Source: Alphaproteobacteria bacterium (GTDB lineage: Bacteria > Pseudomonadota > Alphaproteobacteria > Rhizobiales > GCA-2746425). Taken from it: a stretch of 64,000 nt of DNA. Positions 1 through 64,000 of the stretch are shown here, in pieces. The stretch spans positions 62,001 to 126,000 of the forward strand of contig JANSWZ010000009.1 of NCBI GenBank assembly GCA_024743215.1, given 5' to 3'. Made by a program: the position numbers and the translations under genes. The notes under the pieces are model-generated. The model searched no databases. It was not told the DNA's origin and saw only the letters and a program-made list of their open reading frames with translations. How positions within the stretch are numbered: position 1 is the stretch's first letter; every line of letters begins with the position of its first letter.

Positions 1-879
1 GACTTGGTTGTGGCTGGCGGTGTTGAATCCATGAGCCGCATTGGCATAGGCGCGTCGGGCGGTGCATGGCCGGTCGATCCCAGCGTAGCGGTGCCATCCT
101 ATTTCATGCCGCAGGGTGTTTCTGCAGATCTGATCGCCACAAAATACGGGTTTTCGCGGGATGATGTGGACACCTATGCTGTGCAAAGCCAGCAGCGAGC
201 AGACAAGGCCTGGCAGGAAGGCCGCTTTGCAAACTCCATTGTGCCGGTCCATGCGCCGCATGGTGATATTCTGCTCGACCGTGACGAGCATATGCGACCG
301 GATACCAATATGCAGTCTCTGGCTGCCCTGCAGCCATCCTTTGCGCTGATGGGCGAAATGGGCGGCTTTGACGCCGTCGCCATTGAGGCGCATCCCGAGA
401 TTGAACACATCAACCACATGCATCATGCAGGCAATTCGTCAGGGATTGTCGATGGTGCTGCTGCCGTGCTGCTTGGCTCCAAAGCTGCAGGAGAGCGTGC
501 CGGGCTGAAGCCGCGCGCCCGCATCAGGGCCTGCGCCAGCATCGGCTCTGAACCGGCTTTGATGTTGACCGGACCGGTCGATGTCACGCGCAAGTTGTTC
601 TCCAGAACCGGATTGTCTTTTGATGATCTGGACCTGATAGAAATCAACGAAGCTTTCGCCTCCGTGGTCTTGCGCTATCAACAGGCGTTTGATCTTGACC
701 CTGAAAAAGTCAACGTCAATGGCGGCGCCATTGCCATGGGCCACCCATTGGGTGCAACCGGAGCCATGATCCTGGGCACGGTGCTGGATGAGCTGGAGCG
801 GCGCGATCTCTCCACCGCCATTGTCACCCTGTGTATCGGTGCCGGAATGGGCACCGCAACCATCATTGAGCGGGTGTAG
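1..879 (+). CDS. fadA: Acetyl-CoA acyltransferase (thiolase), 5' end outside window
   Basis: C-terminal three quarters of a thiolase; the reading frame is open to base 1, so the start and the nucleophilic cysteine region lie upstream. Visible family signatures are INEAF (about residue 218 of the visible part), the GHP motif in [11 protein letters not shown] and the C-terminal CIGAGMG loop carrying the second catalytic cysteine. Thiolases cleave 3-ketoacyl-CoA with CoA, or condense acetyl-CoA, in the cytosol. The next gene starts two bases after the stop codon and encodes a FadB-type enzyme, so this is most likely the beta-oxidation thiolase rather than a biosynthetic PhaA type, but chain-length preference cannot be read from the sequence. 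Confidence 0.9.
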
Positions 880-881
880 AT

Positions 882-3116
882 ATGGCTGGCTCTTACACTG
901 GCTTCAAAATGGATATCGACGCGGATGGCTGCGCGCTGATCACTTGGAATATGCCGGATCGCTCCATGAATGTCATCACCCAGACGGTGATGGAAGAGCT
1001 GGATGCGATCATTGATCATATCGTGCAGACTGACGCCATCAAGGGCGCCATCATTACGTCCGCCAAACAGGGTTCCTTCACGGGTGGTGCAGACATCACC
1101 ATGATCCAGTCGCTGAACCGGACTGAAAGCCCGGATGCTGCTAAGGACGGTGCAGCAGAGCTTTTGGAAAAATCATCCAGCCTGTCGCGGCTCTATCGCA
1201 AGCTGGAAACCTGCGGCAAACCCTTTGTCGTGGCCATCAACGGAACTTGTCTTGGCGGCGGAACCGAACTGGCGCTGGCCGCTCATGGACGGGTCATGGT
1301 GGATGACGGACACGCGAAGATTGGGCTGCCCGAAGTGCGGATTGGAATTTTCCCCGGTGCTGGCGGCACCCAGCGGGTAATGCGCATGACAGACCCGCAA
1401 TCGGGCCTGCAGATGTTGCTTCAGGGCAAAACCCTCACAGGCAAAAAAGCCAAATCCATGGGGTTGGTGGATCATCTCGTGTCTCAGCCAGGTGACCTGG
1501 TGCCCGCTGCAAAAACAATGCTGGCAGAAGGCCTGTCCGCCGAAAAACCATGGGACCAGAAGGGCTATAAGCCTTCGGGAGCGGCAAATATCTATTCCAA
1601 AGCGGGCTTCCAACTCTGGCCCGCAGCCAATGCGCTGTACCGGAAGGAAACCCACGATAATTATCCCGGTGCACGCGGCATCATGAAGGCGGTTTATGAG
1701 GGGCTGCAATTGCCCATGGATCAGGCTCTGGCCGTTGAAAGCCGTCATTTCGCCTCTGTCCTGCAAACGCCGGAAGCCAGCAACATGCTGCGGTCTCTGT
1801 TTATCTCCATGCAGGCGCTGAACAAGGGAGCGCGGCGACCGGGGAACATTGCGGCAGCGCAGCTTAAAACCATTGGCATTGTTGGTGCCGGGTTTATGGG
1901 CGCGGGAATCGCCTATGTCAGCGCAAAGGCGGGATTGCGGGTTCTGTTACTTGACCGGACCAGAGACGCTGCAGAAAAAGGCAAAGCCCATTCGGACGGG
2001 CTCATGGAAAAAGCTGTGAAACGCGGATACGCGACGTCAGCAGAGCATGAAGCTGTTTTGGCACGCATTACCCCAAGCGACGATTATGCGGATTTGACAA
2101 AGTGCGATCTGGTCATCGAAGCGGTGTTCGAAGATCGTGCCACCAAGGCAGACGTGATTGCCAGCATCGGCACTGCTTTGCCGGCAAATGTGACACTGGC
2201 TTCAAACACATCAACCTTGCCAATCACTTCATTGGCGCAACACCATGTAAGCCCCGGGAATTTCATCGGTATTCATTTCTTCTCGCCGGTCGACAGGATG
2301 ATGCTGGTCGAGATAATTTTGGGCCAGAAGACCAGCGATCAAGCGCTGGCACATGCGTTTGATTTTGTGCGCCTGATCAAGAAAACGCCGATTGTTGTCA
2401 ATGATGCGCGGGGCTTTTATGCCAACCGGTCTGTAATGGCCTATCTGCTCGAAGCGCATTTGCTTCTGACCGAAGGCATTCCGGCTGCCATGATTGAAAA
2501 TCTCGCATTCCAGGCGGGTATGCCCGTTGGCCCGCTGGCCCTGACAGACGAAGTGGCTGTCGATCTTGCCTGGAAAATCCTGCAGGCCACCAAGGCCGAT
2601 CTGGGGGCTGAGGCGGTTCATCCCGCGCAGGAGAACCTGCTGCAGCAAATGGTGGTGGAGCAGGAGCGCTTTGGCCGCAAAAACGGCAAGGGCTTTTATG
2701 ATTATGACGGACGCAACAAGCGGCTATGGCCGGGCCTGTCCGAACTTGTGCCCCAACTGACAAGCCCGGACCGGATTGATCAGATCGACCGGCAGGAGGT
2801 CAAAAACCGGCTGTTGATCATTCAGGCGCTGGAGGCGGCCCGCTGCTTTGAAGAGGGCGTCATTACCGATGTTCGTGAAGCAGATGTGGGTTCCATACTC
2901 GGCTTTGGATTTGCCCCGTTCACTGGCGGAACCTTGTCTTTCATTGACACAATGGGTGTCGCGACCTTCGTTGATCTATGTGATGAACTGGCTGAAAAAC
3001 ATGGCCAGAGATTCCTGCCCAACGAGTTGTTGCGCGATTTGGCTGCCAGCAATGATACGTTCTATGGCCGATTCGCGAATGCATCTACAGATGCATTTAC
3101 GGGTGCCATAGAATAA
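882..3116 (+). CDS. fadB: Multifunctional enoyl-CoA hydratase / 3-hydroxyacyl-CoA dehydrogenase
   Basis: 744-residue fused beta-oxidation enzyme. The N-terminal crotonase domain (about 10-190) has the GGADI oxyanion segment, the GGGTELALA glutamate and the GLPEV glutamate followed by GAGGTQR. The NAD-binding 3-hydroxyacyl-CoA dehydrogenase domain starts near residue 328 with GIVGAGFMGAGIA, followed by SNTSTLPI and the catalytic histidine in HFFSPVD; two C-terminal dehydrogenase helical domains follow. Together with the upstream thiolase it hydrates enoyl-CoA, oxidises the hydroxyacyl-CoA and hands the ketoacyl-CoA on for cleavage. The two-base spacing indicates one transcript and probable translational coupling. 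Whether it is closer to FadB or FadJ is not resolved. Confidence 0.93.
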   Translation: MAGSYTGFKMDIDADGCALITWNMPDRSMNVITQTVMEELDAIIDHIVQTDAIKGAIITSAKQGSFTGGADITMIQSLNRTESPDAAKDGAAELLEKSSSLSRLYRKLETCGKPFVVAINGTCLGGGTELALAAHGRVMVDDGHAKIGLPEVRIGIFPGAGGTQRVMRMTDPQSGLQMLLQGKTLTGKKAKSMGLVDHLVSQPGDLVPAAKTMLAEGLSAEKPWDQKGYKPSGAANIYSKAGFQLWPAANALYRKETHDNYPGARGIMKAVYEGLQLPMDQALAVESRHFASVLQTPEASNMLRSLFISMQALNKGARRPGNIAAAQLKTIGIVGAGFMGAGIAYVSAKAGLRVLLLDRTRDAAEKGKAHSDGLMEKAVKRGYATSAEHEAVLARITPSDDYADLTKCDLVIEAVFEDRATKADVIASIGTALPANVTLASNTSTLPITSLAQHHVSPGNFIGIHFFSPVDRMMLVEIILGQKTSDQALAHAFDFVRLIKKTPIVVNDARGFYANRSVMAYLLEAHLLLTEGIPAAMIENLAFQAGMPVGPLALTDEVAVDLAWKILQATKADLGAEAVHPAQENLLQQMVVEQERFGRKNGKGFYDYDGRNKRLWPGLSELVPQLTSPDRIDQIDRQEVKNRLLIIQALEAARCFEEGVITDVREADVGSILGFGFAPFTGGTLSFIDTMGVATFVDLCDELAEKHGQRFLPNELLRDLAASNDTFYGRFANASTDAFTGAIE

Positions 3117-3185
3117 GCCATCTTGCGTTGGACGATCAGTCAGAAGACGGCATGATCAACTTTAAAACTCTGTCGGGATTACGAC

Positions 3186-3968
3186 TTGAAAGCGTTGTTC
3201 ATCAAAACTGCGACTGCCGTTTTCCTGTGGGCAATGGCTGGTGAAGCCGGATTTGCGCAACAGGTCCTCAATCCCGGTGTGAGCCGAGATGTAACGCCAA
3301 GGGGCATGACACCGGCACCGCAAATCACCGCGCCGTTGAAACGTATTCCCGGTGTTGAACCACCAGCGCCGGAGGTGCGTGAGCGCAATCTTTATCGCAT
3401 TCGGGTAGTGGATACGGCGACATTTGAGGGGCGTTATCTCAAGCGTGTCTGGCGGCTGGAATTGCCGGGTGTGGTCGGCGTCTCGCGAGACGAGACATGC
3501 AAAATCAGCCAGCCTGACCAAGCCGATGAGGGTGACTGGCCCTGCGGCGGGTTCATAACGCGCAGCTTGCAGCGTCATATCAGATTGACAGCACTGAATT
3601 GCGCATTCGCCTGGCAGCCATCAGACCAGCCTTTGAAGACATCCTGCAACTTGCGCGGGGACGATCTGGCAGAACTGGTGGTGTCCAAAGGTTGGGCGCG
3701 TGTCGCGGCAGATGCATCCGACACACTTAAGGATCTGGCGGAGCAAGCCGAGCAGCAATCACTGGGCATTCATCAGGCGCCGCCGCGTGGATGGCAGAAT
3801 TATCAGGCACTGACCCGGCAGGGCAGCAGCACTGAACTGCCGCCACCGCCGGATTTGCCAATCGCGGATATTACTGGCCCTTTGCGCCCGCTTGATGCGG
3901 ATGAAGAGCTGGAAGATGGCCTAGCTGGTAACGAGGGACCCGGAGAGGGCTTCATCGATCAACCGTGA
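3186..3968 (+). CDS. Secreted staphylococcal-nuclease-like protein
   Basis: 260-residue protein with a TTG start and a signal peptide ending near GEAGFAQQ. The central region (about residues 65-195) resembles the SNase/thermonuclease fold as found in alphaproteobacterial exported proteins: a [13 protein letters not shown] strand pair, a cysteine-containing middle, and the late segment [20 protein letters not shown] followed by QSLGIHQ. I could not confirm all catalytic arginine and glutamate positions, so activity is uncertain. The tail is proline- and acid-rich. No in-frame ATG exists upstream before a stop (the ATG at 3152 is out of frame). The 3' end overlaps the convergent lysK gene by 48 bases. 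Confidence 0.6.
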
Positions 3969-5546
3969 GGTTTCATCCAGCCCGTACAGAGCTGTGAAGG
4001 AGCCAAAACGCGGCCCCTGATCCTGTCCAAGCAGCACCTGATAAAGCGCCTGGAACCAACCGCGCAGCGGTTCAAATTCATGCGCTTTGCCGACCGCGTA
4101 AACTTCGTTCTGAATGGTCTCGCCATCCGCATCACGCGGCAGGGCATCAAAACGGGCTTTCAGATCAGCCAGCGCAGCGCGCTCCTGCTCGCTGGCCGCG
4201 CGGAACACTTTGCCCGGTTTCACGAAATCCTCAAAATACCGCACCGCATAGTCCACCATCTGATCCAGCTTGGGATGGCTTTGCGCACTGGTGCCCGGTG
4301 CGTAGCGGGAAATGAATCCCCACAGCACAGCCTTGTCAGACGCGTTTGAGGCACTGACCAGATTAAGCAGCATGGCAAATGACACTGGCATGTCCACGTC
4401 CGGTGCCCGGCCCATATGAATGTGCCAGATCGGACTGGAAAGCTGCTTGTCAGCTTCCAGGCCGTCAAACGAAGCCAGATGTGAAAAATACTCATCCACC
4501 GTTTTGGGAATAATATCGAAATGCAGTCGTTTTGCTGTCTTTGGTTTGACATACATATATTGCGACAGGCTTTCAGGCGTCGCGTAAGACAGCCAGTCTT
4601 CAATTGTCAGACCATTGCCCTTTGATTTGGAAATTTTCTGACCGCTCTCATCCAGAAACAGCTCATAATTGAACCCTTCCGGTGGCCGTTTTCCAAGCGC
4701 CCGGCAGATTTTTCCGGACAGCTGCACGGAATCGATGAGATCCTTGCCTGCCATTTCATAGCTCACATCAAGCGCTGCCCAGCGCATCGCCCAATCGGCT
4801 TTCCACTGGCATTTCACCGCGCCACCGGTAACCGGTGTTTCCACCAGTTCATTGGTTTCCGGATCGCGATAGGAAATCGTACCTGCTTCCACATTGCGTG
4901 CTTCCATAGGCACTTGCAGCACCACACCGGTGCGCTTGCAAATTGGCAGGAACGGTGAGTAAGTCGCACGCCGGTCTGGCCCAAGGGTCGGCAGAATGAT
5001 GTTCATGATGTCATCATAGACCGCCAGCATTTTCAACAGCGTTTCATCGAACACACCGCTTTTGTAATACTCGGTTGAACTGGCAAACTCATAGTCAAAC
5101 CCGAAGCCATCCAGAAACGCGCGCAGCCGTGCATTATTGGCAGCACCAAATGAGCCATGCTCGCTGCCAAACGGGTCAGGTACAGAGGACAGGGGCTGGC
5201 CGAGATAGGCTGTCATTTGTTCCTTGTTCGGAACATTATCCGGCACTTTGCGCAGCCCGTCCATATCATCGGAGAAGGACAGAAGGCGCGTTGCAATCTT
5301 GTCTTGCGTCAACAGACGTAAGGCATTGCGCACCATGCTGGTGCGCGCCACTTCGCCAAAAGTGCCAATATGCGGCAGGCCAGACGGGCCATAACCGGTT
5401 TCAAACAACACCGGCTTGTCGGGCATCTTGCCATTCAGACGCTTGACGATTTTACGTGCTTCTTCAAAGGGCCAGGCTTTGGAAGTCTGGGCCGCCGCAA
5501 CCAGTGTTTCGTCCATTGGAATCGCCTCAAGCGTCGGGGAAGTCAT
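3921..5546 (-). CDS. lysK: Lysine--tRNA ligase, class I
   Basis: 541-residue class I (archaeal-type) lysyl-tRNA synthetase, which charges tRNA-Lys with lysine. The HIGH-type signature is [13 protein letters not shown] near residue 53 and the KMSKS-type loop is KISKSKGNG near residue 308. This enzyme replaces the usual class II LysS in many alphaproteobacteria, so its presence supports the taxonomic reading. It is a single-gene unit, transcribed toward the nuclease-like gene; the last 16 codons overlap that gene on the opposite strand, an unusual arrangement for an essential enzyme. A GAGAG ribosome-binding sequence lies just upstream of the start. Confidence 0.95.
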
Positions 5547-5730
5547 GTAAAATCTCTCACGATGTTGACCAGCGGGCTGAATTTCATGGCAAAAAGCTGG
5601 TCATGTCATTTGTTTTGCGCCATTTATGCGCCCATATGTATCGCGAACAGCCAAGCGGTCAATCGACAGCAGCAAGAATTATAGCGTCATCCGGTTTTGA
5701 GCGGGGCGCGAAGACAGGAAAGAAGCCCTT

Positions 5731-6153
5731 ATGTCTGAACCAATCGCAATCCAGGAAGCGTTGATCTACGCCATGGTCACCGTGTCGGCAGCCGACAGCA
5801 ACATGACGGATGCCGAGTTGAAAACCATTGGCGATCTGGTCAAGGGCCTGCCGATCTTCCACAATTACGATCCAGAAGCTTTGTTGCTGACCGCCTCCTC
5901 CTGCGGTGAACAGCTCCAGGGTGAAAACGGCCTGTCAGATGTTCTGACCATCATCGCCGAAAGCCTTCCCAGCTACCTTTACGATACCGCCTATGCTTTG
6001 GCCGTGGAAGTTGCCGCCGCCGATGTTCAGTTGGAGCGCGAGGAACTCCGCTTCCTGCAAATGCTCCGCAATCGCCTGGGGCTGGATCGCCTGACAGTGG
6101 CTGCCATTGAACGCAGCGCCATTGCGCGGTTCCGGACGGCGAAACAGTCCTGA
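5731..6153 (+). CDS. TerB-like (tellurite-resistance TerB family) protein
   Basis: 140-residue soluble helical protein with two copies of the TerB-type acidic helix pattern: AAADSNMTDAELKTIG near residue 22 and AAADVQLEREELRFL near residue 95. In TerB proteins such segments bind metal ions. Stand-alone TerB-like proteins of this length are common in Hyphomicrobiales and are not tied to tellurite resistance. A GGAAAG sequence about ten bases upstream fits a ribosome-binding site. There is no ter cluster nearby, so its role here is unknown. Confidence 0.8.
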   Translation: MSEPIAIQEALIYAMVTVSAADSNMTDAELKTIGDLVKGLPIFHNYDPEALLLTASSCGEQLQGENGLSDVLTIIAESLPSYLYDTAYALAVEVAAADVQLEREELRFLQMLRNRLGLDRLTVAAIERSAIARFRTAKQS

Positions 6154-6242
6154 ATAAATTGCCTGAACATTGCGGTCAGCAGCGAAGGAACATAGCTGAA
6201 GGTTCAGCCGTTTAAACCTGTGAGTATTTCCGAGGACTTGTC

Positions 6243-6478
6243 ATGAGCGATTATCCACATGGCACTCGTGTAGAGTGGGATTGGGGAGCCGGCTCTGCCA
6301 AAGGCAAGGTTGATAAAGTTCACAGAGGAAGTCATTCGGACGATCAAAGGTAGCGAAGTGAATCGCAACCAAGGATAATCCTGCCTGTCTTGTCAAACAA
6401 TCAGATGGTGTTGCTGTGTTAAAAGTGGCAGCGAATTGCGACAAGTATCATAGCAGGCGGCAGAGGCGACTGCTGTAA
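6243..6478 (+). pseudogene. DUF2945 / HVA1-type Tudor-like protein, two frameshifts
   Basis: Three reading frames together spell one small domain. Frame one from the ATG at 6243 gives MSDYPHGTRVEWDWGAG then KGKVDKVH and stops at 6351. The next frame picks up at about 6322 with TEEVIRTIKGSEVNRN and stops at 6376. The third frame from about 6368 gives TKDNPACLVKQSDGVAVLK and ends at 6478. This order (G-x-V-x-W, G-x-V-x-x-VH, T, DNPxxLV, LK) is the recognisable pattern of the DUF2945 family. Two frameshifts mean no full product is made. It sits beside a second broken stress-type gene. Confidence 0.75.
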
Positions 6479-6555
6479 TCGCCTCTGCACTATTTTACTG
6501 ATAAAAGTCGGATCTGGCTGGGCATCAAAGCATTTCCCCGAGCTTTGTTGCGGGG

Positions 6556-6884
6556 TTACTCAGCAGCGTCGTGTTCGTGTTCGCCCTCTTTGACTTCTTC
6601 GATGATTTTGGCAATGAAGGCCTCAAAGTCATCGGGATCGCGGCTTGTAATGATGCCATTGGAAATAGCAACTTCCTTATCGACAACATTGGCGATCTTG
6701 AGATCGGCCTCCACGGAGTCGCCCCAGTTTTGTCGTCCTATCCCTGAATGGAATTGCCATCCAGTGTAGCTACTTCAACCGTGGCGTCATGTTCGCGCAG
6801 AGCATGCAGCGGCGTTCCCAGCTCAGACTGCTCGAAGCCATGGGTGGACGTGATAAGGATTTTAGCTTGTGAAAGTTTTGGCAT
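6556..6884 (-). pseudogene. PfpI/DJ-1 family protein, nonsense codon, frameshift and core deletion
   Basis: From the ATG at 6884 the frame reads as a typical PfpI N-terminus (KILITSTHGFEQSELGTPL, then ATVEVATLDGNSIQG) and hits TAG where the family has a tryptophan (GWD). After a further frame change it continues NWGDSVEADLKIA and jumps directly to NVVDKEVAISNGIITSRDP and EAFIAKIIEEVKEGEHEHD, ending at 6556. The roughly 80 residues between, including the catalytic cysteine segment (AICHGP in the family), are missing. The gene is therefore dead by three separate lesions. Intact PfpI-type proteins act as deglycases or peptidases in stress defence. Confidence 0.85.
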
Positions 6885-6949
6885 TCGTGTTCTCTTACTG
6901 GTGAATACACACAACTAGCGAAGCGAATGATTGATCCACAAAACTGTGT

Positions 6950-7116
6950 CTATTTATGATGGGTCGGTTTTGGCAAGGTCTGATCGCGCCAGAATTCAAC
7001 ATGTGTTCCAGCTGTATATTGGCCAGACACACGCTGCCATGCGATCATTGCAAGCATGAGAACGACGGCCAGGCTGGACAGCGCTGCGCTTTTTGCGCCG
7101 CCACATCCCACAGAAT
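6950..7116 (-). pseudogene. 3' fragment of a TspO/MBR-like gene (partial duplicate of 12787-13494)
   Basis: The minus strand encodes ALSSLAVVLMLAMIAWQRVSG followed by a divergent tail ending at 6950. It matches the last residues of the TspO-like protein at 12787-13494 (LSGLAVVLMLAMIAWQRVSG). At DNA level 7011-7081 and 12791-12861 are direct repeats with about eight differences that I can count. Upstream of the match the frame is closed by a stop near 7117, so only the final membrane helix survives. It is either a remnant of a rearrangement or the old end of the locus into which the importer operon was placed. Confidence 0.75.
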
Positions 7117-7127
7117 CCTAGACACAT

Positions 7128-7150
7128 AGAAAGGCCCGACGGATTCGGGC
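7128..7150 (-). terminator. Candidate terminator after importer operon
   Basis: Inverted repeat GCCCGA (7134-7139) and TCGGGC (7145-7150) with a five-base loop, directly behind the last gene of the minus-strand importer operon. The following minus-strand bases are CCTTTCTATG, a weak T-rich stretch, so termination strength is uncertain. Confidence 0.4.
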
Positions 7151-7155
7151 GCTGA

Positions 7156-7893
7156 TCATGAATATCTGGCTTCCATGCGTGCGCGCATATAATCCAGCGC
7201 GGCGTAAAATGCCCAGCCTATAACAGACAACAAGATTACCATGGCTATCACAGTTGCTGTATCAGCATCTTCCTGGCCGGTGGCCAGTAAGAACCCAATG
7301 CCCTTGTTGGCCCCCATCAATTCACCAATCACAACCGCCGTCATCGCCAATGTGGTAGCAACAGTTGCACCGGCGAATACGGTTGGTATCGCTGCAGGAA
7401 ATTCGATATGCCAAAAGCGCTGCCAAGGGTTGAGTTTCAGCACCTTAGCCAAATCGATATATGATCTGTTTATATATTTCACGCCCGACAACATGGCTGT
7501 CATAACCGGGAAAAACGTGACGATTGCAACAAGTACAATCTTAGGCGCTGCACCAAGGCCCAGCCACAACAACAACAAAGGCGCGATTGCGATTTTTGGT
7601 GCAGTTTGCAGCAACAATATCAAAGGCGTTGACACACGTTCTAAGAAGGGAATCCGTGCAAATATTATCGCTGCGATGATACCCAGAACAAGACCGATCA
7701 GAAAGCCCCATACAATTTGCATCAATGTCACTTGTATGTGCGATAGTAAGTTACCGCGCTCAAACAAAAAAATGAGTTGCTGAGCGACTTGCCATGGGCT
7801 GGGCAAAACATGGTTTGGTACGCCAAAAAGAGGAATTGCCGCACTCCATAATGCGACAAAACCAACTAAGCCAACTACAGCTCGAATCAGCAT
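7156..7893 (-). CDS. ABC importer permease (NMT1/SsuC/ThiX type), second permease of operon
   Basis: 245-residue inner-membrane permease with about six helices and the BPD_transp_1 EAA-type loop (segment around FWHIEFPAAIPTVFAGA). It resembles the SsuC/TauC/ThiX group that pairs with NMT1-like binding proteins. It is the last gene of a five-gene minus-strand operon, four bases after the binding-protein gene. The operon encodes a second permease (9693-10457) that differs from this one, so the channel is probably a heterodimer. The sequence alone does not fix the transported molecule. Confidence 0.85.
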   Translation of the reverse strand: MLIRAVVGLVGFVALWSAAIPLFGVPNHVLPSPWQVAQQLIFLFERGNLLSHIQVTLMQIVWGFLIGLVLGIIAAIIFARIPFLERVSTPLILLLQTAPKIAIAPLLLLWLGLGAAPKIVLVAIVTFFPVMTAMLSGVKYINRSYIDLAKVLKLNPWQRFWHIEFPAAIPTVFAGATVATTLAMTAVVIGELMGANKGIGFLLATGQEDADTATVIAMVILLSVIGWAFYAALDYMRARMEARYS

Positions 7894-7896
7894 GGC

Positions 7897-8895
7897 TTAT
7901 TGACCGATCGCAGACGGATCAACAACGAAGTCAGCTGCTTTTGGCGCTGTGCCCAACACACCATATTCCGCCAATATATCGATGTTTTGCTGCCATGCGT
8001 CGAAGTTCGCTGAACCCAAGCCCTTCTCGCGGGTTAGATCACTCTGCCAAACTGACTTTACAAACGTGTCCTTAAAGGCCGTTGACAAAATTTCGGCTTG
8101 GTCGGCCCATGTCGGGGTGTATTTGTCGAAAGATATTTGCAGCGCGTTATCCACATTGCCATCAATTACCCATTCATAAGACTTGGTAACCGCATTTGTG
8201 AGCCGTTTAACAAGGTCCGGATTGCTGTCCAGAATCGTATCGCTGGTAACAACCACGTTGCCGAAGGAGGGCAGGAAATCATTCGACAAAATCATGTTGA
8301 CATTGAAGCCATTGGCTTCCAGAGCATATTTTCTCAACTCGGAAAAAATGATGGCGTCAACAGTGTCACTTTGCAGTGCCTGCACAATCGCGCCGCCAGC
8401 GACAATCTCAACTTTAACATCTTCAAGTGCAAGACCTGCCTTTTTTAAACCCACTTGCAGCTGAAGGTAGTTCGGGCTTCCCAATGAAGTAACCGCAACT
8501 GTTTTCCCCTTCAAATCGGCATATGTTTCAATGCCCGATTGGGACTTGGCAAGCAACGCGCCAATGCCGCGCTGATATGTCGTATGAACTACTTTCACCG
8601 GCAAGCCACTGCCAACTGCTGCGATCACAGCATCACCATTTGGAAAACCAAATTGTACGTTTCCAGCGGCAATATTGGTCAAAATATCTGACGCGCCAGC
8701 GTAGATAAATTCAACTTCAATGTCTTGCTCTTCGAAAAATCCGTTTTCAACGCCGGCATAAAGCGGTGAGTAAAACGGCACCGCACCACCATCGATCTGA
8801 AAAATCACTTTGTCGACGGCAAAGGCTTGTGCCCCGGCAAACGACAGGGCCGCGACCGCACAAGCGAACCAGACGGTTTTGAGTTTGTTAAACAT
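7897..8895 (-). CDS. NMT1/SsuA-like periplasmic substrate-binding protein
   Basis: 332 residues with a clear signal peptide (LSFAGAQAFA near residue 20-26), then the NMT1/THI5-like fold: YAGVENGFFEEQDIEVEFIY, GASDILTNIAAGNVQFG, DLKGKTVAVTSLGSPNYL and AIVQALQSDTVDAIIF. Such proteins capture pyrimidine precursors, sulfonates, nitrate or related small molecules in the periplasm. It lies between the nucleoside phosphorylase gene and the second permease gene and starts 16 bases after the phosphorylase stop. A GGAG ribosome-binding sequence precedes the ATG. The neighbouring phosphorylase suggests a nucleobase, nucleoside or pyrimidine-type ligand, but that is inference. Confidence 0.88.
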   Translation of the reverse strand: MFNKLKTVWFACAVAALSFAGAQAFAVDKVIFQIDGGAVPFYSPLYAGVENGFFEEQDIEVEFIYAGASDILTNIAAGNVQFGFPNGDAVIAAVGSGLPVKVVHTTYQRGIGALLAKSQSGIETYADLKGKTVAVTSLGSPNYLQLQVGLKKAGLALEDVKVEIVAGGAIVQALQSDTVDAIIFSELRKYALEANGFNVNMILSNDFLPSFGNVVVTSDTILDSNPDLVKRLTNAVTKSYEWVIDGNVDNALQISFDKYTPTWADQAEILSTAFKDTFVKSVWQSDLTREKGLGSANFDAWQQNIDILAEYGVLGTAPKAADFVVDPSAIGQ

Positions 8896-8911
8896 AGTTG
8901 TTTCTCCTTGG

Positions 8912-9700
8912 TTACAGACTTCTATTCGGGGTAGATATCAGCGCCGATCCGGCGACAGAGAACAGGTTGCGTTGTGTTGGCTCGTAATCCACCAACCAAT
9001 CATTGGTCGCGCGATTTCCATGGACACCCAGCAAGCAGGCAGCTTGCAGGCCGAGCTTTGGTGCGACCGATAAAATGACATGGCTTTCCATATCGACGCC
9101 CACAGCACCCTTATTCCGGAATTGATCCAGATAGTTGCAGCTCTTATGGTTTTCGCTGAAAACCGGACGGTCTTGGCCCAGATAGTAACTATCAGTCGTG
9201 GCAACACAGCCTGTGTAAGACGGCAGTCCCTGACGGGTTGCAGCTTGATAAAGTGCGTGTGTCAAACCAGTATCAGCGCGCGATGTTTGGCCGATACCCA
9301 TATATATGTCACCAACGCCAGTCGTGCCGATGGCGCTCTCAACGGCCAGAAAAGACCCTGTTTGGATATGGGGCACAAGAGCTGACATGCCGCCAATACG
9401 AACAACACGCTTGGCACCTAGCATGGCCAGCTCGACCAAAGCGATTTCGGCAGATGGACCACCAATTCCCGTTGAGCAGATGGACAGCTTGTGCCCATTG
9501 TAAGCTCCAGTTACTACGGCAAATTCGCGTTTGCGGCCAAAGTTGGTTGCGTTCTCAAGCATGTCGGCGAGCAGTGCAACGCGGTCGGGATCCCCGGGAA
9601 CAAGCACGTCGTCTGCAATGTCTCCAGGTCCACACGGTAAATGCGGTGGCCGCCCATTGGTAAATGGCAGGGAAGCTGTGGGGCACAAATCATCAAGCAT
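8912..9700 (-). CDS. Nucleoside phosphorylase (PNP/UDP family)
   Basis: 262-residue cytosolic enzyme of the PNP_UDP_1 family. Signatures in order: VLVPGDPDRVALLA (phosphate-site GDPxRv), STGIGGPSAEIALVEL, RIGGMSALV (usually RIGTCG), and GAVGVDMESHVI (the nucleoside-binding ME pair, usually VxxVEMEtA). It resembles uridine phosphorylase more than DeoD. It would split a nucleoside with phosphate into base and ribose-1-phosphate. The gene overlaps the upstream permease by eight bases, so it is part of the importer operon and the enzyme probably acts on the imported compound. The changed RIGTCG and VEME segments may mean altered specificity. Confidence 0.85.
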   Translation of the reverse strand: MLDDLCPTASLPFTNGRPPHLPCGPGDIADDVLVPGDPDRVALLADMLENATNFGRKREFAVVTGAYNGHKLSICSTGIGGPSAEIALVELAMLGAKRVVRIGGMSALVPHIQTGSFLAVESAIGTTGVGDIYMGIGQTSRADTGLTHALYQAATRQGLPSYTGCVATTDSYYLGQDRPVFSENHKSCNYLDQFRNKGAVGVDMESHVILSVAPKLGLQAACLLGVHGNRATNDWLVDYEPTQRNLFSVAGSALISTPNRSL

Positions 9701-10457
9701 CGGGAATATTCCACGACAAAATTAGGGTTTCCACAGCATTCAGCAGAGCGTGAAGGAAAATTCCCAGCAATGATGTGAGCAAAACAGCGCCAAACAGGAT
9801 TGGCGTTTTATAGGTGGCCGCCGCGAAGGTCATTAAATAACCAAGGCCAAGACTGCCCGACATCCATTCAGCCAGAATGGCGCCCACAAGAGCCTGCACA
9901 GCGCCGATTTTTACGCCGACAAATATGCCAGGCAAAGCTGCTGGTAAGTCGATACTGAAAAACCGCTGGGAACGGCGCAATTGAAGTAATTGCGCCAGAT
10001 CATGCATCCGGCTGTCGATATTGCGAAACCCGGCTAGTCCACCAGCAAAAACCGGGAAAAACACGAGGCTGAAAATTAGAATGATTTTGGCGGTCACGCC
10101 CAAGCCGAACCAAATAATAACCAACGGAGCCAGCGCAATTTTCGGAGCGGTTTGTAAAATGACCAGAGGCCCCTCCACAACATCCGCAAGTTTGGGAGTT
10201 TTATAAAAAAGATAGGCGAGTGCCACGCCCACCAGCGTGCCAACCAGCAGACCGATTAGTATATTTTGGACAGTGAATAAAAGATGGGGAAGCAACTCGC
10301 CATCTTGCAGCATCGACCAAAGCGTTGTGCCGACCGATTGTGGCGATGGCAACAAATAGGGTGGCACTGCCAATGGCCCGCTGGCATACCACCACGCCAG
10401 CAGCATCAGCGCCAGTGCTAAGCCGTATTCGCCAATTGCACGAATTTTCGGGATCAA
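9693..10457 (-). CDS. ABC importer permease (NMT1/SsuC type), first permease of operon
   Basis: 254-residue inner-membrane permease with the same family pattern as the product of 7156-7893: a periplasmic-facing YLLPSPQSVGTTL segment near residue 36 and the cytoplasmic coupling loop RSQRFFSIDLPAALPGIFVG. The start overlaps the ATPase gene by four bases and the end overlaps the phosphorylase gene by eight, showing tight translational coupling. With its partner permease it should form the channel energised by the ATPase encoded at 10454-11200. Confidence 0.87.
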   Translation of the reverse strand: MIPKIRAIGEYGLALALMLLAWWYASGPLAVPPYLLPSPQSVGTTLWSMLQDGELLPHLLFTVQNILIGLLVGTLVGVALAYLFYKTPKLADVVEGPLVILQTAPKIALAPLVIIWFGLGVTAKIILIFSLVFFPVFAGGLAGFRNIDSRMHDLAQLLQLRRSQRFFSIDLPAALPGIFVGVKIGAVQALVGAILAEWMSGSLGLGYLMTFAAATYKTPILFGAVLLTSLLGIFLHALLNAVETLILSWNIPDA

Positions 10458-11200
10458 TGGCCTTGCTCCCGCATCATTGTTCTGAGTTCATGCACCAGAT
10501 CGAGATACTTCTGATCGCGTTTGGTGTCTTCGCTGCGCGGCATGGGAATATCTACATCGAAAGTTTTCCGCAGACGGCCTGGGCGCGCGCTCATCACCAT
10601 GACGCGGGTGCCCAAATAGGCGGCTTCTTCGATGGAATGGGTGACGAGCAATATTGTTTTACCCGTTTGTTGCCAGATTTTCAGCAACTCATCGTTCAGC
10701 GTTTCCCGCGTCATCAGGTCAACGGCAGAAAACGGCTCATCCATCAACAATATTGGAGGGTCATCGGCCAAAGCGCGCGCAATGGCTGCTCTTTGCCGCA
10801 TACCGCCCGATAGCTGTTTCGGCAATGCGTTCTCAAATCCATTCAGACTGATCAGATCAATCAGTATCTCCACTTTAGGATCGCTGATCGACCGCGGCAC
10901 ACCTGACGTATCCAATGGAAAACGAATGTTCTCAGCAACCGTTTTCCACGGCAGCAAAACAGCATCTTGGAACACAAAACCAACAGGTCTTTTTTTGTTG
11001 GTCGTACCAAGCTCAATCGTACCGCCCGATACGCTATCGAGTTCCGCAATCAACCTCAGTAGTGTGGATTTCCCGCATCCGGATGGCCCTACAATCGTGA
11101 TGAACGCACCTTGCTCGATTTCAACGTCGACTGGTGCAAGGGCCACGACCGCATTTTCGCCGTCTCCAAAAATTTTCTCTACGCCAGAAAGTTTAATCAA
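10454..11200 (-). CDS. ABC importer ATPase (SsuB/NrtD type)
   Basis: 248-residue ATP-binding subunit: Walker A GPSGCGKST near residue 40, Q-loop in VGFVFQDAVLLPW, ABC signature LSGGMRQR, Walker B ILLMDEPFSAVD, and the switch histidine in LLVTHSIEEA. It is the first gene of the minus-strand operon and hydrolyses ATP for the two permeases. There is a single ATPase gene, so it should act as a homodimer under a heterodimeric channel. About 600 bases of AT-rich spacer separate it from the divergent XRE regulator. Confidence 0.92.
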   Translation of the reverse strand: MIKLSGVEKIFGDGENAVVALAPVDVEIEQGAFITIVGPSGCGKSTLLRLIAELDSVSGGTIELGTTNKKRPVGFVFQDAVLLPWKTVAENIRFPLDTSGVPRSISDPKVEILIDLISLNGFENALPKQLSGGMRQRAAIARALADDPPILLMDEPFSAVDLMTRETLNDELLKIWQQTGKTILLVTHSIEEAAYLGTRVMVMSARPGRLRKTFDVDIPMPRSEDTKRDQKYLDLVHELRTMMREQGH

Positions 11201-11798
11201 AACTCGCCCTAACTAAATGTTTTGTCGAAGATGCATCAATAGCTCGCGCCTCGAATTTCAGCCGCGTCTAACTTGCTTCAAACACCACCCGCGATGCGTT
11301 CATTTCTGACACCGAAAGACAGTCGGCTAGCCGGCCCGGGACCCTTCTAAACAATCATAATTTCGTCCCTATTCGTAGACTAATTAAATAATAATCCATA
11401 TGTCAAGAATAATCCCAATTTTGGGATAGGCCAACAAAATCTGGAATTTTGGAGCATAGTTACGCTACCTTGAGCGCTCCTCTGGCAGGTGGCGCAGCAT
11501 TACGTAAGTTTGAAATTTGTTAGCGAAAACAGCTTGCGGACGTGGAAAAAATTGTCGGCCAGATTTCTAATGTGTTGATATTAAGCATTTTATTGGCCAG
11601 AAATAGTATTCAATCCTGCTCTTTTGCTCATTTTCAACAAGGCTTCTTGGAGATCAAATGCCATTTTGATTTTGAAAATTCAGGGCATCCAACCCTTCCA
11701 ATTTCTTTTCTGGGAAAAGTTCCAAGTTTGGCTTAGCTTGCGCGAACACATTTGACTTAATCATTGCGGTGAAATGAGCTGCCGCAACTAATCGACTA
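11201..11798. other. AT-rich spacer between importer operon and XRE regulator
   Basis: No convincing gene. The AT-rich part from about 11360 to 11460 holds two inverted repeats (listed separately) and is the likely promoter region of the minus-strand operon. I looked for a TPP riboswitch because NMT1-like proteins can serve thiamine salvage, and saw none of its conserved loops. Confidence 0.5.
11413..11451. promoter_or_regulatory. Paired operator-like inverted repeats
   Basis: TCCCAA-TT-TTGGGA (11413-11426) and CAAAAT-CTGGA-ATTTTG (11435-11451) lie side by side. Both contain AATTTTGG, at 11417 and 11445, 28 bases apart. The pair lies in the divergent spacer between the importer operon and the XRE regulator, the expected place for an autoregulatory operator. 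Assignment to this regulator is inference. Confidence 0.4.
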
Positions 11799-12698
11799 AT
11801 GGTAAGGTTTATGACTTCACAGTATGAATCGATATTGCAGTCCGGCGAACGGATACGCGCGCACCGAATTGCGAAGGGACTGTCACCGGAAGACGTGGCA
11901 AGCAAAACCGGGCTTTCGCGCTCTGCAATCTACAGATATGAAGCTGGCCAGCCAATCCGGGTCGATGCTTTGGGCAAAATAGCTGACTTGCTGGGCATAT
12001 CTATCGCGTCGCTTTTTGGTGTGGGCTCAGAGTTTATTTCATCTGCCGTATCATTTTACGAACGTGTATGTCAGCTGGAAGCAAATGCTGATCAAATTAC
12101 TGTGTTGTTTGGCCCTATCGCCTTTTTACTGACAACAAAAAACTTTGATATATATTTGCGCGCCGTATTGACCGAAAGCGTGCCGGAATCCGCATCCAAC
12201 AGACAAAACTTTAATGCTGAGATTGACCAAATTCTAGACCTGCTGGAACGGCGCAAAACAGTCTATCACAAACGCCGCCCGAATATCATCAGCCTTGTAT
12301 CAGCGGCGGAACTTGAACAATTTCTGGATTTGGGAATGGTGGGGAGACGCGGCATTGAAGAACCAGAACTTTCGAAACGCAAAGCAGCAGCATTTGTAGA
12401 GGTAGAAAACTTGCTGAAGTTGCTAACCGACCAGCCAATGGGCGTGCAGATCGGTGTCGTGGAAGATTCACTGCCCGGCGCAAGTTTTCAAATGCTGCGG
12501 AATGGGAATTTTACGCAAGTTGCGATAAGCCCTTTTCGACTTGGATTATATGCGAATGTGCGCGTAGGTGTCGCCACGGTCACATCGGCTCAGGAATCTG
12601 TTCAGCTTCACCAGCAAGTGACATCAGATTTATGGCGGAACAGCAAAAAAGGCGATCACGCGATTAAGATAGTTGAGGGTATTTTAAATCAATACTGA
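11799..12698 (+). CDS. XRE-family transcriptional regulator
   Basis: 299 residues from a GTG-like upstream start, or 295 if the MTSQY methionine (11811) is used. Residues about 14-72 form a Cro/C1-type HTH (RIRAHRIAKGLSPEDVASKT, then GLSRSAIYRYEAGQPIRVDALGKIADLLGISIASLFG). The remaining 220 residues are a helical and beta region that I do not recognise; there is no cupin motif. It is divergent from the importer operon and probably controls it, with the C-terminal part sensing a ligand or partner. Confidence 0.8.
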   Translation: MVRFMTSQYESILQSGERIRAHRIAKGLSPEDVASKTGLSRSAIYRYEAGQPIRVDALGKIADLLGISIASLFGVGSEFISSAVSFYERVCQLEANADQITVLFGPIAFLLTTKNFDIYLRAVLTESVPESASNRQNFNAEIDQILDLLERRKTVYHKRRPNIISLVSAAELEQFLDLGMVGRRGIEEPELSKRKAAAFVEVENLLKLLTDQPMGVQIGVVEDSLPGASFQMLRNGNFTQVAISPFRLGLYANVRVGVATVTSAQESVQLHQQVTSDLWRNSKKGDHAIKIVEGILNQY

Positions 12699-12786
12699 TT
12701 GACCATACCAACTAATATGAACAGACATTCGGCTACTCAGCTTGCGCCAGAAATGGACCGTAGTGACCAACTGAAAAATACCGTTG

Positions 12787-13494
12787 CTAGGCTGCATGTC
12801 GGCCAGACACGCGCTGCCATGCGATCATTGCAAGCATGAGGACAACGGCCAGACCGGACAGAACCGCAACAAGCGTATTTGTCCCTGCATTCGCAACAGC
12901 GATTCCCAGAAAGCCCCACGCAACTGCAGCGCTGTAGCTCCAGTGCCCAAGCTTGTGAAAATGATACACCGCAAAGGCCACGGCCAGCACCAGCGCAATA
13001 ATGGCAGCTGTTCCCTCCGATGTTAGTCCATAGCCTGCCAGAAGCAGGCCGATGGACACAAAGGACGCAGCGGAAAGCCATCCGGCATAAAGCGCCACAG
13101 GCCAACTGGCTGACCATGCGGGTTGCGCAGATTGTGTCTGGTACAGGGAGATCAGCACACTGATCAGCATCACCCAGATCAGAACTGTGGCCCAAAGGGG
13201 CGAAAGCAGGGCAACCGGCAACCAGATGGCCCCCACTGCCAGCGAAATAAACAGCGCAATGCGACCATGATCCCAATCAGCATCATCCTTGTGTCTGAAA
13301 ACACCAAGCCCGGCATGTATGATCAGGGCGAGATAGATCAGACCCCAAATGGCAAATGCCCAACCGGCAGGCTGCACGGCTGGGTCATTTTGAGGGATGG
13401 GGTAGCGCTCCGGGTCAAAACCACCAAACTCGGGTGACAGAAACGGCGATATGGCAAATGCAATGGCTGCAATTAATACGAGATAGGCTTTCAT
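12787..13494 (-). CDS. TspO/MBR-like multi-pass membrane protein
   Basis: 235 residues with six to seven hydrophobic segments. The motif PAVQPAGWAFAIWGLIYLAL near residue 40 and the later ALYAGWLSAASFVSIG are typical of proteins annotated as tryptophan-rich sensory proteins, a distant group of the TspO family. It is longer than classical TspO (about 160 residues). Function is unknown; classical TspO binds porphyrins. The gene faces the XRE regulator tail to tail. Its last 71 bases (12791-12861) recur in the same direction at 7011-7081. Confidence 0.65.
   Translation of the reverse strand: MKAYLVLIAAIAFAISPFLSPEFGGFDPERYPIPQNDPAVQPAGWAFAIWGLIYLALIIHAGLGVFRHKDDADWDHGRIALFISLAVGAIWLPVALLSPLWATVLIWVMLISVLISLYQTQSAQPAWSASWPVALYAGWLSAASFVSIGLLLAGYGLTSEGTAAIIALVLAVAFAVYHFHKLGHWSYSAAVAWGFLGIAVANAGTNTLVAVLSGLAVVLMLAMIAWQRVSGRHAA
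12791..12861 (-). repeat. Direct repeat, right copy (partner 7011-7081)
   Basis: 3' end of the TspO-like gene; the same 71 bases with about eight substitutions occur at 7011-7081 in the same orientation. The two copies bracket the importer operon and its XRE regulator (about 5.7 kb). Confidence 0.75.
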
Positions 13495-13821
13495 GGTCTC
13501 AATAGGTCCTTGGGTGCATGTTCGTTACGGCTCTGATCACCGCAGCCTTGCCTGTATAGATATGGGCACTCTTGCAGGCGTTTCAAAATGCAAACATAGT
13601 TTGAAAGCTCCCAACCTGGCGAAATAGGGGAGGTTGATTGCTGTTCAAGCGTGTTAAAGTGAAAGTACCGATTGGGAAACAGCACTGCCGCAAGAACGGC
13701 CTTGTTCGGGTGGCGCCGACCTATGACACAGCCTGGATGTCAACGCATCCGTTTGGCGGGGGAATTCCGAGGTAATTGATGGTCCTGTCTGTCAGGCCAA
13801 TAAACTAAGCTGGAGGCTCAC
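13495..13821. other. Intergenic region without visible gene
   Basis: Upstream region shared by the TspO-like gene and the divergent secreted-protein gene. I saw no coding frame with family features, no strong hairpin and no known riboswitch. A TGGAGGC ribosome-binding sequence at its right end serves the gene at 13822. Confidence 0.5.
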
Positions 13822-14607
13822 ATGATGTCACAAAAATCCGTTCTCAGCGCAGTGTTCGGCAAATTGATCGTCGTGATTTATCCAATTTTTGCCCTATCAT
13901 TTTCCATGCTGTCTGGCAGTCATGCAACGCCTGGTTCCGGCATTGTGACATCCGATCAGATCATTGGCACCACAGCAAAAACATTCTTCGTCATCAGAAC
14001 CACCACCCTGCGCCCGCCCAGCTACTATGAATACAAAAAGCGCATTGAGTTGGTCGAACTGTCCATTGCATCAGGTGCGATCGAGCAACAATGCCTGGTC
14101 CGGGAAACCGCCTATGAGTACGATTTTGATGCCAGCCAGAAAACCTGGGAGGAAACCGAACTGGTGGAATCCGGGTGTCAGGTTTTCGATGTCCTGACAA
14201 TGCGCGGCGCAAACTATATTGAACCTCAAGCAATGGGGCCGCATTACCATGAGTTTCGGCTGACAGCTGAGGGGCTCTTGGTGCGGAAAACCGACCATGA
14301 CGACCCACGCCCCTGGCAGATGATGGTGGCGCTGGCTGATATAAAAACCCGGGCTGCAGAGATGACCAAAATCACCCGATCAATCCTGTCGTGGCAAACA
14401 GATGATGAATTGGGAGACACTTTCAGCCTGTTTAGCCCGGATGATGAATATGAGACCCTGCCGGACATTTGTGAGTTAAACGCGGCACCCGTGGGCGCAT
14501 TGCGGCAGGAATGGGTGTTCCAGAAATTCGTCTGCTGGTCGGGCGACGATGATTCTTACGGAGCCATTTTTTATCTACCCGTCAAAGCCCCGCCGGTGGA
14601 CGAGTAG
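13822..14607 (+). CDS. Secreted hypothetical protein
   Basis: 261 residues with an N-terminal hydrophobic signal (VVIYPIFALSFSMLSGSHA). The mature part is acidic and beta-rich, with paired cysteines (QQCLVRE, ESGCQVFD, DICELN, KFVCWSG) suggesting disulfides in the periplasm. I do not recognise the family. The gene ends 39 bases from the convergent 7TM/AraC gene; a shared role is possible but unsupported. The start is backed by TGGAGG eight bases upstream. Confidence 0.6.
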   Translation: MMSQKSVLSAVFGKLIVVIYPIFALSFSMLSGSHATPGSGIVTSDQIIGTTAKTFFVIRTTTLRPPSYYEYKKRIELVELSIASGAIEQQCLVRETAYEYDFDASQKTWEETELVESGCQVFDVLTMRGANYIEPQAMGPHYHEFRLTAEGLLVRKTDHDDPRPWQMMVALADIKTRAAEMTKITRSILSWQTDDELGDTFSLFSPDDEYETLPDICELNAAPVGALRQEWVFQKFVCWSGDDDSYGAIFYLPVKAPPVDE

Positions 14608-14646
14608 GCTCAGAACAGCTTTGGACAAATCATCCATTGATGACCC

Positions 14647-16446
14647 TTATGTCTCGGGCGTCACGGACCTGGCTGTTTCACTTGGTGTTTCTTCAAATTT
14701 CTGCCGATACACTTTTGCGAAATGACTGATGTTGGAGAACCCGGCGGCCTTGGCAACTTCGCTGACAGTTCTGTCTTGACCCATCAGAATGAGGTCTCTT
14801 GCGTAATTCAGACGAACGGAACGAATGAAATTCGTGGAATTCAGGCCGTGCGACTTTTTCAGCCGGCGACCCAATGTTCTCTCGCTCATAGCCAGCGCGG
14901 CAGCCAGTTCCTTAACGCCGAAATCAGGATCACCAACACGGTCGAGAACAGATTCGGTGACCCGATCCAGAAAACGCTGTTCCGCCGACATCAGAAGATT
15001 GTTTTCGGGACTGTCAATCAAGATCGCTTCCAGCGCTTCGATCCTGGCATTGGTGATTTCCTGCAGTTTGATCTGTTCGCTCTCCAGCGCGGCTGTATCT
15101 TTTCGCAAGGCCACAGCATCCGTTATGGCTGTCTGGCTTTGTAGGCGCATGGAATTCACTATGGTCGATATGGCGATCATCATGAAGATGGTCTCCCCCG
15201 CAACAGCGAGATAGTACCCCCATGCAATGGGGCGCAGCAAAATCAACTCATAGGCGAAGCCAGCCTGTCTGATGGTCATCGGAAAAGTCTGGAAATAGAC
15301 CGCAAAAAACAAGCCAGTGGAAAAAATGAACAATGACAAGGCTATGGGTTTGGCCTGCGGCAACCCTTCACGGATCTTCATCAAAGAGACGCCGAGCAGA
15401 ATGAGGGGGTTTATGAAGAAGATCAGATGCAATGGAAGAGATAAAGTCCATGGGTCGAGAACGGCAAGGCTGGTTGTGACCACAGCGACAACAGATAGCA
15501 GGCCGAACAGCAATTCCAGCCGGCGTTGACCAGCACCAACCCGCAACAGGATGCGGCAATATTGAATGCTCGCAAAGACTGCAAGCCCGGCCAGAAATTC
15601 AGAAATCGGCGACAGCATGAAAACAGGCAGTGTCACACCCACGAAGTGGCTGAACCAGCCATCGTAAATGAACGAGAAACCAAAAAGACACGCCAGATAG
15701 AGCGTATAAAATTTGTAGAAGCGGGCTTCTATCTGCCGAAAGACCACAATGCTGAACAGGGCAATTGTCAGCGTGTACCCCAGGAAAGCAGCAGACAAAA
15801 TCAACACAAAAGCCGACCATTCGGCAAACAGGGTCGACGACGTGATCACCGGGGTAATGGTCGGCTCCAGAGTCCCACTAATACGCAGATAGAACTCACG
15901 TTCGGTGCCGGGCTCAACGCTGAGTGGCAATCCGGTTTTGAGGGCATGGTTGGCTCTTTGCGCAGGTGGCACGGTTCTGCCATCCCGGGCGACAGCAACA
16001 AGACCATCTGTGTGCTGCCCGAACAAAACAATCTCATCAAAAATGACTTCTGCAAAAGTGACCGTCCAGGTTTTCGCGCGCTCATGATTGTTATGGATGG
16101 TAAAGCGAAGCCACAGCGCTTCTGTTGGGAGAGGCGCCGCATATGCGCCGCCGCAAGGTGCAGCGTCGAAGACTTGTGAGCCTATTGTGTCGGAATTGAT
16201 TGTCCCTGATCGGTCAAGAAAGGATTCCGCATGCAGTCGGCGCAGCTGATCGCCCGCTTCTTCTGAAAGCGTATTACCCGTCTGCGCAACGCGGTTATCT
16301 TCGGCACAATCTGGCAGTCCACCATTGGCCTGTGCGTTCAATGATAGAGCCATGATGCACAGCAATACAGTCAGGAGATATGCAAGCCGGTACAAATGCA
16401 AACTCATCACGACACCCATCTTGTTGATTCGGTGTATGCGATACAT
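14647..16446 (-). CDS. 7TMR-DISM membrane sensor with C-terminal AraC-type HTH
   Basis: 599 residues. Order: a signal or first helix (about 14-41); an extracytoplasmic beta domain of the 7TMR-DISMED2 type (about 60-190, with ALWLRFTIHNN and EFYLRISGTLEPTITPVI); seven transmembrane helices (about 205-415); a short coiled coil rich in Glu and Gln (about 430-465); and an AraC HTH domain (about 490-590, ELAAALAMSERTLGRRLKKS and VSEVAKAAGFSNISHFAKVYR). It should sense an extracellular small molecule and bind DNA while tethered to the membrane. Most 7TMR-DISM proteins carry kinase or cyclase output domains, so direct DNA-binding output is uncommon. The likely start may be the inner methionine at residue 14. 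Confidence 0.85.
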   Translation of the reverse strand: MYRIHRINKMGVVMSLHLYRLAYLLTVLLCIMALSLNAQANGGLPDCAEDNRVAQTGNTLSEEAGDQLRRLHAESFLDRSGTINSDTIGSQVFDAAPCGGAYAAPLPTEALWLRFTIHNNHERAKTWTVTFAEVIFDEIVLFGQHTDGLVAVARDGRTVPPAQRANHALKTGLPLSVEPGTEREFYLRISGTLEPTITPVITSSTLFAEWSAFVLILSAAFLGYTLTIALFSIVVFRQIEARFYKFYTLYLACLFGFSFIYDGWFSHFVGVTLPVFMLSPISEFLAGLAVFASIQYCRILLRVGAGQRRLELLFGLLSVVAVVTTSLAVLDPWTLSLPLHLIFFINPLILLGVSLMKIREGLPQAKPIALSLFIFSTGLFFAVYFQTFPMTIRQAGFAYELILLRPIAWGYYLAVAGETIFMMIAISTIVNSMRLQSQTAITDAVALRKDTAALESEQIKLQEITNARIEALEAILIDSPENNLLMSAEQRFLDRVTESVLDRVGDPDFGVKELAAALAMSERTLGRRLKKSHGLNSTNFIRSVRLNYARDLILMGQDRTVSEVAKAAGFSNISHFAKVYRQKFEETPSETARSVTPET

Positions 16447-16669
16447 CTATCTGGTTTCAGTCCAAATGCGGTGCAGCCTCACTCGCTCATTTCGGACAAA
16501 TTTCGTCGCATAACGGCCAAAGGCCCGACAACGTAATCAATTCAGGCAAAAACCTGTTCTGACAGCAAGTGATGGCTGGGCGGTGGTGACCGCCAAGAAG
16601 GGTGTGGCCAACGCACCCTTGTCTGGAGTGGGGGCGACACAGACCGATGGCGGCGCTTCAGTAGCGGTA

Positions 16670-17569
16670 TCAGATAAGGGCGCTCTGTTTCAGAAACTCC
16701 AGCATGGTTGCATGTTGTTTTTCGGTGAGCGGCCAGGCGGAGGGCGGACGTGTAGGTCCACAATCAAGACCGAGCGCCTGCAAAGCTGCTTTGACGCCGG
16801 TCACATTGGTGCCATTCAGTTCTTCGGCACGTATGTCCTCAAACGCACGCATGCCTTTGATGAGCTCATTGGCTTTGACATAATTGCCGGCATCGAGCGC
16901 TCCGTGAATTGCGATGGAACGTTCCGGCCACACATTGATCAGGCCGGAGGTGAAACCGCGTGCACCAACCGCATAAAGCGGTGGAGCCCAAACCTCAGCA
17001 AGTCCGCAAACCCAAACAATGGATGGATCGCAAGCGGAGATAGCTGCACTCAATTTCAACGGATTCGGTGTGGCCCACTTGACGCCTTTCACACCCGGCT
17101 GGTCGCACATGGCTTTGATAGCGTCGATGCCAATCGTGTCGTTCCGCAGATACAGCATCATCGGCAGACCGCCACTCGCGTCACTAATTGCCTTGAGATA
17201 GTCAACAGTGCCGCGTGGCGCCACGAACGGGTCAGGTGGTTGGTGGATCATCAGCGCTGAAGCGCCTGCATCGGCTGATTCTCTTGCAAGGCGGCATGCA
17301 TCGCGGATACCACGACCGATGCCCGCGAGAAGCGGTGCCTGCCCGTTGATCATTTCTGCGACGGACCTTACCATCGTGCAGGCTTCATCAGTCGTCAGCG
17401 CGTAGAATTCGCCGGTATTTCCGTTGACGACAGGAATATGCATGCCCGCCCCCAACGCCCTGTCGATGATTGGCTTGAGCCTTTGTGGTGCGATGTTGCC
17501 ATCAGCATCATAAGGCGTGACAAGAATGCCCGAAATTCCGGTCAGGGCTTCGTCGAGATCATGTGCCAT
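16670..17569 (-). CDS. DapA/NanA-family lyase or dehydratase for a keto-deoxy sugar acid
   Basis: 299-residue TIM-barrel enzyme of the dihydrodipicolinate synthase family. Visible motifs are the N-terminal VVNGNTGEFYALT loop (GGTGE type), the tyrosine in MMLYLRND (about residue 140) and the Schiff-base lysine in GVKGVKWATPN (about residue 164). The GNTGEFYALT form occurs in sugar-acid members such as keto-deoxy-glucarate dehydratase rather than in true DapA. Its ATG overlaps the stop of the IlvD-type gene (TGATG), so both are translated together. It probably processes the 2-keto-3-deoxy acid made by that dehydratase; the exact product is unknown. Confidence 0.82.
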   Translation of the reverse strand: MAHDLDEALTGISGILVTPYDADGNIAPQRLKPIIDRALGAGMHIPVVNGNTGEFYALTTDEACTMVRSVAEMINGQAPLLAGIGRGIRDACRLARESADAGASALMIHQPPDPFVAPRGTVDYLKAISDASGGLPMMLYLRNDTIGIDAIKAMCDQPGVKGVKWATPNPLKLSAAISACDPSIVWVCGLAEVWAPPLYAVGARGFTSGLINVWPERSIAIHGALDAGNYVKANELIKGMRAFEDIRAEELNGTNVTGVKAALQALGLDCGPTRPPSAWPLTEKQHATMLEFLKQSALI

Positions 17570-19314
17570 CAATGTATATCCGGTTCGCCAGCGGCTGCCC
17601 CGAAACCGCGCTCGAGAAAATCGAAATCACAGCCCTTGTCAGCCTGGGTCACATGTTTGGAGAACATGTAACCCCAGCCGCGTTCAAATCGCGGGGCTGG
17701 TACTTTCCATGTTGCCTTTCGCTGCGCCAGTTCAGCTTCATCCACCAGCATGTCGAGCCGACGATTAGGCAAGTCGAGCCGAACAATGTCGCCTGTCTTG
17801 AGCAGTGCCAACGGCCCGCCGATAAAGCTCTCCGGCGCGACATGCAGAACACATGCACCATAGGACGTGCCAGACATGCGCGCGTCAGAAATGCGGAGCA
17901 TATCCCTATGGCCCTGTTTGATGAGCGCCTTGGGGATGGGCAGCATACCCCATTCGGGAAAGCCCGGGCCACCCAGCGGACCAGCATTGCGCAGAACCAG
18001 AACGTGATCAGGCGAAACGTCGAGATCTTCGTCGTCAATCGCTTCTTTCATCTCTGGGTAGCTATCGAAAACAAGGGCTGGCCCTTCATGCACATGGTAC
18101 TTTGGATCGCAGGCCGCAGGCTTGATGACGGCTCCGTCGGGACACAGATTGCCCCGCAGCAAGGCAAGTGAACCTTCGGCGTAAACCGGATTGGACAGCG
18201 GACGAATGACATCATCATTATAGACCACCGCGCCTTCCAGATTTTCGCCCATGGTTTTGCCCGTCACCGTGAGCACCGACGTATCAAGCCGTTCTTCCAT
18301 CTGCTTCATGAGAGCACGCAGCCCGCCGGCATAGAAGAAATCCTCCATCAGATAGTCTTTCCCCGACGGGCGAATGTTTGCGATCAGCGGCGTGACGCGG
18401 CCAAGCTCGTCCAGATCATCCAAGGTGAATTCCACACCGGCGCGGCGTGCCATGGCAATCAGATGCACCACAGCATTTGTAGAGCAGCCGGTTGCCATGG
18501 CGACAATAGCCGCATTGCGAACCGATGCATCATTAATGATCTTGTCAGGTGTGAGATCTTCCCAGACCATATCAACGATGCGGCGACCGCTGTCGCTCGC
18601 CATCCGTTGATGGCCTGCATCGGCTGCCGGAATGGACGAGGCCCCCGGTAAAGTCAGTCCCATAGCATCGCTGATGGCAGTCATCGTTGACGCTGTGCCC
18701 ATTGTCATGCAGGTGCCGACCGAGCGCGCTATGCCGCCCTGAATGCCGACCCATTCCTCATCGGTGATGTTACCGGCACGGCGTTCATCCCAGTATTTCC
18801 ATACGTCAGATCCTGAACCCAGGATGCGTCCGGCATAGTGACCGCGCAACATGGGTCCGGCGGGCATGAAGATGAAAGGAACAGCGGCCGTAATTGCACC
18901 CATGACGAGGCCGGGTGTTGTCTTGTCGCAACCACCCAACAGCACCACACCATCAAGCGGGTGGGAGCGGATCATCTCCTCGGTCTCCATGGCCAGCATG
19001 TTTCGATAAAGCATGGATGTGGGTTTTGTGAAGCTCTCGTCGACTGACAGTGCAGGCATCTCGACAGCAAGGCCGCCAGCTTGCAGGACGCCGCGTCGGA
19101 CATTTTCCACCCGTTCGGGAAAGTGACCGTGACAGGAGTTGAGCTCGGACCACGTATTCAAAATGCCAATGATTGGCCGGTCGCGATAATCAGCTTCCGA
19201 ATAGCCAAGTTGCATCATCCGTGATCGGTGCCCGAATGACCTGAGGTCATCGGGCGCAAACCAGCGCGCGCTGCGCAATTCTGCGGCAGCCTTCTTTGTC
19301 GGGTGGTCTGGCAT
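17569..19314 (-). CDS. IlvD/Edd-family sugar-acid dehydratase (arabonate-dehydratase-like)
   Basis: 581 residues. The three iron-sulfur cysteines of the family are present: C61 (NSCHGHF), C129 (GGCDKTTP, also the metal-site D-K pair) and C202 (GTCMTMGTASTM). The opening segment (RDRPIIGILNTWSELNSC) and length match the sugar-acid branch (L-arabonate or D-xylonate dehydratases) better than the valine-pathway enzyme IlvD. It removes water from an aldonic acid to give a 2-keto-3-deoxy acid. An AGGAGG sequence precedes the ATG. It leads a two-gene operon with the DapA-like enzyme and is divergent from the transporter genes. Confidence 0.9.
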   Translation of the reverse strand: MPDHPTKKAAAELRSARWFAPDDLRSFGHRSRMMQLGYSEADYRDRPIIGILNTWSELNSCHGHFPERVENVRRGVLQAGGLAVEMPALSVDESFTKPTSMLYRNMLAMETEEMIRSHPLDGVVLLGGCDKTTPGLVMGAITAAVPFIFMPAGPMLRGHYAGRILGSGSDVWKYWDERRAGNITDEEWVGIQGGIARSVGTCMTMGTASTMTAISDAMGLTLPGASSIPAADAGHQRMASDSGRRIVDMVWEDLTPDKIINDASVRNAAIVAMATGCSTNAVVHLIAMARRAGVEFTLDDLDELGRVTPLIANIRPSGKDYLMEDFFYAGGLRALMKQMEERLDTSVLTVTGKTMGENLEGAVVYNDDVIRPLSNPVYAEGSLALLRGNLCPDGAVIKPAACDPKYHVHEGPALVFDSYPEMKEAIDDEDLDVSPDHVLVLRNAGPLGGPGFPEWGMLPIPKALIKQGHRDMLRISDARMSGTSYGACVLHVAPESFIGGPLALLKTGDIVRLDLPNRRLDMLVDEAELAQRKATWKVPAPRFERGWGYMFSKHVTQADKGCDFDFLERGFGAAAGEPDIH

Positions 19315-19339
19315 GGCCCCTCCTAAACAGATTGAGATT

Positions 19340-19357
19340 TATGTATGCGCATACATA
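19340..19357. promoter_or_regulatory. LacI-type operator candidate O1
   Basis: Perfect 18-base palindrome TATGTATGCGCATACATA with a central CG, as in LacI-family operators. It lies 26 bases upstream of the dehydratase start, in the spacer divergent to tctC. The LacI-family gene at 22642 is the obvious candidate to bind it. Confidence 0.6.
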
Positions 19358-19439
19358 TTATATTGTCAACCACGGTCATATTCGTATTATTCCCTTATAT
19401 ACATGAACTTGACATGTAATTATGAACCGTGTCATGGAA

Positions 19440-19453
19440 TGAATGCGAATACA
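19440..19453. promoter_or_regulatory. LacI-type operator candidate O2
   Basis: TGAATGCGAATACA matches the 14-base core of the palindrome at 19340-19357 (TGTATGCGCATACA) at 12 of 14 positions and keeps the central CG. It lies about 95 bases upstream of the tctC start, so each arm of the divergent cluster has one site. Confidence 0.5.
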
Positions 19454-19535
19454 TAAACAGTTCATAGGGTGACCTGAGTCTCGGGCTGTTTTTCAAATGG
19501 TGCTGCCAATGTGTGGCACAAACGGGAGGAATACC

Positions 19536-20582
19536 ATGACTTTTACACGCAGAATAATTTTGTCCTTCGCGGCTGCGACGGTGCTGTCCGCATCATCCTA
19601 TGTTGCCGTCGCGCAGGAATTGCCACGCAATGTGCGCCTCGTGATTGGGTCCAAATCGACCGGTGGCGACACCTATCAGAATTCGGCGATCGTCGCCGAG
19701 GCTCTGGCCGAGAAGCTGGGTATCAATGTCAAGGTGGATGCGGTTGGCGCGACCGAAGCCTTCAAAGCGCTCAACCGCGATAGCCGCGGCACAACGCTGA
19801 TGATTTTCCACGATCAGTCCTATCTTGGTAATCTGTATGGGGTGCAGGGATACGCAAATCCATTTGAAGGTTACAAGATTGGGCCAACGGTCGCGATCAA
19901 TCCTGGCAACGCCTATCTCGTTCCAAAAAGTTCAAAATACCAGTCCATGGATGACATCTTTGCTGCAGCAAAAGCTGGTGAAAAAGTGCGTGTCGCAATC
20001 CAGCCCGGCGGTGTTTCCGAAATTGGGTTCTCCGCGATGAAGAACGCCGCGAAGGTACTTTCACCGGGATCTGAAGCGAATATTGTTGCTGTCAATACAG
20101 GCTCGCAGTCAGACAAGAACCAGACCATGTGGGACGATCTTGCTGATGTGATAAACGGTTCCATTCAGGCCAATGAGCAGTTCACGCAACTGCCGGATGA
20201 TGATCGCAAGGCCATGCGGTTTGTCTGGATCACAGCGCGTCCGGCAACCTTGGCTCAGGCACCCGCGCAAGGCATGGGCAACACCACACGTGATCAGATG
20301 TTGAAATTTGCAGACCCGGAAACGAATGTTCCTCTCAATGGCAGTGAAAACTTCACTTTCGACAAGGAATTCTTCATTCTCTACAATCAGGGTATGGATG
20401 ACGCGATCGTTCAACAGATTGACACGGCGTTGACTGAAATTTACGCCGCTGGCGACATACAGAAACGCCAGAAAGAAGCCTTCTTCATTCCAAATTTCCT
20501 GCCGTCAGGCGAAGCGCTTGCACATCTCCAGGCCAAACGCTCCACATACGAGCAGGTTATCAAAGACATCACTTCGAATTGA
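19536..20582 (+). CDS. tctC: Tripartite tricarboxylate transporter substrate-binding protein
   Basis: 348 residues from the ATG at 19536, chosen because GGGAGGA lies at 19524-19530 and the signal peptide (FAAATVLSASSYVAVAQ) then starts correctly; an in-frame ATG at 19497 lacks these. TctC-family bug-receptor features include VRLVIGSKSTGGDTYQNSAI and the VDAVGATEAFKAL region. It binds a carboxylated substrate in the periplasm and hands it to TctAB. The context (sugar-acid dehydratase and lyase across the divergent promoter) points to an aldonic acid rather than citrate. Confidence 0.88.
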   Translation: MTFTRRIILSFAAATVLSASSYVAVAQELPRNVRLVIGSKSTGGDTYQNSAIVAEALAEKLGINVKVDAVGATEAFKALNRDSRGTTLMIFHDQSYLGNLYGVQGYANPFEGYKIGPTVAINPGNAYLVPKSSKYQSMDDIFAAAKAGEKVRVAIQPGGVSEIGFSAMKNAAKVLSPGSEANIVAVNTGSQSDKNQTMWDDLADVINGSIQANEQFTQLPDDDRKAMRFVWITARPATLAQAPAQGMGNTTRDQMLKFADPETNVPLNGSENFTFDKEFFILYNQGMDDAIVQQIDTALTEIYAAGDIQKRQKEAFFIPNFLPSGEALAHLQAKRSTYEQVIKDITSN

Positions 20583-20598
20583 TGCATAATCTCACGAC

Positions 20599-20630
20599 GA
20601 TAAACGCGGTCTGATCAGGCCGCGTTTATC
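20599..20630 (+). terminator. Hairpin between tctC and tctB
   Basis: GATAAACGCGG (20599-20609) pairs perfectly with CCGCGTTTATC (20620-20630). With a G-T pair the stem reaches 13 pairs around the loop TGATCA. No T-run follows, so it more likely protects the tctC mRNA 3' end or lowers read-through than stops transcription fully. This would give more binding protein than membrane subunits. Confidence 0.55.
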
Positions 20631-20642
20631 ACTCTCGGTCGC

Positions 20643-21074
20643 ATGGAGGCGCGAATGGGTGAATTGACCAAGGTGACCATAGACTTTCAGTCGTCGCACC
20701 TGCTGTTTCCGATCATCATAGGCTGCGTACTGGCTGTTCTGGGACTTGCTATTGTCGTTAGGGAACGCAGCCGGATCACCACATCGGGTAGCCATTGGCG
20801 CCGAATTTTTACACAGATGGACAAGTTTCGATTTTTCGGAACCCTGGCACTGACATTGGCCTATTTCTCTTTGATGGTCCCAGTGGGCGACTTTTGGCCA
20901 AACACAGGCCTTGGCTTTTTATTCTGTTCCATTCCCTTTGTTTTCCTCGCCGGTCTGCTGTTCATGCATGTTTGGACGGCGCGTTCGGTGCTGGTCCTGG
21001 CAACGGTTGCAGTGTTGGTCCCGTCTTTGATCTGGTGGCTGTTCACTGAAGTGTTCTTCCTGACATTACCCTGA
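20643..21074 (+). CDS. tctB: Tripartite tricarboxylate transporter small membrane subunit
   Basis: 143 residues with four predicted helices (LLFPIIIGCVLAVLGLAIVV, then LALTLAYFSLMVP, LGFLFCSIPFVFLAGLLF and VLATVAVLVPSLIWWLF). Length and position between tctC and tctA identify it as the poorly conserved TctB subunit. It works with TctA to import the substrate using an ion gradient. Confidence 0.85.
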   Translation: MEARMGELTKVTIDFQSSHLLFPIIIGCVLAVLGLAIVVRERSRITTSGSHWRRIFTQMDKFRFFGTLALTLAYFSLMVPVGDFWPNTGLGFLFCSIPFVFLAGLLFMHVWTARSVLVLATVAVLVPSLIWWLFTEVFFLTLP

Positions 21075-21085
21075 AAGGCGTGCCG

Positions 21086-22576
21086 ATGCCGTTCTTCGAA
21101 TTTATCACGCCGCTATTCCTTCTGCTCATTGTTGGCGGCACATTCGTAGGGGTTATATTTGGGGCAATCCCCGGCATGACCGCGACCATGGCCGTGGCAG
21201 TGTGCCTGCCGCTGACCTATCCGCTTGGTCTGGAAAATGGCCTGGCCCTGTTGCTGGGTCTTTATGTCGGCGGAATTTCAGGTGGGCTTGTGCCCGCAAT
21301 TCTTCTTAATATTCCCGGCACGCCGTCTTCGATCACAACCACCTTTGACGGCTATCCGATGACCCAAAAAGGGGAGGGCGAAAAAGCGCTCAAAATTGGC
21401 ATTTGTGCATCCTTCGCTGGCGGCATCATTTCACTGATCGCCCTCTATCTGTTTGCGCCCGCACTGGCAGATTTCGCGATCCGGTTTTCCTATGTGGAAA
21501 AATTCCTGATCATCCTGTTCGCGCTCAGCGTCATGGGTGCGCTTTCCACCAACATGCTCATCGGTATCTTCTCCGGCTTTCTTGGCATTTTCATCAGTCT
21601 GATCGGAACCTATGACATTTCCTCCGGAGGAAACGGCAAACACCGGCTCATTCCCTCGGGCCTGGAATACTGGCTGGACAGTGGGTTTTCGCTGCTGCCG
21701 GTTCTCATCGGCATCTTCGGCCTGAGTGCAATCTTGCAACAGGCCGAGGCCGGTATGCCGCCCGGCCTGTCGCGCGATAAAGTCAGGATCGGCAAGTCCT
21801 CAAAGTTCTCGTTTTCCATCTTCAAAGGACAGGTCCTGAATGTCATTCGGTCATCGGGCATCGGAACATTCGTCGGGATTCTGCCCGGTGTTGGCGGTTC
21901 TGCCGCCTCCATTCTGGCTTACACCAACGCCAAAACCTTCTCCAAAAACCCTGAAAATTTTGGCAAGGGTGAACCTGCGGGCATCATTGCCTCGGAATCC
22001 GGGAACAACGGCCTAACCGGCGGTGCACTCGTGCCGCTTCTGTCGCTCGGCATTCCCGGGGATTCGACCACTGCTTTGCTGATCGGCGCTTTCACCTTGC
22101 AGGGGATTCAGGTTGGGCCACTGTTTATCGGCAATAATCCAGAGACATGGACTGCAATGATTTTCGCGATGCTGATCGCCAACATCGTCATGTTCGTGAT
22201 GATGTTCTACGCAATTCGCTATGTCGCGCTGATCGTTACCATTCCAAAGCACATCCTGTTTCCCATCATTCTGATGATGTGCGTGATTGGCGCCTATACG
22301 ATCAATTATGGCATCATGTTTGATGTCTGGACGCTTCTGATCTTCGGGTTGTTTGGCTGGCTGGCGCTGAAAATCAGGCTGGAGATCGCGCCCTTTATCA
22401 TTGGCTTCATTCTCGGCCCGTCTGCAGAAATCTATTTCGTGAAAAGTCTGGAATCCTTTGGCGATCTGTCGATCTTTTTCACGAAAAGCTGGATCGCGGT
22501 GTTGCTCTGGTTTTTGATCCTGGGGTCAATTGCTGGCTCTGCCTTTATCAGCAGCAAGGCCAGGGAGGCGGAATAA
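21086..22576 (+). CDS. tctA: Tripartite tricarboxylate transporter large permease
   Basis: About 496 residues with ten or more membrane segments. TctA features include IFGAIPGMTATMAVAVCLPL near the start, the PGTPSSITTTFDGYPM loop and the mid-protein GVGGSAASILAY with GIPGDSTTALLIGAF. The ATG at 21086 is preceded by AAAGG at a good distance; a GTG at 21080 is too close. It forms the main transport channel with TctB. The gene lies 11 bases after the tctB stop. Confidence 0.93.
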   Translation: MPFFEFITPLFLLLIVGGTFVGVIFGAIPGMTATMAVAVCLPLTYPLGLENGLALLLGLYVGGISGGLVPAILLNIPGTPSSITTTFDGYPMTQKGEGEKALKIGICASFAGGIISLIALYLFAPALADFAIRFSYVEKFLIILFALSVMGALSTNMLIGIFSGFLGIFISLIGTYDISSGGNGKHRLIPSGLEYWLDSGFSLLPVLIGIFGLSAILQQAEAGMPPGLSRDKVRIGKSSKFSFSIFKGQVLNVIRSSGIGTFVGILPGVGGSAASILAYTNAKTFSKNPENFGKGEPAGIIASESGNNGLTGGALVPLLSLGIPGDSTTALLIGAFTLQGIQVGPLFIGNNPETWTAMIFAMLIANIVMFVMMFYAIRYVALIVTIPKHILFPIILMMCVIGAYTINYGIMFDVWTLLIFGLFGWLALKIRLEIAPFIIGFILGPSAEIYFVKSLESFGDLSIFFTKSWIAVLLWFLILGSIAGSAFISSKAREAE

Positions 22577-22641
22577 CACCGGTCTGGTTTTCCCGGCCCG
22601 GATATTATACACATCATCTCTAATTCATTGGGTAAGCGGCT

Positions 22642-23676
22642 TTGGGAAATTTGAAGACAGGAGGCGCGAGGGGAGGCCAGACGAGTGGTCGCGTGACGAT
22701 GGCGACCGTCGGGCGTATTGCAGGCGTTTCTCAGGTCACAGTCTCACGCGCGTTAAGCGATTCCTCGAAGGTCTCGCCGCTGACATTGAAGAAAATCGAG
22801 GATGCCATCAAGGTAACTGGCTTCGTGCCCAATGCGCTGGCCGGTGCCCTTGCATCGCAGCAAAGCCATCTTGTATCTGCACTTGTTCCTTCGCTGACCA
22901 ACATCGTTTATTCGTCTGTGGTGAAAACCTTCAGCCAGCGCATGCGGGAATTCGGATACCAGATACTGCTTTCCGAGACAGGATTTGATCTGACGGAAGA
23001 AGAGGTTTTTGTCTCTGCCCATTTGTCGAGGCAGCCGGATGCTGTTCTCCTGACCGGTATTCAACATTCAGCCCAGACACGGCGAATGCTGCTTGGGGCA
23101 GGGATCCCGATCGTCGAAGTCTGGGACATCACGGCCTCTCCCATCGACATGTGCGTAGGTTTTTCCCATGCCGATGCCGGTCGCGCTGTTGCGGATTTTG
23201 CAATTGACGCTGGTTTTGCGTTCGCCGGGACAGTGACCGCCAATGATGAGCGCGCAAAATTGCGACGCGATTCATTCACAAACAGGTTTTTGCAGAATGA
23301 AGGACAATCTGTGTTTGCCCATGATTGTCCCGGTGCAGCCAGCATGGGGGCCGGGCGTGCCGCACTGGCGGATCTGATTGATAATCAGGGACTGAAATCC
23401 GGAATGGTGTTCTGCAGTTCAGATGTCCTGGCCCAGGGGCTCCTGATTGAAGCTCATGCACGTGGCTTGAAGATGCCGGGCGATCTGTCCATTGTCGGTT
23501 TTGGAGATCAGGAATTCGCCAAGGATCTGGAGCCAGCCCTCACAACGGTTCGCGTTGATCGCGAACTTTTGGGACGAACGGCTGCCGATGCAATTCTCGC
23601 CAGGATTATGGGAACAGAATCCCCGCAGCCTGTTTCCGATCTCGGGTTTGAGATTGTGCGCCGAATGTCGGCATAA
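22642..23676 (+). CDS. LacI-family transcriptional repressor
   Basis: 344 residues from a TTG start; GTG at 22693 or ATG at 22699 are shorter options that still include the HTH. DNA-binding region: MATVGRIAGVSQVTVSRALS then VSPLTLKKIEDAIKVTGFVPN, followed by a periplasmic-binding-protein-like sensor domain ending in the LEPALTTVRVDRELLGRTAA segment. The family partner in sugar-acid clusters is a GntR-type repressor of LacI fold. It lies 65 bases behind tctA and is the best candidate for the two CG-centred palindromes at 19340 and 19440. The ligand would be the imported acid or its keto-deoxy product. Confidence 0.88.
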   Translation: MGNLKTGGARGGQTSGRVTMATVGRIAGVSQVTVSRALSDSSKVSPLTLKKIEDAIKVTGFVPNALAGALASQQSHLVSALVPSLTNIVYSSVVKTFSQRMREFGYQILLSETGFDLTEEEVFVSAHLSRQPDAVLLTGIQHSAQTRRMLLGAGIPIVEVWDITASPIDMCVGFSHADAGRAVADFAIDAGFAFAGTVTANDERAKLRRDSFTNRFLQNEGQSVFAHDCPGAASMGAGRAALADLIDNQGLKSGMVFCSSDVLAQGLLIEAHARGLKMPGDLSIVGFGDQEFAKDLEPALTTVRVDRELLGRTAADAILARIMGTESPQPVSDLGFEIVRRMSA

Positions 23677-23709
23677 AATACCTGGCGGATGACGCGACTG
23701 TATGGAAAT

Positions 23710-24579
23710 TCATTTCTTGACGGCCCCCATTGTGAGGCCGCGAACGAGATGTTTCTGCATCAATAAAATGACAACAAACGCCGGAACGAGCGCAGACGTG
23801 CCGAGCGCAGTGGTGAATCCGGATAGGCCCCAGCCTGGCAGGATACTCATCTTGACCGGAAGCGTTGTGATTGAGTTTGTCAGAAAAATTGCGAGTAAAA
23901 ACTCGGTCCATGAAAAGATGAAACACAGCAATGCAGTCGCTGCCACGCCGCCTCTGATCATCGGTAACAGAACCAGTTTGAAAGATTGAAATCGGGTCGC
24001 GCCATCAATCATGGCAGCGTCCTCAATTTCAATCGGAACATCATCAATGAAAGACTTGAGCAGTAAAATGGCAATGGGAAGATTGATAACGGTATGGGCG
24101 ACAATCAATCCGAAATGCGTGTTGAGAATGCCGAGATCGCGGTAAAGCAATACAAGCGGGATGACGATGGCAATTGGTGGCAGACATCTCAGCGTCACAA
24201 GCCAATATTGCAGTCTGTGCACGCCGCGATTTATCAAACGAGATAGAGCATAGGCTGCCCATAGTGCAATTGACGTTGTCAGAATAGTTGATGCCACCGC
24301 AACGATGGTGGAAGAAGCAATGGAAGCCCGGCCGTCAAATATTTCAAACCCGCCAAACTGCCCCAATACCGTGATCAGGTAATTGTCAAAGGTCGGCCTA
24401 AAATCGAACCAGATGACATCATGACGGTTAAACCAAACAGACATTGGTTTGATTGAACTCAGCGCCCACCAAAAAATTGGAAACATGAAAACCGCAACCA
24501 CTGCGATAGACACCAGATAGCGTAAAAGGGTGGCAAGGGAATTTGCGATTGTCACGTCCATTCGGTTCTGCGCAGGCAT
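23710..24579 (-). CDS. Orphan carbohydrate ABC permease (MalG/CUT1 type)
   Basis: 289 residues, six helices, with the coupling loop EIEDAAMIDGATRFQSFKLVLLPMIRGG typical of MalG-type subunits (only its core EDAAMIDGA is diagnostic). Such permeases need a second permease, a binding protein and an ATPase; none is found next to it. It ends 33 bases from the convergent LacI gene. It is either the last survivor of a degraded sugar importer or works with subunits encoded elsewhere. The frame is intact, which argues against a long-dead gene. Confidence 0.8.
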   Translation of the reverse strand: MPAQNRMDVTIANSLATLLRYLVSIAVVAVFMFPIFWWALSSIKPMSVWFNRHDVIWFDFRPTFDNYLITVLGQFGGFEIFDGRASIASSTIVAVASTILTTSIALWAAYALSRLINRGVHRLQYWLVTLRCLPPIAIVIPLVLLYRDLGILNTHFGLIVAHTVINLPIAILLLKSFIDDVPIEIEDAAMIDGATRFQSFKLVLLPMIRGGVAATALLCFIFSWTEFLLAIFLTNSITTLPVKMSILPGWGLSGFTTALGTSALVPAFVVILLMQKHLVRGLTMGAVKK

Positions 24580-25199
24580 CTGAGTTTTAGGATGTAACAG
24601 CCACGTTTACATCAGAAAACTGGAAATTCTCGCAAATGCCAAGAGGGACTTGGCGAGCGCCAATGAAGCGGAGATCCTTCGGATTGTCTTCAAGCTCTTT
24701 ATATATCAATTGAACAAAGCAGGTCCGCTGGGAGTCAAAAATGTTTGCAAGGACCTGACCCCAAAGTGCACATAGTTTGGTGCACCGGCGGGGATGATGG
24801 TGGGAACATCTATTTAATAGATGTATCAATTTGACTCCTGAGAAGGATTATCGATCCACTAATACTGTTCCAGTTTGCTCATCGCTAAATCGTGAGCCCT
24901 TGAGCATCTAACCCCAAAGATTAGAAACAGACTAAATATAATCGGGGAGTTTTCAGGGGAGCACGTCACTTGACACACCCGTATTGGCCCAAAGCCGGAA
25001 CTTGCTTCCAATGTAAGCGGCAGCGACAAGCAGGAAGGGGACACGTCAAAGGAGCAATTGGCCGACCTGAGCGCGCTGACTTTTGTCGGAAACAAGGGTT
25101 GGGTGCGCGTGTCGTCAATAAGGAAACAGCTTACATCAACCTTCTAATGGAGTCTGATATCGTTCCGTTTCTCGGCAAATTTACCGGTTGATGTCACAT
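24580..25199. other. Low-GC spacer with a possible gene remnant
   Basis: No convincing intact gene. On the minus strand 24587-24829 encodes a stretch (QLIYKELEDNPKDLRF then GARQVPLGICENF) that weakly recalls the C-terminal part of Rap1a/Tai-type proteins, without a signal peptide. The remainder contains only short frames. The composition differs from the flanking metabolic genes and marks the start of an accessory region. Confidence 0.35.
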
Positions 25200-26006
25200 T
25201 CATTGTAGAACATCCAATTCTTGTCTCGATAACATCTTTTTAATTTCAGAAACAATTATCCAGTCAATCCCGCAATTAAAAAGATCAATTCTTCTTGGCA
25301 TTTCTTCGGGGTCAAGCCAACGACCAAAGCGCCAATAACCAGAACTCAATACGCCATCATACATCAACGTGGTTGATTGGGGATCCAAGATGTAATCCCT
25401 GAATTTCTGCGGAGCGTTTTCCCAGGTTGTCTTGGCCATATTCCTCACGATCTTCAGAATTGCGGGATTTGGGTCTTCCTCGTCAAATTCAAAACCATAT
25501 TCATTCAAGAAGAATGGAATAAAATTTGGATGTGCCCTGTTGGAACTGCTAATCAAACCAAGTTTCTTAAGAGCAAATTCAAAATTTGGTTCACATTCAA
25601 CTGTTTGCGAAACGTCTGTTGGATCATAGAGACAGTAACTATAGTGGCTGGAGAGGGACAGTGCGACGATCACGCAATCTTCCATAAGAGGACGGGCCGA
25701 TCTGGGTAATTTCTTAAGATGTGGTGGAATTTTTTCTCTAGATATTCGAAGTTTTGCACCTGTATTTGTAAAAGTACAAATTTCGCAATGGACCAGCAAC
25801 TGAGCAGCAATTTCCCACATTGTCGAGAAATAGTGTTCAAACTGCTGATCGCCTTGGGTAACGGTCTCGAGAGAATAAATCAGCAGCGCATCTACTGCCT
25901 CTCTTTCGTCTTTCTCAGGAATTTTCTTGAAGAAATTCTCGTCAAACTGATCCATTATCGAGCTCGCAAATTTGTGCGTTTCTACTGGCGGTTGAGAATA
26001 GGGCAA
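25200..26006 (-). CDS. Hypothetical protein, accessory region
   Basis: 268-residue soluble protein, mostly helical and charged, without signal peptide or membrane segment. Features are an acidic N-terminal helix (EKDEREAVDALLIYSLE), a cysteine pair (HCEICTF), and a C-terminal tryptophan-rich part (YWRFGRWLDPEEMP). I do not recognise the family. Base composition is clearly more AT-rich than the surrounding metabolic genes, suggesting acquisition by transfer. It stands alone, just left of the tRNA-like repeat at 26054. Confidence 0.55.
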   Translation of the reverse strand: MPYSQPPVETHKFASSIMDQFDENFFKKIPEKDEREAVDALLIYSLETVTQGDQQFEHYFSTMWEIAAQLLVHCEICTFTNTGAKLRISREKIPPHLKKLPRSARPLMEDCVIVALSLSSHYSYCLYDPTDVSQTVECEPNFEFALKKLGLISSSNRAHPNFIPFFLNEYGFEFDEEDPNPAILKIVRNMAKTTWENAPQKFRDYILDPQSTTLMYDGVLSSGYWRFGRWLDPEEMPRRIDLFNCGIDWIIVSEIKKMLSRQELDVLQ

Positions 26007-26053
26007 ACTGCGCTAATTCAAAAGCTCGAAGATAATTAGTCATTTGAAGAATA

Positions 26054-26098
26054 TGGTGCACCGGTCTGGATTCAAGCCAGTGACCTCTGCATTCAGGC
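26054..26098 (-). repeat. Degenerate tRNA-Arg 3' end (candidate attachment-site remnant)
   Basis: The plus strand aligns without gaps to the intact tRNA-Arg(CCG) at 34837-34881, in the same orientation: TGG, GCACC, GGATTC, GTGACCTCTGC and TTC are shared. Roughly a quarter of positions differ, and the T-stem keeps four pairs (CTGG with CCAG). A tRNA 3'-end copy in this direction, on the 3' side of the intact gene, is what integration at a tRNA leaves behind. Confidence 0.55.
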
Positions 26099-26147
26099 CG
26101 GACAAAAGCTGGCTTTCACCAAAGTCGGCAGGGTCGTTTGCAGAGGA

Positions 26148-27170
26148 TCAAACAACCCATTCGAAAAGATATCCCGCTGCCAGAGATCCAACGACCGCAA
26201 GGCCCAGATACAGAAGGAACGGTTTCAGCTTCAGGATCGGAGCAATGGCCATTGCGCCCCAGACGCTGACCACACCGCCGGATACCAGGAATGCCATGGC
26301 CGCGCCTGAAGACATGCCGTTCTCAATCAGGCTTCTGGCCAGAGGCAGTGCCGCATAGCCGTCGATGTAAGCGGGTGCACCGACGAAGACTGCAGCGGGG
26401 ATTGCCCACCACTGGTCCTGGCCCACGTAACTGGCAAGCGATCCGGGTGTCAGCGTTGCATTCAGCGCATATTCTGCAGCAAACGCCGGGGTCAGGCAGA
26501 TGAGGATCAGTCTGGTTGTGGCCCAGGCCTGATTGGTAAAAGAGGTCCATCGGCTCTGCGTCCGCCAGACCCAGGGGTCGAACGGCAAATCCGCACCGCA
26601 GCGCGCCGTGCTCAATTGGTGGGCAAGCCCGGAGTCGCGAAGTGCATTTTGCGCCCAGGCCCGCCGTGCAAACAGAGCTGTCACAGCGCCACCGAACAGG
26701 CCCAGACCAAACGCTGCCACTGTCTTGCCCACGGCAAAAGACAGGCCCAGGGTGGCGATGGTTGTGGCCAGCATGGCGGGATCGGTGACGGGAGATGACA
26801 GCCAGAAAGCCATGATCGGAGCCAGTGGTATGCCCGCCGCCAAGAGGCCGGCCATCAAGGGTAGTACCGTCACCCCGCAAACGGGCGTGATGGCGCCAAT
26901 CAGCGACGCAGCCACAATCGTCCGGGCGGTTTGCCCTTCAAAGGCGCGGGAGATATGAGCATCTGCGCCGCTTGCAATGATCCATGCCGCGACCAGGATG
27001 CCGGGCACAACAATTGGCGCGACAAAGACCAGACCCCAGACAACAAAATTCACGGCAGGAACGATGTGCGTTGGCCAGATCGCCGCAACCGCCAACAGCG
27101 CTCCTGCGCCCAATACTCCAAGGATATGGGGGCGATATGTGCGCGTTTTAATGGATGTCTGGTCGGGCAT
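26148..27170 (-). CDS. DUF318/ArsP-like predicted permease
   Basis: 340 residues from the ATG at 27170, chosen for its GGAG ribosome-binding site and because longer forms run into the divergent LysR gene. Eight or more membrane helices. The family signature is GAITPVCGVTVLPLMAGLLA (normally GAxxPxCxxGxxPL) followed by the SSPVTDPAML half, repeated in the second half around FVGAPAYIDGYAALPLA. Relatives include ArsP, which exports organoarsenicals, but the substrate here is unknown. It is divergent from a LysR regulator, with 73 bases between the two starts. Confidence 0.75.
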   Translation of the reverse strand: MPDQTSIKTRTYRPHILGVLGAGALLAVAAIWPTHIVPAVNFVVWGLVFVAPIVVPGILVAAWIIASGADAHISRAFEGQTARTIVAASLIGAITPVCGVTVLPLMAGLLAAGIPLAPIMAFWLSSPVTDPAMLATTIATLGLSFAVGKTVAAFGLGLFGGAVTALFARRAWAQNALRDSGLAHQLSTARCGADLPFDPWVWRTQSRWTSFTNQAWATTRLILICLTPAFAAEYALNATLTPGSLASYVGQDQWWAIPAAVFVGAPAYIDGYAALPLARSLIENGMSSGAAMAFLVSGGVVSVWGAMAIAPILKLKPFLLYLGLAVVGSLAAGYLFEWVV

Positions 27171-27243
27171 GGTGGGCTCCTCAATACTTGCAAGGTAGAG
27201 CGAGGAATGACATGTATAAATCGAATAGTTTAAATAGCTGCCA

Positions 27244-28104
27244 TTGGAAAAACAGATGGAGTGCCTCGACAGCGAGCTTTTGCGCACCTTCATCGCGGTC
27301 ACCAAAGCGGGCAGCGTCACCGATGGTGCTGCCCAAATCCATCGTTCCCAATCAGCCACCAGTCTTCAGATCAAGCGTTTGGAAACCATCATCGGACGCC
27401 CCATCTTTGAGCGGCACGGGCGCGGTGTCGTATTGACCGAAGCCGGGCGATACCTGCTTCCGATCGCCGACGAGGTGATCGCCCGTTTGGATGGCGCGCT
27501 TCGCGACTTGTCCCAACAGGCCGTGCGCGGGAAATTGAGGCTTGGTATTCCGGACGATCACGGGCGCGCCAAACTGGCGCAGATCATAGCCACCTTTACC
27601 CGTGCTCACCCGCAGGTCGAACTGGAGGTCACCTGTGCCTTGAGTCCCGAATTTCCTGGTGCGCTGGAAAAAGGTCGTCTTGATATGGCCGTCTATGAGG
27701 TCGAGCACCCGGCGCAGGGCGAAGAGCTGCTCGTTGAAGATCCCACATGCTGGGTTGCATCGGATCACACTGATTTTTCCGTGGTCGACCCACTGCCTGT
27801 TGCCTTGTTTGACCATGCTTGTTGGTGGCGCGACGCAGCGATTGCATCATTGCAGGCGCGGGGCAGGCCCTATCGGGTGGTCTACTCAAGCCAAAGCGTG
27901 CCAGGGGTGATCGCCGCAGTTGAGGCTGGTGTGGCGATTGGCCTTGTCGGGCAATCCTCTATCAAGCCCGGCCTGTCCAGGGTGTCCGCTGCATTTGGAT
28001 TCGACCCGACACCAACATCCAAGCTCGTTCTGGCAACAGGCAATTTGCACAATCCCGATCTCTTGATGGCCATGAAGTCAGCCATTCGGTCTGCACTGAA
28101 TTGA
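27244..28104 (+). CDS. LysR-family transcriptional regulator
   Basis: 286 residues from TTG, or 282 from the ATG at 27256. N-terminal winged HTH: LLRTFIAVTKAGSVTDGAA, QIHRSQSATSLQIKRLE, FERHGRGVVLTEAG. The C-terminal LysR substrate domain runs from about residue 90 (GKLRLGIPDDHG). It is divergent from the DUF318-like permease and probably controls it; the shared 73-base spacer (27171-27243) holds both promoters. Cysteines in the sensor half (DPTCW, DHACWW) could bind a metal or thiol reagent, but that is only a possibility. Confidence 0.88.
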   Translation: MEKQMECLDSELLRTFIAVTKAGSVTDGAAQIHRSQSATSLQIKRLETIIGRPIFERHGRGVVLTEAGRYLLPIADEVIARLDGALRDLSQQAVRGKLRLGIPDDHGRAKLAQIIATFTRAHPQVELEVTCALSPEFPGALEKGRLDMAVYEVEHPAQGEELLVEDPTCWVASDHTDFSVVDPLPVALFDHACWWRDAAIASLQARGRPYRVVYSSQSVPGVIAAVEAGVAIGLVGQSSIKPGLSRVSAAFGFDPTPTSKLVLATGNLHNPDLLMAMKSAIRSALN

Positions 28105-28551
28105 AATTTTGTACCTGATACGGGCAGACGGGTCGTTGCCACCGAGAGCCGCTGCACAAGCCCATTGACAGGCCAATAGGGATCACACGCTGCACCTGGA
28201 AACACGCCTGCGACCGAGATTTATCAGTTGCCAGATGGCGTATCCGGCGAAGACGCAACTGCCTGTGTCATAGCTCAAATTGACTGGAATGCCGCCTGTG
28301 GCATCGTCATGGATCAGGGGATTTGGGTCTTGCCTATGGCAACATGATAAACACAAAAAAGAGCTGTTTCTGAGCTTGCTGATTTATTGGAAATCGTGAC
28401 GTATACAACTTTTTGCGGAAGGTAAGGAACCGGCACCGCATAATCAAATCAACCAGATAAGCCAAACTCTCTCTTTTGGTTTAAGCTGCCATTGGTTCCA
28501 AAAACTCTGACGACGGACACTCCCGCGCGATTTGGTCTGACCGTGCCCCAA
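28105..28551. other. Intergenic region without visible gene
   Basis: Between the LysR gene and the convergent ATP-grasp gene. No coding frame with family features, no clear terminator with a T-run and no repeat was found. Confidence 0.45.
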
Positions 28552-30699
28552 TCAGGCCAAAGCAAGGGCATCCTTTGAAACGAAATATTTCTTTTCGTTT
28601 TCTTGGATAAGTTTTGCCATCACCATTGGGATGTTAACAGGCATACCTGTTGCCGGCGTTGCAAAGTCCTTATGCGCAATATTTTTCGTGTCATGTAAGT
28701 ACCAATGGCGTTTATCCTGGGTTTCAGGTCCATCGGTCAATCGGAAGACCAGCCGACCAAAATTCAAACCAGGGATTGCTAGTCGCACATTCTCGACGAG
28801 TTTCCTCAATTCTGAAGGGACATTGTCAATATTATGTTGCTTGCCAATCGCACGTAAAGCAACGGCCAGGACCTTATCATAGCCAAAGACAACATTAAGG
28901 AGCTTGAGTGTGTGCCACGGCGACAGGTAGAGTGGGCTGGTGTTTGACGGTTGTAGTCGGTTTGCGATTTTCTTCGCAGCTTCCAGGCTGTTGAATCGGT
29001 GAAACCACAATTTGGATACAGGATCAAAACCGTAAATCTGACCCTTGATTGTTTCAGGAAACTCGTCCAGGTCGCTCATCGACCAAATTGGTCGCAAAGG
29101 TGTCATGGAAATACCGCGTGTGTTGAGAAGTTCTCTGCGGGCAAGGTAATTTTTAGGAGAATGTAGCTTTTTTATATAACGCGTGTTGTTTCCGGCATTA
29201 GCCAACTCATAGCCATTTTGTTTCGGCAGTGCGGCGATGCCGTGCTCAAGTAGAACGCTCGCTGGATGTAACGACTTGGCTACGGCTTGGTTAATGTCGC
29301 CCTCATCTAGCCAAATGGGGGCGAAGGTGTCTGTGCTGAGTTTCAGACTCCTATTTTTTATCCCGCCAGCCACCTGATCACTTGCGTGACAGGAAATACA
29401 GCCCATTGTGTTCGTCGTTTCATTGATTTCAAAAATGACTTCAAACAAGTCTTTGCGCGATCCCTTGAAGCCGAATGTGTTCCAACCGTTTGTTGCAGCT
29501 GACGTTTTAAGATTGAGCTTGCTGGAGTCCAATTTCAACGTATTTGGGATGCGCAATGTCCAGTTTTCGCTGTCCGGCCAGTATCCCCTGTCGGTCTCCA
29601 GGCTCGCTGCCTGACGAACACAATCATTGAAAAACGGATAATGCTGTCCGTGCGTTGTATGGACCATAACACCACCCGTAGGGCGTGAGTTGATATCACA
29701 AATCGCTGAACGCTTTTCACTTGGCGGTTTGGTAAAGTCTTCGCAAAGCAAGTCCAGCCCCCAAAAACCTCGATCATCGAAAACTGAAGTAATCGACTCG
29801 CATAATGCTACGACGCCAGGATGGAGCAGCTCGGTGATCGGTACTAAATCAGCGCCATCTGATAAGTTGGGCCGAATGCCAAGGAGCACCAGCTTTCCTT
29901 TGGGTGGGACCGATTCAAGGTCCATCCCCTGATGTTTAAGTATTTCTTTAGCCAGCTCATTTTTCGGGATCAAGCTTTCATTGACCATATTTGGTAGTGT
30001 TTTCCGGAATTTGTTTTTGTTGTCTACCAACTTTGAAATCGAGTGTTCGCCGTCGCCGACTACGTTGGCGAATATGCGTAAATAAGCAACACGAACTTTT
30101 CCGCCAGCGAGCAATACGCGTAAATCGACCCCCGGGATGTACTCCTCAATCAAGCAGCGAAATGGGCCGAGCTCAGCCTCAGCGCTGTCATATGCCGCTA
30201 TGAGTTCGCCTTCCGAAGTGATATTTGTCGTCACGCCCTTTGATAAACTACCTCCACGGGGCTTTAGCACGATGGGGCATTTGAACTTCTTGAAAACCTC
30301 AAGTGCCTGTGTCTTGTTTGCTGCAGCAGCACTTTTTGGCGCAGAAATTCCGTGACGATTGAGAACTTCGTTGCTGTAAGACTTGTCCCCGGTGACGGCA
30401 ATATCCACTCTTGGTACGCTTGTGATCGCTGTAAGGTCTAGAATTTCACGTTTTCCATTCGGAGTTTCCAGCATTCTGATGCGTGGCTCTTTTGGGTTAA
30501 TCGGCTTGAAATAGACATTGAGACGCTCTCCGGCTTCATCAAGCTGATCAAATTTCCAAGTATCATTCTCAACTGAAAAATACTGAGGTTCCCGCAAATG
30601 AACTGGGAGATAGCTGTAGATTTTCTGAGATATATCGACCCATCTTGGATCAAATATCAGACGGTCAATGTAAAATTCTGCTGTTTTAGCTTTGCTCAT
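28552..30699 (-). CDS. ATP-grasp ligase with unknown C-terminal half and a CxxCH motif
   Basis: About 715 residues from the ATG at 30699 (a longer form starts at 30753). Residues about 105-370 form an ATP-grasp domain closest in pattern to cyanophycin-synthetase-type ligases: IVLKPRGGSLSKGV (ATP-lysine and glycine loop), LIEEYIPGVDLRVLL, VVGDGEHSISKLVD, and the metal site in LDLLCEDF and AICDINSRPTGG. Such enzymes join an amino group to an acyl-phosphate. The second half (about 400-715) is not recognised; it carries MGCISCHASD near residue 434, a CxxCH pattern as in c-type haem sites, odd for a protein without signal peptide. The gene is alone on its strand in the tRNA-Arg island. Substrates are unknown. 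Confidence 0.75.
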   Translation of the reverse strand: MSKAKTAEFYIDRLIFDPRWVDISQKIYSYLPVHLREPQYFSVENDTWKFDQLDEAGERLNVYFKPINPKEPRIRMLETPNGKREILDLTAITSVPRVDIAVTGDKSYSNEVLNRHGISAPKSAAAANKTQALEVFKKFKCPIVLKPRGGSLSKGVTTNITSEGELIAAYDSAEAELGPFRCLIEEYIPGVDLRVLLAGGKVRVAYLRIFANVVGDGEHSISKLVDNKNKFRKTLPNMVNESLIPKNELAKEILKHQGMDLESVPPKGKLVLLGIRPNLSDGADLVPITELLHPGVVALCESITSVFDDRGFWGLDLLCEDFTKPPSEKRSAICDINSRPTGGVMVHTTHGQHYPFFNDCVRQAASLETDRGYWPDSENWTLRIPNTLKLDSSKLNLKTSAATNGWNTFGFKGSRKDLFEVIFEINETTNTMGCISCHASDQVAGGIKNRSLKLSTDTFAPIWLDEGDINQAVAKSLHPASVLLEHGIAALPKQNGYELANAGNNTRYIKKLHSPKNYLARRELLNTRGISMTPLRPIWSMSDLDEFPETIKGQIYGFDPVSKLWFHRFNSLEAAKKIANRLQPSNTSPLYLSPWHTLKLLNVVFGYDKVLAVALRAIGKQHNIDNVPSELRKLVENVRLAIPGLNFGRLVFRLTDGPETQDKRHWYLHDTKNIAHKDFATPATGMPVNIPMVMAKLIQENEKKYFVSKDALALA

Positions 30700-30759
30700 G
30701 ATTGCCCCGCGTCGGTTCCCAGTAATTACACTACCCATCATGGCCAAGTCCATTATGCA

Positions 30760-30882
30760 GGCACACCGAATGTCTGGCGTGTCATCCGGAACATGGCAGG
30801 TCTGGATGATGTCCGCATGCCTGATCTTCGGGACTGTATTGCGAGCATAGCACTATCAGGGGGCAAGCCTGCCATCCACGAA
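30760..30882 (+). pseudogene. Tyrosine-integrase C-terminal remnant
   Basis: The plus-strand frame reads VWRVIRNMAGLDDVRMPDLR then DCIASIALSGGKP. It matches the box II region of rhizobial phage-type integrases (W..IR..AGL.DVR.HDLRH..AS.AL..G). The usual HDLRH is now PDLRD, so the active site is lost although the arginine remains. No upstream catalytic domain or downstream tyrosine box is visible; the frame continues into unrelated sequence to 31113. Confidence 0.6.
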
Positions 30883-31222
30883 ACCGAAGAGATCGTTACA
30901 AACCTGAGGCAGGTTGATTTCGGACGAGATCCCCTAAGTGAATTTGACTCTGAAGTTCAATTCCAAATGCAAACGCGCCCCTTACTTGGCGGGAACCAAA
31001 TCAGCCCATTGTATGCCAACGCGATGATGAATGCAGTGATCGAGCGCCAAAAATATTGGAATGGAAATCGATTGTTGAGCAATTGTTCTGAGTGCAAATT
31101 AATCTGTTTTTAGGTCAAAAAAACATTGGCTCACAGTGGCGTGCAAAAGAGGGCGGAAATTGCGCAGAAATGAGCTAATATGACGAGGCTGTGGGGGGCT
31201 CTTCCAATGAGAGGATGTCTCG

Positions 31223-31714
31223 ATGAGTACGCAAAATATCATTATTCAACAACCGCAACCCTTCGATCTGGTGGGAAGCAACATATTGATAGCCGGGATT
31301 GCCGTGGCCTTTGAGGGCACGCTGACCATCAATGTGAGCGAAGGGCATGACGAATATGCGTCTTTTACCACCGTTGGCTCGCTCGCGCTGAAACAATTTC
31401 AGGGCCACATCTCCATTCCTGAAACCAATTCCTTTCAACTCAGTCGCCTGTTCGTGCGGCTGGCAGATGACACAGGGAATGAAGATGGCCCAGCGGTCAC
31501 AATCCCGGTTCTGTTCGGGCCCAAAATTCTGCCCGGTTATACAGGATACCGGAACTACACGGTGGTTTCGGGAGACAATTTGACAAAAATTGCGCAAAGC
31601 GAATACGGCAACGATGACTTCCAGCCCATCCTGCAGGCGAACCAAGATATCATCAGCGATCCAGACCTGATCCTGGTCGGTCAGACATTGCGCATTCCCC
31701 GCAATGACACGTGA
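31223..31714 (+). CDS. Gmad2-like domain protein with C-terminal LysM
   Basis: 163 residues. The first part (about 10-95, PFDLVGSNILIAGIAVAFEG, then FQGHISIPETNSFQLSRLFV) resembles the immunoglobulin-like Gmad2 domain. Residues about 111-158 are a LysM module (YTVVSGDNLTKIAQSEYGN, ILQANQDIISDPDLI, VGQTLRIP) that binds peptidoglycan or chitin-like glycans. There is no signal peptide at the chosen ATG, so it is either exported by another route or works inside the cell, as some LysM proteins of phage tails and secretion devices do. An AGAGGATG sequence lies upstream of the ATG. Confidence 0.75.
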   Translation: MSTQNIIIQQPQPFDLVGSNILIAGIAVAFEGTLTINVSEGHDEYASFTTVGSLALKQFQGHISIPETNSFQLSRLFVRLADDTGNEDGPAVTIPVLFGPKILPGYTGYRNYTVVSGDNLTKIAQSEYGNDDFQPILQANQDIISDPDLILVGQTLRIPRNDT

Positions 31715-32509
31715 TCATGAGGTAGCGCCATGTGCTGATTAGGATGTGAATGCCGTCAGTGGATCACGATGTCTGCTGACGGCGGCCGCTTCCAGTCTTG
31801 GCTATTGGATAGCCACGCATCGCTACTCACGCCATCTGCAGCTCAAAAGACTACATCAAATCAGCAATGAGCATATCTGACAGGGATACATTTTATCCCT
31901 TCTTTGACACCTGAACGCAAAGGTTTTGGAACAACATTCAGGCACGTTGAATCATCGAGGGAATTTTTCTGCTCCCATATGCCAGCTTGACTACAACACT
32001 CAAAGACCACAAACGAGTCTCAACGGGCTGGCACCCTATGAATTTGTAACCCGGTCACAAGACCAAAACTGGAACAGAGCTAGCTAAAAAACGGGTGCAA
32101 TCTGGGGAGCAGGTCAACCAGACTGGTAGCGATCGATTTTCCATCGCTTTATTTGGTTGCGAGGGTCTGTCCATACCGAGTGCGAAGGATTGTACACATA
32201 GCGGTTTGATATGATTTTAACGATCACTTTCACAGTAAGTTGGCAGAGCTAGACCGAGGTCCCATATAAAAGTTTTATATAATAAAATCAGATTTTTATA
32301 AAAAAATTAGATTTCGATATCGTAGTGTAATTTCGTAGTAAATGAGAAGTTTCTATCATGAGCGAACGGCAATGCAAAAGCAATAAATAGATGTGCCGAT
32401 ACTCGTTGATGAGATGCCGGTATCCAATGTTCTATGGGTGTTATGAAAAATGATCATCTTAGATTAACATACTATTTTGGTCAGTCATATTGGGAAGCAG
32501 GCATTCATA
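31715..32509. other. AT-rich spacer in the island
   Basis: About 800 bases without a convincing gene. A hairpin GCCGTCAG (31752-31759) with CTGACGGC (31776-31783) follows the LysM gene but has a 16-base loop and no T-run. The part from 32270 to 32320 is extremely AT-rich (runs of TTTTATA and AAAAAAATTAG type) and probably carries the promoter for the next gene. Confidence 0.45.
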
Positions 32510-33037
32510 ATGAAGAAAATAATTTGCATCGTGGTAGGATTGTTGATCGCTTATAATGGTTATGCATTTGGTGAAGAACGAAAACCTAGCAGTGATCTTT
32601 TATTAAAAGCTTTCACAAAGAACCCTATGATTTGCTTCCAGAATTCTTCCAACCTATGGGTGCCACAAGAACGAATACGGCCTGATGGCGTAACTGTTTT
32701 ACCAAACCAATACGCTGCTGCGGCAAGCTGTGATGGGTTCACCAAGCATATGAAAGTTAATTATTCTGGTTGGGAAAATAGACGATATTACGCGACTGGT
32801 GGTGGATATTTTTATGAAGGTACAGAGTGGGACATTGGAAGCAGCCCTGAACAAATTACTGTTCTACAGTCACAACAGAAGGAAGCATCAAACCTCGGGC
32901 AAAAAGGCACAAGTTGGCAATGCAAAATTGCTTGGTTGAGCCATTCAAAAATTGGTTCAGTTCCCCCACCAGCGGATTTTTTTTGTACTGTGCAATGTTG
33001 TGCATATGAAGAGGATATAGGGGTATTGCTGGAATAA
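32510..33037 (+). CDS. Secreted cysteine-containing hypothetical protein
   Basis: 175 residues from the ATG at 32510 (an earlier GTG-type start at 32477 would spoil the signal peptide). Signal peptide MKKIICIVVGLLIAYNGYAF. The mature protein has six or more cysteines (MICFQN, AASCDGF, WQCKIAW, FFCTVQCCAYEE), suggesting disulfides and an exported location. I do not recognise the family. AT-rich composition and position beside the HNH nuclease gene fit an acquired gene. Confidence 0.55.
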   Translation: MKKIICIVVGLLIAYNGYAFGEERKPSSDLLLKAFTKNPMICFQNSSNLWVPQERIRPDGVTVLPNQYAAAASCDGFTKHMKVNYSGWENRRYYATGGGYFYEGTEWDIGSSPEQITVLQSQQKEASNLGQKGTSWQCKIAWLSHSKIGSVPPPADFFCTVQCCAYEEDIGVLLE

Positions 33038-33184
33038 TCCAAGGCTAATATTCTTTCACATATCATAACATATGAAACACTATTTGGAAGCTCGGAACAC
33101 AGGGTGTTCAGGTGTTTCATTTCTACGTTTCTTAGTCAGATTGACGTACCGCATTGGTTTACAACCCGGCCCATGTCTTAATGC

Positions 33185-34096
33185 CTATTGCTTGAAGCAA
33201 TTATCCCGATGCCATTTTAGATATCTTGGGTGTGGTCGGTGTGATGGTGATGATGGCGGTATGGCTTTACCGGTATGATTGATCATTGCCTTGATTTGAT
33301 CAGGATCGTTGGTTTGACGAGAAATCAGAACCTCAAGATCATCACCCAGACCAATCAGACCTCTGTCAAACATCCAGTGAGCAGTGCCAGAAAGTGCAAG
33401 TCCATTGCGTATTGTATCAGGTCCATGATGCTGTACAGGCTTAATGTGAGCAGCTTCCACTTCAGCACGTCCACCACCATTGATGAGCTTTAACCCGGTG
33501 ATTGCACAACGACTATCATAAGCCTCCAACACAAGTTTTCTAAATACCCTGTCTCTGGGTATCCGGCTGATCGTTTGCTCTACCCGTGTTCGCTCATCAT
33601 CATAGGTAAATGGTTCCGGTACATCTGAAAATCCATCAAGGGGTACATATTCATCAATCGGATCAGCTCTTGGTAACAAGTCTGTCTCTTCTGGAAATCC
33701 TGTACCCACGATAGCCGCGAAATCCTTATCTGATACGGGTCTGATTGCCCATTGGACTAGACCACCGTTCAACTTTCCATCTGGCTTTCGTAGATCAGAT
33801 TCCATGAACCCATCATCTTTGCGAAATGATACAAATTGCTCAAATGGTAAAAAGGTATTGGGTTCTATCTCAGCGATGAACATATCAGGAATTACAGGGT
33901 CAGGAGCAATGGATCTTATCTTGGCAATACCAGTATAGCCAAGTCGCCCACCGCCACCACGGGGTTCATAGTAGATGATCCAATCATCGACATATTGCCG
34001 TGCACGATTCAAGTACCGCTTCGGGAACTGGTATCGTTCTTCAGGGAAGTCATCATATTTAGAATCTGCTCGATGGACGAGTATACCTTTTGCCAT
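33185..34096 (-). CDS. HNH endonuclease with N-terminal reader-like domain
   Basis: 303 residues. The C-terminal part (about 190-260) is an HNH_2-type nuclease: YDSRCAITG with the first cysteine, EAAHIKPVQHHGPDTIRNG (catalytic histidine and the following N) and LALSGTAHWMFDRGLIGL. The N-terminal half (about 1-110; DDWIIYYEPRGGGGRLGYTG and IAEIEPNTFLPFEQFVSF) looks like a PUA/EVE- or SRA-like base-binding fold. This combination is typical of modification-dependent restriction enzymes, so a defence role against modified phage DNA is a reasonable inference. No methyltransferase gene is adjacent. An AGAGGT ribosome-binding sequence precedes the ATG. Confidence 0.78.
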   Translation of the reverse strand: MAKGILVHRADSKYDDFPEERYQFPKRYLNRARQYVDDWIIYYEPRGGGGRLGYTGIAKIRSIAPDPVIPDMFIAEIEPNTFLPFEQFVSFRKDDGFMESDLRKPDGKLNGGLVQWAIRPVSDKDFAAIVGTGFPEETDLLPRADPIDEYVPLDGFSDVPEPFTYDDERTRVEQTISRIPRDRVFRKLVLEAYDSRCAITGLKLINGGGRAEVEAAHIKPVQHHGPDTIRNGLALSGTAHWMFDRGLIGLGDDLEVLISRQTNDPDQIKAMINHTGKAIPPSSPSHRPHPRYLKWHRDNCFKQ

Positions 34097-34222
34097 GGAT
34101 ACCTCTTCGCGGATTCACAATGGTGGCATTGGCCACTGATCAATAATCAGTGGTGGAGAATTTGAAAAGCTACAAGCAAAACGTACAAATATTTAGCACG
34201 TGTTTCAATCGCTATTCCAAGA

Positions 34223-34678
34223 TTACATTCCCCACCGCTTTAACACTTCATCCGCATCTGAGCGATCCTCCTTTATCCGAATGGCAGTTTGCCGTGCTAC
34301 TCCTGCTTCAGGTGCAATAACGCTATCTCTACGACCCTGATCGATCATAACGGTGATCATTTCATAGGACGTCCGATCATATGGTGGCTTTCGTCCAGCG
34401 TCTTTAGTCTTATCGTTGATCGCATTGGCTATACCTAAGCGCTGAACTTGTTTTACCCTTCTGCTGTCGGCAGCCATGAGCGCTATCAGTGCGTCTCTCA
34501 CCGCTCGCAGGATGGGGCCCTTTGCAGATCCATCGAATGTCATGTTGTTAATGATCGTCTTGATGACAATGCCATCGTTCATGAATGTACGAATTGTTCC
34601 AGTAACGTCGGTATAATTGCGACCAAGACGATCTACCCACCGGACGACCAATGTGTCGGGAGAGGGGTGTAAAACCAT
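34223..34678 (-). pseudogene. Serine recombinase (resolvase family), N-terminus missing
   Basis: 151 residues that start inside the resolvase domain at DTLVVRWVDRLGRN, then TFMNDGIVIKTIINNM, and end with an HTH (GVARQTAIRIKED). The first 60 or so residues, with the catalytic serine and YxRVST-type motif, are absent, and the upstream sequence up to the tRNA shows no matching frame. The protein can no longer recombine DNA. It lies 158 bases from the tRNA-Arg gene, where an integration module would be expected. Confidence 0.75.
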
Positions 34679-34836
34679 TAGAAACCACGGCTTTCGGAGA
34701 GGTTTGAGGACAAAAGAACGGTGCTAAAACTCGTTGTTCCAAGCTCTATTGCTATCATCGAAATGGGGTTTTCGAACCGCCGTAACCGCTGTACCTTTTA
34801 GGGCGTTTGCAGACATTTCAACCAATGAAAAGGTTA

Positions 34837-34913
<77 letters not shown>

Positions 34914-34977
34914 TTTGGATATGAAGTCTGTTTAGCGGATGCGGTGGCTGGTCGCAACGGGGAAATCGGGCTGACGT

Positions 34978-35006
34978 AAAAAAGGTCGGCATCTACGCCG
35001 ACCTTT
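34978..35006 (-). terminator. Rho-independent terminator
   Basis: Perfect 10-base stem AAAGGTCGGC (34981-34990) with GCCGACCTTT (34997-35006), loop ATCTAC. On the minus strand it is followed by a run of T, so it ends the gene at 35018-35581. It also insulates the tRNA-Arg gene. Confidence 0.85.
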
Positions 35007-35017
35007 GTCACATTGCT

Positions 35018-35581
35018 CTACCAGGTGCGCCGTGGTCCCACATCTATGTGGTAGTGGCCGCCGCGATAGTATTTATAGCCGCCAACGCCGGGATGGCTTT
35101 TGAGGAAGCGGACGACGGCTTCCGGATTGGCGCGCACGCCAAAATCAGCCGCCTTGCATTTGCGATGCCACGATTTGCGGGCGCCACCTTTGAGCAGATT
35201 TTCCAGCCACCAGCGTTTGGTTGAAGTCACCGACACCGGGCCGAATTGATGAGCCACATCCTGCAGGACATTCTTAAGGCGCCGTGGCAGGCACCATTTC
35301 GTGTCGGAATAGGTCACCTGCGCATGGGGGTAAGGCACACCGGATTTACGCGTGCTGCCACAGCCGGCAAGGGCAAAGGCCAGCAGCATGATGGCCAGAA
35401 CCAGTGCCATGCGTTGCAGGTTGATCGGCTGCGGGTCAAACGGTTTGCGCGGCTGAACCGGTCGGCTAAAACGCCGACCAAAGCGGGTTTGCCCGGCAGC
35501 GTGAGAACCGGGAATATCCGGCACGCTGAAGGTGGCGTTCAGGGCGTCTGTGCCCGAGTGTTTTTGAGTGCGATGTTCCAT
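35018..35581 (-). CDS. Peptidase M15-like (YcbK/DUF882-type) exported protein
   Basis: 187 residues as drawn. The C-terminal domain has the M15-type zinc pattern: KSWHRKCKAADFGV (His and Asp) and the closing GHYHIDVG histidine. Such proteins cut or bind peptidoglycan peptides. A hydrophobic segment with a lipobox (ALVLAIMLLAFALAGC) begins at an inner methionine (35410). Use of that start would give a 130-residue lipoprotein; the longer N-terminus is proline-rich and may not be translated. Its terminator follows at 34978-35006. Confidence 0.65.
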   Translation of the reverse strand: MEHRTQKHSGTDALNATFSVPDIPGSHAAGQTRFGRRFSRPVQPRKPFDPQPINLQRMALVLAIMLLAFALAGCGSTRKSGVPYPHAQVTYSDTKWCLPRRLKNVLQDVAHQFGPVSVTSTKRWWLENLLKGGARKSWHRKCKAADFGVRANPEAVVRFLKSHPGVGGYKYYRGGHYHIDVGPRRTW

Positions 35582-35639
35582 GGGCGCACCCTACCCACGC
35601 AGGGTTAATTTCGTGATGAGAAAGCTGGTTGATAAAGTG

Positions 35640-37631
35640 TTACCAGCCGCCCCCGCCGGAGCTGCCACCGCCGCCGCCGGCGAAGCCGCCGGAACTGCGT
35701 CCGCCGCTGCTGCGCCTGCTGCTTTTGGGCGCAGGAATGGATGACCGCATATCCTGCTCCAATGTGCGCGAGAGCCGTCCAAGATCACGGCCTAAATGGT
35801 TGAAGCCCCGCCCGTGATGCCCGTACCAGTTGGAGGAGCGCATGGAAGCGGCCTCAGCCACAGTGGCGCTTTCCAGCCAGCGATCAAATGCGCTGGACCA
35901 CGGCTTTTCAAGCTCTAGGGCGATGGCGAAAGGCAGCAGGGTTTCAAAATGCTGCGGTGACATTTTGGGCGCACCTTGCAAGTTCAATCGGTCCTGCTCT
36001 GCCAGTTGCAGATAGGTTTTCAGCCCTTCAATCTTGGTTAGCACCTGCTGGCCCAGAGGTGTTGGGGCCTGCATCAGTTTGAAGAACAGCGCATTCACAG
36101 CGACCACCGCACTCAGCACCAGAAGAACCAGCGGATTGTCGATCTGAAATCCGTCAATGATCAACGGCACGACGCTCACTGCGCCCATAAGTATGCCAGC
36201 CAGTGGGATCAGCGAAATTATCAACTGCCACCACCTGCGGCGATGAGCCTGCAAGGACCGAATAACGCGCAGCAAAAACACGCCGACAAATATGAGAAAA
36301 ATAATTGAGGCCATCAGCGGCGGAATGAGATTGACAAGACTGCCTTGTGACAGCACCAGCAGCGCAATGACGCCCAGCACCGACAGGGCGACGCCGACAA
36401 TGCAATAGCCGCGATTGATCCGGAAAAAGACCTGGCCATGCTCGCGCTCAATTGCACCCCGAAATTTGCTCACCATGCTCTTGATGGCCTTGCCCTTGGC
36501 TTTTGAGAATTGCAGGGTTTCACCCTGTTCCAGTCTGGACAGCAAAGCGGCCTCGCCGGTGGCCGGTGTCATGCGATTCTGTGGGGCTTGTGTTTTCGCG
36601 GTGCGCGTGATTGAAGGCGTTTTGTCAAAGCCGGAAATGGTCAGAAAGCCGCCCACGGCCAGATTGACGAGCGAGGAAGAAAGCGCGCGAAACGGATTGC
36701 CTCCGAAACCGCGATTTTGAACATAATTGGCAAGTGCAGGCGAGATGCCATCTGGTGGTGTCCAGTCAGGTACCACCACGCCGCCCGGCGGATCGCGCCC
36801 GACACGCAGCCAAACCGCCATGTAATAAAGGCTCACCAAAAGCAGAATCAGGATAGAGCCGACAATTTCCAGATGGTCGCGCAAATACCACAAGACCAGT
36901 TGTCTGAAATCCGGCTCACGAACGGCCCCTTTTTCAAACTCGGCCCGTACAGTGATAATCTCGCCTGGCGGAAGCACGTCCTGCCGCGCATAAAATGCGA
37001 TGTTTTTATCCTCTGACAGATAGTGGTTTGACTGGCTGTTCTCATCGCCAAAGGCACCAGCGTAAAAGTCTGCCGAGATCAATTTCCTTCTTTTGCGCAC
37101 ACGAATAGATGCTGTGACGCTATCAATGGGGAGGTTTTCAAAGTCACCGGCGACGTTCCAGATCAGGAAATCCATGTCCGCGCCAAACTGTACCTGCCGG
37201 TCTACCCTGTAGCGAATTGAATACACATGTTCGCCAATGGGAAGAAGCACATTCTCATCACCGATGATCAGGCGCACATTGCCCGGAAAATACTCAACTC
37301 TGAATTTTTCCGGCACGCCATTGCGCGTAACTTCGCGAAATTTGTACGAGATCTTTTGCAGACTGCCATCCGCTTCCTCCCGGACGGTGCTGAAGTCGCG
37401 ATAAATTCCGCGCCTGATCTGCTTGCGCTCCGCGCGCACGGTGATGTTGTCGCGAACACTGAGCCGACCACCTTTCGGAATAGAAATTTTGGTGTCGAAG
37501 GATACAACGCTTTCTCTTGCCTGCACCTGCTGTGGCAGGGCAAGAAGTGAGACAATCAGCAAAAGCGCGTAGGTACCAGGCAGCAGGGTGCGAGCAATCG
37601 CAGCAAAACCGGTTGTTATGAGGCGCGTCAC
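35640..37631 (-). CDS. DUF2207-domain membrane protein
   Basis: About 664 residues from the GTG at 37631, eight bases after the lemA stop. This start gives a clean signal peptide (ALLLIVSLLALPQQVQA); an ATG start at 37676 or 37724 would overlap lemA. The extracytoplasmic DUF2207 domain (about 45-250: VVSFDTKISIPKGGRLSV, RGIYRDFSTV) is followed by membrane helices near 265, 420, 450, 500 and 525, and a serine- and glycine-rich tail. Proteins of this type travel with LemA across bacteria, and the coupled order here agrees. The function is poorly known and probably concerns the envelope. Confidence 0.82.
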   Translation of the reverse strand: MTRLITTGFAAIARTLLPGTYALLLIVSLLALPQQVQARESVVSFDTKISIPKGGRLSVRDNITVRAERKQIRRGIYRDFSTVREEADGSLQKISYKFREVTRNGVPEKFRVEYFPGNVRLIIGDENVLLPIGEHVYSIRYRVDRQVQFGADMDFLIWNVAGDFENLPIDSVTASIRVRKRRKLISADFYAGAFGDENSQSNHYLSEDKNIAFYARQDVLPPGEIITVRAEFEKGAVREPDFRQLVLWYLRDHLEIVGSILILLLVSLYYMAVWLRVGRDPPGGVVVPDWTPPDGISPALANYVQNRGFGGNPFRALSSSLVNLAVGGFLTISGFDKTPSITRTAKTQAPQNRMTPATGEAALLSRLEQGETLQFSKAKGKAIKSMVSKFRGAIEREHGQVFFRINRGYCIVGVALSVLGVIALLVLSQGSLVNLIPPLMASIIFLIFVGVFLLRVIRSLQAHRRRWWQLIISLIPLAGILMGAVSVVPLIIDGFQIDNPLVLLVLSAVVAVNALFFKLMQAPTPLGQQVLTKIEGLKTYLQLAEQDRLNLQGAPKMSPQHFETLLPFAIALELEKPWSSAFDRWLESATVAEAASMRSSNWYGHHGRGFNHLGRDLGRLSRTLEQDMRSSIPAPKSSRRSSGGRSSGGFAGGGGGSSGGGGW

Positions 37632-37638
37632 CCTGTGC

Positions 37639-38193
37639 TCAGAACTTGACGTCTGGCACGGCTCTGTCTGAGGCATTTTCAATTTCAAAATAATCCATCT
37701 GGGAGAAGCCGAAATTGTTGGCAATCAGATTGGATGGAAAGCTCTCCACTTTCACATTCAAAGCACGGGCTGCCCCATTGTAATAGCGCCGTGACATCTG
37801 GATTTCACCTTCAATTTCACTCAGTTGTTTTTGCAAATCCTGAAAATTTTCATTGGCTTTCAATTCCGGATAGGCTTCGGCAACAGCCATCAATTTGACC
37901 AGTGCATCGCCAAGCATGCTTTCGCTCTGGGCGCGTCCCGCCACATCATCATCAGCCACGGCACCCGCATTTGCACGCAATTCAGTGACCCAGGAAAAGG
38001 TCTCCATTTCATGGGTCGCGTAGCCCTTGACTGTTTCGACCAGATTGGGGATCAGATTGGCCCGACGCTTGAGCTGTACATCAATACCGCTCCAGGCTTC
38101 CTTGGCCATTTGGCGGGCCTTGACCAGACCATTATAGGCGAAGATCAGATAAACGCCGATTACAATAATCAGTGCAATCACAATCAGTTCCAT
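37639..38193 (-). CDS. lemA: LemA family protein
   Basis: 184 residues: one N-terminal membrane helix (IVIALIIVIGVYLIFAYNGL) and a long helical domain with the family features VKARQMAKEAWSGIDVQLKR, RANLIPNLVETVKGYA, and LQKQLSEIEGEIQMSRRYYN. LemA proteins are anchored with the helical domain outside the membrane; their role is unclear. First gene of a two-gene operon with the DUF2207 protein. A GGAGAAT ribosome-binding sequence precedes the ATG. Confidence 0.93.
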   Translation of the reverse strand: MELIVIALIIVIGVYLIFAYNGLVKARQMAKEAWSGIDVQLKRRANLIPNLVETVKGYATHEMETFSWVTELRANAGAVADDDVAGRAQSESMLGDALVKLMAVAEAYPELKANENFQDLQKQLSEIEGEIQMSRRYYNGAARALNVKVESFPSNLIANNFGFSQMDYFEIENASDRAVPDVKF

Positions 38194-38404
38194 GATATTC
38201 TCCTATCGGTCGGCGCTCGACTGCCGATGTGAAACCCAGACTTTCGCAATGGGCTTTGAAAACAGCTCATTGCGGCTTGTCCCTACAACGAGTATTTGCA
38301 AGGAAAGGGCTTTAAAACCGTTTTGCGCCCAGCTTGTACTTGCTGGCCAGTGCAATCGCTATATATTGCCGTTCTTAAAGCGTGTTTAACTGAAAGACAA
38401 TTAC

Positions 38405-39682
38405 ATGCATCTTCTGCCAGGACTGAATGACCGGCTCTCATTGCGGGCAGCAGGCGGTATTCTGATCGCTTGCCTCATCACAAGTCTTCCTATGAGCGCC
38501 AGTGCCCAGGGTGGCCCTGCGGGCGTGGTCGTGGAAACCATCGAGACGCGTTCCTTTACGGAAACAGCACCTGTTTTGGGCGAGTTCGTGGCGCCAACCA
38601 GCAGCGTGGTTGCCAGCCGCATTCCAGGCCTCATTGTCGAGGTCTCGGTTCAGGTGGGCGACCGTGTCAATGAAGGTGATCCGCTGGTTCGGCTGGACAC
38701 AGAGCTTCTGGGCATTGAATTGGGGGCGGCAGAAGCTGCGCGCAATGAAGCCTCAGCCGGTTTGACCGTCGCCGAGGCCGATCTGGCTCTGGCGCAGCAG
38801 GCGTTTGAGCGCATAGAGCGTCTTAAAACATCACCCGCCTTCTCGCAGGGGCAATTTAATGATCTGGGACAGCAATTGCAGCGGGCTCAGGGGCAGATCG
38901 CGCAGGCACAAGCGCGTATCAAAAGCGCCGATGTGAGCATCGCGCGCAGCCGCTACAATCTGGCAAATGCGGAAATAACGGCGCCGTTTTCCGGCACGAT
39001 TCTGGAACGTCAGGCGCAGCCGGGTGAATACATTACCACCGGTAGCGCAGTGGCAACCCTTCTGGATGGCGCACATCTGGAGATTGTTGCCGATGTGCCG
39101 GCTGCCTATGTTGCAGGACTGGCACAAGGGCGCCAAGTCAATGTCAGATTGGCCGGTGGCAGCGAATACCAGGCCCAGGTTCGTGCCGTTCTGCCACGGG
39201 AGACCGTGTCCACCCGCACCCGGCCTGTGCGGTTGATCGCACCCTTTGCCGCAACTGACGCCGCCGATGGCGGCGCACCCTTTGCGGAAGGACAGTCTGT
39301 CACGGTTCTTGTGCCTGTTTCGGAAGAAAAGTCGGTGCTCACAGTCCCCAAGGATGCTTTGGTGCAGGCGCGGGGCGGCTGGATTGTTTACATAGCGGAA
39401 GAGGGCAAAGCGCAACCACGCCCTGTGCAGATTGGTGCGGCCGTCGCTGACCGTTTTGAAGTGCTGAGCGGCCTTCAGGAAGGTCAGCAGGTTGTCGTGC
39501 GCGGCAATGAAAGGCTGCGTCCCGGACAAGATATCATGACCGGACCACCCGGTGGTGCCCCTGGTGGTGGTGCCCCCGGTGGAGCTGCACCGGATGCCAC
39601 AAAGGCACCCGATGGGGCCGCGCCCAAAGCAGCGCAGTCAGAAGCCGGCGACACATCCTCCAATGAGAAAAGTGGCGGATAG
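38405..39682 (+). CDS. RND efflux periplasmic adaptor (HlyD/MFP family)
   Basis: 425 residues with a signal peptide (ILIACLITSLPMSASAQG). Family order: lipoyl half (IPGLIVEVSVQVGDRVNEGD), a coiled-coil hairpin (about 95-185, EAARNEASAGLTVAEADLAL and the matching Gln-rich return), the second lipoyl half (ITAPFSGTILERQAQPGEYI), a beta-barrel and a membrane-proximal domain. The tail is a low-complexity Gly/Pro/Ala stretch unlike most adaptors. It bridges the inner-membrane pump encoded three bases downstream to an outer-membrane channel, which is not in this window. Confidence 0.92.
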   Translation: MHLLPGLNDRLSLRAAGGILIACLITSLPMSASAQGGPAGVVVETIETRSFTETAPVLGEFVAPTSSVVASRIPGLIVEVSVQVGDRVNEGDPLVRLDTELLGIELGAAEAARNEASAGLTVAEADLALAQQAFERIERLKTSPAFSQGQFNDLGQQLQRAQGQIAQAQARIKSADVSIARSRYNLANAEITAPFSGTILERQAQPGEYITTGSAVATLLDGAHLEIVADVPAAYVAGLAQGRQVNVRLAGGSEYQAQVRAVLPRETVSTRTRPVRLIAPFAATDAADGGAPFAEGQSVTVLVPVSEEKSVLTVPKDALVQARGGWIVYIAEEGKAQPRPVQIGAAVADRFEVLSGLQEGQQVVVRGNERLRPGQDIMTGPPGGAPGGGAPGGAAPDATKAPDGAAPKAAQSEAGDTSSNEKSGG

Positions 39683-39685
39683 CTC

Positions 39686-42600
39686 ATGAACATCATCAAA
39701 TATGCCATTGAACGCCCGATTGCTGTTATCGCAGCGGTGCTGATGGCTGTGCTGTTCGGTCTGGTGGCATTGAGCACCATTCCCATCCAGCTTGCACCGG
39801 ATGTGCGCAAGCCCATCATCATCATCGGCACTGACTGGGGTGGTGCTGCGCCTGCTGAAGTCGAGCGCGAGATTGTCAATCCGCAGGAAGACGTTTTGCG
39901 TGGCCTTGACGGTCTGGAGACCATGCTGTCCCGGTCCCAGACAGGGCGCGCCGAAGTCACCCTGGAATTTGCCATCGGCACCAATATGGACCGCGCCTTG
40001 TTGCTGGTCTCAAACCGGCTGGACCGGGTTGATTCCTATCCCGATGAAGCAGGCCAGCCAACGCTGAATACCTCTGGCGCGGAAGACAGTCCCATTGCCT
40101 GGTTCATTCTGACCCGGGCAGAGGGCAATACGCGCGAAATCGCTGAATATGGCGATTTCATTGAAGATGTCGTCAAAGAGCAATTGGAACGCGTTGAAGG
40201 TGTTGCCAATGTCAATGTCTTTGGTGGCGTCTCCCGCGAGTTGCAGGTTGTCATCAATCCGGAACGGCTGGCGCGCTTTCGCCTAACCATCCCGCAGGTC
40301 ATTGCAAAAATGCGGTCGGAAAACATCTCGGTTTCCGCGGGCGATGTTGAAGAAGGCAAGCGCCGCTATATTGTGCGCGCGCAAGGTGAGTTGAACACGC
40401 TGGAATCTGTCAATGCGGTGGTTCTGCGCAGCGAAACAGATCTGGGCACAGAGCGTCTGGGCCGCGTGCTGGTCAGCGATGTTGCCACCGTCAGGTTCGA
40501 CTATAAGGAGCCCGGCGCACGTATCCGCTACAAGGGCCAGCCTGCCATTGCCATCAATGCGGTCCGGGACGCCGGGGCGAATGTCATTGAAACCATGGAG
40601 GGCGTGCGGCAAACGCTGCTGTCGCTTGAGGAACGTGACATTCAGCCTGCAGGCCTTGAACTCAATCAGGTCTATGATGAAACGCTTTACATTAACAGCG
40701 CCATTGATCTGGTGACACAGAACATCTGGGTGGGCGGCATTCTGGCGGCCTTCATCCTGATGCTGTTTTTGCGCTCACCACGCGCAACTCTGGTTATTTC
40801 TCTGGCCATTCCGGTGTCCGTTGTCGCCTCCTTTGTGGCAATGGCCGCCATGGGCCGAACGCTGAACGTCATCTCGCTGGCTGGCATTGCCTTTGCTGTC
40901 GGCATGGTGGTGGATGCGGCAATTGTGGTGTTGGAAAACATTTTTCGGTTCCGGCAGATGGGCTATTCATCCCGGCAGGCAGCCTATGAGGGCGCACGGC
41001 AGGTTTGGGGGGCCATTCTGGTGTCAGCCCTGACCACTGTCATGGTGTTCATTCCCATTCTCGTCATGGAACTGGAAGCAGGGCAATTGTTCCGCGACAT
41101 TGCGGTCGCGATATCGGTCTCTGTGGTGCTGTCACTGATTGTGGCGGTGACCGTCATTCCGGCTTTGTCCAGTCGTCTTCTGGGCAGTAAAGGCAAGCTG
41201 GAGCCAATCCGCCTGCCAATCATTGATCATCTGGCGGGGTTCTTCTCCAGAGGCATCATGGCCTATGTGAAAGTCACGATTGCCAGCCGTATTCTTGGCC
41301 TTGTCATGGTCGCACTGATTGGTGGCAGCGCGATTTCTGCGGCCTGGTATTATCTGCCGGAGCTGGAATATCTGCCCGAGGGCAATCGCAATTTGATCTT
41401 TGGAATTGTCATTCCACCGCCCGGTTACAATCTGGAAACCACGACCAGCATCGCCAAGCGCATCGAAGATGTTGCAGAACCGATATGGAACAAGGATCTG
41501 GATGATCTTAAAGGGCCGCCAGCCATTGAGAGCTTCTTTTTTGTGGCAACACCCAGCAATTCCTTTGTCGGGGCCGATGCCAAGGACGGAACGCGCGTGG
41601 GCGAACTGATCCCGGTTCTGTCGCGACCCATCTTCTCCGAGCCCGGCACATTCGGCTTCATCACCCAGCCGTCCTTGTTTGGTCGCGGCATTGGTGGCGG
41701 GCGTGCCATCGAACTGAATGTCTCGGGACCTGATCTTGAAGATATTCTGGGCGTTGCACAGCAGGCCGCTGGCATCATTGCCGGCCGATTACCGCGCTCC
41801 GAGGGGCACCAGTTCCGCCCCATACCGGGACTGGAATTGGGTGCGCCGGAAGTGCGGCTGACACCGGACCGCCTGAGGCTGGCCGATGCGGGCGTTGGTG
41901 CTGCCAATCTGGCAACCACTGTGGATGCCTATAATGACGGCGTACGCATTGCCGAAATTACGGTTGGCGGGCAACGAATTGACCTGACCCTGAAGGGCGA
42001 TGACAGCAATTCTGCCGTTCAGCGAACGCAGGATATTGGTGCTTTTCCCGTTGTGACACAATCCGGGCAGATTGTGCCGGTTGAGGCGCTTGCCAGCGTC
42101 ACAGTGACGGCGGGCCCAACCGAAATCCGGCATCGTGAACGGCTCAGAACCGTCACGCTGGAAGTGCGCCCCTCCAACGAACTACCGTTGGAAACAGCGT
42201 TGAATATACTGGAAACCGACGTGGTTGCCGTGCTCGAACAGGGTGGTCTGCCGCCCGGTGTGCGCTTCACCCTGTCGGGAACGGCGGATCAGTTGACGCA
42301 AACCTGGAACGCGATCTCCATCAATCTGGTGATTGCGCTGCTGATTGTTTTCCTGGTCATGGCTGTGCTGTTTGAAAGCTTCATTCTGCCAATGGTCATC
42401 ATGATTTCCGTGCCGGTGGCAGCAGCAGGCGGGGTTGGCGGACTGGCCGCATTGAACCTCATCCAGACCCAGCCGCTGGATATGCTGACCTTGCTGGGGT
42501 TTGTCATTCTGGTGGGGATTGTGGTCAACAATGCCATTCTCATCGTGCACCAATCGCTGCATCATTTGCGGGAAGATGGCATGGCGCCGAAAGCGGCGAT

Positions 42601-42880
42601 TACTGAGGCCACCAGAAACCGTATCCGCCCGATTTTCATGAGCACACTGACCAGCGTTTTTGGCATGTTGCCGCTGGTGCTGTTCCCGGGCGAAGGTTCA
42701 GAACTCTATCGCGGCCTTGGCTCTGTCGTCGTCGGTGGTTTGGCAACGTCTGCATTGTTGACACTCCTGACCGTGCCACCTTTGCTGGGCATTGTTTTGC
42801 GCAGCGTGCCTGCCGTTGCTGACGAAACTCCGCCTTTGAAAATCGATGGCGACGGGAACGCTCCGCAGCCAGCGGAGTGA
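39686..42880 (+). CDS. RND efflux inner-membrane pump (AcrB/HAE1 family)
   Basis: 1064 residues with twelve membrane helices and two large periplasmic domains. In helix 4 the proton-relay region reads GMVVDAAIVVLEN: the first aspartate of the AcrB D407-D408 pair is kept and the second is alanine. Helix 10 reads GIVVNNAILIV, with asparagine at the AcrB lysine 940 position. Such variants occur in non-AcrB branches of the family. It should export lipophilic or toxic compounds with the upstream adaptor. No TetR or MarR regulator is adjacent. Confidence 0.94.
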   Translation: MNIIKYAIERPIAVIAAVLMAVLFGLVALSTIPIQLAPDVRKPIIIIGTDWGGAAPAEVEREIVNPQEDVLRGLDGLETMLSRSQTGRAEVTLEFAIGTNMDRALLLVSNRLDRVDSYPDEAGQPTLNTSGAEDSPIAWFILTRAEGNTREIAEYGDFIEDVVKEQLERVEGVANVNVFGGVSRELQVVINPERLARFRLTIPQVIAKMRSENISVSAGDVEEGKRRYIVRAQGELNTLESVNAVVLRSETDLGTERLGRVLVSDVATVRFDYKEPGARIRYKGQPAIAINAVRDAGANVIETMEGVRQTLLSLEERDIQPAGLELNQVYDETLYINSAIDLVTQNIWVGGILAAFILMLFLRSPRATLVISLAIPVSVVASFVAMAAMGRTLNVISLAGIAFAVGMVVDAAIVVLENIFRFRQMGYSSRQAAYEGARQVWGAILVSALTTVMVFIPILVMELEAGQLFRDIAVAISVSVVLSLIVAVTVIPALSSRLLGSKGKLEPIRLPIIDHLAGFFSRGIMAYVKVTIASRILGLVMVALIGGSAISAAWYYLPELEYLPEGNRNLIFGIVIPPPGYNLETTTSIAKRIEDVAEPIWNKDLDDLKGPPAIESFFFVATPSNSFVGADAKDGTRVGELIPVLSRPIFSEPGTFGFITQPSLFGRGIGGGRAIELNVSGPDLEDILGVAQQAAGIIAGRLPRSEGHQFRPIPGLELGAPEVRLTPDRLRLADAGVGAANLATTVDAYNDGVRIAEITVGGQRIDLTLKGDDSNSAVQRTQDIGAFPVVTQSGQIVPVEALASVTVTAGPTEIRHRERLRTVTLEVRPSNELPLETALNILETDVVAVLEQGGLPPGVRFTLSGTADQLTQTWNAISINLVIALLIVFLVMAVLFESFILPMVIMISVPVAAAGGVGGLAALNLIQTQPLDMLTLLGFVILVGIVVNNAILIVHQSLHHLREDGMAPKAAITEATRNRIRPIFMSTLTSVFGMLPLVLFPGEGSELYRGLGSVVVGGLATSALLTLLTVPPLLGIVLRSVPAVADETPPLKIDGDGNAPQPAE

Positions 42881-42890
42881 TTGTTTGCTT
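42861..42890 (+). terminator. Candidate terminator at end of RND operon
   Basis: CTCCGC (42861-42866) pairs with GCGGAG (42872-42877) around AGCCA; the hairpin overlaps the pump's last codons and is followed by TGATTGTTTGCTTT. It is short and starts inside the coding sequence, so confidence is modest. Confidence 0.4.
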
Positions 42891-43121
42891 TGTTGGTGCA
42901 ATGGGCGGAGAGCGGACATCTGAAGACATTTTGGATTTCATCTCAGACTCCTCGGAAGCTGACATTCGAATAATTTGCTACATGAAAGTCCGGAGAATAG
43001 ACAAGGTTCAAATCTGCTGTCCAAAACTTGTCTGTTCATCATTTCAGGGGCCCGTATATTGGACGGTGGGCTTCAAAGCGTACCGCGCAATAGATGAGTT
43101 TGTTGAGTGACAGAGGATAAA

Positions 43122-45392
43122 ATGCCTAAAAAAGCTGATGGCACTGGCCAATTTATTGTACCCGATACTGACAGGGCGATTTCAGATCCAGAAGATGACC
43201 AATATGGCTTTGTCGAGCTAGCGCAAAAGCTTGCTCCATCCGTCATTGCTGCAACACAGACTGATGGAATGGTTATCGGTGTTGAGGGAAAATGGGGATC
43301 AGGAAAAACTTCGCTGCTCAATTTTCTCCATTCAGAGCTGAATGATCAGGGTGATCAAAAGGACATTCATGTCATCAGCATCGCACCTTGGCTTCAAGGA
43401 GATGAAAATGATCTAGCGGTACTGTTGCTATCGCAAATTTCCGCCGCGCTTGAATCTGAAGTGCAGGATAGTAAAAACAAAAACGCCCCCGACAAAACTA
43501 AGTTCAAGGAAAATGCAAAGCTTTTCAAATCCTATGCTGTAAAGGTTGGGCGGGGCGTTTCTCCACTCCTGAAAATCGCGGGGCATATCGTTCCGGGAGT
43601 TGGAGTTGCAGGAAGTGTTGCTGAAGGTGCAACGAATTATCTTGCGGAATGGGGATCTGATGAGACGACAACGGAGCTCAAAGGAAGAATTGTCGAGCGC
43701 TTAAACCAAAGTAAATTCCGCTTTGTGGTCCTTATGGATGATCTAGACCGCCTAGAACCGGCGCAAACCGTTGAGGTCATTCGCTTGGTTCGCTCGGTCG
43801 CGGATTTTCCAAAGGTGGCCTATTGCCTTTGTTATGATCGTGATGTTCTGACGCACGCCTTGGAACAAGGGCTGGGTGTGAAAGATGGCGATTTATATTT
43901 GCAAAAGATGGTCCAGCTATCTTTTGCCATTCCCTTGCCTGAACCTTTTGATTTGCGCGGAAGGCTCAAGGAAAAACTTCTGGGATTCTATGAATTGTTA
44001 CATGCAAGGGAAGCAAGCGGAGAGCTTAAATCCAAACTTCTCGATGTGATTGACAGGGAAGGCGGCATGATGGAAGTGCCACGTGATGTAGCGCTTGCAT
44101 TCAATGCGATCAAGTTTGCTTACCCATCGATAAAAGAAGATTGCTATTTTCCCGATGTGTGCTGGATTCAGCTCATTAAAATTAAACGGCCCAAGCTCTA
44201 TCGCTGGATAGAAAAGTACTTAGCGACTCGGACAGTGTTGGTTACAAGCACGGCAAGACTGAATAGAGAAAGCCGCAGGCAGACGGGGCAAGAACTTAAA
44301 AAGCTACTTCCTGCTGAAGATCTTGAGGCAACAGAATCGATCTATCGTGTGGGACAGTTTGTTTCCGGATTGGAGCATTACGCAAAAAATCATTACAATA
44401 ATAGCGACAAGGATGCTGGTGAAGAGGTTCATGTTTTCCAATCGTCACTGGGTAACAGCATTACCGAGATGATGGCCCTGAAACGGATTGGAAGCCCACT
44501 TCACTCGCGAATATATTTTGCCTTTGCTATCCCCAAAACTGTAATGCCGGATGCGAAGTTTGACGAACTTCGAAATGCCGCCGCCAAGGATGTCCCGAAG
44601 CTTACCAACATGTTGTCAAAACTAGCGGGAGATTGGCGGCCTGTAGGTGGAACATGGTTTTCTCATGTAATGGATAGACTCGACGGCGGGCTTTTTAATG
44701 AGATGGAGATCACAGAGCTCAAAGGGTGGGCCATAGCGATTTCAGATAGTATGGACCGTGTGATTGAAGAAGATAATGAGCGTCCAGGACTCATGTTAGA
44801 TACAGCTACAGAGACGCAATTTCGTGTCCAGCGCTTGCTCAGGCTTATCCGGGAGAATGATGCCGATGTCGCTCACGGTCTCATTATCTCGATTTTTAAT
44901 CAATCTCCTTCAATGAACTGGCTTGTGAGTGATTTATTTCGACAGGAGCTATTCGATCATGGCATTGTTGGTGACCGAGAAAGGCCAAATGATAGAGCTT
45001 TGACCGCCGAAGAGGTTGCCAAGATAAAGACAATTCTGAAAACGCGTTTAAAGAATGAATCCGTGCGCGCCGCTATTGGCAATTATTCGAACCTTGCTGG
45101 TTTTCTATACGGATGGCGCGATTTGGCAGGTATACGCTCTCCAAAAACCTGGGTTAAAAAATATACGAAAGAGGATAGGAATTTTCTCAGATTCCTTAGT
45201 GGCATGAAAAGTTGGGTCACGTCAGACAAGACTTACTATCCTCTGAAAAAGGATAATGTGGAGAGATTTCTGGATTGGGATCTCGTCACACAAAGAGTAG
45301 ATGAACTGGCTGATAACACTGATGATCAGATCGCTTCGCTTGCAGGAGATATCCAAGAAGCTATCGTATTGTCTGAAAATGTGCGTTGGTGA
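43122..45392 (+). CDS. KAP-family P-loop NTPase
   Basis: About 756 residues from the ATG at 43122 (AGAGGA at 43112-43117; a GTG at 43107 is less likely). Walker A is GKWGSGKT at residues 56-63, and the Walker B-like segment VVLMDDLDRLEP is near 205. Between them lies a hydrophobic, glycine-rich insert (SPLLKIAGHIVPGVGVAGSV), the membrane-associated insertion typical of KAP proteins. The rest is helical and not recognised. KAP NTPases act in phage exclusion and in Qat-type defence. No qatBCD-like partner is adjacent, and the region is AT-rich, so a stand-alone defence or accessory role is plausible but unproven. Confidence 0.82.
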   Translation: MPKKADGTGQFIVPDTDRAISDPEDDQYGFVELAQKLAPSVIAATQTDGMVIGVEGKWGSGKTSLLNFLHSELNDQGDQKDIHVISIAPWLQGDENDLAVLLLSQISAALESEVQDSKNKNAPDKTKFKENAKLFKSYAVKVGRGVSPLLKIAGHIVPGVGVAGSVAEGATNYLAEWGSDETTTELKGRIVERLNQSKFRFVVLMDDLDRLEPAQTVEVIRLVRSVADFPKVAYCLCYDRDVLTHALEQGLGVKDGDLYLQKMVQLSFAIPLPEPFDLRGRLKEKLLGFYELLHAREASGELKSKLLDVIDREGGMMEVPRDVALAFNAIKFAYPSIKEDCYFPDVCWIQLIKIKRPKLYRWIEKYLATRTVLVTSTARLNRESRRQTGQELKKLLPAEDLEATESIYRVGQFVSGLEHYAKNHYNNSDKDAGEEVHVFQSSLGNSITEMMALKRIGSPLHSRIYFAFAIPKTVMPDAKFDELRNAAAKDVPKLTNMLSKLAGDWRPVGGTWFSHVMDRLDGGLFNEMEITELKGWAIAISDSMDRVIEEDNERPGLMLDTATETQFRVQRLLRLIRENDADVAHGLIISIFNQSPSMNWLVSDLFRQELFDHGIVGDRERPNDRALTAEEVAKIKTILKTRLKNESVRAAIGNYSNLAGFLYGWRDLAGIRSPKTWVKKYTKEDRNFLRFLSGMKSWVTSDKTYYPLKKDNVERFLDWDLVTQRVDELADNTDDQIASLAGDIQEAIVLSENVRW

Positions 45393-45677
45393 AATAGGTT
45401 CAGATGGATGCATTGAAGCCTAGTGGATCGATATCAGGAAATCAGCGTGTCTTCGGAGGCAATAATGGTTCCATATACATATAGTCCAGAAGAAGTATAA
45501 GCGGCCTCAGTTTTTTCAGTTTGCAAACTATGGTGCATTCATTTGCATCGATTAGCCCGCATTTCAAACCTCAGTCGAATGGTTCATGTGAGTGGCAGCT
45601 TTCGGGGAGTCCGGCTTTCTATCCTAGTAATTCGTTAATGACTGGCTTGGGCCGCGTGTGTACGCTAAGTGTGCATC

Positions 45678-46199
45678 TTACCACTTTCGCCAACTTAGCC
45701 CCATTGTTGCGGCGAGGGCTTCAGGGCAACCAGCCTGAACACGGCTGCGATATGCGCGGACAGATAGCCCGTTTTCCAGCGCAATTACTTCCCATTCATC
45801 ATCCGGATTATGCGCCAATTCCCGCACCCCTTCAGTTGCTGCTCTTTCATTCGACCAACCTCTTTTGATCCGCTGTTTGAAGGTTTGGAATGCTATCCCA
45901 TTTTCTTCAGCAAATGGCCATGCTGGAAGGCCATTCTCTAATGTAGCCAAGTCATCACGACGCCGATTTTCAAAGGCAGCACGATCAAATGGGTATTGAG
46001 TATGCTCGCAGGGAACAGTCCACACCTTCGCTCCATTCTCAGCGTCCTCTAAACTCACCGCTGAAGCATCATTCAAAGGAAATGGCTTCAGGCCATAGCG
46101 GCTACAAAGCCACCAGGCATCTTCGCGACTTGCAGCTTTGCCGATTGTCTGACCGCCCAATGGAGCAACATCGTTGATCATCAATTCTCTCCGTTTCAA
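45678..46199 (-). CDS. Hypothetical protein with two HTH-like repeats
   Basis: 173 residues (or 167 from the second methionine). The C-terminal part holds two 26-residue repeats, 99-124 and 142-167, with the shared pattern ENG[IL]xxxx[FY]xxR[IV]xxG[WC]xxxxAATxG. This resembles the short HTH-like units in phage and plasmid DNA-binding proteins. The N-terminal half (WWLCSRYGLKPFPLND; VPCEHTQYPFDRAAF) is not recognised. It stands alone, convergent to the KAP NTPase gene. Likely DNA-binding, target unknown. Confidence 0.6.
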   Translation of the reverse strand: MKRRELMINDVAPLGGQTIGKAASREDAWWLCSRYGLKPFPLNDASAVSLEDAENGAKVWTVPCEHTQYPFDRAAFENRRRDDLATLENGLPAWPFAEENGIAFQTFKQRIKRGWSNERAATEGVRELAHNPDDEWEVIALENGLSVRAYRSRVQAGCPEALAATMGLSWRKW

Positions 46200-46762
46200 A
46201 AATATTGTGAGTGGCTCGCTTAGTGTGCTGTGTTTGACTAAATGTAAGCATTCGGGACCGCCGGGAAAACAGATGGCGCAGTTCTTTTATCTCGAGATAA
46301 CAAACGGCTACTACGCCATCGACCTGTTAGTTCAATCAAGTAAAGGATTCGGGTTTGCGGCGAACGTCCGGAAAGTGGGCTGCAACCGCAGAAACTAAAC
46401 GACGATCCCAATGTCGGCTCTAGGCCGAAGTCACCATCAAATTCAGATTTTCTTGTAGCAGGAACACCGGTCCCGCCTCGCACCTTTGTAGTGTTGAACA
46501 TCGATCTTGAGAAAGGGCTTTGTGGCCAACGCGCAGTTGCCGCTTCTTCCGTTGAATCTCTTGATTGCAGCCCAACTTCAAATGAATCTGGTGACGACAA
46601 TGGCGGTTGGAAAAAGGCCTGCAGAAGATTGGCTTTTGAGTTCAGGTGAAGAAAGTGCCAATCATGGAAATTCGACAGGTGGACGGTTTGGCGGCGCAGG
46701 AAACAAAGGGTTTAAAGCCATAATCCAGTTCTGAATTGTCACCAAATCATGGTTGTGAACCG
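46200..46762. other. Spacer with open but unassignable frames
   Basis: Short open frames occur on the plus strand, including one of about 90 codons from roughly 46390 to 46650 without a start codon, but none shows family features. It may be a gene remnant at the edge of the accessory patch. No terminator or repeat was identified. Confidence 0.4.
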
Positions 46763-48127
46763 TTAGCCCATTTCCTGGGGCGCATCCTCTTTCAGCAGAT
46801 CCTGATCCCCCAATTGCGCGCGCTCTTCCTCGACGATTTCCGCAATGCCTTCGTCGGCAGAGATGTCTGCCTCTTCAACCGGGGGCAGTTTTTTCTTGGC
46901 CGCCGGAGCCGGTTTGGAAGGCGGCGCTGATTTTGCATCGGTGAGCGTGACGCGATAGCCCGGTTCAGGAAGTTCAAATCCGGCATTTTCCAGGGCGCGC
47001 ATGATCAGCCGTATGGCCTGACCGCGCGCCAGTGGCATGCTGGTTTCGCGTTGATCCACCCAGCCTGCATAGCGAAGCTGAACGGTCGAATCCCCAAGCT
47101 TTTCAATACGGGCTTCAGGCTGGGGTTTCGTCAAAATGAAATCCAGACCTTTCAGGACGTCATGTCCGATATCAACCGCTTTCTGCAAATCACCATTGGG
47201 TGCAATACCCAGTTCAACCACAAACATGCGTTCAGGGTGGCGGGTGTAATTTGTGATCACGCTTTTGAACACGGTGGCATTGGGAATGCGGATATGATTG
47301 CCGTCCAGACTGAGCAGCACGGTCGCACGTGACGTCAACATGATGACGTGGCCTTGATGCCCGTCAATCTCCACATAATCCTTTGGCCGGAACGGTTGGC
47401 GCAGGCTGAGCAGGATACTGGCAATATAGTTTTCAACGGTGTCACGCACCGCAAAGCCAACCGCAAGTCCGACGATGCCTGCCGCCCCCAGAACCGTTCC
47501 AATGACGGCGCTGGCCCCCAGAATATCCAGAGCCAGCACAAGGCCAAGCCCCAAAAACACCAGACGCAGGATCTGGCGCAGGAGATCGGAGATAAAGGCG
47601 TTTGGTGCAATTTTTTCAAACGGCCATCGACGCGCAGCAAGCCACCAGCCAAAGATGCTGACGATTGCGAAAACAAGAAGCGCCACTGTCAGCAGGGGAA
47701 TGTAGTTGAGCGCCTGTAGCAGGCGGGTTGAGAGCCGTTCCATGACAGGGACAATGCGTTCGGATACCGAGGTTTCTTCCTGCAACTGATTTGAAACAGT
47801 CACGACCCCTTCAACGCGGGCGGCCAGAGCTTCAGCCTGATCTATGGCAACCTGATCCGGCAACGCACCTTGCAGCAAAACCACGCCGGAGCGGACGGAT
47901 ACCCTGACCGCTTTCAAGGCATCGATCTCTGCAAAAATCCCGGAAATTCGGCTTGCAATGGCGCTGTCGGAGGGAATGTCCCGCCCGGCAGCAATGGTTT
48001 CGCCGCTCATCACATCCATCGTCACCGGCGCATTATCGTCACCCGTTAGCTCTTCGACAGATGTTTGCGCCAAAGCGCCAGTGGCTATGCTTGTAATGAT
48101 CAGAAGAAGAGCCAGAATAAACCGCAT
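46763..48127 (-). CDS. Small-conductance mechanosensitive channel (MscS) with BON domain
   Basis: 454 residues: a signal peptide (LALLLIITSIATGALAQ), a periplasmic BON domain (about 55-120, IASRISGIFAEIDALKAVRV and GVVTVSNQL), three membrane helices (about 140-235) and the MscS pore and beta domain (GAAGIVGLAVGFAVRDTVEN, FRPKDYVEIDGHQGHV, HIRIPNATVFKSVITNYTR). The C-terminus is a long acidic Pro/Lys-rich extension. It opens under membrane tension to release solutes during osmotic downshock. The BON domain may attach it to the envelope. Transcribed alone, divergent from the peptide importer. Confidence 0.9.
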   Translation of the reverse strand: MRFILALLLIITSIATGALAQTSVEELTGDDNAPVTMDVMSGETIAAGRDIPSDSAIASRISGIFAEIDALKAVRVSVRSGVVLLQGALPDQVAIDQAEALAARVEGVVTVSNQLQEETSVSERIVPVMERLSTRLLQALNYIPLLTVALLVFAIVSIFGWWLAARRWPFEKIAPNAFISDLLRQILRLVFLGLGLVLALDILGASAVIGTVLGAAGIVGLAVGFAVRDTVENYIASILLSLRQPFRPKDYVEIDGHQGHVIMLTSRATVLLSLDGNHIRIPNATVFKSVITNYTRHPERMFVVELGIAPNGDLQKAVDIGHDVLKGLDFILTKPQPEARIEKLGDSTVQLRYAGWVDQRETSMPLARGQAIRLIMRALENAGFELPEPGYRVTLTDAKSAPPSKPAPAAKKKLPPVEEADISADEGIAEIVEEERAQLGDQDLLKEDAPQEMG

Positions 48128-48364
48128 GGCTGACCTTGTTTGCAGGTGGACTGAGTTTGGACTTTAGCCAGATACCACAAAGCGCAGTGCAAGGCGATCT
48201 TAGGCGGTGTGGCCGGCAATTCTAATTCAAAACCACTCTACTGAAAGGTGCAGTTTGTGATTGTGTGCCGCTTTCACTCAAGCTATCGTTACCTCAGGGT
48301 TCAATGTGTTGCAACGATAACATATTGTTTTAAATGAATTTTTAGAAATAAGGAGACCTTCAAA

Positions 48365-49945
48365 ATGTATCACGGCTTCTTGAAATCGATAGCAGCATTT
48401 GCTGTTTCGGCAGTTCTGCTTTCCCCATTGTCGGCAGCAACATTGAATATTCACAATGGCGGCGATCCTACGTCGCTGGATCCGCATAAGGTTTCCGGTG
48501 ATTGGGAAAACCGGATCGTCGGCGATATATTTGAAGGCCTTTTGACCGAAGACCGCGGTGCTCAGCCAATTCCCGGACAGGCGGAAAGCTGGACCATTTC
48601 GGAAGACGGTCTGACCTACACATTCAGCCTGCGCGAGGGCATCGCGTGGAGTGATGGAACTCCGGTTACAGCTGGAGATTTTGAATTTGCACTCCAGCGG
48701 CTCATGGACCCGGCAACAGCTGCGGACTACGCTTATCTGCAATACCCGATCATGAATGCCGAAGAGATCAATGGCGGCACAATCGCTGATCTGGGCGCGT
48801 TGGGTGTCAAAGCTCTGGACGACAGGACCCTTGAAATCACGCTGAAACAGCCGACGCCTTATTTTCTGGGCGCGCTGACCCACTACACCGCCTATCCGGT
48901 GCCAAGGCATGTTGTCGAGGAGAAGGGTGCCGACTGGGTCAAACTCGAGAACATTGTCACCAATGGCCCTTACCGGCCCACTGAATGGGTTCCTGGTTCT
49001 CACGTGACAACGGTCAAGAATGACACCCATTACGATGCAGAAAATCTGAAAATCGAAAGCGCAAAATTTTTCGTTCTGGAAGATGAATCCGCCGCCCTGA
49101 AGCGTTATCGCGCCGGTGATTTCGACATCATGACCGAGTTTCCAACCGATCAGTATGAATGGATGCAGACCAACATGCCGGGCGAGCCTCAGGTCGCGGC
49201 GTTTGCCGGGCTGTATTACTATGTGGTCAACCACAACAAGCCACCTTTCGACAATGCAGATGTGCGGCAGGCACTGGCGATGTCGATCAATCGGGAAGTG
49301 ATTGGCCCTCAGATTCTGGGCACTGGCGAATTGCCAGCCTATTCCTGGGTGCCGCCAGGGATGGCCAATTACGGCGAGCCTGCCTATTTCAGCTGGAAAG
49401 ATTTGCCCTACGGCGAGAAAGTCGCCGAAGCCAAGGCTTTACTGGAAAAAGCCGGGTTTGATGCCAGCAATCCACTGGCGCTTCAATTGCGTTACAACAC
49501 CAATGAAAACCACAAGCGGATTGCAGTTGCGGTTGCGGCCATGTGGAAGCAACTGGGCATTGAAGTGAGCCTCTATAACACAGAGGTGAAGGTGCATTAT
49601 GATGAATTGCAGCGCAATATTCTCGATATTGGGCGCGCTGGCTGGCTGGCCGATTACAATGACGCATACAATTTTCTCAACCTTTTGGAATCGGACATTC
49701 CGAACAATTACGGACGCTTCAGCAATGCGGAGTTCGATGCGTTGATGACACAGTCCAATGGCATTGTTGATCTGGAAAAACGGGCCGATCTGATGAAACA
49801 GGCAGAGCAAATTGCCCTGGACCAGACAGCCGCCATCCCAATCTACTATTATCTGTCACGCAATGTTGTGTCGCCGAAGGTCAAGGGCTTTGAAAACAAC
49901 GTCTTCGACATTCACCGCACAAGATGGCTGGAGCTTGCCGAATAA
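48365..49945 (+). CDS. Oligopeptide-type ABC substrate-binding protein (SBP_bac_5)
   Basis: 526 residues with a signal peptide (AFAVSAVLLSPLSAATLN). Family features: NGGDPTSLDPHKVSGDWEN, GIAWSDGTPVTAGDFEFALQ, and the late FLNLLESDIPNNYG. No lipobox cysteine, so it is a soluble periplasmic receptor. It captures peptides, or possibly opine-like or sugar-like solutes as in other family members. First gene of a complete importer operon. GGAG precedes the ATG. Confidence 0.93.
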   Translation: MYHGFLKSIAAFAVSAVLLSPLSAATLNIHNGGDPTSLDPHKVSGDWENRIVGDIFEGLLTEDRGAQPIPGQAESWTISEDGLTYTFSLREGIAWSDGTPVTAGDFEFALQRLMDPATAADYAYLQYPIMNAEEINGGTIADLGALGVKALDDRTLEITLKQPTPYFLGALTHYTAYPVPRHVVEEKGADWVKLENIVTNGPYRPTEWVPGSHVTTVKNDTHYDAENLKIESAKFFVLEDESAALKRYRAGDFDIMTEFPTDQYEWMQTNMPGEPQVAAFAGLYYYVVNHNKPPFDNADVRQALAMSINREVIGPQILGTGELPAYSWVPPGMANYGEPAYFSWKDLPYGEKVAEAKALLEKAGFDASNPLALQLRYNTNENHKRIAVAVAAMWKQLGIEVSLYNTEVKVHYDELQRNILDIGRAGWLADYNDAYNFLNLLESDIPNNYGRFSNAEFDALMTQSNGIVDLEKRADLMKQAEQIALDQTAAIPIYYYLSRNVVSPKVKGFENNVFDIHRTRWLELAE

Positions 49946-50028
49946 GCTATTTGGATTTGTCTCTGCCAGACTTTGCAACAGCGCGTAGCCCGACCTGTTT
50001 TTGAAGTCCGGCAGGGACCACACCAACC

Positions 50029-50952
50029 ATGTTGCTTTACGCACTCAAGCGGTTCCTCACCACAATCCCGGTTCTCTGGATTGCCATTACGGTCTGTTTT
50101 TTCATTCTGCGGTTGGCTCCGGGCGGACCGTTCGATGGCGAGCGTCCCCTGCCGCCAGCAGTGAAACAAAATCTGGAAGCACATTACAATCTCGACAAAC
50201 CTCTGATCCAGCAATATGCGATCTATGTTGGCAATGTGCTGCAGGGCGATTTGGGGCCTTCCTTCGTAAATGAAGATTTCAGCGTTGCAGAGCAGCTGAA
50301 ACTGGGCTTGCCTTACACCATCATCATTGGCGGCACAGCATTCATTGTGGCTGTTTTCTTTGGTATTTTTGCTGGCATCTATGGTGCACTCTGGCGAAAT
50401 TCCCTGCCTGATTATGCCCTGGCCAGCCTCATATTGCTGGGGTTGATCCTGCCCAATTTCCTGCTCGCGCCAATTTTCCAGCTGACATTCGGCGTTGAGC
50501 TTGGCTGGCTTCCCGTGGGCGGTTGGGGCAATGGCGAGTTGCGCTATATTGTTCTGCCAGTTGCCGTATTGGCCTTGCCGCACATCGCCCGTATTTCCCG
50601 CCTGATGCGCGGCGCCATGATTGAAGTCCTGCATTCCAATTTCATCCGCACCGCGCGCTCCAAGGGGCTGAACACAGCGCCCATTGTCTTGCGCCATGCT
50701 CTGAAACCGGCATTGATGCCCGTCGTGTCCTATCTGGGACCGGCAGCTGGTTACCTGCTGACCGGCTCTATCGTGGTCGAAACCATTTTCGGATTGCCGG
50801 GGATCGGGCGCTATTTCATCAATGCGGCGCTTAACCGGGATTACGGCATGGTGCTTGGAACCGTGATTTTTTACATGGTTCTGATTGTCATGCTCAACCT
50901 CATTGTCGACATTCTCTATGCTTGGCTTGATCCGAAAGTGACGAGCCAATGA
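50029..50952 (+). CDS. ABC importer permease, OppB/DppB type
   Basis: 307 residues. Starts with the family form MLLYALKRFLTTIPVLW, has six helices, and carries the coupling loop NFIRTARSKGLNTAPIVLRH, where the EAA-type motif is changed to RTARSKGL as usual in this branch. It forms half of the channel with the next gene product. The end overlaps the next gene by four bases. A CAGGGA sequence lies upstream of the ATG. Confidence 0.93.
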   Translation: MLLYALKRFLTTIPVLWIAITVCFFILRLAPGGPFDGERPLPPAVKQNLEAHYNLDKPLIQQYAIYVGNVLQGDLGPSFVNEDFSVAEQLKLGLPYTIIIGGTAFIVAVFFGIFAGIYGALWRNSLPDYALASLILLGLILPNFLLAPIFQLTFGVELGWLPVGGWGNGELRYIVLPVAVLALPHIARISRLMRGAMIEVLHSNFIRTARSKGLNTAPIVLRHALKPALMPVVSYLGPAAGYLLTGSIVVETIFGLPGIGRYFINAALNRDYGMVLGTVIFYMVLIVMLNLIVDILYAWLDPKVTSQ

Positions 50953-51860
50953 TCGGGCGCTCCTATCGCCAAGAGGCAGCCGATGTTGCCCAAACTGTCT
51001 TGACTGCTCCAAAGGGACGCAGCCTGACGCAGGATGCACTGAGGCGCTTTCGCAGCAACAAAGCGGCCATGACCGGTGTGGTTCTGTTGGTCCTGCTGAT
51101 TCTGGCAGCTTTTATCGGACCATCACTGCTGCCTTACAATTATGAAGACCCCGACTGGAACGCCTTCCGCGCACCGCCATCATTTGAAAGCGGGCACTAT
51201 TTCGGGACCGATCAGAACGGACGCGATCTTCTGGCGCGCACCTTGTTCGGCACGCGCATTTCTCTGGCCGTCGCTCTGGTTGCAACTCTGGTTTCAGTGG
51301 TGATTGGTGTCACCTATGGCGCGTTTGCCGGATATCTCGGCGGTCGGATTGATCAGGCGATGATGCGTTTTGTCGATATCATTTATGCGCTGCCTTACAT
51401 CCTGTTTGTCATTCTGCTGATGGTGATTTTCGGGCGCAATGTGTTTTTGCTGTTCGCCGCCATCGGCGCGCTGGAATGGTTGACGATGGCACGCATTGTC
51501 CGAGGGCAGACCCTGTCGATCCGTCGGCGCGAATACATCGAAGCTGCGCGCGCCTCGGGACAAAGCACACCGGCCATCATCTTCAGACACATCGTGCCCA
51601 ATCTGGTGGGACCGGTGGTTATCTATGCCGCTCTGACTGTGCCGGAAATCGTCGCGACCGAAAGCTTCCTGTCCTATCTTGGCTTTGGCGTTCAGGAGCC
51701 ATTGACCTCGCTTGGTACCCTGATTGCTGCTGGTGCAAATGTGTTTGAAGTCATGCCTTGGCTGCTCTGGTTCCCGGCAGGCTTTCTGGTGACATTGTTG
51801 CTCAGTCTGCTGTTCATTGGTGATGGCCTGCGCGATGCATTTGATCCAAAGGATCATTAG
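50949..51860 (+). CDS. ABC importer permease, OppC/DppC type
   Basis: 303 residues. The cytoplasmic N-terminus (TQDALRRFRSNKAAMTGVVL) leads into the OppC_N helix; later features are HYFGTDQNGRDLLARTLFG and the coupling loop YIEAARASGQSTPAIIFRHI. It forms the other half of the channel with the OppB-type protein. The ATG overlaps the upstream stop (ATGA), and the next gene starts at the base after its stop codon, showing strict coupling. Confidence 0.94.
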   Translation: MIGRSYRQEAADVAQTVLTAPKGRSLTQDALRRFRSNKAAMTGVVLLVLLILAAFIGPSLLPYNYEDPDWNAFRAPPSFESGHYFGTDQNGRDLLARTLFGTRISLAVALVATLVSVVIGVTYGAFAGYLGGRIDQAMMRFVDIIYALPYILFVILLMVIFGRNVFLLFAAIGALEWLTMARIVRGQTLSIRRREYIEAARASGQSTPAIIFRHIVPNLVGPVVIYAALTVPEIVATESFLSYLGFGVQEPLTSLGTLIAAGANVFEVMPWLLWFPAGFLVTLLLSLLFIGDGLRDAFDPKDH

Positions 51861-53684
51861 ATGGTGACCAGTCATCCATTGCTCAGCATTCGTGATCTCC
51901 ATGTGGATTTCAAGACCCATGATGGTCTTGTGGAAGCTGTCCAGGGCGTCAATTGTGATATTCTGCCAGGTGAGTGTTTGGGCATTGTCGGTGAATCCGG
52001 GTCCGGCAAAAGCCAGACCTTTCTGGCCGCAATGGGCTTGCTGCACAGAAATGGTATCGCGCGCGGTACGGTGGATTTTCAGGGCGCTGATCTGCTCGCC
52101 ATGGACAGCAAGGCTCTGAACCAAATCCGTGGTCGCGCCATATCCATGATTTTTCAGGACCCGCTCACGTCGCTGACGCCGCATCTGAAAGTCGGCATGC
52201 AGATGCGTGAAGTTCTGAAAACCCATCAGCAGATGAGTGGCGCTGACGCCGACGCCAAATGCCTTGAATGGTTGCAACGGGTACACATCCCGCTCGCCAG
52301 CCAGCGTTTGCGGCAATACCCGCATGAATTGTCGGGGGGTATGCGTCAGCGGGTTATGATCGCAATGGCCATGTTATGTGATCCCAAATTGCTGATCGCA
52401 GATGAACCAACCACCGCTCTGGATGTGACCATTCAGGCTGAGATCCTGGATCTGATGGACGAGTTGCGCCGGGATCACGGCACAGCCATTGCCCTCATCA
52501 CCCATGATATGGGCGTCGTGGCACGCATGTGCGACCGCATTCAGGTGATGCGCCACGGGCGTTATGTCGAGGAAGGCTCGGCAGATGACATCTTCTACGC
52601 GCCGCAAAATGACTACACAAAAATGCTGTTGGAGGCCATGCCACGTCTCGACGGCAAGTCAGGGTCGGATCGGCAAATCAAACCGTATCAACCGCGCTTG
52701 GAGCAGACAGATTTTCTGAACGTCGATGATCTGAAGGTTCATTTCCAGATCAGTAACGGCCTCTTCGCAAAACCCGCCTTGTTGCGTGCCGTTGATGGTG
52801 TGAGTTTCGCTTTGAAACCCGGGGAAACGATCGGCATTGTTGGTGAATCCGGATCAGGAAAATCCACTCTCGCACGCGCTGTCCTGCAATTGATCCCCCC
52901 AACCTTTGGCGCAGTGACCTGGCTTGGTTCCAATCTGACCGCGCTGGACCGACAGGCCATGAAGCAGAAGCGGAAAGATTTGCAGATTGTGTTTCAGGAC
53001 CCGATGGCAAGTCTCAACCCGGCCATGACCATCGGCGATTCCATTATGGAGCCACTGCGCATCTTTCAACGTGACGCCACAAAGGCTGATCGCAAGGCCC
53101 TCATTGCAGCACAGATGGAACGGGTCGGGCTGGAACCGGCCATGATCAACCGGTATCCGCACGAACTATCTGGCGGCCAAAACCAGCGTGTTGGCATTGC
53201 CCGGGCCACTATTCTAAAGCCCAAACTGGTTATTTGTGACGAGGCAGTATCAGCGCTGGATGTCTCCATACAGGCGCAGATACTGGATTTGCTCGGCGGC
53301 TTACAGGCTGAATCCGATTTGTCTTACCTGTTTATTTCTCACGATCTGTCTGTGGTTCGGGAGATATCCCATCGCATTCTTGTCATGTATCTGGGCAGTG
53401 TGGTGGAAATGGCCAATCGCGACGATTTATTCAAAAACCCTCAGCATCCTTACACAAGGCAACTCATTTCAGCGGTTCCGATTCCTGATCCCCAAATCGA
53501 AAAAAGTCGCAAACGCCTGCGGTTGAAGGGCGAACTGACCTCGCCGATTGATCCCATGGCGCGGCTGCGGTTTTTGCCATCTCGAATGGGCGACCAAAAA
53601 CCCTATCTGCCAAAGCTGCTGGAACGCTTGCCAGACCACTTTGTGGCCGAACATGACCCGCTTGAAGATCTGTTGCTGGAGTAG
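51861..53684 (+). CDS. Fused double ABC ATPase (OppD-OppF type)
   Basis: 607 residues carrying two ATPase domains. Domain one (about 1-260): Walker [11 protein letters not shown], signature LSGGMRQR, Walker [13 protein letters not shown]. Domain two (about 285-560): Walker [11 protein letters not shown], signature LSGGQNQR, Walker [13 protein letters not shown], with alanine in the place of the usual proline. Each domain is followed by an oligopeptide-type C-terminal extension. One polypeptide replaces the usual OppD/OppF pair and powers the two permeases upstream. Confidence 0.95.
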
Positions 53685-53755
53685 CTGTATCAGGCGACTT
53701 GACACCGTCCTGAGTGGGCACCAACATTGAGGCGTTTCCGGCCTTGGGAGGATTT

Positions 53756-53923
53756 ATGGAAATCGACGGAACAACAATCGCCTGGTATGCTGTGGTTTGC
53801 GGCATTCTTTCGGGCCTGGCCCCAAGTCTGGGCGGACTGGGATTGCGATTGGCAATTGGCGGCGGGGTTGGCATTTTTGCGGCCAGTGTGCTCCCGGCCA
53901 TTCGCGGCATGATGGGTTACTAG
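53756..53923 (+). CDS. Small hydrophobic membrane protein
   Basis: 55 residues from the ATG at 53756, which has GGGAGGA just upstream (an earlier in-frame ATG at 53714 lacks this). Two hydrophobic segments (TIAWYAVVCGILSGLAP and LAIGGGVGIFAASVLPAIRG) joined by a short glycine-rich turn suggest a hairpin in the membrane. I do not recognise a family. It follows the importer operon by 71 bases and may be co-transcribed. Confidence 0.55.
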   Translation: MEIDGTTIAWYAVVCGILSGLAPSLGGLGLRLAIGGGVGIFAASVLPAIRGMMGY

Positions 53924-54074
53924 AGTATTTTTGGTTCATGCAGTGGGATTTGTGCGGCTGCTGGATATCGTTCCGATCTACTTGTAGTAGAGAGAATTGC
54001 GGCGTAAGCTGTGACTCACCAGCAACGTCCCAATTCGGTCAAATGATCCCGTATAACAATTAACGTTCTAGTGG

Positions 54075-54869
54075 GTGCATTCATGCATCCTTACGCATGC
54101 CAAAGGACTGGTGTTACAAGCATTGGAACAAGCCGTGCATCAAACAAAAATGGTCTGTCATCGGGGCGCACGACTGAGTGCGCCTGAAAACACATTTGCT
54201 TCCGCCGAAACGGCGCTCAAACTGGGCGGTTCGATTATTGAACTGGACATCCATCAGTCGGCAGATGGAGTGCTTTACGTCTTGCATGACGACACTGTCG
54301 ACCGCACGACCAATGGTTCGGGTCCCATTTCCGAGCTAAGCAGCACTGAGATTGATGGACTGGATGCGGGACGCTGGTTTGCGCCGCGCTTTGAAGGCGA
54401 GGTTATACCGCGTCTTGAACCCTATCTTGCGGCCTTTGCCGACCGAGCTGGCTTCTATCTGGAAATCAAACGGGCGGATTGCGAGCAGGTCGCACGCGTG
54501 GTGCGCAAGCTTGACATTGCAGACCGCTGCTTCACCTTTTCCTTTGATCCACAGATGCGCCAACAGATGTATCAGCACTGTTCCGACGTGCGCCGCATGG
54601 TACATTGGAGCGATGCAGGCAGCCCGGAAGCTGCCATAGAGGAACACCACGCCAGCATGGTGGAGTTCAATACAGATTCGTTTGACGCATCCCGGATTTA
54701 TGAATGTCAGGCTGCCGGTCTTGAAGTGATGTTCTACACCGACAAGCCTGATGAAGAGCGCTTTCACGAGGCGCTGGAAATGCGTATGAATTACGTCAAT
54801 ATCGACTATATTGCGCTTTTCCAGCAGCTCAGATCAGACTATGAGAGCAGCATCGGAACCGCGCCTTAG
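54075..54869 (+). CDS. Glycerophosphodiester phosphodiesterase
   Basis: GDPD-family TIM-barrel enzyme. Signatures are CHRGARLSAPENTFASAETA (catalytic HRG and PENT), IIELDIHQSADGVLYVLHDD (metal-binding E-x-D and the second catalytic histidine) and FYLEIKRADC (LEIK). It hydrolyses glycerophosphodiesters to glycerol-3-phosphate and an alcohol; no signal peptide, so cytosolic. The start is unresolved: GTG 54075 is the longest form, while GTG 54111 with AAGGA nearby or ATG 54150 would bring the N-terminus nearer to family length. Confidence 0.85.
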   Translation: MHSCILTHAKGLVLQALEQAVHQTKMVCHRGARLSAPENTFASAETALKLGGSIIELDIHQSADGVLYVLHDDTVDRTTNGSGPISELSSTEIDGLDAGRWFAPRFEGEVIPRLEPYLAAFADRAGFYLEIKRADCEQVARVVRKLDIADRCFTFSFDPQMRQQMYQHCSDVRRMVHWSDAGSPEAAIEEHHASMVEFNTDSFDASRIYECQAAGLEVMFYTDKPDEERFHEALEMRMNYVNIDYIALFQQLRSDYESSIGTAP

Positions 54870-54942
54870 AGCCGCATCTCCCAATTGGGTCCAGGCCCTG
54901 ACTTCCCACAAGGTTTCAGCATTGGAAATTCTGCAAGTCCTG

Positions 54943-55830
54943 ATGGACCCCATTCTGCCGGTCTTTGCAATTATGGCCTTCGGGTTTGGCATGGGCCGGG
55001 CTGGCAAAACCAGCGTTGACGATGCACGTCTGCTGAACCGGTTTGCCATGTCTGTTTTGCTGCCGATCTATATTTTTGGGTTGATTGCAAATTCGTCAAT
55101 CCAGAGCTTCAGCCTTGCGCCTATTCTGGTCTATTTGCTGGTTCAGATCATCATATTCAGCTGTGGCTTCTGGGTGGCGCATCGTCTGTTCCGGCGCACG
55201 CGAAAAGAGTCGCTTCTATTGGGGTTTTGCGGGGTATTTGGCAACAATGCGCTGTATGTACTGCCCATGTCTGTTCTGCTCTACGGTGAAACCAACGTGC
55301 TGCCGATCAGCAGCATTGTGACCCTGGATGCGATTGTGGCCTTTGGCGGGGCCATGCTGGCGCTTCAGATCATCAGTCTTGGCAAGGTCAGTCCTGGCTC
55401 TGTTGCCCTGGGCATTGCCAAAGTTCCCATGCTTCAGGCCATTGTGGTTGGCCTTGTGTTCAACCTGGCCGGTTTCACCGTCCCGGCACCAGTGAATACC
55501 TTTGTCGGTTTTTCCGGGGCAGGCGCAGCACCGGTCGCTCTTTTTGCTTTGGGCGTCGTGCTTTCCCAGACAAGGTTCCGGCCGGACAAGGTGGTCATGA
55601 CCTTCACGCTGCTCAAGCTCATCATGTTTCCCGCATCCATGTGGCTTGGCCTGACATTGTCCGTGGGCACGGATAATGTCAGCAATCAGTTCATGCTGGC
55701 GGCCGCAGCGCCGGCCGGTGCCATGTCGTTCAGTCTGGCCATGCTCTATGATGTGCGTACAGATGATATTGCACAGGTCATTATTATAACTTGTGTTCTG
55801 TCTCTGATCACGCTTGCCGCATTTGCTTGA
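54943..55830 (+). CDS. AEC-family (auxin efflux carrier-like) transporter
   Basis: About 296 residues from the ATG at 54943, matching the usual family length and N-terminus (DPILPVFAIMAFGFGMGRAG); an upstream TTG at 54922 is also possible. Ten predicted helices in two halves; the helix-breaking segment FGNNALYVLPMSVLLYG matches the AEC core. Bacterial members move carboxylic acids such as malate or malonate; the substrate here is not known. It lies 73 bases after the phosphodiesterase stop. Confidence 0.85.
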   Translation: MDPILPVFAIMAFGFGMGRAGKTSVDDARLLNRFAMSVLLPIYIFGLIANSSIQSFSLAPILVYLLVQIIIFSCGFWVAHRLFRRTRKESLLLGFCGVFGNNALYVLPMSVLLYGETNVLPISSIVTLDAIVAFGGAMLALQIISLGKVSPGSVALGIAKVPMLQAIVVGLVFNLAGFTVPAPVNTFVGFSGAGAAPVALFALGVVLSQTRFRPDKVVMTFTLLKLIMFPASMWLGLTLSVGTDNVSNQFMLAAAAPAGAMSFSLAMLYDVRTDDIAQVIIITCVLSLITLAAFA

Positions 55831-55909
55831 CATGCCGATGTCTGCGAGACAGCATAGATTGCAAGCAACGATACAGACTGGGCAAACAAGCTAATTCGGG
55901 GATGGCACC

Positions 55910-56284
55910 ATGACACAGGATGATGATCAGATTGAAAAACAGATTGATGATTGGATGTCAGCGGGCCCGAACAATGTGCGGCTGGTTTACATCCTCTATC
56001 TGGTTAGCTTTGTGGTTGGCATAACCTGCATTGTCGGTCTTGTTTTTGCTTACATGAACCGCAGCAAAGCAGCGCCGTGGCTCCAGACACATTATACCTT
56101 CCTCATCCGCACCTTCTGGATAGGATTGCTGATGTTTTTCGTATCCCTTGTCCTGACAATTGTCGGGATAGGATTTGTGTTGATTTTGGCCATCGCGGTA
56201 TGGGTCATCGTGCGTTGTGTGATCGGATTGCAAAAGGTCTCACGCAATGAGCCGGTTGAAAATCCCGAAACATGGATGATTTAA
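55910..56284 (+). CDS. DUF4870-like membrane protein
   Basis: 124 residues with three membrane helices (LVYILYLVSFVVGITCIVGL, FWIGLLMFFVSLVLTIVGIG and the following LILAIAVWVIVRCVIGL) and the closing RCVIGLQKVSRNEP typical of small DUF4870-type proteins of Hyphomicrobiales. Function unknown. A GGGGATGG sequence precedes the ATG. Confidence 0.75.
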   Translation: MTQDDDQIEKQIDDWMSAGPNNVRLVYILYLVSFVVGITCIVGLVFAYMNRSKAAPWLQTHYTFLIRTFWIGLLMFFVSLVLTIVGIGFVLILAIAVWVIVRCVIGLQKVSRNEPVENPETWMI

Positions 56285-56376
56285 ACTAGAGATTGATGGT
56301 TTAGATTTTACAACCTTGACTTTTGTTGTCTGCATATGACACTTCGCAGGCTGGTGGGAAAAGGCTGGGCAATTTC

Positions 56377-57270
56377 ATGATTATTGTATTTGGGTCCATC
56401 AATTTGGACATCGTCACACGCACAGCCCGCATTCCGGGTCCTGGAGAGACGGTCAAAGGCGAATCCTATCAGCTTATTCCCGGTGGCAAAGGCGCCAATC
56501 AGGCATTGGCGGCACGCCGTGCTGGCAGTGAAACACTGATGATCGGGGCCGTTGGCAAGGATGCTTTCGCCGATCTGGCACTGGAAAATCTGAAGCAAGA
56601 CGACGTGGATTTGTCTCAGATCATGACGGTAGACGCGCCAACTGGCATTGCCAATATTACGGTTGACGAGAATGGCGAGAACGCAATTGCTGTTGCCAGT
56701 GGCGCAAATGCCAGTGCCTCTGCCTCACAGTTAAACGTGTTCAAACAGGCCGATGGTTATCTGCTCACCCAAAATGAGGTGCCGGAAAAGGAAACACATC
56801 TGGCCCATTTGAAGGCGCGTGAGCTGGGTCTGAAGATCATTCACAATGTGGCCCCGGCATACAAGCTGTCCAATGAAGAGTTGGCCGTGATTGACTGGCT
56901 GGTGGTGAACGAGACTGAGGCATTGATTGTGGCCCTTGGGGCGGGCATTTCTGCAGGGTTTGATTCAGTGAAGGCTGCCGAGGCTTTGGCACAGCAGACC
57001 GGAAATAATGTAATCGTGACATTGGGCAACAAGGGTGCCTTCAGTTTTGGACCGGCGGGCAGGCATCATGGTAAGGCGCTGACGGTCGAGGTCAAAGACA
57101 CGACTGCTGCAGGTGACACCTTTACGGGAGCCTTTGCGGCAGCGCTGGATCAGGGGTTCTCGGTAGAAGATGCCCTGTCACGTGCATCCGTTGCGGGCAG
57201 TCTGGCCTGCACTGTTTTTGGTGCACAGCCCAGCATCCCTGACAGGGCAGCCATCGAAAAATCGCTCTGA
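56377..57270 (+). CDS. Ribokinase-like PfkB-family sugar kinase
   Basis: 297 residues from the ATG at 56377, matching the family N-terminus (IIVFGSINLDIVTRT); a start at 56323 would add an unlikely leader. Signatures: GGKGANQALAARRAG (sugar site), VNETEA, and the C-terminal DTTAAGDTFTGAFAAAL with the catalytic aspartate. It phosphorylates a pentose or nucleoside-type sugar, probably ribose, in the cytosol. The ROK regulator and D-lyxose-isomerase-like gene downstream suggest a pentose or ketose role in a shared module. Confidence 0.88.
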   Translation: MIIVFGSINLDIVTRTARIPGPGETVKGESYQLIPGGKGANQALAARRAGSETLMIGAVGKDAFADLALENLKQDDVDLSQIMTVDAPTGIANITVDENGENAIAVASGANASASASQLNVFKQADGYLLTQNEVPEKETHLAHLKARELGLKIIHNVAPAYKLSNEELAVIDWLVVNETEALIVALGAGISAGFDSVKAAEALAQQTGNNVIVTLGNKGAFSFGPAGRHHGKALTVEVKDTTAAGDTFTGAFAAALDQGFSVEDALSRASVAGSLACTVFGAQPSIPDRAAIEKSL

Positions 57271-57283
57271 TTGAGGGCAATAC

Positions 57284-57318
57284 GTCAATTCTCCACCTCA
57301 TGGTCAGTTAAAATTGAC
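57284..57318. promoter_or_regulatory. Inverted repeat upstream of ROK gene
   Basis: GTCAATT (57284-57290) and AATTGAC (57312-57318) form a spaced inverted repeat about 85 bases before the ROK regulator gene, in the gap behind the kinase gene. It could be an autoregulatory site; the spacing (21 bases) is consistent with two helical turns. Weak evidence. Confidence 0.3.
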
Positions 57319-57402
57319 ATATGGGGAATAGATCCCAAATACCCGTCACAATTGGTTCCTATATGATCAGTCGGGCTTTGGCACAAACATGGAGTTCAGG
57401 GT

Positions 57403-58623
57403 GTGACCCTTCCTCTGACAGGCAATGACAGTAACGGCACAAATGCGGCTGTGAGGCGTACCTATGATGAGCGTGTGGTTATGAGCCTGCTCAGGCGGCA
57501 CGACTCGTTGCAGGAGACCGACATTGCTCAGAGAAGTGGACTATCTGCGCCAACTGTTTCCCGCATTCTTGATGATCTGGATCAGGACGCTTTGCTGCTG
57601 CGGCGGGATCCGCCGCGCGGCGCTTCCAATCAGCGGGACCCTGCTGCAATCCTGAACCCTGATGGCGCATTTTCGATTGGTCTGAAAATCGGGCGGCGCA
57701 CATCCGAGTTGGTGTTGATGGATTTTACCGGTGCTATCCGGGCCTCTGTCAGCAGGGCCTACGCCTATCCGCTTCCCGATGCCATTCTGGATTTCGTGCA
57801 ATCGGAATTGCCGGACATTCTGGACGTTGTACCTGCTGATCTACACTATAGAATTAGCGGAATCGGTGTGGCGATGCCTTTCGAGCTTTGGAACTGGGCG
57901 CAGGCCGTGGGGCAGGGGGGCTCTGCTGATGCCGGCCTTGCGGACTGGAAGCAAATTGATGTGGCCAGCAGAATAGCTGAGGTGACAAAGCTTCCTGTCC
58001 ATGTACAAAACGATGCAACAACGGCCTGTCGCGCAGAATTGACGCAGCGCCACGCGCCGGAGTTGAGTAATTTTGCCTATTTTTTTATCGGCTATTTTAT
58101 CGGCGGCGGTATTGTGGTCGACCATGCGGTCTATTCCGGACCCACCGGCAATGCCGGGGCCCTGGGCTCTCTGCCCATAGCCGTTGGCAGACATGGTAGT
58201 GGGCAATTGCTCGACAAGGTGTCTCTGGCCAGTCTGGAATTTGCGCTGACACAGCAAAGCATTGACCCGGCGCCCATCTGGGTTTCTCCCAATGCCTGGA
58301 CGACCTTTGGGCCGGTTCTGGATCAATGGATTGAGGACAGTGCTAATTACTTGGCTCAGGCTGCGTTGACCTGTTGCTCGGTCATCGATTTTCAGGCCAT
58401 TATCATTGATGGCGCATTTCCACAGGATGTGCGCAGCGCATTGGTGGAGAAAACCGCTTCGGTGCTTGAGACCTTGAATACACAGGGCCTGGCACGCCCA
58501 GACATTCTGGCCGGATCCATCGGCCACGAAGCTCGCAGTCTTGGGGCTGCGACACTGCCGATATCCGATCGGTATTTCCTGGACCAAAATGTGCCGTCTG
58601 CGGCAGCAAACCAAATGGATTGA
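57403..58623 (+). CDS. ROK-family transcriptional regulator
   Basis: 406 residues from GTG, with GGAG at 57391. N-terminal winged HTH (ETDIAQRSGLSAPTVSRILD), then the ROK sugar-binding domain (IGIGVAMPFELW-like segment at GIGVAMPFELWNWAQ, and HVQNDATTACRAELT). The kinase phosphate loop is replaced (SIGLKIGRRTSELVL, lacking DxGxT), and the zinc cysteine cluster of NagC/Mlc proteins (CxCGxxGC) is degenerate (GRHGSGQLL). It therefore acts as a regulator only and may lack the structural zinc. Likely ligand is a sugar handled by the neighbouring kinase and isomerase. Confidence 0.85.
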   Translation: MTLPLTGNDSNGTNAAVRRTYDERVVMSLLRRHDSLQETDIAQRSGLSAPTVSRILDDLDQDALLLRRDPPRGASNQRDPAAILNPDGAFSIGLKIGRRTSELVLMDFTGAIRASVSRAYAYPLPDAILDFVQSELPDILDVVPADLHYRISGIGVAMPFELWNWAQAVGQGGSADAGLADWKQIDVASRIAEVTKLPVHVQNDATTACRAELTQRHAPELSNFAYFFIGYFIGGGIVVDHAVYSGPTGNAGALGSLPIAVGRHGSGQLLDKVSLASLEFALTQQSIDPAPIWVSPNAWTTFGPVLDQWIEDSANYLAQAALTCCSVIDFQAIIIDGAFPQDVRSALVEKTASVLETLNTQGLARPDILAGSIGHEARSLGAATLPISDRYFLDQNVPSAAANQMD

Positions 58624-58631
58624 GGACCAAC

Positions 58632-59324
58632 ATGAAACGTTCAACCGTCAACCACATCATGGAAGAAGCGGATGATTTCATCCGCTCATTCGGTTTCCTG
58701 TTGCCGCCATTCGCCTATTTCACGCCCGATGAAATGCGCGCGCGACGCAGCGACATACAGGCCATTATCGATGCCCGTCTTGGGTGGGATATCACCGATT
58801 ACGGTGCCGGGAAATTCGACGAGATGGGTCTGTTTCTGTTCACCGTGCGCAATGGTGATCCAGAACACCTCAAGGGCGGCGGCGGCATGTGCTACGCCGA
58901 GAAAATCATGATTTCGCGTCAGGACCAGCTATCCCCCACGCACCGCCATGTGGTCAAGGCCGAAGACATCATCAATCGCGGTGGTGCTACTTTGGCGCTG
59001 AAACTGTTCAATTCGCAGGAAAACGGTGACGTTGATCATGACAGTGATGTCACTGTTTATTGCGACGGCATACCTCGCACCCAGAAGGCCGGCGACGTGC
59101 TGCGCCTGTCACCAGGCGAAAGTGTCACCCTGCTGCAGGGCAATTGGCACAGTTTCTGGGGGGATGGCGGCGACGTTTTGATCGGCGAAGTTTCCACGGT
59201 CAATGATGATATGACCGATAATATCTTCGCCGAAGACATCGGTCGGTTTTCAGACATCGATGAAGACGTCGCGCCAAAGCATCTGCTGGTCTCTGACTAT
59301 GACAAATGGCTGGTCCCGGGCTGA
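58632..59324 (+). CDS. D-lyxose isomerase-like (DUF1498/cupin) enzyme
   Basis: 230 residues from the ATG at 58632 (GAGGACC upstream), eight bases after the ROK stop. Matches the D-lyxose ketol-isomerase family: EMGLFLFTVRNG, YAEKIMISRQDQLSPTHRH, KAEDIINRGG and LLQGNWHSFWGDGGD, which supply the cupin metal-binding histidines and glutamate. It interconverts D-lyxose and D-xylulose, or D-mannose and D-fructose. With the kinase and ROK regulator it forms a small sugar module; no matching transporter gene adjoins. Confidence 0.87.
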   Translation: MKRSTVNHIMEEADDFIRSFGFLLPPFAYFTPDEMRARRSDIQAIIDARLGWDITDYGAGKFDEMGLFLFTVRNGDPEHLKGGGGMCYAEKIMISRQDQLSPTHRHVVKAEDIINRGGATLALKLFNSQENGDVDHDSDVTVYCDGIPRTQKAGDVLRLSPGESVTLLQGNWHSFWGDGGDVLIGEVSTVNDDMTDNIFAEDIGRFSDIDEDVAPKHLLVSDYDKWLVPG

Positions 59325-59455
59325 CAACTTGTCAGCTGCATGTTGTGCGTATGTGGCAAAGTGTCTAATACCAACCCACACTGTTAACAGTGCCCTGTGA
59401 ATTTCTGCTGACAACCGGACGGATGACAGCAGACGTGTTTTGAAGGACTGAATCT

Positions 59456-61111
59456 TTGCGTCTGGCAGCATGGAGTTTTGCCGCCCTCTGTCTGCTTCCC
59501 ATTATTGCTGTGATCATAACAGCAATTGGCGCAGATGGCAGTCGCTGGGCCGCATTGATCGATACGGTTCTTCCCGGATACATCTGGAATACAGTCCAGC
59601 TTGTGTTCTGGGTGGCGTTGGGCACGGCTATTCTAGGCACGGGTAGCGCTTGGCTGGTCACAAACTGTCGCTTCCCCGGCCAGCGCTTCTTTGAATTCGC
59701 TCTGGCCATGCCTCTGGCCTTTCCAGCCTATGTTCTGGCCTATGCCTACACCAATTTGCTGGATCATCCAGGCCCGGTCCAGTCTGCATTGCGAGCGACA
59801 TTTGATCTCGGTCCGCGGGATTACTGGTTTCCGGAAATAAGATCTCTGGGCGGTGCAGCGGCCATGCTGACCTTTGTGCTGTATCCTTACGTTTATCTTC
59901 TGGCACGCACCGCCTTTCTGCAGCAATCCGCCAGTGCCTATCAGGCGGCCCGTATGTTGGGACGCACGCCTTGGGGCGCATTCCGTGCGGTCAGTCTGCC
60001 CATGGCCCGCCCTGCCATTGCCGCCGGCATTACACTGGCACTCATGGAAACCATTGCCGATTTTGGAACTGTGGCGCATTTCAATGTCCAAACCTTCGCC
60101 ACCGGTATTTACCGCGCCTGGTTTTCCATGGGTGATCGGGGCATGGCAACGCAACTGGCGCTCTGCTTGCTGGGAGCCGCTCTGCTGCTTGCCGTCATTG
60201 AACGCATGGAACGGGGCGCGGCCCAGCGTTTTCCGGCTGGCAAGAAGAATGAGGGCATGCTGCCGCAACGTCTGACGGGCGGCCGCGCTCTCGGGGCCAT
60301 CCTGTTTTGTGCTTTTCCAGTTTTGCTCGGCTTTGTGGTTCCGGCAGTCATGCTGCTGATCATGGCCCATGGCTCTGGCCAAAGCCTGCTGACATCACGT
60401 TATCTTGGCTTCATTGGCAACTCCATTACGCTTGCAAGCCTGGCAGCTTTTGCCACCGTCCTGGGCGCTTTGCTGATTTCCTATTGCGCGCGCATGTCAC
60501 CTGGTATTGCTGCCAGCAGTGCCAAGGTTTTGGCGGGCATTGGCTACGCCATTCCAGGTGGGGTGATTGCGGTGGGTCTGCTGGTGCCGTTCGCCGGTTT
60601 TGATAATTGGCTGGATGCCTTTTTCCGCAGCCAGTTTGGTATCTCGACCGGCCTTTTGTTCACCGGCTCGATCGGCTTGCTGATCGTTGCCTATCTGGTG
60701 CGTTTTATGGCGGCGGCATTGGGGTCAGTGGAGGCAGGGCTTGCCAACATCAAACCGAGCCTTGACGACGCAGCCCGGTCGCTGGGGCGTACCGAGGCCG
60801 GCATGCTGAAGAGCATTCACATACCACTCATATCCGGCAGCCTGTTGACCGCGTTGCTGATTGTCTTTGTGGATGTGATGAAGGAACTGCCCGCCACCTT
60901 GATCATGCGCCCGTTCAACTTTGATACATTGGCTGTTCAGGCCTACCGTTTGGCGTCTGATGAACGGCTGGAACAGGCTGCTGTCCCATCTCTGGTGATT
61001 GTTGCGCTTGGCCTTGTGCCGGTGCTTCTATTGTGTCGCGCAATCGCAAAGGACAGCTCCCGTCCATCACGCAGTCCGGCTATCGGCGCAACGGTCACAC
61101 AACCACGTTGA
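59456..61111 (+). CDS. Orphan double-domain iron-type ABC permease (FbpB/SfuB)
   Basis: 551 residues from a TTG start. Two homologous six-helix halves, each with a BPD_transp_1 coupling loop (AYQAARMLGRTPWGAFRAVS and DDAARSLGRTEAGMLKSIHI), as in Fe(III) importers of the FbpB/SfuB class. The fused single chain replaces a permease pair. No binding protein or ATPase lies beside it, so partners must be encoded elsewhere or the system is broken. The upstream gene is 131 bases away, so this may have its own promoter. Confidence 0.87.
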   Translation: MRLAAWSFAALCLLPIIAVIITAIGADGSRWAALIDTVLPGYIWNTVQLVFWVALGTAILGTGSAWLVTNCRFPGQRFFEFALAMPLAFPAYVLAYAYTNLLDHPGPVQSALRATFDLGPRDYWFPEIRSLGGAAAMLTFVLYPYVYLLARTAFLQQSASAYQAARMLGRTPWGAFRAVSLPMARPAIAAGITLALMETIADFGTVAHFNVQTFATGIYRAWFSMGDRGMATQLALCLLGAALLLAVIERMERGAAQRFPAGKKNEGMLPQRLTGGRALGAILFCAFPVLLGFVVPAVMLLIMAHGSGQSLLTSRYLGFIGNSITLASLAAFATVLGALLISYCARMSPGIAASSAKVLAGIGYAIPGGVIAVGLLVPFAGFDNWLDAFFRSQFGISTGLLFTGSIGLLIVAYLVRFMAAALGSVEAGLANIKPSLDDAARSLGRTEAGMLKSIHIPLISGSLLTALLIVFVDVMKELPATLIMRPFNFDTLAVQAYRLASDERLEQAAVPSLVIVALGLVPVLLLCRAIAKDSSRPSRSPAIGATVTQPR

Positions 61112-61379
61112 TCAAAAAATATGCTGGCGGTCGCTTCTTGGCATCGCATGTTGCTGATGTCTTCTAGCAGTTCGGCCTAAGCGGCACTTGGAGAGTTTTG
61201 CACAACCGATTTGTCTGCGACCGCAGTCAACCGTTGCTCGAAGCATCATGAAAGTTTGGTGCTTGGCGTGTCTTGTTGATGAATGATGCACGGATGAGAT
61301 ATTTGGGGTCGTGCTTGGCGAGGTCGTCTGCGTCGCAAATCCGAACGGGGTTGCGACGCAGATAATTCAGAAAGGCGCC

Positions 61380-63050
61380 TTATTCAGCAGGCACTGTTTC
61401 TACATGGGTTGTTGGCAATCCATGTTTTGCCCGCTGTCCATCACGGTATATCGCTTTGATAAGCGAAAGACCCATCAGGACCATGACGAAGCTGAATGGC
61501 AGAGCGCCAATCACCATGGCTGTCTGAATGGCTCCCAGTCCACCTGCGATAATCAGACCACCGACCACAAGAGCCAATGCTGCACCCCAGAACAGGATAT
61601 GTGGGCGGGCTTTAGGGCCTTCATCGCCAGCAGCGTTGATCGTATTGATGATCAGAACCGCACTATCAGCCGACGTAACGAGATAGGTCAGCAACAGGAT
61701 GACGACAACAATTGACATCAAATACGTCATGGTTTCGCTCAGCATCACCGCCAGCATTGCGAACAGCTGATCAGCCTGACCTGCATCAGCAATAGCACCT
61801 TGGGCTTCTCCAGTAAGCTCCAGATCGATGGCAGTACCGCCAACCAGAGCGAACCAGACAAAGCACATGATTGCAGGGATGATCAGCGCGCCCAGTACGT
61901 ATTCGCGAATGGTCCGACCTTTGGAAATTCGTGCCAGGAAAACGCCAACGAAGGGTGCAAAAGCAATCCACCAGGCCCAATAGAAGATGGTCCAACCACC
62001 TTGCCAGCCGGCCAAAGCATCGCCTGTTTCCGTGCCATCCTTCGCCCAGACGGTCAAGATATTGCCTGGGATCGACAACAGATAGTCCCAGATGCCCAGG
62101 AAGAGTGTTTGCATTCCAAAGAAGGTGGAACCGAACAGCAGGAAGAAGGCCAATATGAAGAAGCTGAGGCCCATATTGATGTTGGAGAGCCATTTGATGC
62201 CCTTGCCAACACCGGACATGGCCGACAAGGTTGAGGCACCCATAATGACGATCAACGCCACGATGATGCCAATGGTAGATGAGGACCTTGTCCCATCTGC
62301 AGCTGTTGTATAAAGCCAGTCGCCTACGCCGATCCGGGACAATCCAGAGATGAATTGTTCAACACCAAAGCCCAGCGTCTGCGATACGCCCAACACAGTG
62401 GCCACAACCGCAACCACATCAACCGTATGGCCGATCGGTCCTGACAGTTTTTTGCCAAAAATAGGCGTCAGGGCAGAGCGGATCGTCAATGGCAGGCCGC
62501 GTCGGTAAGAGAAATAGCCAAGTGCAAGGCCTACGATGGCATAGGCCGCCCAAGCTGCAAGTCCCCAATGGGTGAAGGACCAGATATAGGCGTCCCGCAC
62601 GTTTCCGGCGGTGCTGCCTTCCGTAAGTCCCATGATAGTCGAAGGGTTCTTGGCAAAGTGGTACATCGGCTCGGCGGTTGCAAACGTCAGCATACCGATG
62701 CCAATCCCGGCACCGAACATCATCGAAAACCAGGAAAAATTGGAAAACTCGGGCCTGTCATCATCCAGCCCCAGCCGCAGCCTGCCTGCCGCTGGCCACA
62801 GCGCCAACGCAAAACACAGCACGACAAAAAAGGCCATGGAATAAACATACCAGTAGTTGAATGTTGCCAGGAGAATGGTGTTTACCGAACCCAGAACAGC
62901 AGCTGCCTGATCCGGGAAAGCAATCGCCCAAAGGATCAATGCACCTACCAGTATTTTGGCAGATATGGTCACATCTTTTGTGAATCCACGATAGAATCCA
63001 GAGTTCGAAACGCGAATTGGCAAACTTGTAATAGGTGGTTTTACAGGCAT
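61380..63050 (-). CDS. BCCT-family transporter (betaine/choline/carnitine type)
   Basis: 556 residues from the ATG at 63050, preceded by GAGGGAG; a longer frame to 63152 has no good start signal. Twelve helices. The family signature is FYWAWWIAFAPFVGVFLARI, and GAGIGIGMLTFATAEPMYHF contains the sodium or substrate-site glycine stretch. It imports betaine, choline or a related quaternary-amine solute for osmoprotection or carbon. It is transcribed alone; the regulation is not evident. Confidence 0.92.
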   Translation of the reverse strand: MPVKPPITSLPIRVSNSGFYRGFTKDVTISAKILVGALILWAIAFPDQAAAVLGSVNTILLATFNYWYVYSMAFFVVLCFALALWPAAGRLRLGLDDDRPEFSNFSWFSMMFGAGIGIGMLTFATAEPMYHFAKNPSTIMGLTEGSTAGNVRDAYIWSFTHWGLAAWAAYAIVGLALGYFSYRRGLPLTIRSALTPIFGKKLSGPIGHTVDVVAVVATVLGVSQTLGFGVEQFISGLSRIGVGDWLYTTAADGTRSSSTIGIIVALIVIMGASTLSAMSGVGKGIKWLSNINMGLSFFILAFFLLFGSTFFGMQTLFLGIWDYLLSIPGNILTVWAKDGTETGDALAGWQGGWTIFYWAWWIAFAPFVGVFLARISKGRTIREYVLGALIIPAIMCFVWFALVGGTAIDLELTGEAQGAIADAGQADQLFAMLAVMLSETMTYLMSIVVVILLLTYLVTSADSAVLIINTINAAGDEGPKARPHILFWGAALALVVGGLIIAGGLGAIQTAMVIGALPFSFVMVLMGLSLIKAIYRDGQRAKHGLPTTHVETVPAE

Positions 63051-63425
63051 TATTTCTCCCTCGGTCGATATGTCGCCGATGTTCATGAATATGTCTTTGT
63101 GTGGCAGGTTTATTAACCGAAACGCCCCAGATAGCAACGCTTCGGGGGGCAAGCATTGCTTGAAGGTCCCCTTTTATCCAGTTTGCCGGGGCCTTGGTGA
63201 GCAGCAATGAATAGCTGTCTTAAGGATGAAAAAAACACCTGAATGGCAGCATATAGCCATTCCAGCGCGTTGAATTGGATGCAGTGGGTTGTGAGCTAGC
63301 GTGATATCTGGTTGTGCAAATGCATGGACTCTCCATGCTCAACTTTGCTGGTATTCAGAGTAATACTGGGTGGTGGCAGTGTTGTCTGGCAATCTGAGGT
63401 AGGTATTTTTAGGAGAATTGGCTTA
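63051..63425. other. Divergent promoter region
   Basis: Spacer between the BCCT gene and the DUF1330-like gene. It holds the leader of the transporter gene (GAGGGAG at its edge) and an AGGAG ribosome-binding sequence near 63412 for the plus-strand gene. No other feature is evident. Confidence 0.5.
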
Positions 63426-63746
63426 ATGTCTGGTTTCGTTATCCACCACTACAACATAATTGACCGCTCACGCGTGGATGAACTGGGCCCTTTAACCCTT
63501 CCAATCGCCGAGAAATATGGCGCTGAAATTATGATCGCAAGCCCCGTCAAGGCATTGGTAGGTCAAACCTACTCTCATATGGTTGTCTATCAGCTCAAAA
63601 GTTTTGAAGCTGCGCTCAGTTTCTTTCACTCGCCAGAGATGAGGGAACTTGAAGAGACGCGAAATCAGATCATTGAAGGCTTTGCGGCCGTAGTGCCAGG
63701 ACACACGGAAACCGCAGAAGTGGTGCAATCTGGATATTTCGATTGA
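63426..63746 (+). CDS. DUF1330-like small protein
   Basis: 106 residues from the ATG at 63426, chosen for the AGGAG upstream. A ferredoxin-like alpha-beta pattern (FVIHHYNIIDRSRVDELGPL, VVYQLKSFEAALSFFHSPEM) resembles the dimeric DUF1330 family (YGAEIMIAS segment in the middle). Function unknown; family members are often near amine and amide metabolism genes. Its neighbour on the other strand is an amidase end. Confidence 0.7.
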   Translation: MSGFVIHHYNIIDRSRVDELGPLTLPIAEKYGAEIMIASPVKALVGQTYSHMVVYQLKSFEAALSFFHSPEMRELEETRNQIIEGFAAVVPGHTETAEVVQSGYFD

Positions 63747-63754
63747 TGTTTACG

Positions 63755-64000
63755 TCAGTCGGGTCTGCGCTCACTGTCATGGGCAAACAGGAGTTTAGCT
63801 GCATCCAGCAGGAACTCATCTTCATAATGTCTGGCAATCAGTGATACGCCGACGGGAAGCCCATCGACCGTTGCAGCAGGTATCGATATCTCAGGCAGTC
63901 GGCCTACACCGGCAAAGGATGTGAGGGCCATCGTCCTGTCATAGAAATTCTGGAACTGGGTGGCGCTGGTCATCGATGCTTTGAGGGGAGCTGGCAAAGG
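63755..64000 (-). CDS. Amidase, C-terminal end, 5' part outside window
   Basis: 81 codons of the C-terminus are visible; the frame is open to the window edge, so the gene continues beyond 64000. The amidase-signature-family tail is clear: PEISIPAATVDGLPVGVSL, then LIARHYEDEFLLDAAKLL. Such enzymes hydrolyse amides (Ser-cisSer-Lys triad, located outside the window). It ends eight bases from the DUF1330-like gene. Confidence 0.82.
   Translation of the reverse strand, partial: PLPAPLKASMTSATQFQNFYDRTMALTSFAGVGRLPEISIPAATVDGLPVGVSLIARHYEDEFLLDAAKLLFAHDSERRPD

Follow-up and report, generated by a model that had tools for sequence, protein, structure and literature searches.

A two-part protein with a cyanophycin-synthetase-like ATP-grasp domain and an unrecognised C-terminal half in an alphaproteobacterium

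Introduction

The closest described relatives of the protein reported here are the cyanophycin synthetases, of which CphA1 is built from an N domain, an ATP-grasp G domain and a Mur-ligase M domain. The cryo-EM study of the enzyme TeCphA1 identifies Asp431 and Glu450 as the Mg ligands, places Lys220 and Lys261 in contact with phosphates, and describes Arg309 as essential and the P-loop residue His267 as critical; contacts to aspartate are assigned to Asn394, Arg323 and Arg458 (PMC9427784). GshAB/GshF and N-acetylglutaminylglutamine synthetase contain ATP-grasp domains of the same type.

The window, a stretch of 64,000 nucleotides from an alphaproteobacterial genome (contig JANSWZ010000009.1, positions 62,001 to 126,000), encodes a distant member of this group. 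A preliminary description had placed an open reading frame at 28552-30699, which is present as described (minus strand, 715 residues), and had divided its product into a cyanophycin-synthetase-like core and an unrecognised second half. The features of the locus are collected in Table 1. The reading to which we incline, by a modest measure over even, is that of a cytosolic two-domain ATP-dependent ligase in which the orphan half serves as a partner domain, the gene is single-gene cargo and the CxxCH motif does not hold covalent haem.

Table 1. Features of the locus, with positions in the window
Feature	Position	Strand	Basis
715-aa gene, ATP-grasp core and orphan C-terminal half	28552..30699	-	open reading frame
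ATP-grasp domain, GSH-synthetase/CphA G-domain type, residues ~90-350	29650..30432	-	NCBIfam, PDB matches, alignment
C-terminal half, residues 354-715, without recognised relative	28555..29640	-	family, PDB, genome, plasmid and phage searches
CISCH (CxxCH), residues 434-438	29386..29400	-	sequence
IS3-family element, remnant of one end, adjoining the 3' end of the gene	28436..28525		DNA match
Decayed dehydrogenase-like gene fragments	28122..28412		open frame in G003 and G002; name by eye
Decayed tyrosine-recombinase (integrase) catalytic fragment, probable	30754..31068	+	105-residue stretch
LysM + Gmad2 protein	31223..31714	+	in sister genome without the 715-aa gene
LysR-type regulator, left neighbour, common with sister genome G003	27244..28104	+	sister comparison
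tRNA-Arg (CCG)	34837..34913	-	degenerate copy of its 3' part at 26052-26094

The ATP-grasp domain

The NCBIfam model for cyanophycin synthetase (TIGR02068) matches residues 90-347 with an E of 2.3e-44 and 151.6 bits, the cut-off being 850, and cyanophycin synthases in the PDB match within residues 78-353, with E down to 5.4e-29; these matches bear out the core proposed in the preliminary description. On the 715-residue protein the NCBIfam models for GshAB/GshF (NF002688) and N-acetylglutaminylglutamine synthetase (TIGR03103) reach 103.3 and 100.2 bits against cut-offs of 425 and 569, respectively. The Pfam ATP-grasp models give E down to 3.9e-5, yet remain below their cut-offs, RimK attaining 20.6 of 21 bits. 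When the RimK model was used in the genome search, the gene scored 23.6 bits, above the cut-off, and three other matches were returned from the same genome, two of which are by eye a carbamoyl-phosphate synthase and a biotin-dependent carboxylase. No second place in this genome matches the 715-residue protein at E <= 0.001.

Residue conservation was assessed by aligning the query with 29 domains, drawn from 28 relative proteins; loci L011 and L013 were left out by an E limit of 1e-9. Lys106, Lys146, Arg194 and Asn337 are the same in all 29 relative domains, Asp216 in 28 and Arg208 in 27. By alignment position Asp316 is the first Mg ligand. The second is Asp335 in the query and glutamate in 29/29 relative domains, and in the P-loop the query has Ser153 where 28 of the 29 have glycine. 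Correspondence with the TeCphA1 residues named in the cryo-EM study was established by our own matching of motif spacing. It pairs Lys106, Lys146, Arg194 and Arg208 with Lys220, Lys261, Arg309 and Arg323, in that order; Asp431 is kept and an asparagine stands at the place of Asn394, whereas Glu450 is replaced by Asp, His267 by Leu152 and Arg458 by Gly343.

The nucleotide lysines, the catalytic arginine and the Mg ligands, with one Asp for Glu, and the profile and PDB matches place the domain in the ATP-grasp superfamily. Judged from these residues, the carboxylate-activating machinery looks largely present and the features particular to cyanophycin synthesis look to be gone. With Asp335 in place of glutamate and Ser153 in place of glycine, the active site may have little activity or none. 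The query forms the longest branch in a tree of 30 domains, with 4.16 changes per column, and its placement is unsure.

The C-terminal half

The second half was described at the outset as unrecognised, and so it has stayed: neither an accepted family nor a PDB match was obtained. The query consisted of residues 354-715, 374-715 or 389-715, depending on the search. There was no Pfam family at E <= 0.001, no NCBIfam family at E <= 1, no PHROGs family at E <= 0.1 and no PDB sequence at E <= 10, a 100-residue piece giving chance-level PDB matches only. Rad52, with E of 0.025-0.13, fell below its cut-off and is taken as chance.

Genome searches gave the same picture. At E <= 0.001 the own genome alone was matched in sets of 5, 385 and 398 genomes, and at E <= 0.01 there were matches in 0/229 and 0/5 other genomes; among five genomes of the genus the second half occurs only in that of the window. 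At E <= 0.05, a search of 397 genomes returned the own genome and three weak matches (12.5-15.1 bits, E 0.0135-0.0496), which are at chance level. There is overlap between these samples, and a single phylum supplied all of them, so that relatives may exist in other phyla. Collections of plasmids, phages and viral contigs gave no match to this half. A scan of contigs by short peptide patterns, sensitive to close relatives only, found one locus, encoding a cyanophycin-synthetase-like protein.

Two structure models computed from the single sequence were poor, with mean pLDDT of 31.4 and 37.3. In the second, residues ~374-423 (pLDDT ~56-65) suggested an acylphosphatase or ferredoxin-like fold; this candidate was dropped, the best Foldseek E being 0.063 and none reaching 0.001.

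Could the second half be a Mur-ligase-like domain that has diverged strongly, or else another ATP-grasp lobe, and the protein therefore an ordinary arrangement that has drifted beyond sequence recognition? Its position after the ATP-grasp domain would fit, a tandem ATP-grasp protein from Agrobacterium is found among the relatives, and CphA2 is described, in the TeCphA1 study, as having no P-loop and lid in its M domain (PMC9427784). By eye, residues ~480-560 resemble the linker that precedes an ATP-grasp domain, and residues ~605-660 the C-terminal part of a Mur ligase. Against this, the C-terminal half is not among the matches listed for the profiles of seven CphA-type proteins and of the 29 relative ATP-grasp domains with the query's own, with which its shuffled versions reach at most 1.2 and 3.0 bits (hmmsearch). 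With hhalign its probabilities are 0.1 and 0.3%, while the reversed sequence gives 0.1 and 1.5%, and no Mur P-loop is visible by eye. A hidden Mur ligase or second lobe thus gains no support over shuffled or reversed sequence, and we regard it as quite improbable. The search for a known ligase partner domain in this half, proposed with the preliminary description, accordingly found none in Pfam, NCBIfam or the CphA and ATP-grasp profiles.

The CxxCH motif

Within the second half the segment MGCISCHASD, which occurs once in the 715-residue protein, carries a haem-c-like CxxCH pattern. It is a rare motif: 0.002 occurrences are expected in this protein by composition, and over 400 kb of the own genome it is present in 0/370 longest non-overlapping open reading frames. 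In the same 400 kb, 282 frames of at least 250 residues contain no CxxCH, as against 41 CxxC, and CISCH is the sole CxxCH among the stop-to-stop frames of at least 150 residues in the window. This rarity is the argument for a real haem or redox-metal site, through which the second half would sense redox state and gate the ligase. It concerns, however, a single motif singled out after the fact, and the searches found no homologue of this half in which the motif could be followed.

Further points tell against such a site. Inspection by eye reveals no hydrophobic stretch or export signal at the N-terminus, in agreement with the preliminary description, whereas c-type cytochromes are periplasmic (PMC9616876). 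The Pfam model for cytochrome P460 (PF16694) matches with E of 0.013-0.2, below its cut-off. A P460 profile was built from 28 of 30 fetched loci, two (L062 and L064) lacking a usable frame, and gave 8.8 bits on residues 353-470. None of the 431 plain shuffles reported, out of 500 made, reached this score, but 53/500 shuffles that keep GCISCHAS did. Because motif-keeping shuffles score as high, the P460 resemblance is attributed to the motif itself, and cytochrome P460 was set aside. The own genome has no P460 match at E <= 0.001, no sign of a cytochrome family was found around CISCH beyond the motif, and a literature search combining ATP-grasp with CXXCH found no paper.

Of the haem-c-like pattern, then, the motif stands, and no further trait of a c-type cytochrome was seen. 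The pattern is not yet distinguishable from chance, haem c in this protein is unlikely, and a haem or redox-metal site that gates the ligase is quite doubtful.

Reading frame and genomic setting

An in-frame ATG at 30753, upstream of the annotated start, would extend the product to 733 residues. The start at 30699 is reasonable because a GGGG run lies upstream of it at about the distance of a ribosome site. Promoter and terminator scans yielded sites no more numerous than in shuffles. Codon statistics, with 14 long genes of the window as the training set, were compared over all six frames, and the annotated frame is the best of the six in the N-terminal part, in the ATP-grasp part and in each third of the C-terminal half. 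In these thirds it scores 0.117, -0.022 and 0.178, the other five frames <= -0.083, so the second half is no out-of-frame tail. By part the gene scores 0.174, -0.003 and 0.092, which is low against 0.107-0.455 in the training genes; three further genes of the stretch, at 32477, 33185 and 34223, likewise score low (-0.151, -0.073 and 0.006).

The DNA of the gene has 45-50% G+C, its flanks 56-62% (26200-28300) and 54-61% (34600-36000). Remnants of mobile elements adjoin it. The IS3 remnant, which lies some 30 bp away from the stop codon, is identical at 79/88 positions to plasmid DNA of Sulfitobacter, at the end of a gene annotated as IS3 transposase. The fragment on the other side matches a Ruegeria integrase at 24/65 residues around WRxIRxxAGLxxVRxxDLR, with a collection-wide E of 0.07-0.1. 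The preliminary view that the gene stands alone in an island is consistent with its low G+C and these remnants, but another stretch of low G+C (43-46%) lies at 24400-26200. Two copies of the 3' part of tRNA-Arg (26052-26094 and 34835-34877, 81% over 43 bp) bound a stretch of 8.8 kb and are possibly an old attachment-site pair.

Comparison with G003, the genome of a sister species, bears on the origin of the gene. There the permease and LysR genes (window 26052-28106) are 93% identical, and the LysM gene (window 31071-31846, 91%) follows LysR after ~0.15 kb; in the window the two are separated by ~2.96 kb that contains the 715-residue gene. G003 has no relative of the second half, and distant ATP-grasp relatives are present in three sister genomes, G003 included. 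The mobile remnants and the low G+C favour a gain here rather than a loss in G003, two genomes being compared. The LysM protein does lie beside the gene, as first described. Since G003 has LysR and LysM ~0.15 kb apart without the gene, the link between them is weakened and LysM is probably not a functional partner.

A different account of the locus sees the gene as decaying or chimeric: nearby rearrangements would have put unrelated DNA in place of the 3' part of an ATP-grasp gene, leaving a C-terminal half devoid of partner function and an accidental CxxCH. The orphan state of that half, the nearness of the IS3 end to the stop codon, the decayed pieces on both sides, the long branch and the altered Mg ligand and P-loop all lend themselves to this account. 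Yet an open frame of 715 codons survives, and all thirds of the C-terminal half score as coding DNA should, unlike a tail that is shifted or random; on balance we hold this account to be unlikely.

A role in defence, raised in the preliminary description, is not supported: neither the whole protein nor residues 374-715 matched a PADLOC family at E <= 0.01. As a defence hint, an HNH nuclease gene a few kb away is a weak association. This gene (33185-34096, minus strand; low GC3, 0.355) resembles phosphorothioate-DNA restriction enzymes, with 105.3 bits for NF045808 against a cut-off of 180, and also matches the PADLOC HNH model PDLC04132. Other pieces in the vicinity are the tail of an IS3-family transposase gene at 31987-32116 (DYNTQRPQTSLNGLAPYEF...), with copies elsewhere in the own genome and in two sister genomes, and a partial serine recombinase beside the tRNA-Arg (34223-34678, minus strand), matched by Resolvase from profile position 65 onwards and by a PHROGs DNA invertase. 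Further along, at 43107-45392 (plus strand), a KAP-family NTPase matches the PADLOC PifA model at 765.8 bits. Long DNA matches to four sister genomes stop near 42916, with one weak match of 116 bp beyond (query to 44000), and the KAP region may be an insertion.

Proposed function

The protein is probably an ATP-dependent carboxylate-amine ligase acting on a substrate other than that of cyanophycin synthetase, its second half being a partner domain, as far as sequence can indicate. From the behaviour of the family, the ATP-grasp half would phosphorylate a carboxylate at the expense of ATP, and the acyl phosphate would be passed to an amine, giving a peptide- or amide-type bond. The orphan half occupies the place taken in cyanophycin synthetase by the Mur-ligase domain; judged by that position, it probably binds or shapes the substrate or holds an oligomer together. 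The neighbours and the one sister genome suggest a gene left as single-gene cargo in decayed mobile DNA, and the CxxCH pair most likely serves locally as a thiol or metal site, or is a chance feature of this one sequence, rather than a point of covalent haem attachment. An unusual peptide, amide or amino-compound product, as the preliminary description had it, is a reasonable inference by analogy with the ATP-grasp family.

A bolder version would make the C-terminal 360 residues a new ligase partner domain. Its CxxCH, as a thiol or metal site in the cytosol, would select the substrate of the ATP-grasp half or gate it by redox state, and the enzyme would yield an amide or peptide that known enzymes of the cyanophycin-synthetase-like kind do not make; we consider this version improbable. 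Against the main reading speak the altered Mg ligand and P-loop, the long branch, the low codon scores and the single example, for which the searches found no full-length homologue; nor was a partner gene or precursor peptide noticed beside the gene. The gene could also be decaying cargo.

If the two halves do cooperate, the protein would show ATP-grasp ligases in a new architecture, one whose substrate does not resemble cyanophycin. It would also serve to test whether solitary orphan domains carried on mobile DNA are genuine enzymes or mere remains. The case rests on a single sequence found in one genome; its interest is therefore modest, and it will carry little weight until another example comes to light.

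Comparison with known systems

GshAB/GshF and N-acetylglutaminylglutamine synthetase share the type of ATP-grasp domain. The query differs from the former in having no glutamate-cysteine ligase domain and from the latter in having no GNAT domain, both by Pfam, and lies far below the cut-offs of both families.

Among the relatives, UXS43101.1 of an Agrobacterium pAt plasmid (L034 1-4837) has ~1,660 residues and three ATP-grasp regions by Pfam. Annotated as hypothetical, it combines one ATP-grasp domain of the YheCD type with two CphA-like ones, the last of which aligns with residues 106-352 of the query, including the stretch around HGQ; it has no match to the C-terminal half. In a Microvirga protein (L036 3356-6370) a CphA-like ATP-grasp domain is fused to CapA/PGA_cap, and the Mur TNGK pattern was not found. 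Proteins of ~1,091-1,109 residues with a CphA-like ATP-grasp domain are encoded in sister genomes G003 (L012) and G002 (L008); in the former, the part after the ATP-grasp domain resembles an adenylate-forming (PaaK-like) domain by eye.

With regard to CphA2, the C-terminal half is unlike the profile of the seven CphA-type proteins with Mur domains, a profile that is not specific to CphA2. As to CphA1, its N domain is not recognisable in the query (PF18921 not being among the Pfam matches), its Mur-ligase M domain was not found, matches stopping at residue ~350, and the score is below the family cut-off. The P-loop histidine and Asp-binding arginine of TeCphA1 are replaced, by motif spacing, and the Mg-ligand glutamate is an aspartate. 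What the query has in common with CphA1 is the ATP-grasp G domain, in which the ATP, Mg and core arginine residues are mostly kept.
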